Source: Chryseobacterium sp. 3008163 | Lineage (GTDB): Bacteria; Bacteroidota; Bacteroidia; Flavobacteriales; Weeksellaceae | DNA: 64,000 bases | Reading direction: 5' to 3' | Assembly (NCBI RefSeq): GCF_003669035.1 | Contig: NZ_CP033070.1 | Location: 1,550,001-1,614,000 of the forward strand | Shown here: in pieces, positions 1 through 64,000 of the stretch | Layout of the letters: the number at the start of each line of letters is the position of its first letter | Numbering within the stretch: position 1 is the stretch's first letter | Notes under the pieces: generated by a model | Database searches by the model: none | Seen by the model: the letters and a program-made list of their open reading frames with translations, nothing else | What the model was told of the DNA's origin: nothing | Position numbers and translations under genes: made by a program

Positions 1-305
1 GAACTATCTCTAAAAAATTAGGACCTGTTTTAAAAGAAGTTTACACTCAAATGGCTGAGCCAAAATGGGTTGTAGCTGTTGGAGCATGTGCGTCAAGTGG
101 TGGCATTTTTGACAGTTATTCTGTTTTACAGGGAATTGATAAAATTATTCCGGTAGACGTTTATGTTCCAGGATGCCCGCCAAGACCGGAGCAGATTATT
201 GAAGGCGTAATGCAGGTTCAGGCTTTGGCAGAAAGCGAAAGCATCAGAAGAAGAGATACGCCGGAATATCAGCATTTACTAGACTCTTATAACATTAGCA
301 ACTAA
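1..305 (+). CDS. nuoB: NADH-quinone oxidoreductase subunit B, C-terminal part
   Basis: Partial gene, open at the left edge of the window (reading frame starts at base 3). NuoB holds the terminal 4Fe-4S cluster N2 that hands electrons to quinone in complex I. About 100 C-terminal residues are present and carry the family signatures VGACASSGG and VPGCPPRPEQ, each with a cluster cysteine. It is followed 5 bp later by nuoC, so it belongs to the nuo operon. The identity is secure from the motifs and the gene order; the N-terminal half with the other two cluster cysteines lies outside the window. Confidence 0.97.
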   Translation, partial: TISKKLGPVLKEVYTQMAEPKWVVAVGACASSGGIFDSYSVLQGIDKIIPVDVYVPGCPPRPEQIIEGVMQVQALAESESIRRRDTPEYQHLLDSYNISN

Positions 306-310
306 GAGAA

Positions 311-805
311 ATGACGAACGAATTTGTATTAGAAGCAATTACGAGAGAATTTCCGGAAACTGTAATTTCAAGTTCAGAACCTTACGGAATGCTGACAATT
401 GAAATTAAAAAGGAAGACATTAAAAAAGTCATTCATTATTTGAAAGACTCTTCTTTAGAAATTAATTTCCTTACCGATGTTTGTGGAATCCATTACCCAG
501 AATTTCCTGAGAAAGAAATTGGTGTAGTGTATCATTTACAAAATATGATGACCAACTTCAGACTGCGTTTGAAGATTTTCATGTCAAGAGAAAATATCGA
601 AGTAGATTCTTTGACTGAATTATATGCTGGAGCTAACTGGATGGAAAGAGAAACTTTTGATTTCTACGGAATTAAATTTAAAGGACATCCGGATTTAAGA
701 CCAATTTTAAATATGGAAGATCTTGGATACCACCCTATGTTGAAAGAATATCGTCTTGAAGACGGGACAAGAACCGACAAGGACGATGCAATGTTCGGAA
801 GATAA
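311..805 (+). CDS. nuoC: NADH-quinone oxidoreductase subunit C
   Basis: NuoC (30-kDa subunit family) is a cluster-free protein of the complex I connecting arm on the cytoplasmic side. The 164-residue product has the family signature near its end: ERETFDFYGIKFKGHPDLRPI, followed by an NMEDLGYHP-type segment. It is a separate gene, not the NuoCD fusion of enterobacteria. It starts 5 bp after nuoB and is followed by nuoD after a short AT-rich spacer. Length and order match complex I operons of Flavobacteriia. Confidence 0.96.
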   Translation: MTNEFVLEAITREFPETVISSSEPYGMLTIEIKKEDIKKVIHYLKDSSLEINFLTDVCGIHYPEFPEKEIGVVYHLQNMMTNFRLRLKIFMSRENIEVDSLTELYAGANWMERETFDFYGIKFKGHPDLRPILNMEDLGYHPMLKEYRLEDGTRTDKDDAMFGR

Positions 806-874
806 AAAAATATAAATGATTAATGATGATTGATGTATGATCAATTATCTCCTATCAATTATCAATTATATATT

Positions 875-2098
875 ATGAAAGATAACTCATTATCTAATAT
901 ACTTAACCAACACGAAAGTAAAGAACAGATTGACGGGCAGCTTTATACCCTGAATCTTGGTCCTACACACCCTGCAACACACGGAATTTTCCAGAACGTG
1001 TTGACAATGGATGGAGAGAGAATTCTTCATGCTGAGCAAACGGTTGGTTATATTCACAGAGCTTTTGAGAAAATTTCTGAAAGAAGAAACTATTCTCAAA
1101 TCACTACCCTTACTGACCGTATGAACTATTGTTCAGCTCCTATCAATAACTTAGGATGGCACATGACGGTTGAAAAGCTAATCGGTATCAAAGTTCCAAA
1201 GCGTGTAGATTATATGCGTGTTATTTTGATGGAATTGGCAAGAATCGGTGACCACTTGATTTGTAACGGGGTAACCGGAATGGATGCAGGTGCAATTACA
1301 GGATTGACTTATATGTTCATAGAAAGAGAACGTATTTATGATATGTACGAGCAGATTTGCGGTGCCAGAATGACGACCAATATGGGAAGAATCGGAGGTT
1401 TTGAAAGAGATTTCACTCCAAAATTCCATGAATTGCTGAAAGACTTCTTAAAAACTTTCCCTGCAAGATTTGCCGAATTTGGTCAGTTGTTAGAAAGAAA
1501 CAGAATTTTTATGGACAGAACCATTGGTGCAGGAGCAATTTCTGCTGAAAGAGCTTTAAGCTATGGTTTTACAGGTCCGAACTTACGTGCAGCAGGTGTA
1601 GATTATGATGTAAGAGTTGCAGAACCTTACTCTTCTTACGAAGATTTTGACTTTATTATTCCTGTAGGAACTGCAGGTGACACATACGATAGATTTATGG
1701 TTCGTCAGCAGGAAATCTGGGAATCATTAAAAATAATTAATCAAGCTTACGATAATCTTCCTGAAGGACCTTTCCACGCAGATGTTCCTGATTTCTATCT
1801 TCCTGAAAAGGCGGATGTTTATCAGAAAATGGAAGCTTTGATCTATCACTTCAAAATTGTAATGGGAGAAACTGATGTTCCGAAAGGAGAAGTTTACCAT
1901 GCAGTAGAAGGCGGAAACGGAGAATTAGGATTCTATTTAGTGAGTGACGGTGGTAGAACACCTTACAGATTGCACTTCAGAAGACCTTGTTTCATTTATT
2001 ATCAGGCTTATCCTGAGATGATTACAGGTTCTGTTATTTCAGACGCCATCGTTACGATGTGTAGTATGAATATCATTGCGGGAGAATTAGACGCATAA
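875..2098 (+). CDS. nuoD: NADH-quinone oxidoreductase subunit D
   Basis: NuoD (49-kDa subunit) forms the quinone pocket together with NuoB. The 407-residue product has the expected motifs LGPTHPATHG, GYIHRAFEK and the C-terminal end YPEMITGSVISDAIVT. An in-frame ATG exists at 830, but the 45 bases between it and 875 are the low-complexity TCAATTATCAATTAT spacer type seen elsewhere here. They would add 15 residues with no match to the family, so I place the start at 875. It is separated from nuoE by a 104-bp repeat-rich spacer. Confidence 0.94.
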   Translation: MKDNSLSNILNQHESKEQIDGQLYTLNLGPTHPATHGIFQNVLTMDGERILHAEQTVGYIHRAFEKISERRNYSQITTLTDRMNYCSAPINNLGWHMTVEKLIGIKVPKRVDYMRVILMELARIGDHLICNGVTGMDAGAITGLTYMFIERERIYDMYEQICGARMTTNMGRIGGFERDFTPKFHELLKDFLKTFPARFAEFGQLLERNRIFMDRTIGAGAISAERALSYGFTGPNLRAAGVDYDVRVAEPYSSYEDFDFIIPVGTAGDTYDRFMVRQQEIWESLKIINQAYDNLPEGPFHADVPDFYLPEKADVYQKMEALIYHFKIVMGETDVPKGEVYHAVEGGNGELGFYLVSDGGRTPYRLHFRRPCFIYYQAYPEMITGSVISDAIVTMCSMNIIAGELDA

Positions 2099-2202
2099 AA
2101 AGAAGACGTCAGACATCAGACTTAAGATGTTAGACTCTTCGCTTTATATATAAATTTAAAATCTGATGTCTGAAATCTGGCATCTGAAATCTTAGATAAG
2201 AA
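2099..2202 (+). repeat. Low-complexity nuoD-nuoE spacer with inverted repeat
   Basis: The spacer is built from variants of ATCAGAC, TCTGA and ATCTGAAATCT words. An 11-bp perfect inverted repeat, CAGACATCAGA at 2110-2120 and TCTGATGTCTG at 2162-2172, could form a stem in the operon mRNA. Spacers of related composition lie at 6078-6167 and 7230-7306. Confidence 0.6.
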
Positions 2203-2712
2203 ATGAGCGAAACAATAGCTTTTAAACCGGAAAGTTTACAGCAGGTAGATAAAATTATCGCTAGATATCCTGAAGGAAAACAAAAATCGGCTCTCCTTCC
2301 TGTGTTGCATATTGCACAGAAAGAATTTGGAGGATGGTTAGACGTTCCTGTAATGGATTATGTTGCTGAATTATTGAGTATTAAGCCGATTGAAGTGTAT
2401 GAAGTGGCAACTTTCTATACCATGTTCAATATGAAACCGGTGGGTAAATATGTTTTAGAAGTATGCAGAACCGGACCTTGTATGGTTTGTGGAAGCGAAA
2501 AAATACTAGACCACATCAGAACAAAGCTGAACATTAAAGACGGCGAAACTACCGCAGACGGCATGTTTACATTAAAGCCAGCTGAATGTTTGGGTGCTTG
2601 TGGATATGCTCCAATGTTGCAGTTAGGAAAGTTCTATCACGAAAATTTAACCATAGAAAAAGTTGACGAAATCATTGATCTTTGCAGAGAAGGACAAGTT
2701 GATTTGGGCTAA
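2203..2712 (+). CDS. nuoE: NADH-quinone oxidoreductase subunit E
   Basis: NuoE (24-kDa subunit) is a thioredoxin-fold protein binding the 2Fe-2S cluster N1a in the NADH-oxidising module with NuoF and NuoG. The 169-residue product has the four ligands in the usual spacing: C88 and C93 (C-x4-C, in VCRTGPC) and C129 and C133 (C-x3-C, in CLGAC). It lies between nuoD and nuoF. The start ATG at 2203 follows the repeat-rich spacer directly. Confidence 0.97.
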   Translation: MSETIAFKPESLQQVDKIIARYPEGKQKSALLPVLHIAQKEFGGWLDVPVMDYVAELLSIKPIEVYEVATFYTMFNMKPVGKYVLEVCRTGPCMVCGSEKILDHIRTKLNIKDGETTADGMFTLKPAECLGACGYAPMLQLGKFYHENLTIEKVDEIIDLCREGQVDLG

Positions 2713-2777
2713 TATAAATTTCATTTTTAACAATTAAATGCAAGAAGCCAAAAGCCAATTGCAATAAGCATATTAAA

Positions 2778-4133
2778 ATGAGTAAAAAACTTTTACTTAA
2801 AGACGCACACATCGAAGGCATCCGCTATTATGAAACTTACCGTAAACAGGGAGGTTACACTGCAGCAGAAAAAGCCTTGAAAATGACACCCGAAGAAATT
2901 CTTGAAGAAGTAAAAGTTTCAGGTCTTCGTGGTCGTGGTGGTGCAGGTTTCCCCACGGGAATGAAGTGGAGCTTTCTGGCAAAACCGGAAGGTGTACCAA
3001 GACACTTGGTAGTGAATGCAGACGAATCTGAACCGGGAACTTTCAAAGACAGATATTTGATGGAATTTCTTCCTCATCTTTTGATTGAGGGAATGTTGAT
3101 TTCGTCCTACACTTTAGGTTCGAATGTTTCTTATATCTACATCCGTGGAGAGTATTCATGGATTCCGGATATTTTGGAAGAGGCAATTGAAGAAGCTAAA
3201 GCAGCAGGATTTTTAGGTAAAAACATCTTAGGAACAGGTTTCGATTGTGAAATTTATGTTCAGAGAGGTGGTGGAGCTTATATCTGTGGTGAAGAAACGG
3301 CTTTACTTGAATCTCTTGAAGGAAAAAGAGGAAACCCAAGATTAAAACCACCTTTCCCGGCTGTAAAAGGACTTTGGGAAAGACCAACCGTTGTTAATAA
3401 CGTTGAATCTATTGCAGCAATTGTTCCGATCATCGATATTACAGGAGCAGAATATGCTAAAATCGGTGTTGGAAGATCTACAGGTACTAAATTAATTTCT
3501 GCTTGCGGAAATATCAATAAGCCGGGAGTTTACGAAATCGACATGACCATTACGGTTGAAGAATTCATTTATTCTGACGAATATTGTGGCGGAATTCCAA
3601 ATGGGAAAAAGCTTAAAGCTTGTATTCCTGGAGGAAGTTCAGTTCCGATTGTTCCGGCAAACTTATTATTGAAAACCGTAAACGGTGAACCAAGATATAT
3701 GAACTATGAATCTCTTGCTGACGGTGGTTTTGCTACCGGAACGATGATGGGTTCAGGAGGTTTTATTGTTTTGGATGAAGACCAGTGTGTTGTAGAACAT
3801 ACCATGACTTTGGCGAGATTTTATCACCACGAAAGTTGCGGACAGTGTACTCCTTGCCGCGAAGGAACGGGATGGATGCACAAGATTTTAAAGAAAATAG
3901 AAAAAGGAGAAGGAAAAATGGAAGACATCGATTTGCTTTGGGATATCCAGAGAAAAATCGAAGGAAACACCATTTGTCCGTTGGGTGATGCGGCAGCATG
4001 GCCTGTAGCAGCAGCGATTCGTCATTTCAGAGATGAATTTGAGTGGCATGTGAAAAATCCTGAATTAAGTCAAACTCAGAATTACGGTTTAGCCAATTAT
4101 GCAGACCCGATTCCAGTTGCAGCAAGTAATTAA
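2778..4133 (+). CDS. nuoF: NADH-quinone oxidoreductase subunit F
   Basis: NuoF (51-kDa subunit) oxidises NADH with FMN and passes electrons to 4Fe-4S cluster N3. The 451-residue product shows the nucleotide/FMN motifs GRGGAGFPTGMKW (about residues 53-65) and GGGAYICGEETAL (about 164-176). The cluster signature SCGQCTPCREGTGWM lies near 353-367, with the fourth ligand in NTICPLGDAAAW near 400. It is followed 14 bp later by the barrel gene at 4148 rather than directly by nuoG. Confidence 0.97.
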   Translation: MSKKLLLKDAHIEGIRYYETYRKQGGYTAAEKALKMTPEEILEEVKVSGLRGRGGAGFPTGMKWSFLAKPEGVPRHLVVNADESEPGTFKDRYLMEFLPHLLIEGMLISSYTLGSNVSYIYIRGEYSWIPDILEEAIEEAKAAGFLGKNILGTGFDCEIYVQRGGGAYICGEETALLESLEGKRGNPRLKPPFPAVKGLWERPTVVNNVESIAAIVPIIDITGAEYAKIGVGRSTGTKLISACGNINKPGVYEIDMTITVEEFIYSDEYCGGIPNGKKLKACIPGGSSVPIVPANLLLKTVNGEPRYMNYESLADGGFATGTMMGSGGFIVLDEDQCVVEHTMTLARFYHHESCGQCTPCREGTGWMHKILKKIEKGEGKMEDIDLLWDIQRKIEGNTICPLGDAAAWPVAAAIRHFRDEFEWHVKNPELSQTQNYGLANYADPIPVAASN

Positions 4134-4147
4134 TAGAGATTGAAGTT

Positions 4148-5022
4148 TTGAAGAAGATAATTATTGTTGGATTATTGATGTCGAATTTTGTTTTTGGGCA
4201 AAGAATAGAAAAAGACACAATAGAAACACTAGAACATGATGATGGGCTTATTGTAGGTACTAAAAGTGAAACTTTCAAAAAGGTGCAATGCTCGTTTTTT
4301 GGGGTTGGAATTTTGCTAAGTACAGCAAATCTGACATTAGGTTTAAAGGAGATGGATATGATTTTCAGTTGAATAATGTGGTTGCTCACGACAGACAGAC
4401 AAAGTTTGATTGGGGAACTTATTTTAATCCGGGAAGAATTACAATTCCTCAGACGAATGTAAGAATTGCATATTTTATTAAAGATAATTTGGCAATTGTG
4501 GGAGGATTAGACCACATGAAATATGTGATGGATCAAGATCAGACGGTAGATTTTTCAGGACGTATAGACAACCCAGAATTTGCTAAAATGGTAAAAAATG
4601 GTCAGATTGATTTATCTGATGAGCAGTTTTTAACATATGAGCATACCGATGGTTTAAATTATATCAACTTCGGTTTAGAAAAATATAAAAATCTATTACA
4701 TACGAAGAATTTTGATATCAATTGGGGTTATGGTGCAGGTGCAGGAGTTTTATTTCCGAAGACCAATGCTAAATTATTTGGTTACGAAAGAAGCGACAGA
4801 TTTCATGTAGCAGGTTTCGGATTAGATGCAAGAACCAACCTTAATTTTATTTTGTGGAGACACATTGTAGCAAGAGTAGAAGTAAAATATGGCTACATTA
4901 ATCTTCCGGATGTTAAAACAAGATTAAGCGGATTTTCAGATAAAGCAAGTCAGGATTTCACTTTTGCACAAGTCAATTTTGGAATCGGATATACTTTTAA
5001 TACAGCAAAAAAGTCAAAGTAA
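4148..5022 (+). pseudogene. Predicted outer-membrane beta-barrel protein within nuo operon, frameshifted
   Basis: Two overlapping frames together make one protein of about 291 residues. The first frame (from 4148) gives a signal peptide MKKIIIVGLLMSNFVFGQ. The second frame (to 5022) gives an aromatic, alternating beta-strand-rich sequence with the motif WGWNFAKYSKSDIRFKGDGY, which I recall from uncharacterised Bacteroidota outer-membrane proteins. The frames join cleanly if the T6 run at 4295-4300 is read as T7, giving CSFFWGWN. The break is therefore probably one lost base, possibly a sequencing error. Its position between nuoF and nuoG, same strand, makes cotranscription with complex I likely. 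Function unknown; a role in respiration is not implied by the sequence. Confidence 0.7.
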
Positions 5023-5078
5023 TTTGATTTTAATTAATAAATAGAACTATTGCTTAGCGCATTATAAAGCGAAAGAAT

Positions 5079-6077
5079 ATGAGCGAAGAGGTTAAGAAAT
5101 TTAAAATAACGATAGACGGACAGACTGCTGAAGTTTTGCCTGGAACTTCCATTTTGGAAGCAGCAAGACAAATCGGTGGAAAATCTGTACCACCAGCAAT
5201 GTGCTATTACAGCAAATTGGAAGCCAGTGGAGGAAGATGTAGAACATGTTTGGTAGAGGTTTCTAAAGGCTCGGAAGCAGATCCGCGACCGATGCCGAAA
5301 TTGGTAGCAAGCTGCAGAACGAATGTAATGGACGGAATGGAGGTGAAAAATCTTTCTTCCGATAAAGCACAGGAAGGTCGTAAAGCCGTTACTGAATTTT
5401 TGTTGGTGAATCACCCTTTAGATTGTCCGGTTTGCGATCAGGCAGGAGAATGTCATCTTCAGGATTTAGGTTACGAACACGGAAATCTTGAAACAAGAAC
5501 GGAATTTAAGAGAAATACTTACGAAGCAGACGATTTAGGCCCACACATCAAGTTAAATATGAACCGTTGTATCTTGTGCGCAAGATGCGTTTTGGCGGCG
5601 AATCAATTGACTGGTGAGCGTGAGCACGGAATTTTGTTCAGAGGAGATCATGCTGAAATTTCTACTTATTTAAATAAAGCTTTAGATAATGACTTCATCG
5701 GAAACGTAATCGACGTTTGTCCTGTTGGAGCATTAACTGACAGAACTGCACGTTTTGCAAGCAGAGTTTGGTTTACAAAGCCAATGAATGCTTCTTGTAA
5801 ATGTGATAAATGTTCTGGAAAAGCTACTGTTTACATGAAAGGTGACGAGATTGTAAGAGTTACTGCAAGAAAAGATCAGTGGGGAGAAGTTGAAGAATTT
5901 ATCTGTGACACTTGTCGTTTTGAAAGAAAAAATTTATCCGACTGGAACATTGAAGGTCCGAGACATATTGACAGACATTCAGTTATTTCATTGAACCATT
6001 ACGAGAAACCTAAAGACGAATTGAGAGTTTTAGACAATCCGATGGCGAAAGAAATCAGTGAAAAAGACGAAAAATAA
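5079..6077 (+). CDS. nuoG: NADH-quinone oxidoreductase subunit G, short form
   Basis: NuoG carries the chain of Fe-S clusters after NuoF. The 332-residue product keeps the N-terminal cluster ligands: C42, C54, C57, C79 (2Fe-2S); H112, C116, C119, C125 (HxxxCxxCxxxxxC); and C164, C167, C170, C214 (4Fe-4S). A further set C240, C242, C245, C276/C279 resembles the start of the molybdopterin-type 4Fe-4S domain. The protein then stops, so the large molybdopterin-oxidoreductase domain of E. coli NuoG (about 900 residues) is absent. Such short forms are what I expect in Flavobacteriia; there is no sign of truncation by mutation. Confidence 0.93.
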   Translation: MSEEVKKFKITIDGQTAEVLPGTSILEAARQIGGKSVPPAMCYYSKLEASGGRCRTCLVEVSKGSEADPRPMPKLVASCRTNVMDGMEVKNLSSDKAQEGRKAVTEFLLVNHPLDCPVCDQAGECHLQDLGYEHGNLETRTEFKRNTYEADDLGPHIKLNMNRCILCARCVLAANQLTGEREHGILFRGDHAEISTYLNKALDNDFIGNVIDVCPVGALTDRTARFASRVWFTKPMNASCKCDKCSGKATVYMKGDEIVRVTARKDQWGEVEEFICDTCRFERKNLSDWNIEGPRHIDRHSVISLNHYEKPKDELRVLDNPMAKEISEKDEK

Positions 6078-6167
6078 TTTTAAAGACATCAGATTTCAGA
6101 TATTAGATAACAGATTTAATCTAGCCTCTAATTTCTAACATCTAATTTCTAATATCTAAAATAAAAA
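6078..6167 (+). repeat. TCTAA/ATCTAA low-complexity spacer
   Basis: The nuoG-nuoH spacer consists of repeated variants of ATCAGATTTCAGATATTAGA followed by their near-complements (TCTAATTTCTAACATCTAA). The halves can pair, for example GATATTAGA with TCTAATATC. There is no open frame and no promoter consensus that I can see. Confidence 0.55.
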
Positions 6168-7229
6168 ATGGATTTACTTACATTTAAATTAATACTTGTA
6201 CTAGCGCTTTTCCTGTTATCATTGACGATAGCCGCCTACTCTACCTGGGCAGAAAGAAAAGTGGCGGCAATCATGCAGGACAGAATCGGACCTAACAGAT
6301 CTGGACCATTCGGTTTGCTGCAGCCTCTTGCAGATGGTGGAAAATTTTTCTTTAAAGAAGATTTTACTCCGCAAAATGCAGAAAGATTCCTTTTTGTATT
6401 GGGACCTGCATTGGTGATGTTTATTTCATTGATTACCGGAGCGGTGATTCCTTGGGGTAAAACTTTGAATATTGGTGGTGAATCTTTCGATTTACAGGTT
6501 GCTAATATTGATGTAGGTGTACTATTCATTATCGGTATGGCTTCTATCGGAGTTTACGGAATTATGATTGGAGGCTGGGCTTCCAACAATAAGTATTCAT
6601 TATTGGGTGCAATCCGTGCTTCTTCGCAGATGATTTCTTACGAATTGGCGATGGGTCTTGCGTTACTTTCTATCATCATGATGTCAGGAAGTTTAGATTT
6701 AAAAGTAATTACTGAGACTCAGACTTCAGGGAAAATCTGGGGTCTTTTTGAGATAGACGGATTAAACTGGAATATACTTTACCAACCTTTAGCATTTTTA
6801 ATTTTCTTTGTATCGGCTTTGGCAGAAACCAACCGTCACCCTTTCGATTTACCAGAATGTGAATCTGAATTGGTAACAGGATATTCAACAGAATATTCTT
6901 CAATGAAGTTAGGATTGTATATGTTTGGTGAATATGTAAACATGTTTATTTCAAATGCATTTATCGTTGTTCTTTTCTTCGGAGGTTACAATTATCCTGG
7001 AATTGAGTGGGTAACTCAGAACTGGGGAGAAAATGCAGCGGGAATTTTAAGTATTGTAGCATTTTTAACGAAAACTATAGTCGGAATTTTGATCTTTATG
7101 TGGATCAGATGGACATTACCAAGATTCAGATACGACCAATTGATGCACTTAGGATGGAAAACATTGATTCCGTTGGCATTGGTCAACTTGATGATTACAG
7201 GAGCTGTAATTTTAGCTTTTGGAAATTAA
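6168..7229 (+). CDS. nuoH: NADH-quinone oxidoreductase subunit H
   Basis: NuoH (ND1) is the membrane subunit at the junction with the peripheral arm and forms part of the quinone channel and proton path. The 353-residue product is highly hydrophobic, with eight or more membrane segments. It has the conserved loops AERKVAAIMQDRIGPNRSG (about residues 28-46) and AETNRHPFDLPECESELV (about 218-235). It begins just after a repeat-rich spacer and is followed by another before nuoI. Confidence 0.97.
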   Translation: MDLLTFKLILVLALFLLSLTIAAYSTWAERKVAAIMQDRIGPNRSGPFGLLQPLADGGKFFFKEDFTPQNAERFLFVLGPALVMFISLITGAVIPWGKTLNIGGESFDLQVANIDVGVLFIIGMASIGVYGIMIGGWASNNKYSLLGAIRASSQMISYELAMGLALLSIIMMSGSLDLKVITETQTSGKIWGLFEIDGLNWNILYQPLAFLIFFVSALAETNRHPFDLPECESELVTGYSTEYSSMKLGLYMFGEYVNMFISNAFIVVLFFGGYNYPGIEWVTQNWGENAAGILSIVAFLTKTIVGILIFMWIRWTLPRFRYDQLMHLGWKTLIPLALVNLMITGAVILAFGN

Positions 7230-7306
7230 ATAAATTGAATATAAATTAAGATAACGGGCAAGATTGGTCTAAAATCTAATGTCTAACATCTAATATCTAT
7301 AAATAA
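7230..7306 (+). repeat. TCTAA-word spacer before nuoI
   Basis: Short nuoH-nuoI spacer whose second half is AATCTAATGTCTAACATCT plus ATATCTATAAATAA. It is the same word family as the 2099 and 6078 spacers, and no gene is visible in it. Confidence 0.5.
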
Positions 7307-7864
7307 ATGAAACTTACAAACAGATCAAAAGTTGTTTCGAATAAAGAAATGACCTTTTCTGAGAAAATCTACCTTCCGGCGATTTTCAAGGGAATGGGGA
7401 TTACTTTTAAGCATGCTGTGAGAACCGTTGTAAAACGTGCTCCGAATGTTTATTCTTATCCGGAAGTACAAAAACCGAGAGCAGATATCTGGAGAGGTCA
7501 GCACGTTCTGAAAAGAGATGAAGAAGGCAGAGAAAGATGTACAGCTTGTGGTTTGTGTGCGGTGGCATGTCCTGCCGAAGCAATTACAATGACGGCTTCA
7601 GAAAGAACAAGAGAAGAAAAAGATCTTTACAGAGAAGAAAAATATGCGTCAGTATATGAAATCAATATGTTGAGATGTATTTTCTGCGGTATGTGTGAAG
7701 AGGCTTGTCCGAAATCTGCAATTTATCTTACAGACCGTTTGGTAGATGTAGAAACCAACAGAGGTTCTTTCATTTATGGAAAAGATAAATTGGTTGAAAA
7801 AATTAATGAAAGGATTGACATCACAGAAAGACAGTCCGAGAAACAAAAAAATGCGGTAAAATAA
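7307..7864 (+). CDS. nuoI: NADH-quinone oxidoreductase subunit I
   Basis: NuoI is an 8Fe ferredoxin-like subunit carrying clusters N6a and N6b between NuoG and NuoB. The 185-residue product shows both CxxCxxCxxxCP motifs, CTACGLCAVACP and CIFCGMCEEACP. Its stop codon overlaps the nuoJ start (TAATG), suggesting translational coupling. An N-terminal amphipathic stretch is present before the ferredoxin domain, as in the family. Confidence 0.97.
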   Translation: MKLTNRSKVVSNKEMTFSEKIYLPAIFKGMGITFKHAVRTVVKRAPNVYSYPEVQKPRADIWRGQHVLKRDEEGRERCTACGLCAVACPAEAITMTASERTREEKDLYREEKYASVYEINMLRCIFCGMCEEACPKSAIYLTDRLVDVETNRGSFIYGKDKLVEKINERIDITERQSEKQKNAVK

Positions 7865-8376
7865 TGGATCAGTTTTTATTTTTCTTGGTGGCGTTTTTAG
7901 CAGTGTCAAGTGCGGTTTACTTCGTATTTGCGAGAAATCCTCTCTACGCTATTCTGTCATTAATTGTTACAATGTTTTCAATTGCCGGAATGTACATTCT
8001 TCTGAATGCTCAGTTTTTGGCCATCATACAGATCATCGTTTACGCAGGTGCAATCATGGTTTTATTCCTTTATATCTTAATGATGCTTAACCTTAATAAA
8101 GAAGACGAAAGTAAGAAGAACAATACTTTAAAGTTTGTTGGAGTTTTTACAGCAGGTCTTTTATTAATTGGGGTTTTAGGTGTTTTCAGAGGAGTTCAGG
8201 AGCAACATGTAGTCGTAGAAAACGTAGACAAAGGTGTTGGTCTTACAAAGAATCTGGGAAGACTTTTATTCAACGAATATGTTTTGCCGTTTGAGCTTGC
8301 TTCCATCCTGATTTTAGCAGGGATTGTAGGTGCGGTATTAATCGGTAAAAAGATTTATAAATTATGGGAGAAGTAA
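7864..8376 (+). CDS. nuoJ: NADH-quinone oxidoreductase subunit J
   Basis: NuoJ (ND6) is a small membrane subunit with five predicted helices. The 170-residue product has the family pattern RNPLYAILSLIVTMFSIAGM near the start and an AGAIMVLFLYILMMLNL segment around residues 60-76. The start overlaps the nuoI stop by one base, and the end overlaps nuoK by 13 bases, so nuoI-J-K are tightly packed. Confidence 0.95.
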   Translation: MDQFLFFLVAFLAVSSAVYFVFARNPLYAILSLIVTMFSIAGMYILLNAQFLAIIQIIVYAGAIMVLFLYILMMLNLNKEDESKKNNTLKFVGVFTAGLLLIGVLGVFRGVQEQHVVVENVDKGVGLTKNLGRLLFNEYVLPFELASILILAGIVGAVLIGKKIYKLWEK

Positions 8377-8693
8377 ATACTTTTATGCAAAGCGTCCCTT
8401 TGGAATACTTCATCATCCTGTCGTCAGTATTATTCTGTCTTGGGGTTTTGGGAGTATTGCTTAGAAAAAACGCGATTGTAATTTTGGGTTGTGTGGAGCT
8501 TATGCTTAATTCTGTAAACCTTTTGCTGGCTGCATTTTCAGCGTACAACGGGAACAGTGACGGACAACTTTTAGTTTTCTTCATTATGGTGGTTGCTGCT
8601 GCAGAAGTTGCTGTAGGTTTGGCAATTATTGCGATGCTATATAGAAATACCCGTTCTGTAGATGTAAGTATATTTAATAAATTAAGAGGATAA
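8364..8693 (+). CDS. nuoK: NADH-quinone oxidoreductase subunit K
   Basis: NuoK (ND4L) is a three-helix membrane subunit with two conserved acidic residues in the proton path. The 109-residue product contains GCVELMLNSVNLL (first glutamate) and a second glutamate in AAAEVAVGLAI. A start at M8 (8385) would remove the overlap with nuoJ and give the more usual length of about 102 residues. I cannot decide between the two from sequence alone. Confidence 0.95.
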   Translation: MGEVNTFMQSVPLEYFIILSSVLFCLGVLGVLLRKNAIVILGCVELMLNSVNLLLAAFSAYNGNSDGQLLVFFIMVVAAAEVAVGLAIIAMLYRNTRSVDVSIFNKLRG

Positions 8694-8696
8694 AGA

Positions 8697-10610
8697 ATGG
8701 AGAATTTAGTCTATGCAATAATACTTTTACCACTTTTAGGTTTTCTTATTAACGGTTTATTCGGAAAAAATCTTCCAAAAATAGTGGTTGGTTCTCTAGC
8801 TACAGCAATGGTTTTTATTCCGTTCTGTATTGCAGTAAGCATTTTCATGAATTTCGATTCTGAAAGCCAGCCCGTAATCGTAAGAGCTTTTGAATGGTTC
8901 AGAGTCAACGGAATTCAAATCAACTTCGGTTTCCAGATTGATCAGCTATCATTAATGATGGTCATGATTATCACAGGAATCGGATCTTTGATTCACCTCT
9001 ACTCTATCGGATATATGAGTCATGATAAAGGTTTCTATAAGTTTTTTACTTATTTAAATTTATTTATCTTCTCAATGTTACTTTTGGTAATGGGAAGCAA
9101 CTACTTAATCTTATTCATCGGATGGGAAGGTGTAGGTTTGTGTTCTTATTTACTAATCGGTTTCTGGTACACGAACGAAGAATATGGGAAAGCAGCAAGA
9201 AAAGCTTTCATCATGAATAGAATTGGTGACCTTGCTTTGTTAATCGGTATCTTTATGATTGCTTCTCAGACAAATGCTGTTGATTACTTAACGGTTGCTC
9301 AAAACGCAGGGAAATTTGAATTAGACGGAACCATCATTATATTTATCACAGCGAGTTTATTTATTGGTGCTACAGGAAAATCTGCTCAGGTTCCTTTATA
9401 TACATGGTTACCAGACGCAATGGCAGGTCCGACTCCCGTTTCTGCCTTGATTCACGCTGCGACGATGGTAACGGCAGGTATTTATTTGGTAGTGAGATCT
9501 AATTTCTTATTTACTTTAGCTCCAACCGTACAAGACGGAATTTTATTAATCGGATTCTTAACTGCAGCATTAGCAGGGTTCTATGCACTTCGTCAGAACG
9601 ACATCAAAAAAGTATTGGCATACTCTACAGTTTCACAGCTTGGTTTCATGTTCATTGCTTTAGGTTTGGGAGCTTATACAACAGCAATGTTCCACGTAAT
9701 GACGCACGCTTTCTTTAAAGCTTTGTTATTCTTAGGTGCAGGTTCTGTCATTCACGCAATGAGCAACGAACAGGATATGCGTTTCATGGGAGGTTTGAAA
9801 AAATACATTCCTATCACTCACGCAACTTTCCTGATTGGAACTTTAGCCATCTCGGGATTCCCTTTATTATCAGGGATGATTTCAAAAGACGAAATTTTAG
9901 TAGCAGCTTATGCTAAAAACCCAATTTACTGGGTAATGCTATTTATCTTAGCAGCTGTTACTGCAACCTATATGTTCAGACTATACTACTTAACTTTCCA
10001 TGGAGATTTCAGAGGTACAGAAGAGCAGAAACATCATTTACACGAAAGTCCTACAAGTATGACTTTACCATTAATTGTTTTGGCAATCCTTTCAGTGGTT
10101 GGAGGTTTCATTAACCTTCCTCACTTTATCGGTCACGGTCATTATGCTAAATTAATGGAATGGCTGAAACCGGTATTAACACCGGAAAGCTTTAAGCAAA
10201 TGGAAACTACCCTTACAGGCGTAGCAGAAAGCACTGAATTTATTCTTTTAGGAGCAACTGTTGCAATGTTTTTTGCCGTTTGGCTTATCGTGAAAAATAC
10301 TTATGTAAATAAGAAAAAAAGAGCTATCGCTGAAGACGATTATACAGGATGGGAAAAACTTTCTGCTAAGAAACTGTACGTTGACGAACTTTACAATGCA
10401 TTGATTGTAAAAACCGTTGAAGGACTGGGACGTGGCGGAAAAATGTTTGACAAAGGCGTTCTGGATCGTTTTGTAGACTACATCGGAGAAGGCGCTGAAG
10501 ACAGCGGAAGATCGATGAAGCGTATACAGAACGGAAATGTAGAAAACTACATTCTGATCATGTCTTTAGCTGTGGGAATTATACTGATTGTTAACTTTAT
10601 ATTACAATAA
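8697..10610 (+). CDS. nuoL: NADH-quinone oxidoreductase subunit L
   Basis: NuoL (ND5) is the distal antiporter-like proton-pumping subunit, with the long lateral helix at its C terminus. The 637-residue product has the core motifs FIGWEGVGLCSYLLIGFW and LPDAMAGPTPVSALIHAATM, about 14-16 membrane segments, and a C-terminal extension ending in a final hydrophobic helix. It starts 3 bp after nuoK and overlaps nuoM by one base (TAATG). Confidence 0.97.
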   Translation: MENLVYAIILLPLLGFLINGLFGKNLPKIVVGSLATAMVFIPFCIAVSIFMNFDSESQPVIVRAFEWFRVNGIQINFGFQIDQLSLMMVMIITGIGSLIHLYSIGYMSHDKGFYKFFTYLNLFIFSMLLLVMGSNYLILFIGWEGVGLCSYLLIGFWYTNEEYGKAARKAFIMNRIGDLALLIGIFMIASQTNAVDYLTVAQNAGKFELDGTIIIFITASLFIGATGKSAQVPLYTWLPDAMAGPTPVSALIHAATMVTAGIYLVVRSNFLFTLAPTVQDGILLIGFLTAALAGFYALRQNDIKKVLAYSTVSQLGFMFIALGLGAYTTAMFHVMTHAFFKALLFLGAGSVIHAMSNEQDMRFMGGLKKYIPITHATFLIGTLAISGFPLLSGMISKDEILVAAYAKNPIYWVMLFILAAVTATYMFRLYYLTFHGDFRGTEEQKHHLHESPTSMTLPLIVLAILSVVGGFINLPHFIGHGHYAKLMEWLKPVLTPESFKQMETTLTGVAESTEFILLGATVAMFFAVWLIVKNTYVNKKKRAIAEDDYTGWEKLSAKKLYVDELYNALIVKTVEGLGRGGKMFDKGVLDRFVDYIGEGAEDSGRSMKRIQNGNVENYILIMSLAVGIILIVNFILQ

Positions 10611-12103
10611 TGTCTTATTTACTATTAACATTATTACTTTTACCTCTAGTAGGTTCGGGATTGGTCTTTGCATGGAAGAATACTTCCAGCAAATACCTGG
10701 CATTAGGAATTGCTTTGGTTCAAATGCTGCTTACATTTTACGTTGTTTCGGATTTTGATTTTAATCCAACCGTAGACAGCGTATTGCAGTACGAGATCAA
10801 CTATCCTTGGTCACAGTTTATAAAAAGTAACCTTCATTTCGGAATTGACGGGATGAGCTTGCTTCTTTTGTTGCTGACCAATATTTTGATGCCGATCATT
10901 ATTTTATCATCTTTTAACGAAAATGTAAGTTATAAAAATTCTTTCTACGGTCTGATTTTGCTGATGCAGTTCGGATTGGTTGGTGTTTTCACCGCTTTAG
11001 ACGGATTGTTGTTCTACATTTTCTGGGAAGTAACTTTGATTCCGATCTGGTTTATCGCCGCACTTTGGGGTCAGGAAAACAAAAGACTGGAGTTCACAAC
11101 AAAATTCTTCGTGTATACATTCGTAGGATCATTGTTTATGTTGGCAGGTTTAATCTACGTTTACACACATTCAGCATCATTTGCTTTGACGGATTTGTAT
11201 AATGCAGACCTTGGCGAGACTCAGCAAATTGTTGTTTTCTGGTTTATTTTCTTTGCATTTGCAGTAAAACTTCCGGTTTTCCCTTTCCATACTTGGCAGC
11301 CGGATACTTATACCTACTCTCCTACTCAGGGATCGATGTTGTTATCAGGGATTATGCTTAAAATGGCGATCTATGGTGTACTTCGTTATCTTCTTCCAAT
11401 TACGCCAACCGCAATCTTCGGAATTTCCGGACAGATTGTAATTATTTTAGCGATTGTAGGAATTGTTCACGGAGCATTGATTGCGATTATCCAGACTGAT
11501 ATGAAGAGAATCATTGCATATTCTTCTTTCTCTCACGTTGGATTGATGGTGGCAGGTATTTTCTCATCAGCAGTGCTTACTTTAAGAGGAACATTTACGA
11601 TTGAAGGAGCGGAAGGAGCTTTGGTACAGACATTTGCTCACGGTATTAACGTGGCAGGTTTATTCTTCTGTGCTGATATTTTATACAAAAGATTTAAATC
11701 AAGAGACATCAGACAGATGGGAGGTTTGGCGAAAGTTGCTCCGAAGTTTGCCGTTTTGTTTCTGATTATCATATTAGGTTCAATGGGCGTTCCATTGACG
11801 AATGGTTTTATCGGAGAATTTATTTTGATTAAATCGATTTTTGATTTTAACGTATTGGCTTCAGTTATCGCTGGTCTTACCGTTATTCTTTGTGCAGTGT
11901 ATCTGTTGAGATTCTACGGAAAAGCAATGTTCGGACAGGGAGACGATGCAGTCTTAAGCACAGCAAAAGATTTATCAGCAGTAGAATTTTCGGTATTGGC
12001 AAGTATTGCAGTATTTGTAATTGTATTGGGAGTTTTTCCTCAGCCGGTCATTGATATGGTAAGTAGTTCACTGAAGTTTATTTATACTTCAATGATTAAC
12101 TAA
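10610..12103 (+). CDS. nuoM: NADH-quinone oxidoreductase subunit M
   Basis: NuoM (ND4) is the middle antiporter-like proton pump of the membrane arm. The 497-residue product contains FWEVTLIPIWFIAALWG, FPFHTWQPDTYTYSPTQGS and MKRIIAYSSFSHVGLM, the standard ND4 signatures with the lysine and glutamate of the proton channel. Start and stop positions fit the tight nuoL-M packing. A 126-bp spacer separates it from nuoN. Confidence 0.97.
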   Translation: MSYLLLTLLLLPLVGSGLVFAWKNTSSKYLALGIALVQMLLTFYVVSDFDFNPTVDSVLQYEINYPWSQFIKSNLHFGIDGMSLLLLLLTNILMPIIILSSFNENVSYKNSFYGLILLMQFGLVGVFTALDGLLFYIFWEVTLIPIWFIAALWGQENKRLEFTTKFFVYTFVGSLFMLAGLIYVYTHSASFALTDLYNADLGETQQIVVFWFIFFAFAVKLPVFPFHTWQPDTYTYSPTQGSMLLSGIMLKMAIYGVLRYLLPITPTAIFGISGQIVIILAIVGIVHGALIAIIQTDMKRIIAYSSFSHVGLMVAGIFSSAVLTLRGTFTIEGAEGALVQTFAHGINVAGLFFCADILYKRFKSRDIRQMGGLAKVAPKFAVLFLIIILGSMGVPLTNGFIGEFILIKSIFDFNVLASVIAGLTVILCAVYLLRFYGKAMFGQGDDAVLSTAKDLSAVEFSVLASIAVFVIVLGVFPQPVIDMVSSSLKFIYTSMIN

Positions 12104-12229
12104 AATTTAAATAGTAAAAGATTAAAGAATTAAGAGGTAAAAAGTAAAAAGAGCAGGGTAAAAAGTTCAACATTGAACTGAAAACTTTAAACTAAAAAAC
12201 TTTAAACCTTCTCATCTCAAATATAAATT
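12104..12229 (+). repeat. Low-complexity nuoM-nuoN spacer
   Basis: The spacer is made of GTAAAAAG and TTTAAAC words (for example GAGGTAAAAAGTAAAAAG, then CTTTAAACTAAAAAACTTTA). It contains a small inverted repeat, GTTCAACATTGAAC. No gene or promoter consensus is visible. It resembles the other word-repeat spacers of the operon but uses different words. Confidence 0.5.
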
Positions 12230-13615
12230 ATGAGTGTTTTAATTATTGTTTTCCTAACTGCAGTTGCTGCGTTATTTTCGGGAGTTTTTGAGCATGGAAA
12301 ATTCGCAAGATACATTGGGATTTTTGGATTAATCATTGCCTTGTATGTGAGCTTTTTACCGGAAGCTTCATTCTTTGAGCAGTACAGACACATGTATGAA
12401 TTCAGCGCAAATGCAGCTTTATTCACAAAGATTTCTATTGTAACGACTTTACTGTTATTCTTTCTGGGAGGTTTTGCATTCAGCAATCACAGAAGCCATC
12501 AGTCAGAATTGTATGCATTAATGTTGTTTGCGCTTTGTGGCGGAATCATCCTTTTCGGTTTCCAAAACTTAGTGACTTTATTCTTAGGGGTTGAGATTCT
12601 TTCTATTCCGTTGTACGTAATGGCGGGAGCGAACAAGACAGATTTAAGATCAAACGAAGCTTCTATTAAATATTTCCTGATGGGTGCATTTGCGACAGGT
12701 TTTCTGTTGTTTGGTATTGCATTTATCTACGGAAGTACAGGAACTTTCGATTTATATAGAATTCAGGAATTCACCATCACGAATCCTAAAAATATCATGT
12801 TGATTTTAGGAGTGATCCTAATGCTTTGTGCAATGTCATTCAAAGTTGCTTTGGCCCCGTTCCACATGTGGAGTCCTGATGTTTACGCTGGTTCGCCTTC
12901 ATTGATTACGGCTTTCATGGCAAGTGTTGTTAAAATCTCAGGTTTCTTTGCTTTGTTCAGATTAATGACTATCGGATTCTCTGGCGTAACCGCTGAATGG
13001 ATTAATATTCTTGGAGTTTTCTTGATTATCACTTTGGTTCTTGCCAATGTAATGGGACTTGCACAAACCAATGCAAAAAGAATGTTGGCATACTCGTCAG
13101 TTTCTCATGCAGGATATATCGGTTTGGTTTTCTTCGGCATGAATGCGCTTTCTACATATACTTTAGCATTCTACTTATTCGCCTACTCTCTTTCTACCGT
13201 TGGAGTTTTTATGTGTCTGATCTGGGTAGAAAAAGTGAAAAGAGAAACTTCTTTCGGAGCTTTCAAAGGATTGGCAAAAACAGAACCTTTACTGGCTGTT
13301 GTTGCAACCATCTCTTTATTATCAATGGCGGGAATTCCTTTGACGGCAGGGTTTATGGGTAAATTCTCATTGTTTGCTCAGGCGTTGACAAAAGATGACA
13401 ACACCTTCCTGGTAATCGTAGCAGTTTTAGGGTCGGCAATTTCAATTGCTTATTATTTAAGACTGATTATTGCGATGTTCTTCTTTAAAGAAACCACTTT
13501 CAAAACTTCAGAAAAAGTAACGGTTACTTATAATATCGTTGCAGTAGCGATTATCGTATCGTTGGTTGCTTTAGGAGTTTTCCCTGATTTGTTTGCAAAA
13601 CAGTTCGGATTATAA
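12230..13615 (+). CDS. nuoN: NADH-quinone oxidoreductase subunit N
   Basis: NuoN (ND2) is the third antiporter-like pump of complex I. The 461-residue product has FKVALAPFHMWSPDVYAGSP (about residues 204-223) and KRMLAYSSVSHAGYIGLVF (about 283-301), with around 14 membrane segments. It is the last nuo gene; a terminator follows 25 bp after the stop. Confidence 0.97.
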   Translation: MSVLIIVFLTAVAALFSGVFEHGKFARYIGIFGLIIALYVSFLPEASFFEQYRHMYEFSANAALFTKISIVTTLLLFFLGGFAFSNHRSHQSELYALMLFALCGGIILFGFQNLVTLFLGVEILSIPLYVMAGANKTDLRSNEASIKYFLMGAFATGFLLFGIAFIYGSTGTFDLYRIQEFTITNPKNIMLILGVILMLCAMSFKVALAPFHMWSPDVYAGSPSLITAFMASVVKISGFFALFRLMTIGFSGVTAEWINILGVFLIITLVLANVMGLAQTNAKRMLAYSSVSHAGYIGLVFFGMNALSTYTLAFYLFAYSLSTVGVFMCLIWVEKVKRETSFGAFKGLAKTEPLLAVVATISLLSMAGIPLTAGFMGKFSLFAQALTKDDNTFLVIVAVLGSAISIAYYLRLIIAMFFFKETTFKTSEKVTVTYNIVAVAIIVSLVALGVFPDLFAKQFGL

Positions 13616-13640
13616 AATAAGATTTACATTATATACTATA

Positions 13641-13670
13641 AAACCTTCCAATTAAGTGGAAGGTTTTTTT
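13641..13670. terminator. Bidirectional rho-independent terminator after nuoN
   Basis: A 10-bp perfect stem, AAACCTTCCA/TGGAAGGTTT, with a 6-base loop, followed by a T7 run on the + strand. It ends the nuo operon. On the minus strand it also ends any transcript reading out of the gene at 13910. Confidence 0.85.
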
Positions 13671-13909
13671 ATGACATTACTACTTGTCTTTTTTGCTCTA
13701 ACAGATATAATGCTTATATCATTATTCACATCGCTTACTTTATCATTTGCATTGCCTATCTCATCAAAGACATCGCTTACTTTATCGGTCACATCTCTTA
13801 CATTATGAAAGACAATGACAATATTATCGCTCACATTGCTAATTCTATCAAAGCAATCGGTTATTTTATGAATACCATCAGTCGTTTTATGAAAGAGACC
13901 GCTTAAATA
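13652..13909 (-). repeat. 21-bp degenerate repeats encoding heptads, in frame after a stop codon
   Basis: On the minus strand the frame of the upstream gene (13910-14674) continues past its TAA for 85 codons without another stop. These codons form eight or so heptads of the type (S/T/R)DVxDxI, for example RDVTDKV and SDVFDEI, with hydrophobic residues at positions 3 and 7 as in a coiled coil. At the DNA level the unit is 21 bp. The + strand frame is open too, but has no start codon until 13807. It may be a lost C-terminal coiled-coil domain or a repeat array under its own selection. Confidence 0.6.
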
Positions 13910-14674
13910 TTAACCACCTTTGATTACTTTAAACTCGATCCCGTTAATTTGTTTGTATTGCGGGCTTGAAGCACCGAAGATACTTTTCACATACTGCTTT
14001 ATTTCTTTGGAAGTTTGCACCAATCCTGAAAGCGGATTGTACAAAAACTGATTTCTTTCAAGCATTGCATTGCTGTACTGTGTGTAAGAGTCTATCAGTT
14101 CCTGGTTTTTGGTCTGCATATCAGAAAGTTTGTCTTGCAGTGACTTTACTTTCAAATGATTCTCATTAGGATTGTAAGATGAGCTCTGTACCAAAATCTC
14201 AATGATCGACGAAAAATGTTCTACCATTTTATCATACGACTGCTGAGAGGTAGAGATTGTTTTTGCTGTCTCAGGCTGTGAATCTTCTGCTGAAGCCGAT
14301 GCCTTTTTTGCCGTTGTCCCCTGCAGTTTTTTGTTCATATTTTTCAAATTATTAATCCCTAGCTGTTCTACTCCCGCCACAGAAAATGCGTTTGAGATTT
14401 TTGTAGAAAGAGGCTTAAGGTCTGAAAAAGAATTTCTCCTGCTGTTAGTTGCATTGTCAAATGAAGTTTTTTGGGTAATTGTAGCATTCATTTTTTCCTG
14501 TGCTTGCTGTAAAAGCATTTGCAACTGAGGAATTTTAAGGGATTCTTTGGAGGGATTGTAAACTTCTCCGAAGCCTGTACAAAAGGAAATAAGTGACTGA
14601 AAGTTGGCTACATTTTTAGCATGACCAGTTTCACTGACAGATTTTTTAATGGGTGTTGTCATATTGTGTTTCAT
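13910..14674 (-). CDS. Hypothetical coiled-coil protein
   Basis: I do not recognise a named family for this 254-residue protein, although similar proteins ending with a FGASSPQYKQINGIEFK-type segment feel familiar from Flavobacteriia. It is polar and lacks a signal peptide. It has helical, coiled-coil-prone stretches around residues 45-65 and 160-200 (KSLQDKLSDMQTKNQELIDS), separated by an Ala/Ser/Lys-rich linker near 120-140. A perfect -7 element lies just upstream and leaves a leader of only about 8 bases. The stop codon is followed in frame by the heptad repeat stretch at 13652-13909, so the protein may originally have been longer. Confidence 0.7.
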   Translation of the reverse strand: MKHNMTTPIKKSVSETGHAKNVANFQSLISFCTGFGEVYNPSKESLKIPQLQMLLQQAQEKMNATITQKTSFDNATNSRRNSFSDLKPLSTKISNAFSVAGVEQLGINNLKNMNKKLQGTTAKKASASAEDSQPETAKTISTSQQSYDKMVEHFSSIIEILVQSSSYNPNENHLKVKSLQDKLSDMQTKNQELIDSYTQYSNAMLERNQFLYNPLSGLVQTSKEIKQYVKSIFGASSPQYKQINGIEFKVIKGG

Positions 14675-14688
14675 TTATAATTGTAAAA

Positions 14689-14696
14689 CAAATTTA
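14689..14696 (-). promoter_or_regulatory. -7 promoter element
   Basis: TAAATTTG on the minus strand matches the Bacteroidota -7 consensus TAnnTTTG exactly. It sits 15 bp upstream of the start codon at 14674, so the transcript has a very short leader. Confidence 0.55.
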
Positions 14697-14807
14697 AAAA
14701 ATATTTGAAATAAACGAAATAAATGGATAAAAATTACATGAAACTGATATTTCTAGGATAATTTACTTTTGGTTTTTACATATAAATGATCTTGAGGTGT
14801 TAAAACG

Positions 14808-14837
14808 GAGATGCTTCGACTACGCTCAGCATGACAG
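14808..14837 (+). repeat. Dispersed short repeat, copy 1
   Basis: The unit GATGCTTCGACTACGCTCAG plus CATGACAG contains short complementary ends (ATGCT/AGCAT). A second copy lies at 14916-14945 and a diverged one at 32041-32079, all in non-coding DNA. Confidence 0.6.
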
Positions 14838-14915
14838 TTTTTATACTACGTGTTTTTTTATCTAATTAATTTTTAAAACATTAGGCATTTTAGAAATTTT
14901 AGAATTTTAAGGGAC

Positions 14916-14945
14916 GAGATGCTTCGGCTGCGCTCAACATGACAG
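14916..14945 (+). repeat. Dispersed short repeat, copy 2
   Basis: Same unit and orientation as 14808-14837, with three substitutions (CTTCGGCTGCGCTCAACATG). It is preceded by an AT-rich stretch with TTTAGAAATTTTAGAATTTTA words. Confidence 0.6.
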
Positions 14946-15090
14946 AGGCTATAATTCGTGAGTAAATAATAAGATTTAATAAGATTAAGCGTACTTAAAA
15001 TTTATCTGATGAAAGCGTAAGTTTAAACAGTTATTTGGCTGAAAATTAAAATAAATTTCACGATTTTAAAAAATATTTTTATATTCGCAT

Positions 15091-15290
15091 CAGATTTTAA
15101 CGAAAAAATATAAAAGCGTAAGCTATCATATTGGTTAAAGAAAACCGCGAACTTTCTTAAAAAGACCAAATTTTGATAGGCTTACGCCCATGTTCCTAAA
15201 TGGGCGCGGGCGTAGTCTTTCTGGTCTTTGGGTTCTTCGCGGTACCTCTTTAACTGATTGGCTACTGCTCTGCGCCTTTCTTATTTTCGG
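15091..15290 (+). ncRNA. Candidate structured RNA with two pseudoknots
   Basis: Five long complementary pairs interlock. Helix A is 15116-15128 with 15174-15187 (13 bp, one bulge). A three-part central helix pairs 15134-15141 with 15247-15254, 15144-15151 with 15236-15243, and 15161-15168 with 15222-15229, each 8 bp perfect. Helix F pairs 15203-15207 with 15272-15276, and 15212-15217 with 15260-15265. Helices A and F each cross the central helix. A small hairpin CCAT/ATGG lies at 15188-15203. Upstream, TATATTCG at 15080-15087 is a weak -7 match, and T-rich sequence follows 15277. It has no coding frame. I see none of the signatures of tmRNA, RNase P RNA, 6S RNA or riboswitches that I know. 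Ends are approximate and the strand is inferred from the weak promoter. Confidence 0.6.
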
Positions 15291-15307
15291 AAATTAGTAA
15301 AAGTCAA

Positions 15308-15451
15308 TTAAAATAATACGTCACCTTCTGTCGCATTAGATATTGATATTTGCTCTAAAGAATTTAAAAACAATAAATGATATGAAAAAACATCAGAAAT
15401 TAAATTATAATCAATATTTACTTCTTTTAAGGTTTTCCCTATAGCAGGAGT
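15308..15451 (-). other. Possible gene remnant
   Basis: A 47-codon minus-strand frame reads like protein (TPAIGKTLKEVNIDYNLISD at its start, ending NATEGDVLF) but has no start codon. Together with the RNA candidate and the dispersed repeats it fills the 14675-15502 gap. Low confidence; it may be chance. Confidence 0.2.
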
Positions 15452-15463
15452 TCAATATATTTT

Positions 15464-15471
15464 TATCTTAG
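15464..15471 (+). promoter_or_regulatory. Possible -7 promoter element
   Basis: TATCTTAG (7 of 8 to TAnnTTTG) lies 31 bp before the ATG at 15503. It is the only promoter-like site I see ahead of the secretion/RHS gene cluster. Confidence 0.35.
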
Positions 15472-15502
15472 CAAAAAATAACTTAAAATAAAAACATAAA
15501 TC

Positions 15503-17043
15503 ATGAAAAAACTCTACACGAGTGCAGTTCTACTATGCACTGTCACAGTGTTGTATGCTCAGGATGTGGTATGGCAAAAAGATATTAAATCTTCTACTCA
15601 GGATTTTCTTTCGCAAGTCACCACAACAATCGATCAGCAATACCTCATTACAGGAAGTTCTATTCAATCGAAAAAACTTACTTCCGAAAACAAACAAAAT
15701 AACGGTTACGATTTTCATATCGTTAAATTGAATCAACAAGGTGAAGAAGTCTGGGAAAAATATTTCTCGGGACAAAACCATGATTTTCTCTCGGCAACGG
15801 TCACTACTCAGGAAGGTGGTTTTCTGTTGGCTGGAACTTCTTACTCCGGAAAAGGTTTGGATAAAAAGGATGATGCTAACGGCGGCTCAGATATCTGGTT
15901 GGTAAGAATCAACGAGTTTGGTGACGAGCTGTGGCAGAAAACTTTGGGAACTTTACAGGATGAGGAAGCCAGAGCGGTGGTTCAGACTACTGACTTTGGA
16001 TTTTTTGTTGCAGGGAATGTACAGAATGCACCGAAAGGTTTTGGGTCTAAAGATGTCCTGATCTCAAGAATCGATAAGAACGGAAAAGAACTATCTCAGA
16101 TTATTTTAGGAGGAAAAGGATTAGATGAAGTGGAGAAGATGATTCCAACTATTGATGGCGGTGCTTTGCTCGGAATTTATTCTAGAAGTAATGTTGGCGG
16201 TTCAAAGAAAACCGAAAACTTCGGGGAAGGAGATTTTTGGGTGGTGAAGCTGAGCAAAGACGGAAAAGTAGAATGGGAAAAGAACTTTGGAGGTAAAGGA
16301 GATGATCACTTAAGAACTCTTGCAATGACTTCCACAGGATTTATCGTTGGCGGAGAATCGAGATCAGAGAGATCCGGAAATAAATCTGTGGGCATTGAAG
16401 AAGGTACTGATATATGGTTGATTTCTCTAAATGATCGAGGTGAAGAACTTTGGCAGAAATCTTACAATTTTAAGAACAGAGATGTTCTGATGGGGATGAA
16501 TGTGATAAAAACCGGAGACGATAAAAGCTCGAAAGGAATTTTGCTTGGCGGTTATACTCAGGCAGAAGGGAGAATAGAATCTGATGATGAAACATTTTGG
16601 ATGCTTTATTTAAATTCTGAAGGCAACGAGCAATGGAGAAAGCATGTGAAGGGTGAATCCAGAAAAAAGAGGAAAGATTATCTGACATTAAATTAAACAG
16701 AGACGGTTCGATTATTTTGGCAGGAACGAGTGCTGAAGAGTTAGGAAAAGAGAACTGGAAAATCGTAAAGCTAGGTGACAAACAACTGGATCAATTGATT
16801 GAAAAACTTGACATTAAGATTTATCCGAATCCTGTTTCTGAGTACTGTTATGTGGAGATTGGGTTTGAATTCAAGGAAGCGGATATTACGTTGTATGATA
16901 TGGGCGGAAGGCAGCTACAAAGTCTTAAAACCAAAAATAAGGTGACTAAAATCAATACTCAGAATTTGATTCAAGGGGCTTATTTGGTGACTATAAAAAC
17001 TGATACGAATAAAACGGCGAATGCTAAAATCATTAAAAAATAA
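15503..17043 (+). pseudogene. T9SS-sorted secreted beta-propeller-like protein, frameshifted
   Basis: Two frames join into one protein of about 513 residues. It starts with a signal peptide (MKKLYTSAVLLCTVTVLYAQ). Repeats of the type SDIWLVRINEFGDELWQKTLG follow (about residues 20-390), suggesting a propeller-like fold. It ends with a type A T9SS sorting domain: IYPNPVSEYCYVEI, then an ITLYDMGGRQL segment, and GAYLVTIKT near the end. The frame breaks in the A6 run at 16663-16668; reading A7 gives KKEERLSDIKLNRDGSIILAG and restores the protein, so a single lost base is the cause. The product should be exported through the outer membrane by T9SS and anchored or released. The RHS genes follow 12 bp later, so it may be the first gene of that transcript. 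Confidence 0.75.
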
Positions 17044-17055
17044 AACACAAAATAT

Positions 17056-19842
17056 ATGAATAAATTAAATTGTCTTATCGTATTCCTGCTGACATTTTTT
17101 TCAGGCTCCCTGTTTTCGCAAGTCGCAGATGGAAGTTATGTTTCAGCACCGTCCGCATCATCGGTAGCCAGTTTTATTGATGCTCCGATTGCTTTATCTA
17201 CAGGTGTTCCAGATATTACGGCACCTTTCTTTTCCTTATCAACAAGAAATTCTGAAGTAGGCTTAAATATAGGGATCTCTTACCATCCCAATAATTCCGG
17301 CAAAAAACAAAGGGCTTCAGATGTAGGAGCCGGATGGTCACTGTATGGATCAACATGTATCATCTACAGAGAAACAGCGACCTTTGGACAGCCAACAGAT
17401 TTCTATAACTATAATTTTCTGGGTAAAAACGGTAAATTTTTATTAAAAACAAGTGATTCAGGAGGAAAATATATTATTCCTCTAACGCAAAGTAAACTCA
17501 GGATATCCTACAATGAAACCGAGAATAGCTTTCAGATCATTGACGAATCAGGAAATACCTATTTTTTTGACGTCAAGGATATGGCTGTTTATAATAACAC
17601 TGGATACACCTCATGCTATTATCTTTCTAAAGTGAAAGATGTGCTTCAAAATGATCTCTTACTTTTCAATTACCGTATAGAAACCTATATGATCCCAGGT
17701 GGAAGTAATCAATATGTCACCAGTTTTAAGCTTATTAAAGTAACTTCTCCAGATATCGGATCTTTAGATTTTAACTATGATTTTAATACTGCACTTTTTA
17801 ATAAGATGTCAGATCCTTTTCAGCTTCACACTGTAGAATTGAAAAGCAAAGCCGGGAAAACAATCCAGAAATATACGCTACAAAACGAATTGTGGCCATA
17901 TACCTATCATGACACCAATATCTCATCATGCGGACCGGACAGCTGGGACAATTCATTATATGAAAAAAGAGTTCTCCGCTCTGTCAGAAAATATGGTAAT
18001 TCTACGGATTTTGAACAGACCTCTTTTGAGTATAAAACCACCCCGTTTGATGAGAACTACTGGGCATATTTAAAATGTCAGTGTATGTATAATGAACCAG
18101 ACAATCCAAAATATTGGGGGATAGGCTTACTAAACACCATTCAATATCCTACAGGAGGAAAAACAAGGTATGAATTTGAACCCAATGCTTATTTTGTAAA
18201 AAAAACGCATGTATTACCCTCCCTAGGCTCATTTAGTACAGATGCCTATATCACACCTTATCTTTTAGAAGACCGCGATGCGCAAATTCTGGAGGATATA
18301 GGAACTTTCAGCTTCGACAGTCATAATGCGAATACCGGTACTTTCCAGTTGAGTGCCAATCCTGATGATGCACAGGGCAACAGCTATTTGCTGTATTGTG
18401 TGAATGTTGATGTACTTTATACCGATGGTCCTATATGGGGTCCGGGGATAACTCCTACTGCTGATGTGAAATTGATTTCCGGAGGATATGACAATTGGGG
18501 GAATGAAATATTTGTACCCGGTACAAATACATTTCAAGTATTGGGAACTGGCGGAGCAGGAACTGTGAATGTAAAAAGAATCCGCTATAAATCTCTTCCA
18601 CTTCCTAATTATACTACAGGAAATGGGGTAAGAATCAAAAAAATAGAATTTCTTGCGAATGATGTTGTGGTAGATTCTGAAACACGTTCTTACTCGTATC
18701 AGAAATTTAACGATAATACCTTAACCAGCGGGATTTATCACGGATTGATTGATAATGATCCCATTGTTTACAGGAATGTAAAAGAAACTATAGGTCAGAA
18801 TAAAGGATATGTAAAATATTATTTTAAAACATTTGAAGATAGTCCTGATAATCTAGATGCAGAAGGAAATCTGATCAGCAAAATGCATTACAATCTCCTG
18901 AGAAATGGGTTACTTGATAAAAAAGAAATTTTTGATGCTGCCAATACCATGGTCGCAAAAGAAGAAAATATATATGAGTTTCAACCGATAGGAGGTCTTT
19001 ATCAGATAGATGCATCTACAATTGGAAGCTACAACAAAAACTCGGTGATTACAAAACAGACCAATATTTCAACATCTTTTATAGGATCTGATGCAATATC
19101 TGCTACCACAGAATCTGTACGCCGTCCTCTGGATCTGAATATCATGAGCAAAAAAAATATTACTGCAGAGGGAGACATTATTGAAGAAAAATATACGTAT
19201 CCACGCGACGGATCTATAAGACTGTGGATGGTAGGAATCAAAGATCATCTGTTGACCACCGAAACTAAGAAAAACGGAGTAATCCTTTCCAAAAGCCAGA
19301 CTCTATATGATGATACCGCCCATTACTATCCTACTTCACAGTTGGGCTATCTTCCGGATGATCTCACCAAAACTGTTAAAAATACCATTTACGACATCTA
19401 CGATGACAAAGGAAATATGGTACAGTACAGAACATTTCCGGACGCAACAGACTCTGCAGGATTTCCGGTGACGATGATCTGGGGATATCACAAAACCATG
19501 CCGATTGCCAAAATAGAGGGAGCAAAGCTTTCAGATATCCCTTCATATCTTATTGATGCTATTGTGAATGCATCGAATGCTGATGCCGACGCATTGCCTG
19601 CAACAGAAGCAGCAAAAGAGAATGATCTGATCGCTGCGCTGAACACTTTCAGAAATGATACTGCATTGAAGAGCTTTATCATCACTGGATATACGTATGA
19701 CCCACTGGTGGGAATGACGACCATGATCTCTCCGGGAGGACTGACCGAGAAATACAGATACGATTCTTTCAACAGACTGCAGAAAGTGATCAATACCAAT
19801 GGAGTTACCGTAAAAGAATACAAATACAATTATAAAAACTAA
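17056..19842 (+). CDS. Secreted YD-repeat (RHS-like) protein
   Basis: This 928-residue protein has a signal peptide (MNKLNCLIVFLLTFFSGSLFS) and an N-terminal region with STGVPDITAPFFSLSTRN and DVGAGWSLYG. That pattern precedes YD repeats in many Bacteroidota RHS-type proteins. YD-like repeats are seen at the C-terminal end (GLTEKYRYDSFNRLQKVINT, then GVTVKEYKYNYKN). It has no toxin tip and no T9SS sorting domain. Its stop overlaps the next start (TAATG at 19840-19844), so it is translationally coupled to the full-length RHS protein. It may form the shell together with that protein; this is inference from the gene order. Confidence 0.85.
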   Translation: MNKLNCLIVFLLTFFSGSLFSQVADGSYVSAPSASSVASFIDAPIALSTGVPDITAPFFSLSTRNSEVGLNIGISYHPNNSGKKQRASDVGAGWSLYGSTCIIYRETATFGQPTDFYNYNFLGKNGKFLLKTSDSGGKYIIPLTQSKLRISYNETENSFQIIDESGNTYFFDVKDMAVYNNTGYTSCYYLSKVKDVLQNDLLLFNYRIETYMIPGGSNQYVTSFKLIKVTSPDIGSLDFNYDFNTALFNKMSDPFQLHTVELKSKAGKTIQKYTLQNELWPYTYHDTNISSCGPDSWDNSLYEKRVLRSVRKYGNSTDFEQTSFEYKTTPFDENYWAYLKCQCMYNEPDNPKYWGIGLLNTIQYPTGGKTRYEFEPNAYFVKKTHVLPSLGSFSTDAYITPYLLEDRDAQILEDIGTFSFDSHNANTGTFQLSANPDDAQGNSYLLYCVNVDVLYTDGPIWGPGITPTADVKLISGGYDNWGNEIFVPGTNTFQVLGTGGAGTVNVKRIRYKSLPLPNYTTGNGVRIKKIEFLANDVVVDSETRSYSYQKFNDNTLTSGIYHGLIDNDPIVYRNVKETIGQNKGYVKYYFKTFEDSPDNLDAEGNLISKMHYNLLRNGLLDKKEIFDAANTMVAKEENIYEFQPIGGLYQIDASTIGSYNKNSVITKQTNISTSFIGSDAISATTESVRRPLDLNIMSKKNITAEGDIIEEKYTYPRDGSIRLWMVGIKDHLLTTETKKNGVILSKSQTLYDDTAHYYPTSQLGYLPDDLTKTVKNTIYDIYDDKGNMVQYRTFPDATDSAGFPVTMIWGYHKTMPIAKIEGAKLSDIPSYLIDAIVNASNADADALPATEAAKENDLIAALNTFRNDTALKSFIITGYTYDPLVGMTTMISPGGLTEKYRYDSFNRLQKVINTNGVTVKEYKYNYKN

Positions 19843-22800
19843 TGATGAAAAAATATAAAAACATAATCAGACCGGGAAAACTGAAAGTGAGCAGGTTTCT
19901 TCTGATGTTTGCCTTGGGCTTTCCGTTTTTTGGAACTGCCCAAACAACCCCTACCCCTTCAGAAAATTATACCTATACCAAAATTTATCTGTCTGAAGAC
20001 GGGAGTAAAAAGTCTGAATCGGTACAGTATTTTGATGAGTTGGGAAGACCTAAACAGAGTGTGCAGGTAAAGGCCACTCCTCTCGGTCAGGATCTTGTCG
20101 TTCCTGTTGTCTACGATCAATTGGGGAGGCAGACGCAAAGCATTCTGCCTGTCCCGATGCCTACGGCAAATCTTGGAATACAGGCAGTATCCGAAAATAC
20201 AGCCAATACCTATTACGGAGTAGCCAATGCTTATTCTTTGCAGAAGCTGGAAGCCTCTCCTCTCGCAAGACCTCTTGAAGTTGCCCATCCCGGAGCCGAA
20301 TGGGCAATGGGATCCGGACATACCCAGAAAATCGACTACGCACTCAACAAAAATGCAGATCAGGTAAAGAAATATGCCGTTACCCATTCGTGGCAAAGTG
20401 CTACAGCCGTTTCTTCTCTTTCTGCCGTTTCGTTGTACAGCGAAAAGGTGCTGACTAAAAATACCGCAACAGATGAAGACGGAAACAAGACCATTGAGTT
20501 TAAAAACAGTCTCGGACAAACCGTTCTTGTAAGAAAAGTAATGACTGCTTCTCAAAATGCAGACACTTACTATATCTATAACGATTACGGTAATCTGGTC
20601 TATGTGATCTCTCCGAAAGCAGAGATGCTGATCTCTAACGGTGGAAATACGGTAACCCAGCAGATTCTGGATGATCTCTGCTACCAATACAAATATGATA
20701 ACAGAGCAAGACTGGTAGAAAAGAAGCTTCCCGGAAAAGGATGGGAATATATGGTCTACGATAAGCAAAACAGACTGGTACTTTCTCAGGATGCAATATT
20801 GAGAACGACCAACAATAGCTTCAATGCCAAAGGCTGGATGTTTACCAAATATGACCGTTTCGGAAGAGTGGTGTATACAGGATTCTTCTCCAATACCGGC
20901 AGTAGAGCAGCGATGCAGAATGCAATTAACAGTATGACTGCGAACTTTGGAAACAATGAAGAAAAAAGCACTACTGCGATCACGCAAAATGGTATGGATG
21001 TTTACTATACCAAAAATGCTTTTCCTACAGGCAGTATGACGATTATGAGTGTCAATTATTATGACACGTACCCTGCATACAGCTTCAATCCTGCATTTCC
21101 TTCAGCTATTTACGGCAAATCTGTATTGACCGATCAGTCTTCTGCCAATGTAAGCACCCGCACTTTACCAGTGATGAAACTGGTAAAAAATATTGAAGAC
21201 AATGGCTGGACCAAAGGCTATGTGTACTACGACAATCAGGCAAGAGCCATCGGAAGTCATTCGATCAATCATTTGGGCGGTTATACCCGTACCGAATCTG
21301 ATCTTGATTTTGCGGGGATGCTTCTTCAGTCTAAAACTTTTCATAAAAGGCTCGGCTCTGATGCAGAAAAGATCATTACACAAACGTTCACCTACGATCA
21401 TCAGAACAGATTGTTGGTACATAAACACAAAGTCGATAACAATGCGGAAGAAATTCTTACTCAGAATGATTATAATGAGCTTTCTCAGTTGAGAAGCAAA
21501 AAAGTGGGCGGTAAAATTGTAGGAAACGGTCTTCAAAATGTAGATTATACCTACAACATCAGAGGCTGGATGACGCAGATCAATGATCCTGCAAATCTGG
21601 GCGGTGATCTCTTCGGGTACAAAATCAAGTACAATCAGGTAGAAGGTCTTGAAACACCCGACACGTCTGATCCTACGCTGAAAGTACTCCCGAAGTACAA
21701 CGGTAATATTGCGGAAGTTGACTGGAAAACAGGGGTTACAGCCAACGAATCCCTGAAAAGATACGGCTATGTGTATGATAATATGAACCGCCTTTCGGCA
21801 GGATTTTATCAGAATTCTACCAATCCTTCACTGAGGGAATATTTTGAGAAAGCAACGTATGATATCAATGGAAATATCAATACGATGAAAAGAACTGCCC
21901 AAAAAATGGGTGGCACTGCCTTATTGATTGACAATCTTTCTTATCAGTATGAAAACTCCGGTGCGAGCAACCGTCTTCAGAAAATATCTGAAAACGTGAC
22001 CCTAAATTATGGTTATCCTTATCAGGCTGCGCCTACCGATATAGGATATGATGCGAACGGAAATACAACCACTTTTCCTGATAAAGGGATTTCTTCCATT
22101 CAATATAATTATTTAGATTTGCCGAAAAATATTATCCAAAACTCTGAAGTAACGAATTATACTTACAGAGCAGACGGAGTAAAAGTGAAGAAGCTCTTTA
22201 ATGGTTTAGAAACAGATTATCTGGACGGTTTTCAGTATAAATTTACCCATACATGGGAAGTTCCTTCGGGAACAATGACGAATGATGAGATAAAACTGAG
22301 AATCATCCCCACATCGGAAGGATATTTTGATGCTTTGAGGAATGCTTATTTTTACAATTATACCGATCATTTGGGGAATGTAAGATTAAGCTACAGCGAT
22401 AGAGACGAAAACGGAGAAGTGACAGGTGATATTGTAGTTAACAATTGTGTCGATACTCCCGACGGACAGTTTTGCAACAATTACATTATCTCGGGAGAAG
22501 CAGAAGGGGTTACCAACTACTATCCTTTCGGAATGATGCACAATAGTGAGTATAACACGTCTGACAATGCTTATCAAAACAAGTACAATGGTAAGGAATT
22601 GCAGGAGACCGGAATGTATGATTATGGTGCAAGAATGTATATGTCTGATATTGGAAGATGGGGAGTAGTAGATCCATTGGCAGAAGCTGCAACACATTTA
22701 TCTCCTTATCATTACGGGAATAATAATCCGTTGATGTTTAACGATCCTACCGGAATGCTCTCAATGTCTGTATTAAACAATCTGATGGGTTCAGCTTCCG

Positions 22801-23624
22801 GAACAACATGGTACAATACGGGAATCGGCTTTACAAGTGATGCAGGAGGCTCTATGGATTATGATGGTAACAAAATAAGTTGGGGTTCAGACTATACAGA
22901 TATGCTTATGATGAGTGTAGGTTTGGGACCAATGGGTAGTGGTGGTGGTGATGTTGCCGGTGAGAGATTATTAGCTCCGCTTGTCATCAATCTACCTGAA
23001 AGCTATAAAGGAAATAAAGCTCTAACTATGATTTCCTTTAGTATGGGATTCCAGCAGCATCTTTCTACTCATTTAGGAATTTGGCAACAAGGTTTTGATT
23101 CGATGGCATGGGTAAGAAATGACGGACCTGTAAAGATGATTGGAGGAATGGGAGATCCTTCAGGAATTTTTGATGTAGGAGGACAAATTATAAGCAACTG
23201 GGAGCCTGAAAATCAACATTTGGCAATGGCGGCTGGTATTATTGCTGCTATAACGTTGAAAAAACCAGGATTAGCTCTTAAAGAAGAAAGTAGCTTATGG
23301 AAAGTAGGAGCTTATAAAGAAATACAAGGACTAGAGAGAGGATTGGATGCGCATCATGTTGGACAAACTGCTATTATGAGTAAACTTGTGGAAGGTTACA
23401 AACGCAGTACCGCTCCATCTATTCTAGTTCCAAAACTAGGACATACTGGAGGTACTGGAATTGTCTCTCGATCAACAAAGGGATTTACCAGCGCACGTCA
23501 AGTATTGGCGAGAGATATTTTTGAATTGAGAAGAGTTTATGGTATTGATGGAATACCCAATAGTGCTCTTCAAGAATTAATCCAAATGAATAAAACAATG
23601 TACCCAGGAGCTTTTATAAAATAA
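19842..23624 (+). CDS. Full-length RHS polymorphic toxin, AHH-type nuclease tip
   Basis: The 1260-residue protein has an N-terminal signal region (RFLLMFALGFPFFGTAQ) and then a DUF6443-type segment (YTYTKIYLSEDGSKKSESVQ, then YFDELGRPKQ). YD repeats run to about residue 880, followed by the RHS core ([20 protein letters not shown], then [11 protein letters not shown]) around 905-945. The variable tip begins after about residue 970. It ends with GLDAHHVGQT near 1170, LVPKLGHTGG and ARDIFELRRVYGIDGIPNSA. The AHH motif followed by a further histidine is the mark of the AHH/GHH branch of HNH/EndoVII nucleases, so the tip is probably a DNase delivered to competitors. The gene 4 bp downstream is the likely immunity gene. 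This is the only RHS gene here with a complete shell. Confidence 0.88.
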   Translation: MMKKYKNIIRPGKLKVSRFLLMFALGFPFFGTAQTTPTPSENYTYTKIYLSEDGSKKSESVQYFDELGRPKQSVQVKATPLGQDLVVPVVYDQLGRQTQSILPVPMPTANLGIQAVSENTANTYYGVANAYSLQKLEASPLARPLEVAHPGAEWAMGSGHTQKIDYALNKNADQVKKYAVTHSWQSATAVSSLSAVSLYSEKVLTKNTATDEDGNKTIEFKNSLGQTVLVRKVMTASQNADTYYIYNDYGNLVYVISPKAEMLISNGGNTVTQQILDDLCYQYKYDNRARLVEKKLPGKGWEYMVYDKQNRLVLSQDAILRTTNNSFNAKGWMFTKYDRFGRVVYTGFFSNTGSRAAMQNAINSMTANFGNNEEKSTTAITQNGMDVYYTKNAFPTGSMTIMSVNYYDTYPAYSFNPAFPSAIYGKSVLTDQSSANVSTRTLPVMKLVKNIEDNGWTKGYVYYDNQARAIGSHSINHLGGYTRTESDLDFAGMLLQSKTFHKRLGSDAEKIITQTFTYDHQNRLLVHKHKVDNNAEEILTQNDYNELSQLRSKKVGGKIVGNGLQNVDYTYNIRGWMTQINDPANLGGDLFGYKIKYNQVEGLETPDTSDPTLKVLPKYNGNIAEVDWKTGVTANESLKRYGYVYDNMNRLSAGFYQNSTNPSLREYFEKATYDINGNINTMKRTAQKMGGTALLIDNLSYQYENSGASNRLQKISENVTLNYGYPYQAAPTDIGYDANGNTTTFPDKGISSIQYNYLDLPKNIIQNSEVTNYTYRADGVKVKKLFNGLETDYLDGFQYKFTHTWEVPSGTMTNDEIKLRIIPTSEGYFDALRNAYFYNYTDHLGNVRLSYSDRDENGEVTGDIVVNNCVDTPDGQFCNNYIISGEAEGVTNYYPFGMMHNSEYNTSDNAYQNKYNGKELQETGMYDYGARMYMSDIGRWGVVDPLAEAATHLSPYHYGNNNPLMFNDPTGMLSMSVLNNLMGSASGTTWYNTGIGFTSDAGGSMDYDGNKISWGSDYTDMLMMSVGLGPMGSGGGDVAGERLLAPLVINLPESYKGNKALTMISFSMGFQQHLSTHLGIWQQGFDSMAWVRNDGPVKMIGGMGDPSGIFDVGGQIISNWEPENQHLAMAAGIIAAITLKKPGLALKEESSLWKVGAYKEIQGLERGLDAHHVGQTAIMSKLVEGYKRSTAPSILVPKLGHTGGTGIVSRSTKGFTSARQVLARDIFELRRVYGIDGIPNSALQELIQMNKTMYPGAFIK

Positions 23625-23628
23625 TCTT

Positions 23629-24092
23629 ATGAATAATCAAGAATTAATAGAAAAAACATATTTAGAAGCAACGAAAGGAATAAAAGAAGATTGGTTTTTC
23701 AGTGATATACCATATTGGTACAGTTATGTAGTAAACCTATCTAAACATCTTCAAGTAACATATTTAACTGTGGTATTGGAAAATCAAGTATTAAATGGTG
23801 GGTTTCATCAATACTTTGCAAATTCTTACGGACAGTTTGCAAAGGAAACAATAGATGCTTTAATTGAAATAGGTGCTTTTAAAAATCAAATCTCTTAGAT
23901 AAAGCTTTAAAAATTGTGCAAGACAAAAATATGGCTGATGAAGAATTTAGAAAAGTATTAATGAATAAAACCCTTAAGAAATTGTTTATTGAAGATGATT
24001 TGTTTGATCCATTAGAAGAATTGGATGATATCTATTTTGATATTGAAGACGAAGATATTGCTGATTTATTAGGAGTATATTTATTTAAATAA
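23629..24092 (+). pseudogene. DUF4375/DMP19-like immunity protein, frameshifted
   Basis: The first frame ends at 23898, but adding one base to the A5 run at 23881-23885 opens a 154-residue protein (GAFKKSNLLDKALKIVQDKN at the junction, ending LLGVYLFK). The motif LENQVLNGGFHQYFANSYGQ followed by ALIEIGA is what I recall for the DUF4375 (DMP19) family, whose Neisseria member mimics DNA. The C-terminal part is strongly acidic (EDDLFDPLEELDD, FDIEDEDIAD), as expected for a DNA mimic. It starts 4 bp after the nuclease-tipped RHS gene, so it is the best candidate for its immunity protein. Confidence 0.7.
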
Positions 24093-24132
24093 ATCAAAAT
24101 AAGATAAATGTGTTTAAACAATTAGTACCTGA

Positions 24133-24277
24133 AGTAGGTAATGTATCAGAGGTTAGTGATGAGAAAATTTATGTAATTTTTTGTCTTGATTTTTAATCCA
24201 AATATTTAAATTTACCGAAACAGATTACCCAAAATTCTGAAGTTACCGGATATACCTACAGAGCAGACGGAGTAAAA
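24133..24277 (+). repeat. Cassette seam plus RHS core remnant, copy 1
   Basis: It begins with GGTAATGTATCAGAGGTTAG, continues with about 60 non-coding bases and then re-enters RHS core coding sequence near 24210 (LNLPKQITQNSEV). A TAA blocks the frame just before the core resumes. The same seam, about 90% identical by eye, recurs at 26286-26430. Short pieces recur at 31433-31451 and 31588-31606. Confidence 0.7.
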
Positions 24278-25732
24278 GTGAAGAAGCTCTTTAATGGTTT
24301 AGAAACAGATTATCTGGACGGTTTTCAGTATAAATTTACTTACACCTGGGAAGCTCCTTCGGGAACGATTACGAATCACGGGATGAAATTAAGAATCATT
24401 CCTACTTCAGAAGGTTATTATGATTCGTTACTTAATATCTATGTATATAATTATACGGATCATTTAGGCAATGTGCGTATAAGCTATGCAGATTCTGATC
24501 ATAACGGAAATATACGAGCAAAGGATATGATGATTAAACATTGTACGGACATGGGAAATGGTAATCAGGCATGTTATGACGAGTTTATGCCGGGAGAGAT
24601 TGTATCTAATAATACCTATTACCCTTTTGGTTTACTGCATAATTACAGCGGTACTACAGAGAATGCTTATCAGAACAAGTACAACGGAAAAGAGCTGCAA
24701 GAGACCGGAATGTATGACTATGGAGCAAGGATGTATATGTCGGATATTGGTAGATGGGGAGTTGTAGATCCACTGGCAGAATCATCGAGAAGATTTACAC
24801 CTTATCATTACGGAAATAATAATCCTGTGAGGTTTACTGATCCTGATGGAAGACAATCCTGGGATAATCTTACGACCTATAACCCTGGAAGTGCAGTAGC
24901 TTCTTTTATGAATAGAAATGGGTTTGGTGATGATTATATGCCGATGGTATTCAGAGATGATGCCGGAATGATGATGACTTCTGCTCTTGGAAATGATGGT
25001 CAAGGCGGTGGTGGATTAACAGCTACAAATGGCAGTATTCGTGCATTAAGGAATTATTTTGATAGAAACGGAATTAACAGTAATTCTATTGATTTTCTTT
25101 TTGCCAATTATAAGAGGGGAACTGTAAGCTGGTGGACAGATTCTGAGGGTGCGCAATATGGGCAATTTAATACTTTAAAACTTTCAGGAAATTGGTATGG
25201 ACCTGGAGGGCAAGCCAACTGGCTATTTGGAGCTGGAGCAGCATTATCTGGTGTAAAAGGTACATTAAATTCTGAAAGAATGTATGGAGAAGGTATTAGA
25301 AGAGGACTATCAGGAAACTACGTTTTAACAGGTAGAAACCTTAGCCAATTTAGAACTGCACCGATGACTAGTGCTACAGTACCTATTTCTAATGTTGGAA
25401 GATGGGCGGGTATTGCAGGAAAAGCAAGTTTTGGATTTGGTGTTGCAATGGATGGTGTTGGTGTTTATAATTATTATAATAATCCAACCTCTAAAAATAT
25501 CGTTCATCCAGCAAAAGCGGGGTTAAATACAGCAATGGGAGCTTATGGTTTAACAGGAGCCGGTACTATACCTGCTATTTTATATTTTGGAGTTGATGCT
25601 TTTTATCCTGAAAATCAGAATGGGCATACAGGATGGGAAGCTTATGGAGAAGATTATGACGATTTACAAAGATCTAACGCAGCCATTGTTCCTGGATTTA
25701 TAACAGCGCCTTATGGTTCTCAAAAATTTTAA
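24278..25732 (+). CDS. Orphan RHS tip 1: core plus hydrophobic toxin domain
   Basis: The first 180 residues repeat the end of the full-length RHS core ([51 protein letters not shown]) without any shell or signal peptide. No ATG or ribosome site fits; translation would need GTG at 24278. It is probably silent until recombined into an intact RHS gene. The 300-residue tip is Gly/Ala-rich with hydrophobic helices (FGAGAALSGVKG; GLNTAMGAYGLTGAGTIPAI) and resembles no nuclease. The following immunity candidate is a membrane protein, so I infer a membrane-acting toxin. The tip is closely related to that of the next orphan. Confidence 0.75.
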   Translation: MKKLFNGLETDYLDGFQYKFTYTWEAPSGTITNHGMKLRIIPTSEGYYDSLLNIYVYNYTDHLGNVRISYADSDHNGNIRAKDMMIKHCTDMGNGNQACYDEFMPGEIVSNNTYYPFGLLHNYSGTTENAYQNKYNGKELQETGMYDYGARMYMSDIGRWGVVDPLAESSRRFTPYHYGNNNPVRFTDPDGRQSWDNLTTYNPGSAVASFMNRNGFGDDYMPMVFRDDAGMMMTSALGNDGQGGGGLTATNGSIRALRNYFDRNGINSNSIDFLFANYKRGTVSWWTDSEGAQYGQFNTLKLSGNWYGPGGQANWLFGAGAALSGVKGTLNSERMYGEGIRRGLSGNYVLTGRNLSQFRTAPMTSATVPISNVGRWAGIAGKASFGFGVAMDGVGVYNYYNNPTSKNIVHPAKAGLNTAMGAYGLTGAGTIPAILYFGVDAFYPENQNGHTGWEAYGEDYDDLQRSNAAIVPGFITAPYGSQKF

Positions 25733-25735
25733 ACT

Positions 25736-26262
25736 ATGTCAATTAAAAAATTATATTATTATTTTTTTTATAAAATATACAAAGCAATCATATATACTTC
25801 TGCTCCATTTGGAGATTTTTTAAGTAGTTTTAAGGCTGGTTTAGTTTTAATAGTTTTACAAATTTGGATTTTTTATCAATAATAAATTATTATACAGTGA
25901 TAACAGGAAGTAAAGTAGATTTATCTATTTTTAAACCTGTAGTATATATTCCTTTAATTTTTACTATTGGTTTTAATTATTACACCTTAGATTATTTAGA
26001 CATATGGAAAAACTATAATCAAGAGTTTGATCAATTACCCAAGAAAAAGAATATAATTGGGAGTTGGATAGCATTTGGAATTGTTTTAATAATAATTATG
26101 AACTTTATTTTTTCATTTTATTGCCTAGACTGGAAAGCAAGAAAAGACCAAACGGGACCTTATGCACCAGAAATAGTAGCACAAGAAAGAAGAGAAGATT
26201 CTTTGCAGAAAGCCAAGCAAATAGAAAAGCTTAAGAAAATATACGGAGAAGATGAAAAATAA
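25736..26262 (+). pseudogene. Membrane immunity candidate for orphan 1, frameshifted
   Basis: The ATG at 25736 opens MSIKKLYYYFFYKIYKAIIY; the frame stops at 25882, but reading the T6 run at 25869-25874 as T7 joins it to the second frame (WIFLSIINYYTVITGSKVDL). The resulting 175-residue protein has about three membrane segments and a charged C-terminal tail. It is a clear relative of the protein at 27880-28305 (YKIYK.IIYTS; FKAG.VL; NYY; DIWKNYNQEFDQLPK against NIWKEYNREFDKLPK). Its position 3 bp after a toxin tip supports an immunity role in the inner membrane. Confidence 0.65.
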
Positions 26263-26285
26263 TCACCCCCGCTGCGCAAAGTCGG

Positions 26286-26430
26286 TAATGGGTAATGTAT
26301 CAAAGTTAGTGATAACAAAATTTATGTAATTTTTTGTTCTGATTTTTAATCCAATTATTTAAATTTACCGAAACAGATTACCCAAAACTCAGTAGTAACC
26401 AATTACACCTACAGAGCAGACGGAGTAAAA
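26286..26430 (+). repeat. Cassette seam plus RHS core remnant, copy 2
   Basis: Near-copy of 24133-24277. It has the GGTAATGTATCAAAGTTAGTG start, the same spacer and the same re-entry point into RHS core sequence (LNLPKQITQNSVVTNYTYRA). The shared breakpoint shows that modules 1 and 2 arose by duplication or by the same recombination event. Confidence 0.7.
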
Positions 26431-27873
26431 GTGAAGAAGCTCTTTAACGGTTTAGAAACAGATTATCTGGACGGTTTTCAGTATAAATTTACCCATACAT
26501 GGGAAGCTCCTTCTGGAACGATGGCCAGTGATGAGATGAAACTGAGAATCATCCCGACATCAGAAGGATATTTTGATGCTTTGAGGAATACTTATTTTTA
26601 CAATTATACCGATCATTTAGGGAATGTAAGATTAAGTTACAGCGACAGAGATGGTAATAATGAAGTGACGGGTGATATTGTGGTTAACAATTGTGTCGAT
26701 ACTCCCGACGGACAGTTTTGCAATAATTATATTATCTCGGGCGAAGCAGAAGGGGTTACCAACTACTACCCTTTTGGAATGATCCACAATAATGAGTACA
26801 ATAATTTCGACAATGCATACCAAAACAAATACAATGGGAAGGAGCTGCAGGAGACAGGAATGTATGACTACGGCGCAAGGTTCTATATGCCCGATATTGG
26901 AAGATGGGGAGTCGTTGATCCGCTGGCGGAAATGACACCGCATTTATCTTCTTATCATTATGGCAATAATAATCCTGTGAGATTTACTGATCCGGATGGA
27001 AGACAATCCTGGGATAATCTTACGACCTATAACCCTGGAAGCGCAGTAGCTTCTTTTATGAATAGAAATGGGTTTGGTGATGATTATATGCCGTTGGTAT
27101 TCAGAGATGATGCCGGAATGATGATGACTTCTGCCATTGGAGATGATGGACAAGGCGGGGGCGCTGGATTAACAGCGACAAATGGTAGCATTCGTTCATT
27201 AATGAATTATTTTAATAAAAACGGAATTAATAATGATTCTGTTGATTTTCTATTTGCCAATTATAAAAGAGGAACTGTAAGCTGGTGGACAGATTCTGAT
27301 GGTGCGCAATATGGGCAATTTAATGCTTTAAAACTTTCGCAAGGATTATCTGATAATTGGTATGGACTAGCTGGAAAAGGTAACTGGTTCTATGGAACAG
27401 GCGCAGTTCTAACGGGTTTTGCAGGGATTGTACAATCTCAATCGATGTATACACAAGGATATAGAAGAGGATTATCTGGAAATTATCAATTAACAGGCAG
27501 AAACCTTAGCCAGTTTGGTAAAATGCCGATGACAAGTGCAACTGCACCAATTTCTAAACTCGCAAGAGGTGCAAAAATAGCAGGGCATTTTTCTTTTGGC
27601 TTAGGTGTTATAACTGATGTGGGAGGGATAATGACAGGTAAAGTTTCATTCGGAAAAGCTATTTTAAATACAGGGTTTGGAGTCGCAGGAAACTGGGGAG
27701 GATCAATTGGGGCTTCTCTTAGTACAGTTTATTTCGGAGTAGATAATTTTTACAATGGAGGCTGGCCGCAACTTTTTGATGATGGTAATATGGTTCAGGG
27801 AAAACTTGATGAAGGATTTAATCAGGCAGGACCCTATAGAATTAATGTTTTTGGAGCTCATGAACCCAAATAA
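26431..27873 (+). CDS. Orphan RHS tip 2: core plus hydrophobic toxin domain
   Basis: It is a 480-residue module with the same layout as 24278-25732. The RHS core part is closer to the full-length gene in its middle (GDIVVNNCVDTPDGQFCNNY). The tip shares long stretches with orphan 1 (NSIDFLFANYKRGTVSWWTD-like; SGNYQLTGRNLSQF) and then diverges in its last 150 residues. No convincing start signal is present; GTG at 26431 is the first in-frame option. Same inferred membrane-acting toxin class as orphan 1, low certainty on mechanism. Confidence 0.75.
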   Translation: MKKLFNGLETDYLDGFQYKFTHTWEAPSGTMASDEMKLRIIPTSEGYFDALRNTYFYNYTDHLGNVRLSYSDRDGNNEVTGDIVVNNCVDTPDGQFCNNYIISGEAEGVTNYYPFGMIHNNEYNNFDNAYQNKYNGKELQETGMYDYGARFYMPDIGRWGVVDPLAEMTPHLSSYHYGNNNPVRFTDPDGRQSWDNLTTYNPGSAVASFMNRNGFGDDYMPLVFRDDAGMMMTSAIGDDGQGGGAGLTATNGSIRSLMNYFNKNGINNDSVDFLFANYKRGTVSWWTDSDGAQYGQFNALKLSQGLSDNWYGLAGKGNWFYGTGAVLTGFAGIVQSQSMYTQGYRRGLSGNYQLTGRNLSQFGKMPMTSATAPISKLARGAKIAGHFSFGLGVITDVGGIMTGKVSFGKAILNTGFGVAGNWGGSIGASLSTVYFGVDNFYNGGWPQLFDDGNMVQGKLDEGFNQAGPYRINVFGAHEPK

Positions 27874-27879
27874 ATAATT

Positions 27880-28305
27880 ATGGAAAAAATAAAAAGAGTA
27901 TATTATTATTTATTTTATAAGATTTATAAGTCAATAATATATACTTCTGAAATGTTAGGTGGTGAATTTTGGAGTGATTTTAAAGCTGGAATTGTATTAC
28001 TGACTCTTGAGCTTTGGATTATCGGCTCCTTTTTGAATTATTATTCTATTATTAATAATGAAAAACTAAATATAGACGCAATTAGCCCTATTTTATTAAT
28101 TTTTCTTATTATTTTTTGCATTCTAAATTATTTTTCATTTGTCCATACAAATATTTGGAAAGAATATAATAGAGAATTTGATAAACTGCCAAAAGATATA
28201 AATAAAAAAGGAGGAATAATAGTTTGGTCAATAATTGCTTTTATTATTATTAACTTTTTTGTCTCCGCTTTTTTATTACAAAAATATGTTCTTAAAATGT
28301 ATTAA
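27880..28305 (+). CDS. Membrane immunity candidate for orphan 2
   Basis: A 141-residue protein with three predicted membrane segments (about residues 37-55, 65-85 and 113-132) and a basic cytoplasmic loop with NIWKEYNREFDKLPKDINKK. It is related to the gene at 25736-26262, so the toxin and immunity genes of modules 1 and 2 diverged together. It starts 6 bp after the toxin tip. No family name is recognised. Confidence 0.7.
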   Translation: MEKIKRVYYYLFYKIYKSIIYTSEMLGGEFWSDFKAGIVLLTLELWIIGSFLNYYSIINNEKLNIDAISPILLIFLIIFCILNYFSFVHTNIWKEYNREFDKLPKDINKKGGIIVWSIIAFIIINFFVSAFLLQKYVLKMY

Positions 28306-28393
28306 GGAGCCGATCAAGAATTAGTTGGAGTTGCTATCTTTTTTAGGACAAAAAGTTTATACTTCTTATACTACTAAATTGAAGTAACGTTGA

Positions 28394-28429
28394 AAAATTA
28401 GGGTATTGAAATCTCAATATCCTAATTTT
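28394..28429 (+). terminator. Hairpin at start of orphan module 3
   Basis: A 16-bp stem (AAAATTAGGGTATTGA with TCAATATCCTAATTTT, one G-T pair) and a 4-base loop. It follows the immunity gene at 27880-28305 and abuts the point where RHS core homology resumes. It would stop transcription into module 3, although the T run is short. Confidence 0.55.
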
Positions 28430-29461
28430 ATAAAAGATAAGTACAACGGAAAGGAACTTCAAGAGACCGGAATGCATGATTATGGGGCGAGAATGTATAT
28501 GCCTGATATTGGTAGATGGGGCGTTGTAGATCCACTGGCAGAATCATCGAGAAGATTTACACCTTATCATTACGGAAACAATAATCCTGTAAGATTTATT
28601 GATCCTGATGGAAGACAATCTTGGGATAATCTTACGACCTATAACCCGGGAAGCGCAGTAGCGGACTTTATAAATAAAAATGGATTTGGTGATGATTACT
28701 TACCAATGTTCTACAGAGATGATGCCGGGATGATGATTGTCAACGAAGCCATAGGAAATGATGGCGAAGGTGGAGGAAATAGCGGAAATCCGGGTCCTTC
28801 AACTTGGCAGTCTGTTAAAAACTTCTTCCGAAATCTTTTTGGAGGAAAAAGTAAAAATGCGAATACCTTACCAATAGCTGCGAGTACTACGGGAAGATGG
28901 GTGGTAACTTCTGCTGAATTTATTCCTGAAGGTGTGGAAGCAGCTTTGACTTGGGAGGAAGTTGCAGCTGCTGCAGGTGTACTTGGTAGAGGTCTTTGGG
29001 GAGCGCCATTATTGTTGACGGGAGATAGTGGTTTTGCTCCCAATTCGAAACCTCTTACTATAGATGAACCAATAACAACAACTAGTCAACCACAAACAAT
29101 AACTTTGTATAGAGGTATATCATCAAAAGCAAAAGGTTCAATGTATTTTGAAGCAATGCAAGGAATTGCAATACCAAATGGCTTTAGACAGGTTGCTGCT
29201 ACATGGGGACCTCATAGTGACATGGAATTACATGCTGGAGGAGATAATCTTAGCATTTGGACTAGTTGGACAAGTAATATAAATACTGCAAGAGATTTTG
29301 CTACAGGTACTGCAATTTATACAAACGGGGTTCCTGGAATTATTATGTCTAAAACATTTAGGACAGGACAAGCCACTCCAAACCCTTTTAATCCGGCAGA
29401 ATCAGAGTGGTTAGTGCCAGGAATTACATATGGTGCTAAAGTTCAATATGTTTCACCATGA
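28406..29461 (+). CDS. Orphan RHS tip 3: ADP-ribosyltransferase-like toxin
   Basis: RHS homology begins only at the [20 protein letters not shown] segment (about 28436), so this module carries less core than modules 1 and 2. The nominal start (TTG at 28406) lies inside a terminator-like hairpin and is unlikely to be used. After a variable linker, the last 120 residues have the order of an R-S-E ADP-ribosyltransferase: LYRGISSKA (R near residue 235), [17 protein letters not shown] (S-T/S near 286) and AESEWLVPG (E near 333). Such toxins modify target proteins or nucleic acids with ADP-ribose from NAD. Confident on the fold class by motif, not on the target. Confidence 0.75.
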
Positions 29462-29484
29462 TCAAAATAAAAAAGTAATCTATT

Positions 29485-29835
29485 ATGTTAACATCAGAAA
29501 ATATTTTTAAATTAATTAAAAAAGAAAGAAATTCTCTAGGCAATATTGAAGAATATAAAATTAAAATAAGTCATAGTAATAATTTTAAAAGGGAAAACTT
29601 AATAGGAGTGTATAAGATTAGACAATATACCGCTACAAGGGAGGGTAACAATAAATTATCACAACAAATAAACACTCTAATAGTAGGCTTGGAAAATTAT
29701 TCTAAAGAACAACTAAGATTTGTAAGTATATTAGGTCAAAAATACTATGGAACATTTTATCTAAGTGAAGATTGGGATAAAGTTATCGGGTATTTAGAAA
29801 GTGAAGTTGGTGAGGAAGGAAATATTATAAATTAA
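29485..29835 (+). CDS. Immunity candidate for orphan 3
   Basis: A 116-residue soluble protein, mixed charged, no signal peptide (MLTSENIFKLIKKERNSLGN at the start; SEDWDKVIGYLESEVGEEGN near the end). I recognise no family. The only functional clue is its place 23 bp after the ADP-ribosyltransferase-like tip, where an immunity gene is expected. The high AT content matches the other immunity genes and differs from the RHS core. Confidence 0.55.
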   Translation: MLTSENIFKLIKKERNSLGNIEEYKIKISHSNNFKRENLIGVYKIRQYTATREGNNKLSQQINTLIVGLENYSKEQLRFVSILGQKYYGTFYLSEDWDKVIGYLESEVGEEGNIIN

Positions 29836-29836
29836 T

Positions 29837-29902
29837 ATGGAAGAATTAATTTATGCTAAAATAACAGAGTATGATTCTCAATTAAAAGATTTTGAAATAT
29901 AA
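29837..29902 (+). pseudogene. Fragment of a small gene
   Basis: A 21-codon frame (MEELIYAKITEYDSQLKDFE, then I) starts 1 bp after the previous stop and ends at the seam repeats of module 4. It looks like the cut-off 5' end of a gene, perhaps a second immunity gene truncated when module 4 joined. Confidence 0.35.
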
Positions 29903-29996
29903 TTATAAAAACCCTCGCTACCGCACGATTTTATCTTCGCTACCGCACGATTTTATCGTGTGGCAGATAATAAAAAAACCCTCGCAAATTGCGAGA
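29903..29996 (+). repeat. Palindromic seam repeats before module 4
   Basis: Two direct copies of CGCTACCGCACGATTTTATC lie at 29916-29935 and 29938-29957. The second extends into a 9-bp hairpin, CCGCACGAT/ATCGTGTGG (29943-29963), followed by the small palindrome CTCGCAAATTGCGAG at 29981-29995. A third copy of the unit lies at 31378-31397, after the module, so module 4 is bracketed by these repeats. Confidence 0.7.
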
Positions 29997-30898
29997 TTAC
30001 TTATCAGTATAAGTACAACGGAAAGGAGCTGCAAGAGTCTGGTATGTATGATTACGGCGCAAGATTTTATATGCCCGATATTGGACGATGGGGTGTGGTG
30101 GACGAACTCGCAGAAAAATCAACAAGATTTTCTACTTATACGTATGCTCTTGATAATCCGATCATGTTTGTTGATCCTGATGGTAGAGAAGCGGAAAGAT
30201 GCTGTAGTTGGAATGACGTTAAGGGTTTTGGTAGAGGACTGTGGAGCGGAACTAAAGGTTTAGCAACAGGTTTGGTTCAATCCAATACAGCTTCAGTAAT
30301 GATTAATGCTAAAAAAGAATGGACTAAGGTTTATAATGCATATGAAAAAGGAGGAGCAAAAGCTGCAGGCAATCAATATGTAAATTCTTTGTATGAAACA
30401 AGTGGTGCGAAAGCTTTAGTACAAACAGCTAAAGGCGTAGCAAAAGGAGATATGGAATCTATCGGGTCTGCTGTTGCTCTTGGTGGTGCAGCAATATTAA
30501 CCCATAAAATTGCAGGCTCAAAAGGAACTGCGAATATGAGTGAGCTAACAAACTCTGTCAAAAGCACTGCAGCTGAAATGCACGCTTCTAAAAAGGCGCC
30601 TGCAGCTGTAGTTGGGGCAGAATTGAATGGACAAACATCTATTGGTGTAAGTGGAGCTCCACCGTCTATTGTTGCGCCACAATTAGAAGGAGTAGTAAAT
30701 GAATTAGGAGGCCTTGGAACAAGAACAGCTTCTGGGAATCCAGTTGGATGTTGTGCTGAATTTAATGCCGGAAATAATTTATTATTGAACAATCCTTCAG
30801 CTATTCCATCACAAATTAATTTTACTGATGCAATAAGACCAAGAACAGGCAAGGTTGTTCCAATGTGTGATAATTGTAAAACAACTTTTGGAAAATAA
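29960..30898 (+). CDS. Orphan RHS tip 4: YwqJ-like deaminase toxin
   Basis: The first 14 residues (GTG start) are translated from the seam palindromes; RHS core homology starts at [21 protein letters not shown] 130-residue linker follows. The C-terminal 100 residues have the zinc-deaminase order CCAEFNAGNNLL (Cys-Ala-Glu near residue 265) and PMCDNCKTTFG (C-x2-C near 302), as in YwqJ-like deaminases of polymorphic toxins. These act on nucleic acid bases or nucleotides. There is no shell and no good start, so it is probably a silent reserve module. The paired gene at 30901 supports the toxin reading. Confidence 0.75.
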   Translation: MADNKKTLANCEITYQYKYNGKELQESGMYDYGARFYMPDIGRWGVVDELAEKSTRFSTYTYALDNPIMFVDPDGREAERCCSWNDVKGFGRGLWSGTKGLATGLVQSNTASVMINAKKEWTKVYNAYEKGGAKAAGNQYVNSLYETSGAKALVQTAKGVAKGDMESIGSAVALGGAAILTHKIAGSKGTANMSELTNSVKSTAAEMHASKKAPAAVVGAELNGQTSIGVSGAPPSIVAPQLEGVVNELGGLGTRTASGNPVGCCAEFNAGNNLLLNNPSAIPSQINFTDAIRPRTGKVVPMCDNCKTTFGK

Positions 30899-30900
30899 AA

Positions 30901-31362
30901 ATGATTATGTATACAGAAATAGAACAGCAAACTTTAGATATTGATTGGTTTTTTACAGATGAAAATCATATAGGTTTTGTAGCATCTGGAGCAGGTAAAT
31001 TGCCTGAAACAGTAGCTCAATCATCAGAAAACAATGAAAAATTAATATCTTATTTTAGAGATTTACCTGAAATATCAGATGTGGTAATTAATCCTGAATT
31101 AGATTCTTTGTTAGTTAAAATATTTGGAAGTGGTGCTGATGAAAGATATTTACAAGATTTTGTATCTATGACAAAAAAAGGCTTATATTCTTTTGATAAA
31201 ACTAACCTGAATAATTTTCTTGATTATGATTATCATTTAGTAGCAAGTCCTATGAAACCTTTAACTCTAAAAGATTTATCTCAAAATATATTAGATATTC
31301 TTATAAAGACTAAATATCCAGATAATATTAATAGTGCTATAGACATTAGTAGAATAGAATAA
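30901..31362 (+). CDS. Immunity candidate for deaminase module
   Basis: A 153-residue acidic soluble protein. Its start (DIDWFFTDENHIGFVASGAG) resembles a kind of small protein I recall next to Bacteroidota toxin genes (DWFxxD...GxxAxFxSgG), but I cannot name the family. It starts 2 bp after the deaminase tip (ATG at 30901, with a second ATG two codons on). It is followed by the last seam repeat and a strong terminator, so it closes the island. Confidence 0.6.
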   Translation: MIMYTEIEQQTLDIDWFFTDENHIGFVASGAGKLPETVAQSSENNEKLISYFRDLPEISDVVINPELDSLLVKIFGSGADERYLQDFVSMTKKGLYSFDKTNLNNFLDYDYHLVASPMKPLTLKDLSQNILDILIKTKYPDNINSAIDISRIE

Positions 31363-31376
31363 TAATTAAATCTCCC

Positions 31377-31451
31377 TCGCTCCCGCACGATTTTATCGTG
31401 TGGCGGATAAATAAAAACCTCGCAATTTGGTAATGTATCAGAGTTAGTGAT
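31377..31451 (+). repeat. Seam repeats after module 4
   Basis: CGCTCCCGCACGATTTTATC (31378-31397), with its CGTGTGGCGG hairpin arm, is followed by ATGTATCAGAGTTAGTGAT (31433-31451), the unit also found at 24141, 26295 and 31588. Both seam types meet here. Confidence 0.7.
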
Positions 31452-31510
31452 GACAATTTTTAGAAATTTAAATCATTGAATTTCAACACCAATTAAAAAT
31501 AAAATAATCA

Positions 31511-31550
31511 AAACAAGAGTAGGCATTCCCTACTCTTGTTTATTTTTGGT
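31511..31550 (+). terminator. Rho-independent terminator ending the RHS island
   Basis: A 13-bp perfect stem (AAACAAGAGTAGG/CCTACTCTTGTTT) with a 5-base loop, then TATTTTT. It is the strongest terminator in the island and marks the end of the RHS transcription unit. Confidence 0.85.
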
Positions 31551-31567
31551 GATAAAAACAGATCTAA

Positions 31568-32014
31568 ATGACTGAAGATCATTCCTCATGTATCAGAGTT
31601 AGTGATACAGGAATTTGCAAAAATTGTTATTCAAAAAACATTATTAAAAACGGAACTACAAAAACTAAAAAACAACAATACATTTGTAAGAGCTGCAATA
31701 AAAGATTTATAGAGTTTTATAGTTATAAGGCTTATTATAAGAATATCAATTCACAAATAATTCAACTGACAAAAGAAGGTTTAGGAATCAGAAGTACAGC
31801 CAGAGTTTTAAACATTTCTACCACAACTTTACTTAGAAGAATTACTAAGATTGCAGATAATATAAATCAACCTACCATTTGTAAGTATCAATCTTATGAG
31901 CTCGATGAAATGAGATTTTTCATCAGAAAAAAATCAAACCCGCAATGGTTGGTTTATGCTATTGATAAAAAAAGTAAGGCGACTATATACAATTTTATAC
32001 CATTGTCCTTCTGA
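31568..32014 (+). mobile_element. Truncated IS1-family transposase
   Basis: The 148 residues cover the N-terminal half of an IS1-type transposase: a zinc finger (CKNCYSKNIIKNG, YICKSCNKRF), a helix-turn-helix (GLGIRSTARVLNISTTTLLR) and the start of the catalytic part (YELDEMRFFI; NPQWLVYAIDKKSKA). After that the sequence turns to unrelated DNA, so the catalytic core is lost and the element is dead. Its first codons contain the seam unit ATGTATCAGAGTTAGTGAT (31588-31606), suggesting that the 5' end was replaced during seam formation. Terminal inverted repeats could not be identified. Confidence 0.75.
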
Positions 32015-32040
32015 CGAAGGAAGTATCTCATATATAGCTT

Positions 32041-32079
32041 AGATTCTTCATTTCACTGCGTTACATTCAGAATGACAGA
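32041..32079 (+). repeat. Dispersed short repeat, diverged copy
   Basis: AGATTCTTCATTTCACTGCG, then TTACATTCAGAATGACAGAG. It shares the TTC..CT.CG..CA..ATGACAG frame with the copies at 14808 and 14916. Confidence 0.5.
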
Positions 32080-32346
32080 GTCATAATAATAAAGATTGCA
32101 GGATTAGTGTAAAATTGTATATAATTATCTTTTGTAATATAATCGAAGTTCAAACCAAGAATTTCATTCAATATAATTAAAGCTTTATTTTTACCTCTCT
32201 TCAAATAAGAATTATAACGCCTAATTTTTCATATCAATTTATTTTGGAAATGCGTTAAAAGTGCTTTATTAAGGAATTATTAAATTTAATTTGGCTCAAA
32301 ATAAAAATAAAAGACAAATATTTATTATAAAAGTTTTGCATAAAAC

Positions 32347-32377
32347 TTGTCTGTCTAAAAAATTATTCGTTATTTTG
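32347..32377 (+). promoter_or_regulatory. Probable rpmB promoter
   Basis: TTG at 32347-32349 and TTATTTTG at 32370-32377 (one mismatch to TAnnTTTG) have the usual 20-bp spacing. They lie about 37 bp ahead of the rpmB start. Confidence 0.5.
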
Positions 32378-32413
32378 CAACCTCAAATATTATACAAATA
32401 AGAACATCGAGAT

Positions 32414-32656
32414 ATGTCAAGAATTTGCCAGATAACAGGAAAGCGTGCAATGGTTGGTAACAACGTTTCCCACGCTAATAACAAAACGAAGCGTCGTTTT
32501 GAAATTAACTTATTGGAAAAGAAATTTTACCTTCCAGAGCAAGACAAGCACGTTACGCTAAAAGTTTCAGCTCATGGATTGAGAATCATTAACAAGATTG
32601 GAATCGAAGAAGCTATCGAAAGAGGCATCAGAGAAGGATTGATTAAAAAGAACTAA
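32414..32656 (+). CDS. rpmB: 50S ribosomal protein L28
   Basis: The 80-residue protein has the L28 pattern: [31 protein letters not shown] near the N terminus and a basic C terminus. It is a component of the large ribosomal subunit. It is first in the run rpmB-rpmG-DUF4295, 3 bp ahead of rpmG. Confidence 0.97.
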
Positions 32657-32659
32657 ATC

Positions 32660-32842
32660 ATGGCAAAAAAAGGAAATAGAGTTCAAGTAATTCTTGAATG
32701 TACAGAGCACAAAGAAAGTGGTATGCCAGGAATGTCTAGATACATTTCTACAAAAAATAAAAAGAACACTACAGAAAGATTGGAATTGAAAAAATACAAT
32801 CCTGTTCTTAAGAGATCTACCCTTCACAAAGAAATCAAGTAA
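32660..32842 (+). CDS. rpmG: 50S ribosomal protein L33
   Basis: The 60-residue basic protein has the L33 pattern ([40 protein letters not shown]). The CxxC zinc-ribbon pairs found in some L33 forms are missing (only one cysteine), so this is the zinc-free type. Cotranscribed with rpmB. Confidence 0.97.
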
Positions 32843-32861
32843 TTTATAAATATAATTTACC

Positions 32862-33014
32862 ATGGCAAAGAAAGTAGTAGCAACCCTACAAAGCGGACAG
32901 TCAAAAAAAATGACTAAAGTTGTGAAAATGGTGAAGTCTTCTAAATCAGAAGCTTACGTTTTCGAAGAAAAAGTAATGAATGCAGACGAAGTTGATGCTT
33001 ATTTGAAAAAATAA
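32862..33014 (+). CDS. DUF4295 family small basic protein
   Basis: A 50-residue protein (MAKKVVATLQSGQSKKMTKV at the start, ending MNADEVDAYLKK) of the DUF4295 family that follows rpmG in Bacteroidota. Size, charge and position suggest a ribosome-associated protein, but the function is not known to me. It starts 19 bp after rpmG, with a terminator after its stop. Confidence 0.85.
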   Translation: MAKKVVATLQSGQSKKMTKVVKMVKSSKSEAYVFEEKVMNADEVDAYLKK

Positions 33015-33036
33015 TCAGTTACTTTATTTACAATAC

Positions 33037-33067
33037 AAAAACTACTCATATTTTGGGTAGTTTTTTT
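33037..33067 (+). terminator. Terminator after rpmB-rpmG-DUF4295
   Basis: An 8-bp stem, AAAACTAC/GTAGTTTT, extended by two weaker pairs, followed by a T-rich run. The ftsY promoter element starts directly behind it. Confidence 0.75.
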
Positions 33068-33069
33068 GT

Positions 33070-33077
33070 TATCTTTG
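33070..33077 (+). promoter_or_regulatory. ftsY -7 promoter element
   Basis: TATCTTTG matches TAnnTTTG exactly and lies 43 bp before the ATG at 33121. This supports 33121 rather than a downstream ATG as the gene start. Confidence 0.55.
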
Positions 33078-33120
33078 TTTGTACAAGACAAAGTAAGCTT
33101 ATAAAAATCAAAATTCTAAG

Positions 33121-34073
33121 ATGAGTTGGTTTAAAAATATTTTTAAAAAGAAGAAAAAGAAACTTTAGATAAAGGTTTAGAAAAATCTAATCAGGGGTTC
33201 TTTGAAAAAATGACTAAAGCCGTAGTCGGCAAAAGCAAAGTAGATGACGAGGTACTTGATGATCTTGAAGAAATACTTATCGCTTCCGATGTAGGTGCGT
33301 CTACCACCATCAAAATCATCCAGAGAATAGAAGAACGTATCGCAAGAGACAAGTACGTCAATACAAGCGAATTGGATCGTATTCTTCGTGAGGAAATCTC
33401 AGGATTGCTTCTAGAAAATCCACAGGCAAATACCGGAAACATCGACACTTCAAAAAAACCTTATGTCATCATGGTTGTCGGGGTAAATGGTGTAGGAAAA
33501 ACCACAACAATCGGTAAATTAGCCCATCAGTTTAAAGCTGACGGAAAAAAAGTAATTTTGGGTGCAGGAGACACCTTCCGTGCTGCGGCCGTAGATCAGC
33601 TTACGATTTGGAGTGAAAGAGCCGGAGTAACCATTGTAAAGCAGGAAATGGGTTCAGACCCGGCGTCTGTTGCTTTTGATACCGTACAAAGTGCAGTTGC
33701 TCAAGATGCAGACGTGGTAATCATTGATACCGCAGGAAGACTTCACAATAAAATCAATTTGATGAATGAGCTTTCTAAAATCAAAAGAGTAATGCAGAAA
33801 GTAATTCCTGACGCTCCACATGAGATTTTATTAGTATTAGATGGTTCTACAGGTCAGAACGCCTTTGAGCAGGCAAAACAGTTTACTGCTGCAACTGAAG
33901 TCAATGCTTTGGCAGTAACGAAATTAGACGGAACGGCAAAAGGAGGTGTAGTAATCGGAATTTCTGATCAGTTTCAGATTCCTGTGAAATACATTGGTGT
34001 TGGCGAAAAAATGCAGGACCTTCAATTATTTAATGGTACAGAGTTTGTAGATTCATTTTTCAAGAAGAGATAA
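33121..34073 (+). CDS. ftsY: Signal recognition particle receptor FtsY, one-base frameshift near start
   Basis: FtsY is the SRP receptor GTPase that docks ribosome-SRP complexes at the membrane. The G domain is complete: GVNGVGKTTTIGKLA (P loop), DTAGRLHNK and TKLDGTAKGG, preceded by the NG-type helical domain. As sequenced, the frame from ATG 33121 (MSWFKNIFKKKKKK) stops after 15 codons. One extra A in the A5 run at 33154-33158 gives KKKETLDKGLEKSNQGFFEK and joins the main frame, for a 317-residue protein, the usual short Bacteroidota length. Because ftsY is normally essential, the gap is most likely a sequencing error. A downstream start at 33210 would cut the N-terminal membrane-binding helix. 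Confidence 0.9.
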
Positions 34074-34128
34074 TTTAATATCTTTTGAATAATAAACACA
34101 CTTACTAACATTAAAAAAAATTAAAACT

Positions 34129-34386
34129 ATGGGATTCATTACATGGATTATTTTCGGTCTGATAGCAGGAGCACTTGCTAAATTGATTATGCCAGGCAAA
34201 CAAGGTGGCGGATGGCTTATTACGATTATTTTAGGTATCGTAGGCGCATTCGTTGGGGGCCTTATCGGCGTTTATATTTTACATTGGGGAGACATTGGAA
34301 CTTTTTGGGATTTCAGAAGCTGGGCATTAGCTATTGGTGGTGCAATCCTTGTTCTTTGGCTTTACGGAATGGCTACTAAGAAATAA
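34129..34386 (+). CDS. GlsB/YeaQ/YmgE family membrane protein
   Basis: A small 85-residue protein with three membrane segments and the family pattern MGFITWIIFGLIAGALAKLI, MPGKQGGGWLITIILGIVGA and FVGG. The family, formerly called transglycosylase-associated, is tied to general stress responses, but its biochemical role is not established. It stands alone between ftsY and a strong terminator. Confidence 0.85.
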   Translation: MGFITWIIFGLIAGALAKLIMPGKQGGGWLITIILGIVGAFVGGLIGVYILHWGDIGTFWDFRSWALAIGGAILVLWLYGMATKK

Positions 34387-34406
34387 AACTTTCATTAAAA
34401 AAAACA

Positions 34407-34443
34407 AAAACCCCGATTTGAAAATTTCAAATCGGGGTTTTTT
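34407..34443. terminator. Bidirectional terminator
   Basis: A 13-bp perfect stem (CCCCGATTTGAAA/TTTCAAATCGGGG), flanked by AAAAA and TTTTTT so it works on both strands. It separates the 34129 gene from the convergent sppA. Confidence 0.92.
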
Positions 34444-34457
34444 ATGAACAATATAAT

Positions 34458-36212
34458 TTAGTCTATTTTAATTTGATAAGGCATTTCCATTTTCACCTCA
34501 GACTTAAGTTTCTTATCTGTAATCTGCTCTAAAATTTCATAGTTTGCTTTACCAATTTTATTTTTAATTACTCTTGCAGAGATGTCATCTTCATTTAAAT
34601 CTGAAAAAATCTGCTCAAATGCGGTCATCCTTTTAGGATAAGAAGAAACGTTGTATGATTTCAAATTTGCTTTTTGTGCTGCAAATTTCACAGCATCTTC
34701 CAAACTTCCCAATTCGTCCACTAACCCTATTTGCTTTGCACGAGTACCACTCCACACTCTACCACCTCCTACTGCATCGATATCTTCAAAAGATTTTTTT
34801 CTGTTTTGAGTTACAAAATGCACAAATCTCTTGTAAGTTCCTTCTACACTTCTGGTCATCAGGTTTACTCCGTAAGGCGTCAATCCGTTTAATGAAGAAT
34901 AATATGCAGAATTGGCATTGGTTGCAACAATATCAGAACGCACACCGTTTCTGTTGGCCAAATCTTTAAAGTAAGGCATCACTCCAAACACCCCAATTGA
35001 TCCTGTAAGCGTATTAGGTTCTGAATAGATTTTATCAGCTGCCATTGCAATATAATATCCGCCCGAAGCCGCATAGTCTCCGAAAGACACAATCAGTGGC
35101 TTTTTCTTTTTTAATTGTTGAAGTTCAAATAAAATTTCGTCTGAAGCATTTGCACTTCCACCAGGAGAATTAATTCTCAAAACAACTGCTTTGATTTTGT
35201 CGTCATCCTGAAGTTCTTTAATGTATTTAATATATTTTTCAGAATAAATATCACTGTATTCATCACCATTATTGATAGAACCAGATGCGTATAATATTGC
35301 AATTTTTTCTCCTGATTTATCTTTATCAGAGTAAGAATCGATATATTTTGTTAAAGAGATCTTATTTAATTTATCATCTCCTTTTAAGCTTAATTTTCCT
35401 TTAATGATATCATCATACTCAGCCTTCTGAATTAGTTTGTCGGCCAATTTATGTTGCAAGCTTAAGTCAGGAATCATTCCGTATAAACTATCGACAACAG
35501 TTTTGAATTGGCTTACATCCATTTTTCTTGAAGCTGCAATTTTGGAAGAAGTATTATCCCAAATATCATTAAGAAGCGTACTCAGTTGCTCTTTGTTTTC
35601 GGGTGAAATATCATTTCTTAAGAATGGTTCAACCGCAGACTTGAATTTTCCGTGACGGATTACTTCAATTCCGATTCCATATTTTTCAGCAAAATCTTTA
35701 AAGAATGTTACTTCAGTAGCAAGACCTTTAAGCTCAATTCCACCAGATGGATTCAAATAATACTGATCAGCAACCGACCCTAAATAATAAGAAGACTGTG
35801 AAACTGTATTACCGTAAGCATATACAAATTTTCCACTCTTTTTAAAATCCTGAATAGCAGCTCTCAGATCATCAATTTGTGTAATTCCTGCATTCAAATT
35901 ATCAACCTCTATACTAATACCTTTAATATTATCATCATCTTTCGCTTTTCTTACCGCTTCCAATGCATCATATATAAGGACGCTTGTATTTTTTTTGTTC
36001 ATATTGAAAATACTTTGCTGCTCTTCTGTAGGACTGTCTATGATATCTGTTTTAAGATTAATCGTTAAAACAGAATTCTTTTTTACACTCACAGATTGCT
36101 CGTTACTCATCGATCCAAAGGCAATCATGATGATAAAAAAGAAGAAAAACACAGCACATAGTATCATAATTGCTACTATATTTGCCAATACATTTTTAAA
36201 GAAACTCTTCAT
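34458..36212 (-). CDS. sppA: Signal peptide peptidase SppA, long form
   Basis: The 584-residue membrane-anchored serine protease degrades cleaved signal peptides. It has an N-terminal membrane segment (about residues 10-33) and two tandem peptidase S49 domains. The catalytic lysine is expected in the first (RHGKFKSAVEPFLRNDISPE, near 192) and the nucleophile serine in the second (DYAASGGYYIAMAADKIY, near 382). Length matches the 67-kDa class (E. coli SppA). Its start codon is 18 bp from the divergent folK start, so both promoters must overlap coding sequence. Confidence 0.95.
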   Translation of the reverse strand: MKSFFKNVLANIVAIMILCAVFFFFFIIMIAFGSMSNEQSVSVKKNSVLTINLKTDIIDSPTEEQQSIFNMNKKNTSVLIYDALEAVRKAKDDDNIKGISIEVDNLNAGITQIDDLRAAIQDFKKSGKFVYAYGNTVSQSSYYLGSVADQYYLNPSGGIELKGLATEVTFFKDFAEKYGIGIEVIRHGKFKSAVEPFLRNDISPENKEQLSTLLNDIWDNTSSKIAASRKMDVSQFKTVVDSLYGMIPDLSLQHKLADKLIQKAEYDDIIKGKLSLKGDDKLNKISLTKYIDSYSDKDKSGEKIAILYASGSINNGDEYSDIYSEKYIKYIKELQDDDKIKAVVLRINSPGGSANASDEILFELQQLKKKKPLIVSFGDYAASGGYYIAMAADKIYSEPNTLTGSIGVFGVMPYFKDLANRNGVRSDIVATNANSAYYSSLNGLTPYGVNLMTRSVEGTYKRFVHFVTQNRKKSFEDIDAVGGGRVWSGTRAKQIGLVDELGSLEDAVKFAAQKANLKSYNVSSYPKRMTAFEQIFSDLNEDDISARVIKNKIGKANYEILEQITDKKLKSEVKMEMPYQIKID

Positions 36213-36230
36213 AAATAATCATTTTTCAAT

Positions 36231-36644
36231 ATGTCGCAACATAAGGTCGTTTTGTTACTGGGAAGTAACATTGGTGATAAAAAAAATAATCTAGATACTG
36301 CTTTAGAAAGGCTAAAAGAGGTAGGTGATATATTACAAAATAGTGAATATTTAACATCCGAGGCTGTAGAGTTTGTTAGTTCCAATAATTTTTGTAATAT
36401 TGCAACAATAATATTTACTCATTTTTCACCAATTCAATTACTTAATAAGATAAAGAAAATTGAAATTGAAATGGGGAGACTTAATGATTCGAAAATATCA
36501 GGAGGCTACACAGATAGAATTATCGATATTGACATCATTAAATATAATGAGTTAAAATTCACTTCAGAAAGGTTAGAAATCCCTCATAAGAAACATCTTT
36601 TTGAAAGGGAATTTTCTAAAATATTATTAAAAAAATTTATTTAA
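36231..36644 (+). CDS. folK: 2-amino-4-hydroxy-6-hydroxymethyldihydropteridine pyrophosphokinase
   Basis: HPPK transfers pyrophosphate from ATP to the pterin alcohol in folate synthesis. The 137-residue protein has VVLLLGSNIGDKKNNL at the start, IEIEMGR in the middle, the metal/ATP signature DRIIDIDIIKY (about residues 93-103) and IPHKKHLFEREF. Residues fit the family, and it is a single-domain enzyme. It is divergent from sppA and followed 22 bp later by the porin-like genes. Confidence 0.92.
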   Translation: MSQHKVVLLLGSNIGDKKNNLDTALERLKEVGDILQNSEYLTSEAVEFVSSNNFCNIATIIFTHFSPIQLLNKIKKIEIEMGRLNDSKISGGYTDRIIDIDIIKYNELKFTSERLEIPHKKHLFEREFSKILLKKFI

Positions 36645-36666
36645 TAAAAAACATAAAACATATTGT

Positions 36667-37764
36667 ATGAAATTAGGTTTACTACTATTGGCCACATTGC
36701 CCATTGCTACTTATGCTCAAGACAGTATCGCGGTTAATACCACAGACCAGTATCCCAATACTTTCTCTTCTGGTTCTGCGAATATTCAAAAATTTGACAA
36801 TAAAGCAAGAAAGTTCAACGATTGGTCTGTATCAATCGGTGGAGGTCCTGCATTTATGACATTTGCAGACGTTACATCTTTTTATGATGGAAAAGTAAAT
36901 TGGGGATGGAATGGATATGCAAGTATCAATAAACAGATCTCGCATACTTTTGGTCTTAGTTTGTTATACTCAATGGGTAAAACAAACCAACAAGCTAAAT
37001 TACCAAACAATCCTGCTGCAGGAGTTGGTACTGCTTGGACTGAATTTAATCAGGTTTCCCTTTTAGGAGATGTTAACTTATCTAATTTATTAAGAAGAGT
37101 TGACAATCATTCTCCTTATAGATGGGCTCTTCATGGATATTTGGGAGCTGGTTTCATGGGATATAAAACTGAATTGATAGACAGCGATGCTTCCAGATGG
37201 AGCACTAGCCCACCAAGAATTCCAATTGCAATTGATCAGAAATTAGGAATTGAATCATTTTTCGTACAAGCTGGTCTTGGTTTGAAATATAATGTTTCTA
37301 AACTAATTGACATCGAAGCGAGAATGATGTACATCAACAGTGGAGATGAAGAATTCGATGGCGGTGGAGAAGGTAGAGCGCTTGAAACACCAACTGGTGA
37401 CAGAATCAATTATAACTTGATTAATGATTCTTATTCAGATGCTATGATGACATTTAATTTAGGTTTATCATTTAAATTAGGTAAGCATCAAACTCATTTA
37501 TCGTGGCATGATCCTTTACAAGAAATATATTACAGAACTCATGTGTTAGAAAACACTTCAAATGAACTTGTAGTATGTGAAAAAGGTGATAATGACAACG
37601 ACGGTGTTTGTGATGACTGGGACAGAGAATTGAATACACCTGCCGGAGCGAGAGTTGACGGTTCTGGTGTTGCATTAGATTTAGATCTTGATGGTGTAAT
37701 CGACTTATACGATAAGTGTGTTACAGTAGCAGGACCTGCTGATAATAATGGTTGTCCTAAATAA
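36667..37764 (+). CDS. OmpA-like barrel protein lacking the peptidoglycan-binding domain
   Basis: The 365-residue outer-membrane protein has a signal peptide (MKLGLLLLATLPIATYAQ), a beta-barrel (about residues 45-285) and a thrombospondin type 3-like calcium segment (DNDNDGVCDDWDRELNTPAG; LDLDLDGVIDLYDKC). It is closely related to the next gene over its whole length but stops right after the type 3 segment (NNGCPK). The OmpA C-terminal domain is therefore missing. No frameshift is seen, so this may be a natural truncated paralog. Confidence 0.88.
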   Translation: MKLGLLLLATLPIATYAQDSIAVNTTDQYPNTFSSGSANIQKFDNKARKFNDWSVSIGGGPAFMTFADVTSFYDGKVNWGWNGYASINKQISHTFGLSLLYSMGKTNQQAKLPNNPAAGVGTAWTEFNQVSLLGDVNLSNLLRRVDNHSPYRWALHGYLGAGFMGYKTELIDSDASRWSTSPPRIPIAIDQKLGIESFFVQAGLGLKYNVSKLIDIEARMMYINSGDEEFDGGGEGRALETPTGDRINYNLINDSYSDAMMTFNLGLSFKLGKHQTHLSWHDPLQEIYYRTHVLENTSNELVVCEKGDNDNDGVCDDWDRELNTPAGARVDGSGVALDLDLDGVIDLYDKCVTVAGPADNNGCPK

Positions 37765-37817
37765 TCATATTATCAAATAATAACAAATCATTTAATTAAC
37801 TAAATAAAAAATACACT

Positions 37818-39275
37818 ATGAAATTAAGTTTAGCAATTGTTGCATTTGCGTTTGCAGTCCCTACTGTAGCGTTTGCACAAGATTCAATAGCGGTAGTTTC
37901 AAATGAAGGATATCCAAATACATTCTCATCTGGGTCTGCTAATGTATCCCCATTTACCCAAAAATCTAAAAGATTCAATGATTGGGCTATCTCATTTGGT
38001 GCAGGTGTACCATTAGTACAGGCTGCAGATTTAACATCGATAAAAAATGGTAACGGAAAAAACCTTTTTGGTTATTCTGCTTATGTAAGTATTGACAAAG
38101 CGATTACTCATGCTTTTGGTCTTAATTTACAGTATGATAGAGGTGAAACAAGACAAGGTTGGTTCAATACTAAAGATTCTGCTCCTGCAGGTTCAACATA
38201 TCAGCAAGTAGGTGCCAGAACTCAATACGATGCAATCTCAATATTGGGAGATATTAATTTCTCAAATCTTTTAAGAAGAGTTGATAACAAATCTACTTTC
38301 AGATGGGCATTACACGGTTATGCTGGTGTTGGTACATTAGCATACAGAGCTTATCAAAAAGATTTATCTGGTCAGAGATTAATGACAGAGGTTAAGCCTT
38401 TTAAATTTGGTTCATTCTTCGGTCAAGCCGGTGCAGGACTTAAATTTAAAGTAAACAGAAGATTAGATCTTGAAACAAGATTGATGTATGTTTACACAGG
38501 TGATGATGAATTCGACGGTGGAGGTGCACAGTACAGCACTATCAACAAAAGAGAAGATCAGATCTCAGACAACTTCTTCAATGCTACTGTAGGTTTATCT
38601 TTAAAATTAGGAAAACACGAATCTCACTTAATGTGGCATGACCCATTGCAAGAGATTTATTATAAATTAGATGTGTTGGCTGATAAAAACCAAGATATCG
38701 AAGTTTGTAAGAAAGGTGATGCAGATAACGACGGAGTTTGTGACGATTGGGACAGACAACTTGATACTCCTGCCGGTGCAAGAGTAGATGGTGCAGGTGT
38801 TGCTCTTGATGCAGATTTAGATGGTGTTATTGATCTTCACGATAAGTGTGTTACAGTACCTGGACCTGTTGAAAACGACGGATGTCCTCTTACTCCTACA
38901 GAAGTACCAGGAAAAGTAGTTGTAGAAGAAAGAGAAATGACCGGAATTGAGTTTGATTTAAATTCTGACAGAATTTTACCTTCAAACACACCAATCCTTA
39001 ACAATGCTGTTAGCTATATCAATTCTTCTAACGGTGCTTATACTGTAATTGGAGCAACTGATACAAGAGCTACTGATGCTTATAACCAAAAGTTATCTGA
39101 AAGAAGAGCAAACAGTGTGAAAAACTATTTGATTAAAAATGGTGTAGATTCTTCTAAGATCAACGCTGTAGGTAGAGGTGAAAAAGACCTTAAATACCCT
39201 GAGTGTGATCCTGCTACTAAATGTCCTGAATGGAAAAACAGAGCAAACAGAAGAGTTTATTTCGAAGCTAAATAA
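37818..39275 (+). CDS. OmpA family outer-membrane porin
   Basis: The 485-residue protein has a signal peptide (MKLSLAIVAFAFAVPTVAFA), a barrel, type 3 calcium repeats (DADNDGVCDDWDRQLDTPAG) and a complete OmpA C-terminal peptidoglycan-binding domain. That domain includes IEFDLNSDRILPSNTPILNN, then NQKLSERRANSVKNYLIKNG, ending NRANRRVYFEAK, about residues 370-485. It should anchor the outer membrane to the cell wall. It lies 53 bp after its shorter paralog and is followed by a terminator. Confidence 0.95.
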   Translation: MKLSLAIVAFAFAVPTVAFAQDSIAVVSNEGYPNTFSSGSANVSPFTQKSKRFNDWAISFGAGVPLVQAADLTSIKNGNGKNLFGYSAYVSIDKAITHAFGLNLQYDRGETRQGWFNTKDSAPAGSTYQQVGARTQYDAISILGDINFSNLLRRVDNKSTFRWALHGYAGVGTLAYRAYQKDLSGQRLMTEVKPFKFGSFFGQAGAGLKFKVNRRLDLETRLMYVYTGDDEFDGGGAQYSTINKREDQISDNFFNATVGLSLKLGKHESHLMWHDPLQEIYYKLDVLADKNQDIEVCKKGDADNDGVCDDWDRQLDTPAGARVDGAGVALDADLDGVIDLHDKCVTVPGPVENDGCPLTPTEVPGKVVVEEREMTGIEFDLNSDRILPSNTPILNNAVSYINSSNGAYTVIGATDTRATDAYNQKLSERRANSVKNYLIKNGVDSSKINAVGRGEKDLKYPECDPATKCPEWKNRANRRVYFEAK

Positions 39276-39294
39276 TAAACTTCTTATATATTTT

Positions 39295-39322
39295 AAAAGT
39301 CACGCATTGCGTGACTTTTTTT
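39295..39322 (+). terminator. Terminator after OmpA gene
   Basis: An 11-bp stem (AAAAGTCACGC/GCGTGACTTTT), 3-base loop and T run. It ends the porin transcript. Confidence 0.88.
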
Positions 39323-39350
39323 GTTAAATTAGTTTCTATATTTTTACAGT

Positions 39351-41252
39351 ATGATTTCTTCTCACGATTTTCAGGAACTGAAAAATAAAACCCTTAAGCA
39401 TTTTTGGGGTTACAATACCTTTAGAGATTCTCAAGGTGAAATCATCGATTCTGTGATTACTGGAAATGACACCTTGGTTCTTTTACCTACCGGTGCAGGA
39501 AAATCTCTTTGTTACCAGCTTCCTGCTTTATTGAGAGAAGGTGTCTGTTTGGTGATTTCCCCATTATTAGCTTTGATGAAAGATCAGGTCAATCAGTTAA
39601 AATTTAGAGGAATTGAAGCTGAATATCTTTCTTCAGAACTCGATGATTTTGATGCGGAAGTTATTTATAACCGCTGTAAAGACGGTTTAACGAAACTCCT
39701 TTACGTTTCACCGGAAAGATTGACTAACTTTCATTTTATTCAGCAAATAGAAGAGATACAGCTTTCATTTATTGCAGTAGATGAGGCACACTGTATTTCA
39801 GAATGGGGACAAGATTTCAGACCTAGTTATCAAAACATTAAAGATTTCAGAAAAAACAATCCTGAGATAGCTTGTCTTGCTTTAACAGCGACAGCAACTC
39901 CAAAAGTTTTAGAAGAGATAAAAAATAAGCTTGAATTAAAAAAACCGAACGTTTTTCAGAAAAGTTTTAAAAGAGATAATATTAAAATTTTTTCGGAAGA
40001 AATTTCAGATAAATATCAAAGGATTTTTAACATACTAAAATATGCTAAAGAATCTGGAATTATCTATGTAAGAACCAGAAAAGATGCTGAGCTCCTCACA
40101 GAATATCTTCACAGAAATAAAATAAGCAACGTAGATTACTACCATGCGGGATTAACGACGAAAGAAAAAAACGAAAGACAAAATTCCTGGAATAATAGTG
40201 ATCAAAATGTACTGATATCCACCAACGCATTCGGGATGGGAATTGATAAAGACAATGTGCGCTTCGTTATTCACTTTTCCCCTTCTCAGTCGATAGAAAA
40301 TTATTATCAGGAAATTGGACGTGCCGGAAGAGATGGCAAGAAAAGTTTTGCGTTCATGCTTTGGGATCAACAGGAAATTTTAAATTTTGATCAGATTTTA
40401 AGAAATCAAATTCCGAATAAAGCTGAGTTTTTGAAAATTATTTCCTTTCTATATTCTAAGTTTCAGGTGGCTGAATTTGAACTTCCCGAAAAAGTTTTTC
40501 AATTAAATATTTCAGGTATTCAAAATTTTACAAAACTTTCAACAGCTAAAATTAAAAACGTTTTAAATTTCCTTCATACTCAGGAGATTATTTATTACAA
40601 CAGCAACAAGAGTTTATCATCGTTAGAACTTTCAATAAAAGCTGAAGAAATTGATCAGATACCTCAAAAAGATGCTTATTTTATTGAACTTCTCCTTCGC
40701 TCAATCTCAGGAATTACAACGCACAAAGTAATGTTCAGCGAACAAAAAGTGAGCGATAAAATCGGAGTAAGTATTCATTTAATCAAAGAACGATTGAAAG
40801 AGCTCCAACAGAAAAATTATCTTGAATATATCGACGGAGCCTTGGCAAGTGTTAAATTTCTTAAGCCAAGAGATGAAAGAGTGACTAACAGTATCTATTG
40901 GAAACTTTTTGAACAAATTCAAAAAAATAAAATTCAGAAGTGGGAAGAGATGAAATTCTACATCGAAGATTCTACCTACTGTAAAATGAAACTGATTCTT
41001 GCCTATTTTGGAGAGAAAAATTCAAAAAACTGTGGACAGTGCACGGTTTGCGAAAAAAATAAACGTTCCATATTTGGGAAAAGTATATCTTCAGAAATCA
41101 CAGGCTTATTGGCTAAAAAACCAGCTACAATCGAAGAACTTTCGATTCAGTTAAATTTTCATTCAAAGGAAGATATTTTAGAAAACCTCATATTTCTTCT
41201 CGATTCAGGAAAAGTAAAAATGCTGAACTTTAGAACGTACGCCCTTAAATAG
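39351..41252 (+). CDS. recQ: RecQ family ATP-dependent DNA helicase
   Basis: This 3'-5' helicase acts in recombination and repair. The 633-residue product shows motif I (LPTGAGKSLCYQLPAL), motif II (VDEAHCISEWGQDFRPSY), motif VI (QEIGRAGRDGKKSF) and the RecQ zinc site (CKMKLILAYFGEK, then CGQCTVCEKN, near residues 545-565). The C-terminal HRDC domain is not evident; instead there is a short helical tail. This short-tail form is common in Bacteroidota. Monocistronic by layout. Confidence 0.92.
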   Translation: MISSHDFQELKNKTLKHFWGYNTFRDSQGEIIDSVITGNDTLVLLPTGAGKSLCYQLPALLREGVCLVISPLLALMKDQVNQLKFRGIEAEYLSSELDDFDAEVIYNRCKDGLTKLLYVSPERLTNFHFIQQIEEIQLSFIAVDEAHCISEWGQDFRPSYQNIKDFRKNNPEIACLALTATATPKVLEEIKNKLELKKPNVFQKSFKRDNIKIFSEEISDKYQRIFNILKYAKESGIIYVRTRKDAELLTEYLHRNKISNVDYYHAGLTTKEKNERQNSWNNSDQNVLISTNAFGMGIDKDNVRFVIHFSPSQSIENYYQEIGRAGRDGKKSFAFMLWDQQEILNFDQILRNQIPNKAEFLKIISFLYSKFQVAEFELPEKVFQLNISGIQNFTKLSTAKIKNVLNFLHTQEIIYYNSNKSLSSLELSIKAEEIDQIPQKDAYFIELLLRSISGITTHKVMFSEQKVSDKIGVSIHLIKERLKELQQKNYLEYIDGALASVKFLKPRDERVTNSIYWKLFEQIQKNKIQKWEEMKFYIEDSTYCKMKLILAYFGEKNSKNCGQCTVCEKNKRSIFGKSISSEITGLLAKKPATIEELSIQLNFHSKEDILENLIFLLDSGKVKMLNFRTYALK

Positions 41253-41281
41253 GTAATAGGTAATAGGTAATAGGTAAAATT
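41253..41281 (+). repeat. TAGGTAA tandem words
   Basis: Four near-exact 8-base units (AATAGGTA) in tandem directly after the recQ stop codon. Confidence 0.6.
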
Positions 41282-41340
41282 AAAGACTTCTCATTTTTAA
41301 TCTTTAAACCTTTTAATTTTTTAAATAAATCAAAGACCTT

Positions 41341-41348
41341 TATCTTTG
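41341..41348 (+). promoter_or_regulatory. fmt -7 promoter element
   Basis: TATCTTTG, an exact TAnnTTTG match, only 4 bp before the fmt ATG. Transcription should start at or near the start codon, giving a leaderless or nearly leaderless mRNA. Confidence 0.6.
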
Positions 41349-41352
41349 CATT

Positions 41353-42300
41353 ATGAAATCATTGAAAGTCGTTTTTTTTGGTACACCTGAGTTTGCAAAA
41401 ACTGCTTTGGCAGCCATTCATCAATCAAATCATGAAGTTATAGGCGTAGTGACCGTTGCTGACAAAGCGAGCGGGCGTGGACAGAAAATCAATCAATCTG
41501 CAGTAAAAATTTACGCTGTCGAAAATAATCTGCATGTTTTGCAGCCCGAAAAATTAAGAAATCCTGAATTTTTAGAAGAAATTAAATGTTTAAATGCGGA
41601 TGTTTTCGTTGTCGTTGCGTTCAGAATGATGCCGAAAATCTTGTTTGAAATGCCTGAACTGGGAACTTTCAATCTTCATGCTTCATTACTCCCTGATTAT
41701 CGTGGTGCTGCACCCATCAATTATGCTGTAATTAACGGAGAAGAAAAAACAGGAGCAACTACATTTTTCATCAACGAAAAAATTGATGAAGGAAATATTC
41801 TTTTACAAGAGGAGATTGAAATTTTGCCAGATGAAAACGCTGGAAATCTCCACGATAGACTCATGGAAATGGGCGCAAAATTAATTGTAAAAACGCTAGA
41901 CGGTTTATCTGAAAATTCAATCACAGAAAAACCTCAACCCCACGTTGAACAGCCTAAAAATGCCTTTAAAATTTTTAAAGAAGATACAAGAATTGACTTT
42001 AGTAAAAATTCAAAGGAAGTTCATCAGTTTATTTTAGGAATGTCACCTTATCCAGCAGCTTTCACTACTTTGAAAATCGGAGAAGAAGAAAAAGGCCTAA
42101 AAATTTACGGTGGGAAATTTGAAATTGTTGATCATGGGAAAACTTCCGGAACTTCAGATATTTCTAAAAGTGAATTTAAAATTTACACAAAAGACGGAAT
42201 TTATTATCCTTCAGAACTCCAGTTAGAAGGAAAGAAAAGAATGAACGTCAAAGATTTCCTCAACGGATTTAGGAATTTCGACGAAATAAAAATGGCTTGA
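41353..42300 (+). CDS. fmt: Methionyl-tRNA formyltransferase
   Basis: Fmt adds the formyl group from 10-formyl-tetrahydrofolate to initiator Met-tRNA. The 315-residue protein starts with LKVVFFGTPEFAKTAL, has the formyl-transfer signature (NLHASLLPDYRGAAPINYAV, about residues 107-126) with the catalytic Asn-His-Asp set, and a C-terminal OB-like domain. The start at 41353 is the only one that keeps the FGTPEFA beginning intact. The last four codons form the left arm of the terminator. Confidence 0.95.
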   Translation: MKSLKVVFFGTPEFAKTALAAIHQSNHEVIGVVTVADKASGRGQKINQSAVKIYAVENNLHVLQPEKLRNPEFLEEIKCLNADVFVVVAFRMMPKILFEMPELGTFNLHASLLPDYRGAAPINYAVINGEEKTGATTFFINEKIDEGNILLQEEIEILPDENAGNLHDRLMEMGAKLIVKTLDGLSENSITEKPQPHVEQPKNAFKIFKEDTRIDFSKNSKEVHQFILGMSPYPAAFTTLKIGEEEKGLKIYGGKFEIVDHGKTSGTSDISKSEFKIYTKDGIYYPSELQLEGKKRMNVKDFLNGFRNFDEIKMA

Positions 42301-42320
42301 TGTACTCAAGCCATTTTTTA
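42289..42320 (+). terminator. Terminator overlapping the fmt stop codon
   Basis: A 12-bp perfect stem, AAAATGGCTTGA/TCAAGCCATTTT, with a 5-base loop and T tail. Its left arm is the end of the fmt coding sequence, including the TGA. Confidence 0.85.
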
Positions 42321-42360
42321 TATGTTTTAATTGTGAATTTTATTCGAAGTCAATTCATTT

Positions 42361-43482
42361 TTAAAGCTGAACCATCTCTGTCACCTCAACATCATAACCT
42401 CCAACCTGAGGTTTTACGTTAGGATTCTGAGTAATCACTTTAAATTTATTGATTCCTAAATTCTTTAAAATCTGAGTTCCTATACCGTAATCTCTATAAT
42501 TGAAAGCGGCAGTCGGATGTTTTTGCTGACCATCCTGATAGTTTAAGAACTGTTGCAATTTTCTCAGTGTATTTTCAGAATTAGATACGTTATTAATGAA
42601 AATAATCGCTCCTTTACCAGCTTCATTGATCATGCTGGTTACTTTCTCCAATTGAGGTTTTTCACCGTTATTCAATCTCGTCAAAACGTCAAAATAAGAA
42701 TCTGAAGATTGTACTCTTACCAAAACAGGCTCATCAACGGTCCAAGAACCTTTCGTCAAAGCAAAATGGATCTGGTCGTTAGAAGTTTCTCTGAAAGCTA
42801 AGAAATCAAAATCACCATAAGCGGTTTTCACTTCTCTTTCCTCGATTCTTTCGATAAGGTTTCCTTTTTTAAGCTGGTAATGAATCAAGTCTTCAATAGA
42901 AACAATTTTCATATCATGCTTTTGTGCAAAAGCATACAATTCCGGTAAACGAGACATGCTTCCATCCTCATTCATAATCTCACAGATCACACCGCCCTCT
43001 TTCAAACCTGCAAGGCAAGTCAGATCAATTGCAGCTTCTGTGTGTCCTGCTCTTTTCAAAACTCCACCCTTCTTTGCACGAAGCGGGAAAATATGTCCTG
43101 GACGCATGAAATCTGTTGGTTTAGCCTTTTCATCCATCAAAGCCAAAATTGTTTTAGCTCTGTCACCTGCAGAGATTCCGGTAGAAGTACCGTCACCTAA
43201 AAGGTCAACAGATACCGTAAACGCAGTCTCTTTAGGGTCGCTGCTTCTGCTTACCATGATATCCAAACCAAGTTCGTCACATCTTTTTTCAGGAAGTGGC
43301 ATACAGATCAGCCCTCTGCCGTGGTACGCCATAAAATTGATGAGCTCAGGAGTCGTCAATTCGGCAGCACAAAGAAAATCTCCTTCATTTTCTCTGTCTT
43401 CATCGTCTACCACTATAATTATTTTACCATTTTTAAGGTCTTCAATAGCCTCTGGAATAGTATTTAACTTCAAATCTGACAT
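42361..43482 (-). CDS. ribB: 3,4-dihydroxy-2-butanone-4-phosphate synthase with degenerate RibA domain
   Basis: The N-terminal 210 residues are a complete RibB domain (VVDDEDRENEGDFLCAAE; MPLPEKRCDELGL; AGHTEAAIDLT), which makes the four-carbon riboflavin precursor from ribulose 5-phosphate. The C-terminal 160 residues align in place with GTP cyclohydrolase II. However, they have VLVRVQSSDSYFDVLTRLNN where the active enzyme has the His, Cys and RCDCG zinc ligands, so that half should be inactive. I place the start at 43482 because the -7 element at 43500 lies just upstream; 16 more in-frame codons to 43530 would precede transcription. Confidence 0.9.
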   Translation of the reverse strand: MSDLKLNTIPEAIEDLKNGKIIIVVDDEDRENEGDFLCAAELTTPELINFMAYHGRGLICMPLPEKRCDELGLDIMVSRSSDPKETAFTVSVDLLGDGTSTGISAGDRAKTILALMDEKAKPTDFMRPGHIFPLRAKKGGVLKRAGHTEAAIDLTCLAGLKEGGVICEIMNEDGSMSRLPELYAFAQKHDMKIVSIEDLIHYQLKKGNLIERIEEREVKTAYGDFDFLAFRETSNDQIHFALTKGSWTVDEPVLVRVQSSDSYFDVLTRLNNGEKPQLEKVTSMINEAGKGAIIFINNVSNSENTLRKLQQFLNYQDGQQKHPTAAFNYRDYGIGTQILKNLGINKFKVITQNPNVKPQVGGYDVEVTEMVQL

Positions 43483-43499
43483 TTTTACTTTAATTTTCG

Positions 43500-43507
43500 C
43501 AAAGATA
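43500..43507 (-). promoter_or_regulatory. ribB -7 promoter element
   Basis: TATCTTTG on the minus strand, an exact consensus match 17 bp before the chosen start. The leader of about 10 bases leaves no room for an FMN riboswitch. Confidence 0.6.
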
Positions 43508-43553
43508 CTCATAAAAATAAGCATCAACAATTAATATGGATGGTTTGTTAAGC

Positions 43554-44552
43554 TTAGAATAACGAGTCTACCGCTCTTTTAATAATCTCATAAGATTCTA
43601 GCCTTTTTGAGTGATCGTAGATGTGAGAATTGATCATTAATTCATCCACCTGATACCTTTCCTGAAAGGTTTTAAGCTGTGCAGCAATTTCATCCTGATT
43701 ACCGATAAAACTGAATTTCAGTTTTTGTAAAACCATCGATTTTTCCATTGCTGACCAGATTGTATCCATATCTTCTACGGGAGCTGGAAAAGGTTTTCTG
43801 TCGTTTCTGATGATGTTGATAAATGCCTGAAACAATGTCGTGGAAAGTAAATGCGCTTCTTCAGAAGTTTCTGCGGCTACTCCATTCACACAGGCAATAA
43901 TGTAAGGTTTGTCTAAATGTTTTGAAGGCTCAAAATGTTCTCTGTAAATTTTAAAAGCCATTTCCATTTGTTCGGGAGCAAAATGTCCTGCAAAAGCATA
44001 AGGCAATCCTAATTCTGCAGCCAACCAAGCGCTGTCTGTACTTGAACCCAACATATACATCGGAATATCTAAACCCTCACCAGGAATCGCACGAACCAAA
44101 GCATTTGAGTTTTCTTTAGAAAAATATTTTTGTAATTCTAAAATCTGTCTCGGAAACTGTTCATTGATGATGGCTGGATTTCTTCCCAAAGCTTGAGCCG
44201 TTAAGCCATCTGTTCCCGGAGCTCTTCCTAAACCTAAATCTATTCTTCCAGGGAAAAGTGATTCTAAAGTTCCGAATTGTTCGGCGATAATTAATGAACT
44301 GTGATTCGGAAGCATAATTCCACCGGAGCCTACTCTGATTTTTTTCGTTCCGTTGGCAATAAAACCAATCAGAACTGAGGTTGCAGAACTGGCAATGCTT
44401 TCCATGTTATGATGTTCGGCAAGCCAGAATCTTTTATAATTTAAATTTTCAGCAAAGTTTGCTAAAGACAGACTGTCCTGAAAAGTATCGTGAATACTTT
44501 TTCCTTGCTTTACGGGAGCAAGGTCTAAAACAGATATTTCAAAGTTTTTCAT
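43554..44552 (-). CDS. LLM class flavin-dependent oxidoreductase
   Basis: A 332-residue luciferase-like TIM-barrel monooxygenase family member. Typical segments are the YKRFWLAEHHNMESIASSAT start, GSGGIMLPNHSSLIIAEQFG, LFPGRIDLGLGRAPGTDG and MLGSSTDSAWLAAELGLPYA. These fit the MsnO8/YhbW-like branch that uses FMN, with substrate unknown. A longer frame begins at 44588, but an exact -7 element overlaps it (44586-44593), so the start at 44552 is preferred. Confidence 0.88.
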   Translation of the reverse strand: MKNFEISVLDLAPVKQGKSIHDTFQDSLSLANFAENLNYKRFWLAEHHNMESIASSATSVLIGFIANGTKKIRVGSGGIMLPNHSSLIIAEQFGTLESLFPGRIDLGLGRAPGTDGLTAQALGRNPAIINEQFPRQILELQKYFSKENSNALVRAIPGEGLDIPMYMLGSSTDSAWLAAELGLPYAFAGHFAPEQMEMAFKIYREHFEPSKHLDKPYIIACVNGVAAETSEEAHLLSTTLFQAFINIIRNDRKPFPAPVEDMDTIWSAMEKSMVLQKLKFSFIGNQDEIAAQLKTFQERYQVDELMINSHIYDHSKRLESYEIIKRAVDSLF

Positions 44553-44585
44553 ATTTAAACATTTTTCTTTTAGGAAAATGAAATA

Positions 44586-44593
44586 CAAATTTA
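44586..44593 (-). promoter_or_regulatory. -7 promoter element for LLM gene
   Basis: TAAATTTG on the minus strand, exact TAnnTTTG, about 34 bp upstream of the start at 44552. It decides the start codon. Confidence 0.5.
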
Positions 44594-44745
44594 AAGCTAT
44601 TAAGTCGTATTAGTTACTTTTTGTAATTGATAGGAATTATGAGCGTGCTAGGGAAAAAGCTATTGAAGAATGATTTCTCTATTTATAATAGAAATATCAT
44701 CATTTTAATTTCTTAATTTAACCAATCTATTTAAATCTTAATTCA

Positions 44746-45237
44746 ATGAAGTTTTTTAAGCTTAAAATTCTCTTGGCAATTGTTTCCGCGGTTTTCTTAA
44801 ATTTTGATAAGACTGATAAAATTCAAACTCCTGTTATCGTTGAGATTTATAAACTAAAAAAGAATAAAAAATCAAATAATAGAAAAACTTCGGATTTTGA
44901 GCATCACCTAATTTTTGGACAAACTAAAAGTTCTGAAATTAATCCAGAATTTATTTTAAAACTAAAAAAGGCAGGATATAAAAAAATCAACTTGGAGAAT
45001 GACAGAATTTTAGAAATCTCAATGTTTTTAACCACAAAAAAGGAAGGTGTAAACAATTATGAAACTGCCTGCAAAAAAGTTTTTAGAGATCTTATTATTT
45101 TTAAACAACAAAATAAAATCCTCAAGGTTATAAAAGTTTGCACATCTTGTTATTCCAATCAAGTAATTACTAATGAAGCAGAATCTGAATTATTATTGAA
45201 TTTTGAAGATTATGATTATCTTAGTGAGGAACTTTAA
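44746..45237 (+). CDS. Hypothetical secreted protein
   Basis: A 163-residue lysine-rich protein with an N-terminal hydrophobic segment (KILLAIVSAVFLNF) that could be a signal peptide or anchor. It has three cysteines (one near 107, then TSC-x-x around 146-149). I recognise no family. It is followed 37 bp later by a lipoprotein gene on the same strand, so they may be cotranscribed. Confidence 0.5.
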   Translation: MKFFKLKILLAIVSAVFLNFDKTDKIQTPVIVEIYKLKKNKKSNNRKTSDFEHHLIFGQTKSSEINPEFILKLKKAGYKKINLENDRILEISMFLTTKKEGVNNYETACKKVFRDLIIFKQQNKILKVIKVCTSCYSNQVITNEAESELLLNFEDYDYLSEEL

Positions 45238-45274
45238 TTACCCTAAGAAAAGCTTGAAATCTTAAAAATACTTT

Positions 45275-45709
45275 ATGAAAAAAATTCTACTATTTTTTAT
45301 TTTAGCAACATTAGTAAGTTGCTCTTTTAATCAAACATTCTCAAACAGAGAATCAGATAAAAATGATGCACAAGAAATTACCAGCAAATTATATTGGGAA
45401 ATATTATATGGTTCAAATAAAGACAAAATCTACGACTTATTCAGCGATGTGTTTTTCGAAATCACAAACAAAGATCAATTAGATGAATTGATACTTACTG
45501 CACAGCAGGAAAATGGCGTAATCAAAGAATATAACATAAAACATTGGGAGACTTTGGTTGTAAAGGGTTCAGATGAAAAAAGCCAATATCTCTTAGTCTA
45601 TGAAGTTACCAGAGAATCCGGCAAAACAGAAGAAATATTTTCTATGCATAAAGAAAATGGAATTATAAAGATTGTAGGTTATCGAATTAATCGTATTTTG
45701 AAAAAATGA
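45275..45709 (+). CDS. Hypothetical lipoprotein
   Basis: A 144-residue protein with a lipobox signal peptide (MKKILLFFILATLVSC, Cys16). The mature part (YWEILYGSNKDKIYDLFSDV; FEITNKDQLDELI) resembles small DUF4019/DUF3887-type NTF2-like domains, but the family call is weak. It probably sits in the outer or inner membrane facing the periplasm. Convergent with the helicase gene, with 25 bp between stops. Confidence 0.55.
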   Translation: MKKILLFFILATLVSCSFNQTFSNRESDKNDAQEITSKLYWEILYGSNKDKIYDLFSDVFFEITNKDQLDELILTAQQENGVIKEYNIKHWETLVVKGSDEKSQYLLVYEVTRESGKTEEIFSMHKENGIIKIVGYRINRILKK

Positions 45710-45734
45710 CTCAAAGCTAAAGAGTTCCAATAAA

Positions 45735-47861
45735 TTATTTCCCTTTTTCCTTCAAAAAATTATAATGATTAATCAAAATCCTGATTTCATTAAAATCAAA
45801 ATCATTAGGCAACGCAGTTTTCCATTCGTTTAAAGTTTCTTTGGGATCAGTTTTAAAAGCTTTTTCGAACGTTTTAATTTTATCAGAAGTAATCACTCTC
45901 GACAAATCAAGCAAACCCTGTTCGGCAAATCTTGCCAAATGACCTAAAACCGTTTCTTTGACCAAACCCCTTTCCAAAGCGATTTCCGAAATGGTTTTTC
46001 CCTGTTCAAACAATTGAAAAGTCAGAACCTGAGAAGGAACTTTCGCAATTTTCATGCTGACTTCCTTATCGTTTTTTTCGTCTAAAAGTTTCGTTTCCAA
46101 AAGATGAGCGGTTTTTAAACTATTCAGATATTCTTCAATATCTTCCAGCCAGCTTCTCAATTCTTCATTATAATTTTTCAGACCTTTTACTCCTTTTATT
46201 TCAGAATAAAATTCTTTCAACGGACTGAAAATTTTGTCTTTCACTTCGCTGAAAAAGAAATTAACGGCACCTTTGGTTTTACTTTCAATCTCGCTCCATT
46301 CTTCCGTTTGGTTGATGAAATTATTGACTTTCTGGAAAATAATTCTTTCAAGTTTTTCAAAAATTTTACCCAAATTAAGAACATCACGCTTCAATTGGAG
46401 ATACAATTGTTTGGATTTTGCGTGGTCGATACTTTTTGTAGTAATTGAAAGGTTATTCCACAGTTCTACTTCTTTTAAAAGCCACTGAGAATCTACCGAA
46501 CGAAGCACTTTTCTGATGCTGTAATCATATTTTTCTCTATTCAGAATTTCCTCAACATTGTCATTGGCAAAAGTATCACCCTGAAACTGCAGAATTCTGT
46601 TGTCTTTAAAGATAACTTCGGGAGTAATTTTAGATTTTAAAACAATTCCTTCTAAAGTTCGACAACGTGATAAAGCTACATACACCTGACCCGCTGTGAA
46701 ACTTTTTCCGGCATCAATAATTACTTTATCAAACGTCAAACCCTGACTTTTATGAATCGTGACCGCCCAAGCCAATTTAATTGGAAACTGCTCGAAGCTG
46801 CCTAAAACTTCTTCTTTGATATTTTTTTCGCCGTCTAAAGAATACTTTTTCTGTTCCCAGACCTCTCTTTTTACGGTAATTTCTCTTTCACTCCCTTCAA
46901 GAACAACCTTAATTTCCTTTTCGTCTAAGGCAGAAATTTCACCAATTTTTCCGTTAAAATACTTCTTTTCACCGGAAATATCATTCCTGATAAACATGAC
47001 CTGAGCACCAATTTTTAATTCTAAAAACTGCTCGTTCGGATATTGGTTTTCTTTAAACTCACCAAAAAGTTTCGCTTCAAAAGTAGCAGGACTCACTTTA
47101 ATTTCAGCCAATTTCTGCTGATTAATGTCGTCCGCCAATTTGTTGTGCGAACAGAGATAAATGTAAGAATCTTCACCTGCATTAAAATCAGGGTTATATC
47201 TTTCATTTAAATGTTCAAAATCGATATTCGCAACATCTCCGTCACGGATTGAATTTAAAATTTCAAGAAAATTTTCATCAGTCTGACGGTAAACTTTCGT
47301 CAGTTCAATTGTAAGCAAAGGAATATCTTTTATCGCAAGACTGTCAAAAAAGAAAGGAGAATTATAGAACATTTTTAAAATGTGCTCATCTCTCACCACC
47401 GGCGGAAGCTGATACAAATCTCCGATAAATAACATCTGAACACCTCCAAAACGCTGATTATTTCGTCGGATAAAACGAAGCGAAAAATCCATCATATCCA
47501 AAACATCAGCACGCAACATCGAAACCTCATCAATAATCAGAACCTCTACCTCACGCAAAAGCTTAAGTTTATCTTTTCTGTATTTAAAATGTTGTTGAAG
47601 GTCAGCAATATTATTTCCCAAACTTCCATCAATTCTGTCTGTTGTAGGCAAAAAAGTACGCAATGGCAAACCAAACATTGAATGAATGGTTACGCCACCA
47701 GCATTGATTGCAGCAATCCCGGTAGGAGCTACGACAATGTGTTTTTTTCTGGTTTTTTTTACAAATTCGTTAAGGAATGTTGTCTTTCCCGTTCCTGCTT
47801 TTCCGGTAAGAAAAACGCTTCGGTTGGTATGTTCTATTAAGTCAAAAAAATGATTATTCAT
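45735..47861 (-). CDS. Pif1/RecD-like helicase with C-terminal helix-turn-helix
   Basis: A 708-residue SF1 ATPase: Walker A FLTGKAGTGKTTFLNEF, APTGIAAINAGGVTIHSMFG, Walker B EVLIIDEVSMLRAD, QMLFIGDLYQLPPV and the helicase C-terminal motif AWAVTIHKSQGLTFDKV with YVALSRCRTLEG. These fit the Pif1-like 5'-3' helicase branch. After about residue 430 comes a helical region. A winged/HTH domain follows near 620-660 (LFEQGKTISEIALERGLVKE), similar to the HTH at the end of some Bacteroidota helicases. It stands alone with its own -7 element. Confidence 0.85.
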   Translation of the reverse strand: MNNHFFDLIEHTNRSVFLTGKAGTGKTTFLNEFVKKTRKKHIVVAPTGIAAINAGGVTIHSMFGLPLRTFLPTTDRIDGSLGNNIADLQQHFKYRKDKLKLLREVEVLIIDEVSMLRADVLDMMDFSLRFIRRNNQRFGGVQMLFIGDLYQLPPVVRDEHILKMFYNSPFFFDSLAIKDIPLLTIELTKVYRQTDENFLEILNSIRDGDVANIDFEHLNERYNPDFNAGEDSYIYLCSHNKLADDINQQKLAEIKVSPATFEAKLFGEFKENQYPNEQFLELKIGAQVMFIRNDISGEKKYFNGKIGEISALDEKEIKVVLEGSEREITVKREVWEQKKYSLDGEKNIKEEVLGSFEQFPIKLAWAVTIHKSQGLTFDKVIIDAGKSFTAGQVYVALSRCRTLEGIVLKSKITPEVIFKDNRILQFQGDTFANDNVEEILNREKYDYSIRKVLRSVDSQWLLKEVELWNNLSITTKSIDHAKSKQLYLQLKRDVLNLGKIFEKLERIIFQKVNNFINQTEEWSEIESKTKGAVNFFFSEVKDKIFSPLKEFYSEIKGVKGLKNYNEELRSWLEDIEEYLNSLKTAHLLETKLLDEKNDKEVSMKIAKVPSQVLTFQLFEQGKTISEIALERGLVKETVLGHLARFAEQGLLDLSRVITSDKIKTFEKAFKTDPKETLNEWKTALPNDFDFNEIRILINHYNFLKEKGK

Positions 47862-47866
47862 CGCTG

Positions 47867-47874
47867 CAAAATTA
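47867..47874 (-). promoter_or_regulatory. Helicase -7 promoter element
   Basis: TAATTTTG on the minus strand, an exact match to TAnnTTTG, 5 bp before the start codon at 47861. It implies an almost leaderless mRNA. Confidence 0.55.
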
Positions 47875-47931
47875 CGAAAAATGAAAATAAGGAACGAAAT
47901 TTGATGACCTTAAAAAAATAAAAATCTAACT

Positions 47932-48378
47932 ATGAAAAACTGGTTAATCAAAATCCCTACACTTGTATTGTTTGCAAGTCTTACGATCTTTTCGTGTAAA
48001 TCTGCACAAAATAATGATCCAGCGGAAATGCCTAAAGATATTTCAGAAAGACCTGCAGATGAGAGTTCTCAGAAATATGATGAAGCGCAATTAGATAAAT
48101 TAAAAGCTTCTATAGAATCAATGGTTACTAAGGAAAAATGTACGAATGCTGCAGATTGGGCTTTCTCACCCTTAGGAACAAAAGCTTGTGGCGGACCGGT
48201 TTCATATATTGCTTATCCAAAGAAAAATGAAGCAACCATTCTTCCTAAAATTGAAGAATACACCCAGAAGATGTCTGAATTTAATAAGAAATACAGCATT
48301 ACTTCAGATTGTATGCTGGCTGCAGAACCTACGGGCGTGAAATGCCAAGCCGAAAAAGCGGTTTTGATTTATCCGTAA
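47932..48378 (+). CDS. Hypothetical lipoprotein
   Basis: A 148-residue protein with a lipobox signal peptide (LVLFASLTIFSC, Cys near 22). The mature part has four cysteines in CTNAADWAFSPLGTKACGGP and SDCMLAAEPTGVKCQ, which probably form two disulfides. I recall similar small cysteine-paired lipoproteins in Flavobacteriia but cannot name the family. Transcribed alone and ended by a terminator. Confidence 0.65.
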   Translation: MKNWLIKIPTLVLFASLTIFSCKSAQNNDPAEMPKDISERPADESSQKYDEAQLDKLKASIESMVTKEKCTNAADWAFSPLGTKACGGPVSYIAYPKKNEATILPKIEEYTQKMSEFNKKYSITSDCMLAAEPTGVKCQAEKAVLIYP

Positions 48379-48399
48379 CTAATTAGTTTTAAATACAAT

Positions 48400-48433
48400 A
48401 AAAGCTCTGACTAAAATTTAGTTCAGAGCTTTT
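48400..48433. terminator. Bidirectional terminator
   Basis: An 11-bp perfect stem (AAAAGCTCTGA/TCAGAGCTTTT), A/T-rich on both flanks, between convergent genes at 47932 and 48460. Confidence 0.88.
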
Positions 48434-48459
48434 GTATTTATTTATAAGAATTGAATAAA

Positions 48460-48975
48460 TTATTCTTTATACCAAGAAGAATACTTCACATAATTATCTG
48501 CAATCCTATTCACTTCTCCTTCTAATAAAGCTGAAGAAATATCTTTTATCTTTCTTGCCGGAACTCCGCCCCAAACTTCACCGGATTTGATATGTGTTCC
48601 TTGCGTCACTACAGAACCTGCTCCAACGATAGAGTTTTCCTCAACCAGACAGTCATCCATCACGATAGAACCCATTCCGATTAAAACATTGTCTTTAATT
48701 CTGCATCCGTGAACGATGGCGTTATGACCGATAGAAACATTATTTCCGATTTCCAAAGGAAATTTTTCGAAAGTGCAATGTAGCATGGCGTTATCCTGTA
48801 CATTGACTTTGTCTCCCATTTTGATGTAATTCACATCACCTCTGATGACCGCATTATACCAGATACTACAGTCTTTTCCCATGACAACATCTCCAATGAT
48901 CGTTGCGGTTTCTGCCAAAAAAGTATTTTCTCCGATTTGCGGTGCTTTTCCTAAAAGTTCTTTTACAAGTGCCAT
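48460..48975 (-). CDS. Gamma carbonic anhydrase family protein
   Basis: A 171-residue left-handed beta-helix protein with hexapeptide repeats (IIGDVVMGKDCSIWYNAVIR; VNVQDNAMLHCTF; IGNNVSIGHNAIVHG). The three histidines expected as zinc ligands are present (LHCT, GHN, VHG). The family includes gamma-class carbonic anhydrases and YrdA/PaaY-like proteins, so the enzymatic activity is likely but not certain. It lies 4 bp downstream of the 48980 gene on the same strand. Confidence 0.88.
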   Translation of the reverse strand: MALVKELLGKAPQIGENTFLAETATIIGDVVMGKDCSIWYNAVIRGDVNYIKMGDKVNVQDNAMLHCTFEKFPLEIGNNVSIGHNAIVHGCRIKDNVLIGMGSIVMDDCLVEENSIVGAGSVVTQGTHIKSGEVWGGVPARKIKDISSALLEGEVNRIADNYVKYSSWYKE

Positions 48976-48979
48976 ATTT

Positions 48980-49558
48980 TTATTTTGATAATTTAAATTC
49001 TGTAACTGGAAGCCAATAATATTCAGGCTTAAAAGGTTGAAATTCTACGTTGTACTTAGAAATTTTTTTGAGTTTTTTTGAAGACACCACAATTCCATCT
49101 ATGTATCTTTTAGATAAAAAATAAAATTTATCAATCCCAGAAGCTTTTGCAGCGTTTTCATCTCCTTCAGATTTATTTTTTAGAAGCCAACCGATATCAT
49201 CTGTCATATCTGTCGCACACATTAAATAATCTGCCGCTTCAAGCTCAAAATGTGCAAATTCAAAACCCACTTTCATGTCTCTCAAATATTCGTAGAAAAA
49301 ATCCCTGATTGTATAAAAATTTGATCTTTCAAATAAACTCAAATCTTTACATGAAATACCTAAATTATCAATAGAAACCGATAAAACATAAAGTTTTTCT
49401 TCCAAGATTTTATTATCTGCGTGCTCACATACAAAAGAGCCAAGATTTACATTTTTCTCTGGAGACAGTATAATTTTTTGATTGACGAAATCTTTGCGAC
49501 ACAATTCTGCATCTTCATTATCAGTAAAAGTAATTCCAAAAGAATAATTCAATCCCAT
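48980..49558 (-). CDS. Hypothetical protein
   Basis: A 192-residue soluble protein with no signal peptide (MGLNYSFGITFTDNEDAELC at the start, FKPEYYWLPVTEFKLSK at the end). I recognise no family. It has a helical region near residues 80-115 (FYEYLRDMKVGFEFAHFELE). The next gene, gamma carbonic anhydrase, starts 4 bp after its stop, so the two form an operon. Function unknown. Confidence 0.55.
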   Translation of the reverse strand: MGLNYSFGITFTDNEDAELCRKDFVNQKIILSPEKNVNLGSFVCEHADNKILEEKLYVLSVSIDNLGISCKDLSLFERSNFYTIRDFFYEYLRDMKVGFEFAHFELEAADYLMCATDMTDDIGWLLKNKSEGDENAAKASGIDKFYFLSKRYIDGIVVSSKKLKKISKYNVEFQPFKPEYYWLPVTEFKLSK

Positions 49559-49624
49559 AATACCTAAATTAAACTGATAGCTAAAATCTAACTCCCATCT
49601 TCTGGCTTCTAACTTCTAAATCCG

Positions 49625-49632
49625 TATTTTTG
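49625..49632 (+). promoter_or_regulatory. nfu -7 promoter element
   Basis: TATTTTTG, an exact TAnnTTTG match, 21 bp before the ATG at 49654. It rules out the in-frame TTG at 49630 as a start. The bases just upstream are another TTCTAACTTCTAA spacer. Confidence 0.6.
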
Positions 49633-49653
49633 TATCTCAAATTTAAAGAAAAA

Positions 49654-50532
49654 ATGCATACTATTCTTATAGAGCCAACAGAAAACCCAAAAGTGATGAA
49701 ATTTGTAGCTGATTACAATTTGATTCCAGGGTCTTTAGAATTGGACAGAAATTCAGATATATCAGAAATACCTTTAGCACAGGAAGTTTTCAATTATCCT
49801 TTTGTGGAAAGAATTTTCATTACTGCTAATTTTGTTGCGATTGCAAAACAAGATACTGTAGAATGGGAACACATTGCCGAAAACTTAAAAAATGTAATTG
49901 AGGACGAACTTTTAGCTAACCCAAGAATTTACCTTCAAAAGAAAAAAGAAATGATTCAGATTTATGCTGAAATGACTCCAAATCCTAATGTGATGAAGTT
50001 CGTTTCCAGCAAAGTGCTGATGGAAGGTTTTGTGGAAGTAAAATCAAGAGAAACTTCAGAGGGAGTTCCCTTGGCTCAGGCGATTTTCAAAGATTTTGAT
50101 TTTGCTAAAGAAGTTTTCATTTCAGACAATTTTGTGGCTGTCACAAGAGACAATTCTGTGGAATGGCATCAGGTAATGATGGCTGTACGTGGTTTTATCG
50201 CTGAATATCTTCAAAGTGGTGGAGAAATTTCAAATATTGTCGCTCAGAAACATGAAAGTCCGGTTGAGAATATCATCAACAGAGATTATACAGACAACGA
50301 ACAGAAAATTTCTGATATTTTAAATGAATATGTTGCTCCTGCAGTAGAAAATGACGGAGGGAAAATATCTTTAATGGAATATGACGAATCTTCAAAAACA
50401 GCAAAAATGCTTTTACAGGGTGCTTGTTCTGGATGCCCAAGTTCTACAGCTACACTGAAAGGCGGTATAGAAAATATTCTGAAACAATTTTTACCGGATT
50501 TAGTAGAACGAGTAGAGGCAGTAAACGGATAA
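49654..50532 (+). CDS. nfuA: NifU-like Fe-S scaffold with two Nfu_N domains
   Basis: The 292-residue protein carries two tandem Nfu_N domains: IEPTENPKVMKFVADYNLIP (about residues 5-24) and AEMTPNPNVMKFVSSKVLME (about 106-125). A C-terminal NifU domain has the cluster-binding motif GACSGCPSSTATLKGGIENI near 253-272. It should receive and pass on 4Fe-4S clusters. The next gene is hemH, but the spacer of word repeats gives no clear operon. The gene symbol is by function, not proven orthology. Confidence 0.88.
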   Translation: MHTILIEPTENPKVMKFVADYNLIPGSLELDRNSDISEIPLAQEVFNYPFVERIFITANFVAIAKQDTVEWEHIAENLKNVIEDELLANPRIYLQKKKEMIQIYAEMTPNPNVMKFVSSKVLMEGFVEVKSRETSEGVPLAQAIFKDFDFAKEVFISDNFVAVTRDNSVEWHQVMMAVRGFIAEYLQSGGEISNIVAQKHESPVENIINRDYTDNEQKISDILNEYVAPAVENDGGKISLMEYDESSKTAKMLLQGACSGCPSSTATLKGGIENILKQFLPDLVERVEAVNG

Positions 50533-50596
50533 ATATGAGTAATATATTTTACCTAAATCATATTACTCATTACCCATTAATTATTACCTATTTAGA
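50533..50596 (+). repeat. Word-repeat spacer nfu-hemH
   Basis: ATGAGTAATATATTTTACCT, followed by CATATTACTCATTACCCATT. The two halves are near-complementary (GAGTAATAT with ATATTACTC) and can form a hairpin in the mRNA. Confidence 0.5.
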
Positions 50597-51619
50597 ATGA
50601 AAGGAATATTATTAGTCAATCTTGGTTCACCAAGATCAACCTCTGTACCTGATGTACGAGAATATCTTGATGAATTTTTGATGGACGAAAAAGTGATTGA
50701 TTACCGATGGTTTTTCCGTGCACTTTTGGTTCAGGGAATTATTTTAAATACAAGACCTGCAAAATCTGCGGAAGCTTACAAAACAGTATGGACAGATGAA
50801 GGTTCGCCTTTGATTGTCATCACTCAGAAAATTCAAAAAAAACTTCAGAAGCTAGTCGATGTTCCGGTAGAAATCGGGATGAGATATGCTCAGCCGAGCA
50901 TTGAAGCCGGAATTCAGAAGTTAGTTGACCAAGGTGTAACGGAAATTGTTTTATTTCCATTGTACCCGCAATATGCGATGAGTACAACTGAAACGGTGAT
51001 TGAAAAAGCAGAAGAAGTAAGAAAAAAGAAATTTCCGGGAATTAAAATCAATTACATCCAGCCTTTTTACAACAGAGAAATTTACATCGACTGTCTTGCA
51101 GAAAGCATCAGAGAAAAGCTTCCTGAAAATTTCGATGCGTTACAATTTTCTTATCACGGAGTTCCTGAGAGACATATATATAAGACAGACCCTACAAACA
51201 CCTGTAATCTGAACGATTGCTGTTCTCGTGAGAATAATCCAAGTCACCAGTTTTGTTATCGTCACCAATGTTTTGATGTGACCAATTCTGTGATTAAAAA
51301 ATTAGGTTTACCAAAAGAAAAAGTAATGGTGACTTTTCAATCAAGATTGGGTAAAGATAAATGGATGGAACCTTATACCGATGAAACTTTGGAAACCATC
51401 GGCAAAAAAGGAATTAAAAACCTTGCGATTGTTTGCCCGGCTTTCGTTTCTGACTGTCTTGAAACTTTGGAAGAGATTTCAGTCGAAGGAAAACATCAAT
51501 TTGAGCATGGTGGCGGTGAAAATTTCCATTACATTCCTTGTTTAAATGACGAAGACCGATGGATTGACGTGGTAAAAACGCTCTGCGACGAAAAACTGAA
51601 CGAGTTTTATTTCGTTTAA
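50597..51619 (+). CDS. hemH: Ferrochelatase
   Basis: HemH inserts ferrous iron into protoporphyrin IX. The 340-residue protein starts GILLVNLGSPRSTSVPDVRE and has the active-site histidine segment FSYHGVPERHIYKTD (about residues 189-203), VTFQSRLGKDKWMEPYTDET and a C-terminal FVSDCLETLEEI. An unusual cysteine cluster, CNLNDCCSRENN...CYRHQC (about 207-230), sits just after the active-site loop. It could bind a 2Fe-2S cluster, as described for internal segments in some bacterial ferrochelatases. Terminator downstream. Confidence 0.95.
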   Translation: MKGILLVNLGSPRSTSVPDVREYLDEFLMDEKVIDYRWFFRALLVQGIILNTRPAKSAEAYKTVWTDEGSPLIVITQKIQKKLQKLVDVPVEIGMRYAQPSIEAGIQKLVDQGVTEIVLFPLYPQYAMSTTETVIEKAEEVRKKKFPGIKINYIQPFYNREIYIDCLAESIREKLPENFDALQFSYHGVPERHIYKTDPTNTCNLNDCCSRENNPSHQFCYRHQCFDVTNSVIKKLGLPKEKVMVTFQSRLGKDKWMEPYTDETLETIGKKGIKNLAIVCPAFVSDCLETLEEISVEGKHQFEHGGGENFHYIPCLNDEDRWIDVVKTLCDEKLNEFYFV

Positions 51620-51639
51620 ATTTAATTTAAAAAATATAT

Positions 51640-51672
51640 GGGACATTTGAGCAATCAGATGTCCTTTTTTTA
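51640..51672 (+). terminator. hemH terminator
   Basis: GGACAT at 51641-51646 pairs with ATGTCC across a 12-base loop, followed by a T7 run. Moderate stem length. Confidence 0.65.
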
Positions 51673-51832
51673 TTTATTTCAGCAACACCCCCTAAAAAAG
51701 ATACCCCTTTTAATTAAAAATACATTTATTTTAAAATAATTTAAAATTTAATAGGGGTAAGTTTTGTTTTTTAATATTTTTTTGTACTTTTACCCTATCA
51801 AAAGATAAGGACAATTTAAAAATTTAGAAATA

Positions 51833-52060
51833 ATGGACTCAAGTATAGAAATTCTAAAAAGAAAAATTGAAAGTTTCACTCCGGAACTTGCAGAAGCGTT
51901 CATTAGAATCGTGGAAAATTTAGATACAACTCCAAAATCTAATGTTCCGCAGTTTCAATTGGAGGAAGTTTCTCAAAGAATTCAGTTTCATTCTGAAAAT
52001 AACAAGACTAAACTTGATTTCTTTGAAAGCATTTCAGAATTAGAAAAAATCTGTGCGTAA
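51833..52060 (+). CDS. Antitoxin of a ParE/RelE-type module (candidate)
   Basis: A 75-residue protein (MDSSIEILKRKIESFTPELA; RIQFHSENNKTKLDFFESIS). Its end resembles small addiction-module antitoxins with a helical N-terminal part and a flexible C-terminal part. Its stop overlaps the start of the next gene (TAATG), the typical antitoxin-first order. The class is inferred from size, overlap and partner. Confidence 0.55.
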   Translation: MDSSIEILKRKIESFTPELAEAFIRIVENLDTTPKSNVPQFQLEEVSQRIQFHSENNKTKLDFFESISELEKICA

Positions 52061-52320
52061 TGAAAGTTTTATTGTCATCAATTGCAAAGAATGACATTCG
52101 GATGCTGATGAGGGTTTTTAATGCCGAGGAACACAATAAAGACAAGTATTTTTTGGATGATTTAAAAGAATCCATCAATACAATTTTGAGTAACTACGAG
52201 AAATTAGATATAAAAAGCAAAGAAATTCAGGTTTACAAAACCGAAAATTTTCCTGTCGACATTCATTATTTGTTTGAAGACAACGACAGCCTTTTTATCA
52301 CTGCCATTTTTAAGAATTAA
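52060..52320 (+). CDS. ParE/RelE-like toxin (candidate)
   Basis: An 86-residue protein with the ParE-superfamily layout: KVLLSSIAKNDIRMLMRVFN, KDKYFLDDLKESINTILSNY, KEIQVYKTENFPVDIHYLFE and a last strand SLFITAIFKN. Such toxins attack gyrase or mRNA; I cannot tell which from sequence. It overlaps its antitoxin by one base, and a strong hairpin follows. Confidence 0.6.
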   Translation: MKVLLSSIAKNDIRMLMRVFNAEEHNKDKYFLDDLKESINTILSNYEKLDIKSKEIQVYKTENFPVDIHYLFEDNDSLFITAIFKN

Positions 52321-52407
52321 AAAAAAGATATTTAATTGACGACTTTTTTTGACATTATTATATAGTTTGATTTTATCTGTAAAGGTCTTGTACACCTTAA
52401 AACAGCA

Positions 52408-52440
52408 ACCTTACAAATGGAAATTTGTAAGGTTTTTTAT
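52408..52440 (+). terminator. Terminator after toxin-antitoxin pair
   Basis: A 12-bp stem (AACCTTACAAAT/ATTTGTAAGGTT), 3-4 base loop and TTTTTT. It separates the pair from the convergent DUF5103 gene. Confidence 0.85.
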
Positions 52441-52474
52441 TTCAAAGAATTTTTGTCATTTGTGAAATTTCAAA

Positions 52475-53686
52475 TTATCTCACAGGCGTTCTAAATTCCC
52501 CATACCCCAACAATCCGTCATAATTTCTTCCGAAAGGTTTATAGTACAAAAATGCCTGATAAAGATTTTCTGTCTGCCAGAAATTTCCGTTGATTTCCCC
52601 CAAATTCAAAGAACCGTTGGCTTCTTTGGTTGCGAGAATATAATTATAAAAACCTTGTTTCAGGAAAATTTTTGCGACATACTGTTTCTTTTCTGCATTA
52701 TAAATCATTTGGGATTCTTTGTTTGCTTTAAAATTATTAAAACCTCCCACAATATAAAGTTCCTTATCCATCGGATCAGAATCTAGCGAAAAATGAACCC
52801 AAGCGTAATCCGCTTCTCTTTCTGCATTTCTTTCTAAACCTAAATCATTTCTTCTGTAATAAAATGCTCCGTTGACATCTGGCTGATATTGATAATTTAA
52901 AGGATATGCCCAAACCGGATGAAGATAAGTCTGATTGACGCCATCTTTCAAACCCGTTTCCTGCACCATATCTGCAGGCATATTCATGTTTTTATTATCG
53001 AAATAATAAAATTCGTTGTTTCCAGGAAATACAATACTCATCTGCTGAAACAAAATCTGACTTCCCAAAGTAGAACTCGGTTTAAGATTAGTAATCGTCA
53101 TATTCTGATTGTTATTCTGCATCACATTCAATGTCATAGAATTCACATTTCCTGACAGATCTCCACCTTTTGAAGTCACCTGCACCTCTACCCTTTGATT
53201 GATATTCGGATTTCTGGCATCTGCAATTCTTGAAATATTCAGAGCTAAATTCGCCTGATCTTCCACCAAAGAAAATCTTTTGGTAAAAAGTGGTTTGTCT
53301 GCAGAGTCTTTGTAAACGACGATTTCAAAATTTCCGGATATTTTCGGTCTGATCTTATCGTTTGGAAAATTCAGTTTATAATGCGTGTAAGGTTGTATTG
53401 TATTGAAAGAATATTCAAATTGATCTAGCAACGCATTTATGCTTCCATTGGCAATTTCCGTGAAGAAAAGATTATCATCCTGCCAGTTTCTGTCGTAATG
53501 CTTGATGGTGTATCTGTAAATTGTACTTGAATTAGTCAAATCATCAAAGCTCAACACCAATTGCTGATTCATATTGATGACCGGCGTTTCGTCATTCGTC
53601 TGAGGATTAAACAACTGAATACTTTGAATGTTCTGCCCGAAAGCTAAAGAACCTAAACTGAGTAAAAATATCTGCAACGTTTTCAT
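52475..53686 (-). CDS. DUF5103 domain secreted protein
   Basis: A 403-residue protein with a signal peptide (MKTLQIFLLSLGSLAFGQ) and the DUF5103 pattern (IQLFNPQTNDETPVINMNQQ; IKHYDRNWQ; YNYILATKE; QAFLYYKPFGRNYDGLLGYG). The family is widespread in Bacteroidota, predicted to be beta-rich and periplasmic or outer-membrane associated; its function is not known to me. It is divergent from the MBL hydrolase gene. Confidence 0.85.
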   Translation of the reverse strand: MKTLQIFLLSLGSLAFGQNIQSIQLFNPQTNDETPVINMNQQLVLSFDDLTNSSTIYRYTIKHYDRNWQDDNLFFTEIANGSINALLDQFEYSFNTIQPYTHYKLNFPNDKIRPKISGNFEIVVYKDSADKPLFTKRFSLVEDQANLALNISRIADARNPNINQRVEVQVTSKGGDLSGNVNSMTLNVMQNNNQNMTITNLKPSSTLGSQILFQQMSIVFPGNNEFYYFDNKNMNMPADMVQETGLKDGVNQTYLHPVWAYPLNYQYQPDVNGAFYYRRNDLGLERNAEREADYAWVHFSLDSDPMDKELYIVGGFNNFKANKESQMIYNAEKKQYVAKIFLKQGFYNYILATKEANGSLNLGEINGNFWQTENLYQAFLYYKPFGRNYDGLLGYGEFRTPVR

Positions 53687-53720
53687 TATGACGAAGATAA
53701 CGAATCTATAAAGAATATTG

Positions 53721-53728
53721 TATTTTTG
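53721..53728 (+). promoter_or_regulatory. -7 promoter element for MBL gene
   Basis: TATTTTTG, exact TAnnTTTG, 19 bp before the ATG at 53748. Confidence 0.55.
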
Positions 53729-53747
53729 ATAAAAAAATATTCAGAAT

Positions 53748-54386
53748 ATGTTTCAAATACAGGCCTTCGTGTTCAATTTTGCAAGTGAAAATACTTACGT
53801 TCTTTTTAATGAAAACAAAAATGCATGGTTGATTGACCCAGGAAATATGAACGAGCAGGAAACCAAAGCAATTGAAGGTTTCATCATAGAAAATGGATTA
53901 AAGATTGAAAAAATCATTTTAACTCATGCTCACATTGATCATGTTTTGGGTTTGCAATGGGCATTTGACACGTATAAAATTCCTGTAACAATGCATGAAG
54001 ATGATAAAGAAGTTTTGGATATGCTTCAGGCAAGCGGAATAAGATTTGGTTTTCAGATTCCTGCAGTAAATGTTGATATAGAATATGTAAACGAAGGTGA
54101 CGAATTGGATTTCGACGGCGAGAAATTTAAAATCTATCACGTTCCGGGACATTCTCCGGGAAGTGTAGTTTACCATAATGAAACTCAGAAATTCATCATT
54201 TCCGGTGATGTTTTATTTGAAGGAAGCATTGGAAGAACAGATTTATACAAGGGAAATTACGAGCAATTGATTGAAGGAATTAAAACTAAACTTTTTGTTC
54301 TGGATGATGAAACGCAGGTTTTCTCTGGGCACGGAAATCCTACAACGATTGGTTTTGAGAAGCAGTATAATCCGTTCTTGAAGTAA
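53748..54386 (+). CDS. MBL-fold metallo-hydrolase, glyoxalase II-like
   Basis: A 212-residue metallo-beta-lactamase-fold hydrolase. The metal motif THAHIDHVLG (about residues 59-68) is followed by HVPGHSPGSVVYH (about 130-142), SGDVLFEGSIGRTDL with its bridging Asp, and a final SGHGNPTTIGFEK. This layout matches hydroxyacylglutathione hydrolase-like or YcbL-like proteins. True glyoxalase II specificity is not shown because the C-terminal glutathione-binding domain is missing. Confidence 0.9.
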   Translation: MFQIQAFVFNFASENTYVLFNENKNAWLIDPGNMNEQETKAIEGFIIENGLKIEKIILTHAHIDHVLGLQWAFDTYKIPVTMHEDDKEVLDMLQASGIRFGFQIPAVNVDIEYVNEGDELDFDGEKFKIYHVPGHSPGSVVYHNETQKFIISGDVLFEGSIGRTDLYKGNYEQLIEGIKTKLFVLDDETQVFSGHGNPTTIGFEKQYNPFLK

Positions 54387-54411
54387 AATTACGACCAATA
54401 TTTCCAGAAAG

Positions 54412-55014
54412 ATGTATCTCTTTAAAGAAACTAAATTTTCATCATTAAGTGATGCAATTCAAAATCCAAAGAATTGTAAAAAATTAAGCCTATCATTTAT
54501 TGATCGTAACTTAAAGGATGAAGGTGTTATCTTTTCAAAATTCATAAACTTAAAAATATTAGAGATTCAAGCTGATCCAACCATTTATGATTTGAATGAT
54601 TTTGAACTCCCGAAAGAAATTGCCAGCTTAAAAAAATTAAAAAAGATTTCACTTCTAAACCTTCCGTTCAAAACCTTTCCTGAATGGATAACTAATATAA
54701 AATCATTAAAATATTTAATGATTAGAGGAAATGAAATAGATTCAATTCCTGATTCAATATGTCAATTAGACAATTTAAAAACGCTGCGTGTTGAAAACTG
54801 TAGGCTGAATAAATTACCTACAACATTGAATCAAATGCAAAACTTAAGAATTTTAGGGCTTAGTGACACGGATTTAACATATCTGAATTCAGAGTTATTT
54901 CCTAATAATTTAAAAGAAATAAACTTATCTGGTAGGCAAAAATATGGGATATATGAATTAGAAAAGTTGAAAAGTGCAATAAAAAAAACTAAAATATATC
55001 CTAAAGTTGGTTAA
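54412..55014 (+). CDS. Leucine-rich repeat protein
   Basis: A 200-residue protein made of about six leucine-rich repeats of 22-24 residues (LKKISLLNLPFKTFPEWITN; LKYLMIRGNEIDSIPDSICQ; LKTLRVENCRLNKLPTTLNQ). It has no signal peptide and no other domain. It probably mediates protein contacts in the cytoplasm. It begins 25 bp after the MBL gene. Confidence 0.8.
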   Translation: MYLFKETKFSSLSDAIQNPKNCKKLSLSFIDRNLKDEGVIFSKFINLKILEIQADPTIYDLNDFELPKEIASLKKLKKISLLNLPFKTFPEWITNIKSLKYLMIRGNEIDSIPDSICQLDNLKTLRVENCRLNKLPTTLNQMQNLRILGLSDTDLTYLNSELFPNNLKEINLSGRQKYGIYELEKLKSAIKKTKIYPKVG

Positions 55015-55096
55015 TTTGGAAATAATACCAAAAATTTACCACATTATAAAATAGATACCTTTAGCCTTAATCATAAAAAAACTCATAAGTATTAAA

Positions 55097-55921
55097 ATGA
55101 CATCAAAAAAAGTATATTATTTACTTTTCCTCTTCGTTTTTTTCATAACAAAAGTAAATGCACAGTTTGTAGGATATTATAAGTTAGACGACGAAGGTTT
55201 AGACATTCCAACTTATTCATTATTCATATTACCTGACAATAAATTTTATTTTTTCGAATCTGGTAGCTGGAAAACCGGAAAATGGAATGAAGTTGACAAA
55301 GACAACATACAGTTAACTGAAATTAAAACTGAAAACATCCCTATTGAGATTTATGGAAAATTTGATCAAAATATAAAGGAAATTACAGTCAATTTAGTGA
55401 GTTATTTGGGTGGCTTTCTTAAAACCTATGCTTTCATCAACTTTTCAAAAGACCTTATTTTTTCGAAAAAATTTCAGCCTGTTTTTAATGTTGATGAAAA
55501 ATTAAGAGAAAATAATTATGTAATTACGAAAAAAAATGAAGAGTATAATTGGCTTACATTTAGTATCCCTTATGATAAAAATAAAGTAAAATATGAAATT
55601 AGCTATCCTTTCGATGCTGTCAGTTATACATTTCCAATGGATAAAAAGTATAATTACTATTATATCATAGAAAATATAGATTCTATTCTACAACCTGTGA
55701 CCTTAAAGCTCACAAAATATAGTAACGGTTATTATATTGGTGTTGATAGATACATTAAACAGAAAGAATTGACGGCATCTGAAACAATGAAGAAAATTGA
55801 GGATACTAAAATAACAGTTGAAAATAACAGTTACAAAAAGAATTTCGGAACTAAAATCCCCCATAAGTCTGTAGAAAAAAACATTATAACTGAAACTTCA
55901 GTTATTAATCCCTCGGATTGA
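55097..55921 (+). CDS. Hypothetical secreted protein
   Basis: A 274-residue protein with a signal peptide (KVYYLLFLFVFFITKVNAQ) and a beta-rich, aromatic mature part (FVGYYKLDDEGLDIPTYSLF; NKFYFFESGSWKTGKWNEVD). The start resembles a lipocalin-like or calycin strand pattern, but I cannot assign a family. It has no T9SS tail. It is the last + strand gene before a shared terminator. Confidence 0.6.
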   Translation: MTSKKVYYLLFLFVFFITKVNAQFVGYYKLDDEGLDIPTYSLFILPDNKFYFFESGSWKTGKWNEVDKDNIQLTEIKTENIPIEIYGKFDQNIKEITVNLVSYLGGFLKTYAFINFSKDLIFSKKFQPVFNVDEKLRENNYVITKKNEEYNWLTFSIPYDKNKVKYEISYPFDAVSYTFPMDKKYNYYYIIENIDSILQPVTLKLTKYSNGYYIGVDRYIKQKELTASETMKKIEDTKITVENNSYKKNFGTKIPHKSVEKNIITETSVINPSD

Positions 55922-55968
55922 AATTTAGATTAGAAAAAAAATTCAAAAAACTTTCTTTAAATAAAAAT

Positions 55969-56002
55969 AAAAACCGTCAGAAAAAATTCCGACGGTTTTC
56001 AA
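55969..56002. terminator. Bidirectional terminator
   Basis: A 9-bp stem AAAACCGTC/GACGGTTTT with a 12-base loop, lying between convergent genes at 55097 and 56024. Confidence 0.75.
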
Positions 56003-56023
56003 TTTAATATAACGACTAATTGT

Positions 56024-58468
56024 TTAGAAATCTAAAGTAATCGAAGCTCTTACAGCTGCACCCATAATTGGTCTTGCCATAATCGTTCCGTCTCCAGATG
56101 GAGATCCTGCTCTTGGGTCACCTTCTGTAATTCCGATGGTATTGAAGATATTAGTTCCGTCAACTGCAAATCTAATTTTCCCCAACTGATAAGAAGTCCC
56201 CGCTCCTACCTCTGAGAATGACGGCAATGTCTGTGCATTTTTCTCGTCCTGGAAACGTTTTCCGTAATAATTCACACTTGCATACGCTCTCCATTGTTTT
56301 GTGATATTCACAGCCGGAGCGATATTGAAGTAAAACTTAGGCATTCTTCTTACGGTGTTGTCATCATAATTAAATGTAGATCCGTCCGCATTATTTCCTG
56401 TAAAATCTTTGTATTTAGGATTTTGAATGGTTCCGTTGAAAGTTACTTCCAATAAATTATTAAATAATCTCGCATAACCCTCTAACTCTACCCCAAAATT
56501 GGTCGTGTTGGCAAATTTATTTTCCGAGGTTCCGTCAGAGAAAACATCGGTAAAAGATAAGTTTTTCAATGTTGAATAGAACGGAATCACTGCTATATCA
56601 AAAGTTCTTGAGTAATATTTATATCCAACTTCCAACTGATTAGTCGTAACAGGTTTTATTGCTGAAAGATCCATCATATTATTGTAATACGCTTCTTCAT
56701 TCGGAGATCTGAAACCATTAGAAAAACGTGCATAGACTGCATTTTCTGAATTAATTTTATAATTTAAGGCCGTAGTGAAAGATACTCTGTTGACATCGTA
56801 TTTCCAATAAGTGAATTTATTCCCCAAAACAGACATATTATCATCCGCAGTTGTCGTTAAGAAACTGTGTGTTCCGTCTGTTGTCAGGCCAGAATTATTT
56901 AAGTTTCCGGAAGTTGTGTTTACACCATACCCTTTGTAGAAATCACGGCTGTAACGAATTCCTCCGTTGAAGCTTAAATCATCTGTAATATTGAAGTCTA
57001 AATTTGCATAAAGATCATTCAAACTTCCCTGAACCTGAGAATCTCTCAACAAGAAAGACATTTCCGTAACTCCATTGTAAGTTTTAGAATAACCTGTACT
57101 TGTTGGCGCAAGAGAAGTATCAACTAAATTTAATAACTCAGGTTTATCTGAAGCCGTTGCTAAAATATTGCTCCAGTTCCAGTTTTGATGAGATTTCCAG
57201 TTTGATTTGTAGAAACCTGCCGTTACATTTCCTTTATCAAATTTATAACTGAACTGTAAGTCATTCACAAAATTATTCATCTGCTTGTCGATTGCCCAGA
57301 AACCTAATTTCTGAACATACGCCGGATTCATAATTGCACCAGAACTTACTGATGAATACTGGAAATTATTACCTGTAATTCCATTGGAATTAGCAAACTC
57401 TGCTGCTGTTTGCGGTCCTCCTGCCGGGAAAATTCCGGTGTAATTCATGTCGATATTAGTATACCTTGTTTTATTTAAAACAGAGAAATTTCCACCTAAA
57501 TCATATTTAAATTCAGCCCCCAAAACATCAACTTTCGGATGAATTCCGTCTTCTAAATTTCTGCTGAAAAACCCTCCACCCGCTTGTGGAATGTTTAACT
57601 GACTGATATTTCTGTAGCTGTACGTTCCGTAATTAGCATCAAATCCGTTAAATTCTTTTAAATCATTTCCATTTTGCACCAAAGGAATCGGAAGGTAAAA
57701 AGTATTTCTGTCATCAAGTTTTTTATAATAAACTTTAGCATAACCTTTATCGAAAACATATTTCAGATTCATTCTGATCTGTCCGCCCTGATTTGCTTTA
57801 AAACCAGTTTTTCTGATTCCGTCATCCGTTCTGTAAAAACCACCAACGTTAAAGAATAATTTATCCTGAACCAAAGCTCCGCCAACATTGACGTCTGTAC
57901 GCATCAAACCGTAAGTACTTGTTTCTAATTTTGCAGTTCCTTTGAAATCGTTTCCACCTTCTTTTGTAATAAAGTTGATTAAACCTCCCGGAGAATTGGT
58001 CGCAAAAATAGATCCTGAACCTCCTCTCAAAGCTTCTAATCTGCTCACAGAATTATCTACTCTGAAGAAATTATCTGCATTCGCAAACTGCAAAGCTCCG
58101 TCTTCAAAAACCGGAAGACCATCTTCCTGAACCTGTACAAATTCATAAGCTCCGGCAGAAGGAATACCTCTTGCGAAAAGGTTATTTCCTACTTCACCAC
58201 CTGAAGTTTCAACCGCAAAACCGGGAACTCTCTGCAATAAAGCAGCAGCACTGATCGGGTTTTGTTTCTGAATTTCCTTTGCACTGAACGTAGAAATCGC
58301 CGTACTCGATTCGATTTTTGGTTTCGGTCTGGAGTTACCTGTGATGACCACCTGGTCAATAGATGCAGTTCTTGTAGAATCCTGTGGAGTTTCTTGTGCA
58401 TACGTATTATTGAAATAAAGCGTAGCAATTCCGGCAAGCAAAAAGATTGATTTGTTTTTCATAGCCAA
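56024..58468 (-). CDS. TonB-dependent receptor
   Basis: An 814-residue outer-membrane transporter with a signal peptide (NKSIFLLAGIATLYFNNTYA), a TonB box-like IDQVVITGNSR, a plug domain (about residues 55-165: ALLQRVPGFAVETSGGEVGN; IFATNSPGGLINFITKEGG) and a 22-strand barrel ending in the typical final strand RASITLDF. There is no SusC-type carboxypeptidase-like N-domain and no susD gene next to it. As the third gene of the MFS-trehalase-receptor run, it probably imports trehalose or a related glucoside. The substrate is inferred from its neighbours only. Confidence 0.88.
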   Translation of the reverse strand: MAMKNKSIFLLAGIATLYFNNTYAQETPQDSTRTASIDQVVITGNSRPKPKIESSTAISTFSAKEIQKQNPISAAALLQRVPGFAVETSGGEVGNNLFARGIPSAGAYEFVQVQEDGLPVFEDGALQFANADNFFRVDNSVSRLEALRGGSGSIFATNSPGGLINFITKEGGNDFKGTAKLETSTYGLMRTDVNVGGALVQDKLFFNVGGFYRTDDGIRKTGFKANQGGQIRMNLKYVFDKGYAKVYYKKLDDRNTFYLPIPLVQNGNDLKEFNGFDANYGTYSYRNISQLNIPQAGGGFFSRNLEDGIHPKVDVLGAEFKYDLGGNFSVLNKTRYTNIDMNYTGIFPAGGPQTAAEFANSNGITGNNFQYSSVSSGAIMNPAYVQKLGFWAIDKQMNNFVNDLQFSYKFDKGNVTAGFYKSNWKSHQNWNWSNILATASDKPELLNLVDTSLAPTSTGYSKTYNGVTEMSFLLRDSQVQGSLNDLYANLDFNITDDLSFNGGIRYSRDFYKGYGVNTTSGNLNNSGLTTDGTHSFLTTTADDNMSVLGNKFTYWKYDVNRVSFTTALNYKINSENAVYARFSNGFRSPNEEAYYNNMMDLSAIKPVTTNQLEVGYKYYSRTFDIAVIPFYSTLKNLSFTDVFSDGTSENKFANTTNFGVELEGYARLFNNLLEVTFNGTIQNPKYKDFTGNNADGSTFNYDDNTVRRMPKFYFNIAPAVNITKQWRAYASVNYYGKRFQDEKNAQTLPSFSEVGAGTSYQLGKIRFAVDGTNIFNTIGITEGDPRAGSPSGDGTIMARPIMGAAVRASITLDF

Positions 58469-58488
58469 ATTGTTTTTATATAGTTTGT

Positions 58489-59967
58489 TTAATTATTTTT
58501 TAATTTTAGATAAACACCATTCGTCCACCCAAAGCCGTCCTGATTAGGATATTCCCCTCCTCCTGCGACAATTTCTATATCTAAAGCGTTGTATTTCTCC
58601 ATCAATTTTCCGGTGTTTCTATAGACTCTTTCAACATTTGAAGACCAATTCTTTTTAATTTTTTCGGCTAAATCATCAAAACCGTAATTTTTCATTGATT
58701 TAAAACCTAACCATTGATAAGGTGCCCAAGCGTTTGGAAAATCCCATTGCTGACCTGATTTTTTGGTCGTAGTAACCAATCCGCCTTGATAAAGAAATTT
58801 TTCTTCTATATTTTTAGCAACCGATTTTGCCTGATTTTCGCTCGCTAAACCAAGAAATAAAGGATAAAGAGCCGCAATATGTTCGGACGATGTTTGTGCA
58901 TTTTTTTTCGTGTGATAATCTTTATAAGTTCCTGAATTTTCGTCCCAGAAATATTTGTCGATCATCTCTTTTCTGTTTGCTGCACTTCCTGAATAATAGG
59001 CTTCTTTTTCAGCTAAATTTTGAAGTGATGAAGATTTTGCTAAAGTGTTTTCTAAATGCCATAAAAGACAATTCAAATCAACCTGAGCAAGATTTAAAGT
59101 TTCAATTGTCTGAATTGTATCTCCGTCTGCAAACCATCTGCTGGAAAAATCCCACCCTGATTCGCAGGCGCTTCTTATATTTCTGTAAAATTCTTCGCCA
59201 GCATTTTCACTGTCCTCAATATCAATTAAATAACTTTCAGGACGTGGTTCGTTTTCTGCGTCGTAATATCTGTTTAAAATATCTCCATTATTGGTTTTTA
59301 CTACTCTTTTTATACTTGAACCATTCTCTAAATCTGCTTCGCCATTCATCCAAAAAATATATTCTTTTTCTAAAGTGTCGTGATATTTGATGTAAATATT
59401 TTCGTCTTTTGTTGTTTCAAAAAGCAAATCAACCATTAATGAAAAATAGGGCGGTTGAGAACGGCTTAGGAAATGAGTTCTGCTCGCATTCGGCACAAAT
59501 CCAACAGTTTGAATTAAATAAGAACAGTTTTCAATAATATTTTCCATCATTTCCACCCTTCCTGAAACCTGCAGACCCAACATGATAAAATAGCTGTCCC
59601 AATAGAAAAATTCGTTAAAACGACCTCCTGGAACGACATACGGTTTTGGAAGTTTCAATAAAGTTCCTTTTTCTTCATAAGCTGTTCTTGTCAATTCATC
59701 CCAAAGTTTTTCGATATGATCATCAATTGGCAATTGAGTTTCTCTAGTAATTGAAATTTTAGCTCCTAAAAAATCGAAATTTGATAGTACAAATTGTTTT
59801 AAATCAAAGCCTTCTTCATTTTTTTCATTTTCATATTTAGAATTAATTTCAACAATAGAAAATAATGGAACAGCATCCGTCATTGTTTTTTGGTCTTCAA
59901 AAATCTGAGACCTTTGAACCTCATCAAAAAGAGTCTGAATTTCGTTGATATATAGTTGATTATTCAT
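58489..59967 (-). CDS. treA: Trehalase, GH37
   Basis: The 492-residue enzyme hydrolyses trehalose to two glucose units. Both GH37 signatures are present: PGGRFNEFFYWDSYF (about residues 112-126) and QWDFPNAWAPYQWLG (about 405-419). The general-acid aspartate segment is SGWDFSSRWF near 270-279. It has no signal peptide, so it should be cytoplasmic, fitting import by the adjacent MFS carrier. It is 2 bp after the MFS gene and 20 bp before the TonB receptor, so all three form an operon. Confidence 0.93.
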   Translation of the reverse strand: MNNQLYINEIQTLFDEVQRSQIFEDQKTMTDAVPLFSIVEINSKYENEKNEEGFDLKQFVLSNFDFLGAKISITRETQLPIDDHIEKLWDELTRTAYEEKGTLLKLPKPYVVPGGRFNEFFYWDSYFIMLGLQVSGRVEMMENIIENCSYLIQTVGFVPNASRTHFLSRSQPPYFSLMVDLLFETTKDENIYIKYHDTLEKEYIFWMNGEADLENGSSIKRVVKTNNGDILNRYYDAENEPRPESYLIDIEDSENAGEEFYRNIRSACESGWDFSSRWFADGDTIQTIETLNLAQVDLNCLLWHLENTLAKSSSLQNLAEKEAYYSGSAANRKEMIDKYFWDENSGTYKDYHTKKNAQTSSEHIAALYPLFLGLASENQAKSVAKNIEEKFLYQGGLVTTTKKSGQQWDFPNAWAPYQWLGFKSMKNYGFDDLAEKIKKNWSSNVERVYRNTGKLMEKYNALDIEIVAGGGEYPNQDGFGWTNGVYLKLKNN

Positions 59968-59969
59968 CT

Positions 59970-61199
59970 TTATTTTTTAGGATTTATTTTTAATTTATTC
60001 ATGATCATTGCGGAAACAATCAATAACGAAAGCGGTATTAATGAAAGGTAAAACGCCTGCTGCCCGCTGAATTCCTGAAATACAAAACCAGTTATGATAG
60101 AACCTACTGTTCCTCCGATTGCAGAAAAAACTACTATCAAACCAGCCATTGCACTGTGTAAATATTTAGGAATTGATGCTAAAATTACAGAGTTGATACT
60201 CGGATAAATCGGTGCCAACAATCCGCCCATTAATGGAAATAGATATACCACAAGCGGAGCTTTTAACCAATTGGTATTGGTGGTAATATGAATATTATGA
60301 GTTAGTGGTAAAACCAATAGGATACTTATTGCGAAGCCAACCACACAGAAAGAAACCACATAAATCCAGCTGAATTTCTTAGAGAAAAAGCCTGATAAAA
60401 ATCTTCCCAACGCAAAAGCTCCCGCCAAAACAGCTCCCGCCTGAATAGACATTGAAGTCGGAACTTTTAAAATTTCTTTATAAAAAGTCGGAGTCCAGGT
60501 CTGGAAACTCTGCTCTACCAAAACAAAAAGAAAAGCACACAGTAAAAAGAACAATACTTTTTTGTAACTGAATAAACTAATGCTGTTTTTTAAATCTCCC
60601 AGCAAGTCTGTTTTCTCACTTTTTGCTTCAGTTTCATTCAGTTTTGTGAAGAATAAAAACAAAAAAGACAAGGTTGAAAGTCCACCTAAAACCCAATATA
60701 CCTTGAGCCAATGCGTAGATTTTGGATTAATATCGTCAATAAACAGACTGAACAAAACATTTCCCACTAAAACTCCAATCATAAAAAAGCCTTCCAGATA
60801 GCCCATAAAGCTTGAGTGCTCTTTATCTGTATTTGTGACCAATCCGATAGAGGTGAAAACCGAAATCTTAATTAAAGCAAAAGAAATCCCAACAATGGTA
60901 AATAATAATTTGAAAAACCAGAAGTCATTAGCAAACGGCATCACAAAACACATACAGCTTACCAGAAACAATGCAATTAACATCGATTTTTTAATTCCTA
61001 TTTTTGGTAAAAATGATGCTAAGATAAATGAGCAAATTGCAATCGGTAAATCTTTAAAACCTTCCAAAACACTTGCAGAAGATTTTGAAATTCCGAAATT
61101 TTGCTGCATTTGTAAAATCACCGTTCCTACCGAATTCAAAAGAATCGCAAAAACGAAATAGTTTAAAAATAGAACCGCCTTGATGTTGAAATTTTTCAT
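59970..61199 (-). CDS. MFS transporter, probable trehalose/sugar importer
   Basis: A 409-residue major facilitator with 12 predicted membrane segments. Typical features are a cytoplasmic loop after helix 2 (FLPKIGIKKSMLIALFLVSC) and a long central loop near residues 190-205 (KLNETEAKSEKTDLLGDLKN). It shows the general FucP-like layout of Bacteroidota sugar carriers. The neighbouring trehalase and TonB receptor make trehalose the likely cargo. It is the first gene of the operon, divergent from the AraC regulator. Confidence 0.85.
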   Translation of the reverse strand: MKNFNIKAVLFLNYFVFAILLNSVGTVILQMQQNFGISKSSASVLEGFKDLPIAICSFILASFLPKIGIKKSMLIALFLVSCMCFVMPFANDFWFFKLLFTIVGISFALIKISVFTSIGLVTNTDKEHSSFMGYLEGFFMIGVLVGNVLFSLFIDDINPKSTHWLKVYWVLGGLSTLSFLFLFFTKLNETEAKSEKTDLLGDLKNSISLFSYKKVLFFLLCAFLFVLVEQSFQTWTPTFYKEILKVPTSMSIQAGAVLAGAFALGRFLSGFFSKKFSWIYVVSFCVVGFAISILLVLPLTHNIHITTNTNWLKAPLVVYLFPLMGGLLAPIYPSINSVILASIPKYLHSAMAGLIVVFSAIGGTVGSIITGFVFQEFSGQQAFYLSLIPLSLLIVSAMIMNKLKINPKK

Positions 61200-61217
61200 T
61201 AATTAATTTCTTGGTGG

Positions 61218-61299
61218 CTAAGATAGAAGCATTTCGGTTAACGTTAATTTAACATAGTAAATGAATATTTGAACTATATTAATATAATTCCTATTTTAG
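61218..61299. promoter_or_regulatory. Divergent promoter region, trehalose operon and araC-type gene
   Basis: For the + gene, TTTG (61268-61271) and TATTTTAG (61292-61299) are spaced by 20 bp. For the - operon, TATCTTAG reads on the minus strand at 61218-61225. Between them lies the perfect palindrome TTAACGTTAA (61238-61247), a possible binding site for the regulator. Confidence 0.5.
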
Positions 61300-61321
61300 A
61301 CAACGAAATACCATTAATTAA

Positions 61322-62220
61322 ATGAAAGTTACATTTGAACGAGTAATCCCCGATGAAAAGAGCTCTTTTCGCACGATTCACAACAACTCGCCCATCTCCG
61401 AATTCAAATGGGAATATCATTATCACCCGGAAATTGAGCTCGTGTGTGTAATTTCCGGGAGCGGGACGCGACACGTTGGTTATCATAAAAGCAATTATAC
61501 GAGTGGTGATTTGGTATTAATCGGCTCAAATATTCCACATTCAGGATTTGGTTTGAATTCGATTGATCCACATGAAGAAATTGTTTTACAATTCAAGCAG
61601 GAAATTTTGCAGTTTCCGGATCAGGAAGTTGAAGCAAAATCTATTAAAGATTTATTAGAACTTTCGAAATATGGCATAAAATTTCACAGAAAAATAAAAA
61701 AAATCATGATTCCAAAACTAAGGCTGATGCTGGAATCTGAAGGTTATAAAAGATATTTACTGCTGCTTGAAATCCTTTTTGAACTTTCAAAATCTAAAGA
61801 TTATGAGCTTTTGAATAACGAAATTATGCCTTACACCATCATTTCAAAAAACAAAACAAGACTGGAAAATATTTTCACGTTTGTAGAACACAACTACGAC
61901 AAAGAAATTAATATTGAAGATGTAGCAAAATTGGCAAATCTTACGCTTCCCGCTTTCTGTAATTTTTTTAAAAAGCAACACAAATCACGTTTACAGAATT
62001 CGTAAATCGATACCGCATTAACAAAGCTTGTTTATTAATGGCGCAGGATAAAAGCATTTCAGAATGCAGCTACAGTTGTGGCTTTAACAATGTAACTTAC
62101 TTCAATCGAATGTTTAAAAAATATACAGAAAAAACACCTTCAGAGTTTATGAAGAATTTCTCGCACAATAAAGTCAATGTAGATTTGAAGATTGAAGCTG
62201 AGGTTAAAGCTTCGTTTTAA
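61322..62220 (+). pseudogene. AraC family regulator of trehalose operon, frameshifted
   Basis: The first frame gives a cupin-like sensor domain (WEYHYHPEIELVCVISGSGT) and the first HTH helix of AraC (INIEDVAKLANLTLPAFCNF), then stops at 62005. Reading the A5 run at 61970-61974 as A6 gives KKATQITFTEFVNRYRINKA. This joins the rest of the HTH domain (DKSISECSYSCGFNNVTYFN; FKKYTEKTPSEFM), for a 299-residue protein. The clean repair points to one lost base. As a divergent neighbour of the MFS-trehalase-TonB operon it is the likely sugar-responsive activator. Confidence 0.8.
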
Positions 62221-62275
62221 TAGTTTCTCTGGTAAATAAAAATCTGTATTATGTCAAATCTTCGAGAATATAAAA

Positions 62276-62303
62276 GAAAAAAAGCCGTTCAAAAGAACAG
62301 CTT
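62276..62303 (-). terminator. Terminator of thioredoxin-like gene
   Basis: On the minus strand AGCTGTTC pairs with GAACGGCT (one G-U) around a TTTT loop, followed by T7. It lies about 55 bp after the stop at 62358. Confidence 0.65.
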
Positions 62304-62357
62304 ATATATTATTGAATTGCAAATCATCAACTGACAACCTGCAACCATCAACTTTAA

Positions 62358-62912
62358 TTATTTCCATTTAATATTACAACCCATGCTTGGACGTTGAATT
62401 TCTTCCTGTGGCTCGCCAATCAAAAGGTTTTCAAAAGCAATAATCAAATCTTCACCAGTCACTTCTTTATGATTTCCTGGTCTTGAATCATCCATCTGAC
62501 CTCTGTAAACAAGATCTAATTTATCATCAAAGAAAAAGAAATCCGGAGTACAAGCTGCATCATAAGCTTTCGCAATCGCTTGACTTTCGTCATATAAATA
62601 AGGAAAATCAAAATTTCTCTCAATTTGGAATTCAATCATTTTCTCCGGAGAATCTGCAGGATACTTTTCAACATTATTTGAGTTGATCGCAATAAATTCA
62701 ATTCCCGCCTCATTATAATCTTCATACAATTCTGTCAACTTATCGATAACATGAAGCACAAACGGACAATGGTTGCACATAAAAATTACCAATGTACCTT
62801 TTTCACCTTTCAAATCATCTAATGACTGAATTTCATTGCTTTTTGAAGGATTAGGAAGTTCAAAAAACGGGGCTTTTGTGCCTAATGCCAACATATTTGA
62901 GGGAGTATTCAT
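62358..62912 (-). CDS. Thioredoxin-like (AhpC/TSA-type) family protein
   Basis: A 184-residue thioredoxin-fold protein with FMCNHCPFVLHVIDKLTELY (CxxC active site, about residues 45-48), a conserved FIAINSNNVEKYPADSPEKM segment and CTPDFFFFDDKLDLVYRGQM. The pattern matches thioredoxin-like proteins annotated as AhpC/TSA family in Bacteroidota, for which the partner is unknown. It has no signal peptide and is probably a cytoplasmic thiol reductase or peroxidase. Confidence 0.85.
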   Translation of the reverse strand: MNTPSNMLALGTKAPFFELPNPSKSNEIQSLDDLKGEKGTLVIFMCNHCPFVLHVIDKLTELYEDYNEAGIEFIAINSNNVEKYPADSPEKMIEFQIERNFDFPYLYDESQAIAKAYDAACTPDFFFFDDKLDLVYRGQMDDSRPGNHKEVTGEDLIIAFENLLIGEPQEEIQRPSMGCNIKWK

Positions 62913-63132
62913 ATCTTTTTATTTGTCTACAAAGATAAAGATTTCTTTTAGTAGTTGCTAAAACAATAATCTAATTGAGTTAGGCTATTTAATCTATTAA
63001 TTTTTACAATAATTAAAAAATTACTTACTCCAACTCCCATTCTGTCAGCATCTGCCAATTATAAAAGTTCTTCAAAGTCTTTCGTTAGAAGTTAAATGTC
63101 AAAATCATTTGGTTGGTATGGTTAAATGTTTG

Positions 63133-63153
63133 TAGTTTTGCTAACACTGTTAG
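63133..63153 (+). promoter_or_regulatory. tetR promoter with overlapping palindromic operator
   Basis: TAGTTTTG (63133-63140, exact TAnnTTTG) is followed at once by the perfect palindrome CTAACACTGTTAG (63141-63153), where transcription should start. Binding there would block the gene, so autorepression is likely. It also shows that the start at 63167 is the real one. Confidence 0.75.
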
Positions 63154-63166
63154 TAAAATAAAAATC

Positions 63167-63763
63167 ATGGGTTTACATGAACGTCGTCAAAGAGAAAAAG
63201 AATCTATCCGTGCAAATATTTTGCAGGCTGCATTCACTTTGGCTAAAGCTGACGGTTGGGCTTCGCTTTCTATCCGTAAAATAGCTGATGCAATTGAGTA
63301 TAGCGCTCCGGTTGTTTACGATCACTTTGAAAACAAAGAAGCGATTTTATATGAAATCTCTATCAATGGGTTTCACTGTTTGCAGATAGAATTACTGAAA
63401 GCTCAGAAAAAACACGAAACTCCCGAAGATCAATTGACAGCAATTGTAGATGCTTACTGGAATTTTGCTTTTAAGAATAAAGAATATTATCAATTGATGT
63501 TCGGTCTTGGAATGCAGTGTAGCGGAAAAGGTTTGATGAAAGAAGAATTTTCGTCTTTCCAGGATATGCTTTACGACTGTACTTTTGAAATTATAAAGAA
63601 GAAAGGTTCAAATGAGAACAATGCTTGTCACTCTTCTCATGCTCTGTTTTCAGCAGTTCACGGATTGATTTCGATTATGATGATGAGAAATGATGACATC
63701 CCTTCAACAATGAATAAAACAACATTAGACGAAACGGTTTCGGCTTTTATTAAATCATTGTAA
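63167..63763 (+). CDS. TetR/AcrR family transcriptional regulator
   Basis: A 198-residue repressor. The N-terminal HTH matches TetR (ESIRANILQAAFTLAKADGW; SLSIRKIADAIEYSAPVVYD; HFENKEAILYEI). A ligand-binding all-helical domain follows (DAYWNFAFKNKEYYQLMFGL). A longer frame begins at 63113, but it lies upstream of the promoter. Palindromes of the same sequence type flank the gene (63141, 63783, 63913), so it probably represses itself and a target to the right, perhaps an efflux or fatty-acid system beyond the window. Confidence 0.9.
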   Translation: MGLHERRQREKESIRANILQAAFTLAKADGWASLSIRKIADAIEYSAPVVYDHFENKEAILYEISINGFHCLQIELLKAQKKHETPEDQLTAIVDAYWNFAFKNKEYYQLMFGLGMQCSGKGLMKEEFSSFQDMLYDCTFEIIKKKGSNENNACHSSHALFSAVHGLISIMMMRNDDIPSTMNKTTLDETVSAFIKSL

Positions 63764-63782
63764 ATTTTTTTTGAACTAAAAA

Positions 63783-63809
63783 TTAACACCGTTAGGAAAA
63801 GTAACACGG
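63783..63809 (+). promoter_or_regulatory. TetR operator repeat 1
   Basis: TTAACACCGTTAG, then GAAAAGTAACACGG. The first part is the palindrome type found at the tetR promoter; the second is a half-site. Confidence 0.65.
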
Positions 63810-63912
63810 AATAATTAACATTATTCAATTATTATAAATTAAAAAAGAAAAAACCGATTAATATGAAACATAACTTTTTTACATTATTTCTGGCAATTTT
63901 TTTTCCTTATCA

Positions 63913-63939
63913 TTAACACCGTTAAGAAAAATAACACCG
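63913..63939 (+). promoter_or_regulatory. TetR operator repeat 2
   Basis: TTAACACCGTTAA, then GAAAAATAACACCG. It has the same palindrome plus half-site arrangement as 63783-63809, 130 bp further on. Confidence 0.65.
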
Positions 63940-64000
63940 AAAACCTCATTTATATTTAAAATCAACATTAAAAATGTAATTATGGAAATAGCAAAATAAT

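Follow-up and report, generated by a model that had tools for sequence, protein, structure and literature searches.

A conserved structured RNA with two crossing helices in Chryseobacterium sp. 3008163, possibly a leader of accessory genes in Bacteroidota

Bacterial riboswitches and attenuators with an intrinsic terminator precede a gene on the same strand, place one strand in two mutually exclusive helices and carry a GC-rich stem followed by a T-tract. EAR/epsC and put RNAs are structured leaders of long operons that act by antitermination. Complexes of nuclease-dead Cas12f and a sigma factor (dCas12f-sigma) start transcription under the guidance of an RNA, with a 5'-G motif and SusCD targets. 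According to the available part of PMC2864571, 6S-Flavo RNA (RF01685, model of 108 positions) is an RNA of Bacteroidetes, and the STAXI motif is a pseudoknot that often lies near integrase and other DNA-binding genes. The available part of PMC9723704 lists the conserved small RNAs Rfp11, 13, 15 and 18 of Flavobacterium psychrophilum.

A non-coding stretch of Chryseobacterium sp. 3008163 contains the gene for a folded RNA, about 190 nt long, that has two crossing helices. It resembles riboswitches and attenuators in all three features named above, but its terminator-like stem crosses a 24-bp central helix, its next genes do not belong to one pathway, and it has no known ligand. The likeness to EAR/epsC and put RNAs would be that of structured leaders, as far as a comparison through Rfam searches alone allows. 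Like 6S-Flavo, it is an RNA of Bacteroidetes. It shares a pseudoknot with STAXI, whose unit is, in contrast, repeated two or three times and listed for Enterobacteriales (available part of PMC2864571); the two are set apart by this description and by Rfam searches alone. The available parts of PMC9723704, PMC8632094, PMC11109978, PMC6429828 and PMC2864571 do not describe the element RNA. Its features in the window (the whole 64,000-nt stretch of DNA analysed) are the following.

15080..15087, + strand: promoter-like TATATTCG, of the form TAnnTT[TC]G (from enrichment upstream of the copies)
15091..15285, + strand: structured RNA (both ends predicted)
15116..15128, + strand: P1 5' arm (from alignment pairing counts)
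15174..15187, + strand: P1 3' arm (same basis)
15134..15168, + strand: three 5' arms of the central helix P2 (both alignments, helices 2-5)
15222..15254, + strand: three 3' arms of P2 (both alignments, helices 2-5)
15186-15193/15204-15211, + strand: local hairpin P4 (one strand in common with P3, two bases with P1)
15203..15217, + strand: P3 5' arm (both alignments)
15260..15276, + strand: P3 3' arm (both alignments)
15277..15285, + strand: T-rich, terminator-like tract after P3 (from T enrichment across the copies)

The helices named by the first-pass annotation are correct. All 24 pairs of P2 (15134-15141/15247-15254, 15144-15151/15236-15243 and 15161-15168/15222-15229) are Watson-Crick, and P1 (15116-15128/15174-15187) has 13 Watson-Crick pairs and one bulged base. 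P3, described as an 11-bp split helix, has seven pairs at 15203-15209/15270-15276 (one of them G-T); the continuation toward 15217/15260 is irregular, with two mismatches and two G-T among seven further pairs. P1 and P3 cross P2 from opposite sides, as had been claimed, and would thereby form a double pseudoknot. P4, which has an A-C at one of its eight pairs in the window copy, was missed, as were the promoter-like motif and three further copies in the genome. The element was also said to stand alone between nuo and a toxin island, whereas it is one member of a large family, found ahead of same-strand genes. A further ORF (254 aa, - strand, 13910-14674) lies between nuo and the RNA. A 28-nt repeat is present in two copies at 14810-14837 and 14918-14945 of the window (0 expected from 100 shuffles).

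When pseudoknots are ignored, RNAfold gives z-scores of -6.6 (+ strand) and -6.3 (- strand), and none of 200 shuffles is as stable as the native sequence on either strand. Because both strands are far more stable than their shuffles, the strand needed another kind of test. Homologues were aligned with MAFFT without reference to structure (24 distinct sequences, 48 pairs scored). Left out of this alignment are L036, a false match as judged by eye; L034, which lies at the same place as L061; and L027, L029 and L030, whose element is identical to that of L028 or L052. Cells changed on both sides number 142, against 47.5 in shuffles (which, here and below, do not preserve relatedness among the sequences) and at most 44 in slid versions. 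In the same alignment 87.1% of cells are paired (shuffles 75.6), 34 pairs are doubly changed (shuffles 20.8) and the covariation score is 0.385 (shuffles 0.181, slid versions at most 0.115). The compensatory changes for which the first-pass annotation had proposed a search are thus found in each of the helices that it had named, with doubly changed pairs in P1 (5/13), P2 (20/24) and P3 (9/11).

A second alignment of 99 sequences was built by a covariance model of P2 and P4, from which P1 and P3 are absent, but which aligns the P3 5' arm as part of P4. The copies came from 97 hand-chosen sources; at least one true copy, in L184, lies outside them. Here 89.8% of cells are paired, with a covariation score of 0.581 (shuffles 0.184, slid versions at most 0.095). 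The six-pair core of P3 is 98.5% paired with double changes in five of the six pairs, and P1 has double changes in 11 of 13 pairs. P1 cells are paired in 92.6% of cases in the 24-sequence alignment and 81.0% in the 99-sequence alignment. Among the non-Watson-Crick cells of the 99 sequences, G-T outnumbers A-C by 422 to 86, and by 199 to 52 in P1 and P3 alone; this excess indicates that the selected molecule is the + strand RNA.

The first-pass annotation could match the element to no known family. Consistent with this, no Rfam 15 family reaches its curated cut-off in the window, and a search over 14 divergent loci returned tmRNA twice and tRNA once, with nothing at the element. Nine weak matches, mostly to snoRNA families, appear at E-values up to 10. 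6S-Flavo RNA can be rejected as an identity, as RF01685 has no match at the element; its only match in the genome at E <= 1 is at G000:C1:636983-637087 (L063; E-value: 5.4e-6), under the family cut-off. The element is almost certainly a real, conserved family of structured RNA that has no Rfam match.

The matches listed in a DNA search against 59 relatives include clear homologues from the same genus and a second copy from the genome of the window, which holds three further copies in all. The P2 and P4 model matches at least 140 of 148 genus genomes (E <= 0.01) and at least 76 of 296 genomes of the order (E <= 0.01), 29 of these 76 being of the same genus and three (G278, G333 and G400) having E-values above 0.002 that may be due to chance. 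It also matches 52 of 395 genomes of the phylum (E <= 1e-4). A fuller search of 25 genomes gave 109 matches, with more than one copy in 19 of the 25. The RNA is found in named records of, among others, Elizabethkingia, Flavobacterium, Maribacter, Pedobacter, Mucilaginibacter and Sphingobacterium, as well as in metagenome assemblies titled Ignavibacteria. A scan with a family pattern found at least 118 loci; the model was applied to 47 of the 80 listed and matches all 47, which had themselves been drawn by that pattern. One locus (L160) has two copies 4.6 kb apart on a single contig.

Two signals lie near the predicted ends of the element. TAnnTT[TC]G occurs within 50 nt upstream of 69 of the 99 copies, against means of 4.9 in shuffled sequence (maximum 12) and 4.8 in random 50-mers of the upstream flank (maximum 10), and in 65 of these 69 it lies 17-24 nt ahead of the model start. 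In the part of PMC9723704 available, TAnnTTTG is the sigma-A -7 consensus of a Flavobacterium. At the other end, the T fraction at the first eight positions after P3 is 0.59-0.94 across the 99 copies (background 0.32), so that a GC-rich stem is followed directly by a T-run, as in terminator-attenuators. The P3 loop (42 nt in the window, 60 from the P3 core) is long and unusual for a terminator.

That P3 and P4 compete for one strand is a fact of the sequence; the function of this competition we infer. P4 cells are 97.3% paired in the structure-blind alignment and 97.4% in the 99-sequence alignment, the latter having been fitted to P4. On the structure-blind alignment P4 is far above its slid versions but little above shuffles, of which 28/500 reach its percentage paired, 18/500 its covariation score and 124/500 its two doubly changed pairs. 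Energies computed from the pairs as written out favour P3 over P4 in no more than 21 of the 99 copies.

Neighbouring genes were taken from ORFs of at least 80 aa called mechanically around the 99 copies. The next ORF is on the strand of the RNA in 96, while the upstream ORF is on the same strand in 35, on the opposite strand in 57 and absent within 700 nt in 7. In 22 copies the next ORF starts 40-80 nt away, and in 49 it starts 200-360 nt away. The near group precedes small proteins, mostly without a Pfam match, and the far group Rhs-type first genes, SusC/SusD and others. In many members of the phylum, relatives of the RNA precede genes for toxins, nutrient uptake and other accessory functions. 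Pfam was searched with 40 chosen neighbours and two Cas12f-like proteins from 676 ORFs. Eighteen of 30 downstream proteins (28 next genes and two second genes) have no match at 0.01; the others match SusC, SusD, Tae4, GmrSD, Eco57I methylase, TM2, sigma-70 and other families. This mixture does not fit a riboswitch whose next genes belong to one pathway.

In 31 copies the next same-strand ORF starts within 100 nt of the RNA, L146 and L152 having been moved out of this set by hand; in 22 of the 31, a complement of the P3 3'-arm hexamer, G-T allowed, occurs in the stretch after the RNA. Swapped hexamers give a mean of 9.8 (maximum 15), a soft control because most hexamers are alike, and shuffled stretches 1.3 (maximum 5). 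In the other 68 copies the complement occurs in 8 (swapped 6.3, maximum 11; shuffled 4.5, maximum 9). By eye, it often lies within a hairpin loop.

At SusC loci, a divergent ORF of 80-159 aa lies within 150 nt upstream of the RNA in 11 of 15 cases (L141, L158, L170, L171, L172, L174, L189, L191, L192, L196 and L199), and four of six such ORFs tested match helix-turn-helix families. TAnnTT[TC]G is found in 0 of the 15 gaps between RNA and SusC (shuffled mean 3.1). Dyads in the promoter region of the RNA vary between loci, as judged by eye.

We propose, with a probability of roughly 45%, that in most places the RNA is a leader with a conditional terminator before accessory genes. The model is as follows. 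The element would be transcribed from its own putative promoter, at the promoter-like motif, into a + strand RNA about 190 nt long. P3 and the T-tract would form a terminator, and P4, by pairing the P3 5' arm with the stretch that precedes it, would act as an anti-terminator. A signal acting on this putative switch would then let the RNA decide, in most locations, whether transcription continues into the next gene. The leader reading rests on the conserved P1, P2 and P3, the strand, the enriched promoter-like motif, the T-tract, the co-direction of the next ORF, the hexamer complements after the near-group RNAs and the SusC gaps free of the promoter motif. It is weakened by the modest P4 covariation, the energy balance of P3 and P4, the long P3 loop and the lack of a common pathway among the next genes.

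Alternatively, transcription may stop at the T-tract and yield an independent small RNA that acts in trans, in which case the downstream gene would be a mere neighbour, expressed from a promoter of its own. This is a serious though tentative alternative, favoured by the promoter-like motif and T-tract of the element itself and by the multiple copies per genome. Against it stand the near-constant orientation of the next ORF, the closeness of an ORF (within 100 nt) in 31 copies and the lack of the promoter motif in the SusC gaps. It is also favoured by the Rhs-type operons, which mostly have a dyad and promoter motif of their own. At the window locus the relevant features are:

15319..15333, + strand: dyad CGTCACCTTCTGTCG, operator-like, of the downstream operon (from a pattern across upstream regions)
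15345..15352, + strand: GATATTTG, one mismatch to TAnnTTTG, 11 nt past the dyad (read and aligned)
15503..16696, + strand: 397-aa first gene of the downstream operon, without a match in Pfam (ORF list, Pfam)

The larger ORFs after the 397-aa gene we take to be RHS/YD-repeat genes. The dyad pattern is present upstream of Rhs-type first genes in 19 of 22 regions with the RNA and in 14 of 20 without it (L333-L352, hand-chosen; in L339 a weak match to the RNA lies 1.4 kb upstream). The promoter motif occurs in 18 of 24 gaps at Rhs-type loci (shuffled mean 4.2), and its exact form TAnnTT[TC]G is absent from the gap between RNA and operon in the window. Dyad and promoter motif ahead of Rhs-type first genes, also without the RNA, possibly define a regulon. 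Among the 104 listed first-gene matches that contain the start (25 genomes, 109 RNA places), only 13 have the RNA within 600 nt upstream. The few first genes with the RNA, and the dyad and promoter motif proper to these loci, make the leader role weak at the window locus. Since the operon in the window seems to be served by a promoter of its own, the RNA there may be a separate small RNA, which is about as likely for this copy as a leader.

That the element functions mainly at the DNA level, as a target of the RNA-guided dCas12f-sigma complex, with the RNA secondary, is very unlikely. At 3 of 99 loci, genes for a sigma-like and a Cas12f-like protein do follow the RNA; the sigma-like gene is supported by Pfam at one of these, and the L152 Cas12f-like protein matches chain 9n9c, named 'Nuclease-deactivated Cas12f' (E-value: 1.1e-158). 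A pattern search found a guide-like RNA behind 13 of 14 distinct Cas12f-like genes (L146, L152, L195, L201, L202 and L204-L211, with L200 and L152 counted as one place), L203 being the miss. The last part of this guide-like RNA starts with (G)GCGTGGG[CT]T, and so, in a comparison by eye, does the common strand of P3 and P4 in many elements. However, the protein is found in 38 of 148 genus genomes and is absent from that of the window, whereas the RNA is in at least 140; the L195 protein as query matches none of 16 other chosen RNA-bearing genomes, and the compensatory changes favour an RNA. Nor is the element itself a likely guide of the dCas12f-sigma system: a different, guide-like RNA already lies behind the protein gene, and the protein is absent from 110 of the 148 genomes, so this cannot be the general role of the RNA.

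Least probable is that the element is mobile or an attachment site and that a recombinase acts on its folded single-stranded DNA. Element copies are dispersed, and in 6 of 99 loci a gene from one of two recombinase clusters ends 29-85 nt upstream (Pfam confirming a tyrosine recombinase in one case and a serine recombinase in another). However, no such gene lies so near in the other 93 loci, the G-T excess indicates RNA and the window copy has no blastn match in plasmid and phage collections.

To return to the conditional leader, a wider picture, unlikely in all its parts jointly, would be a phylum-wide class of double-pseudoknot leaders in which one pseudoknot arm is the terminator, serving as a common on/off module before unrelated accessory operons and often under a local DNA-binding regulator. 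In some genomes a dead Cas12f-sigma guide equal to the switch strand could, in addition, start transcription inside the element and so by-pass control by the RNA.

With compensatory change, presence in most sampled genomes of the genus, a scattered occurrence in the phylum and no Rfam entry, the element would represent a large uncatalogued class of bacterial RNA. Should it prove to be a leader switch, the way in which Bacteroidota control genes for toxins, nutrient uptake and defence would become directly testable at the level of RNA.
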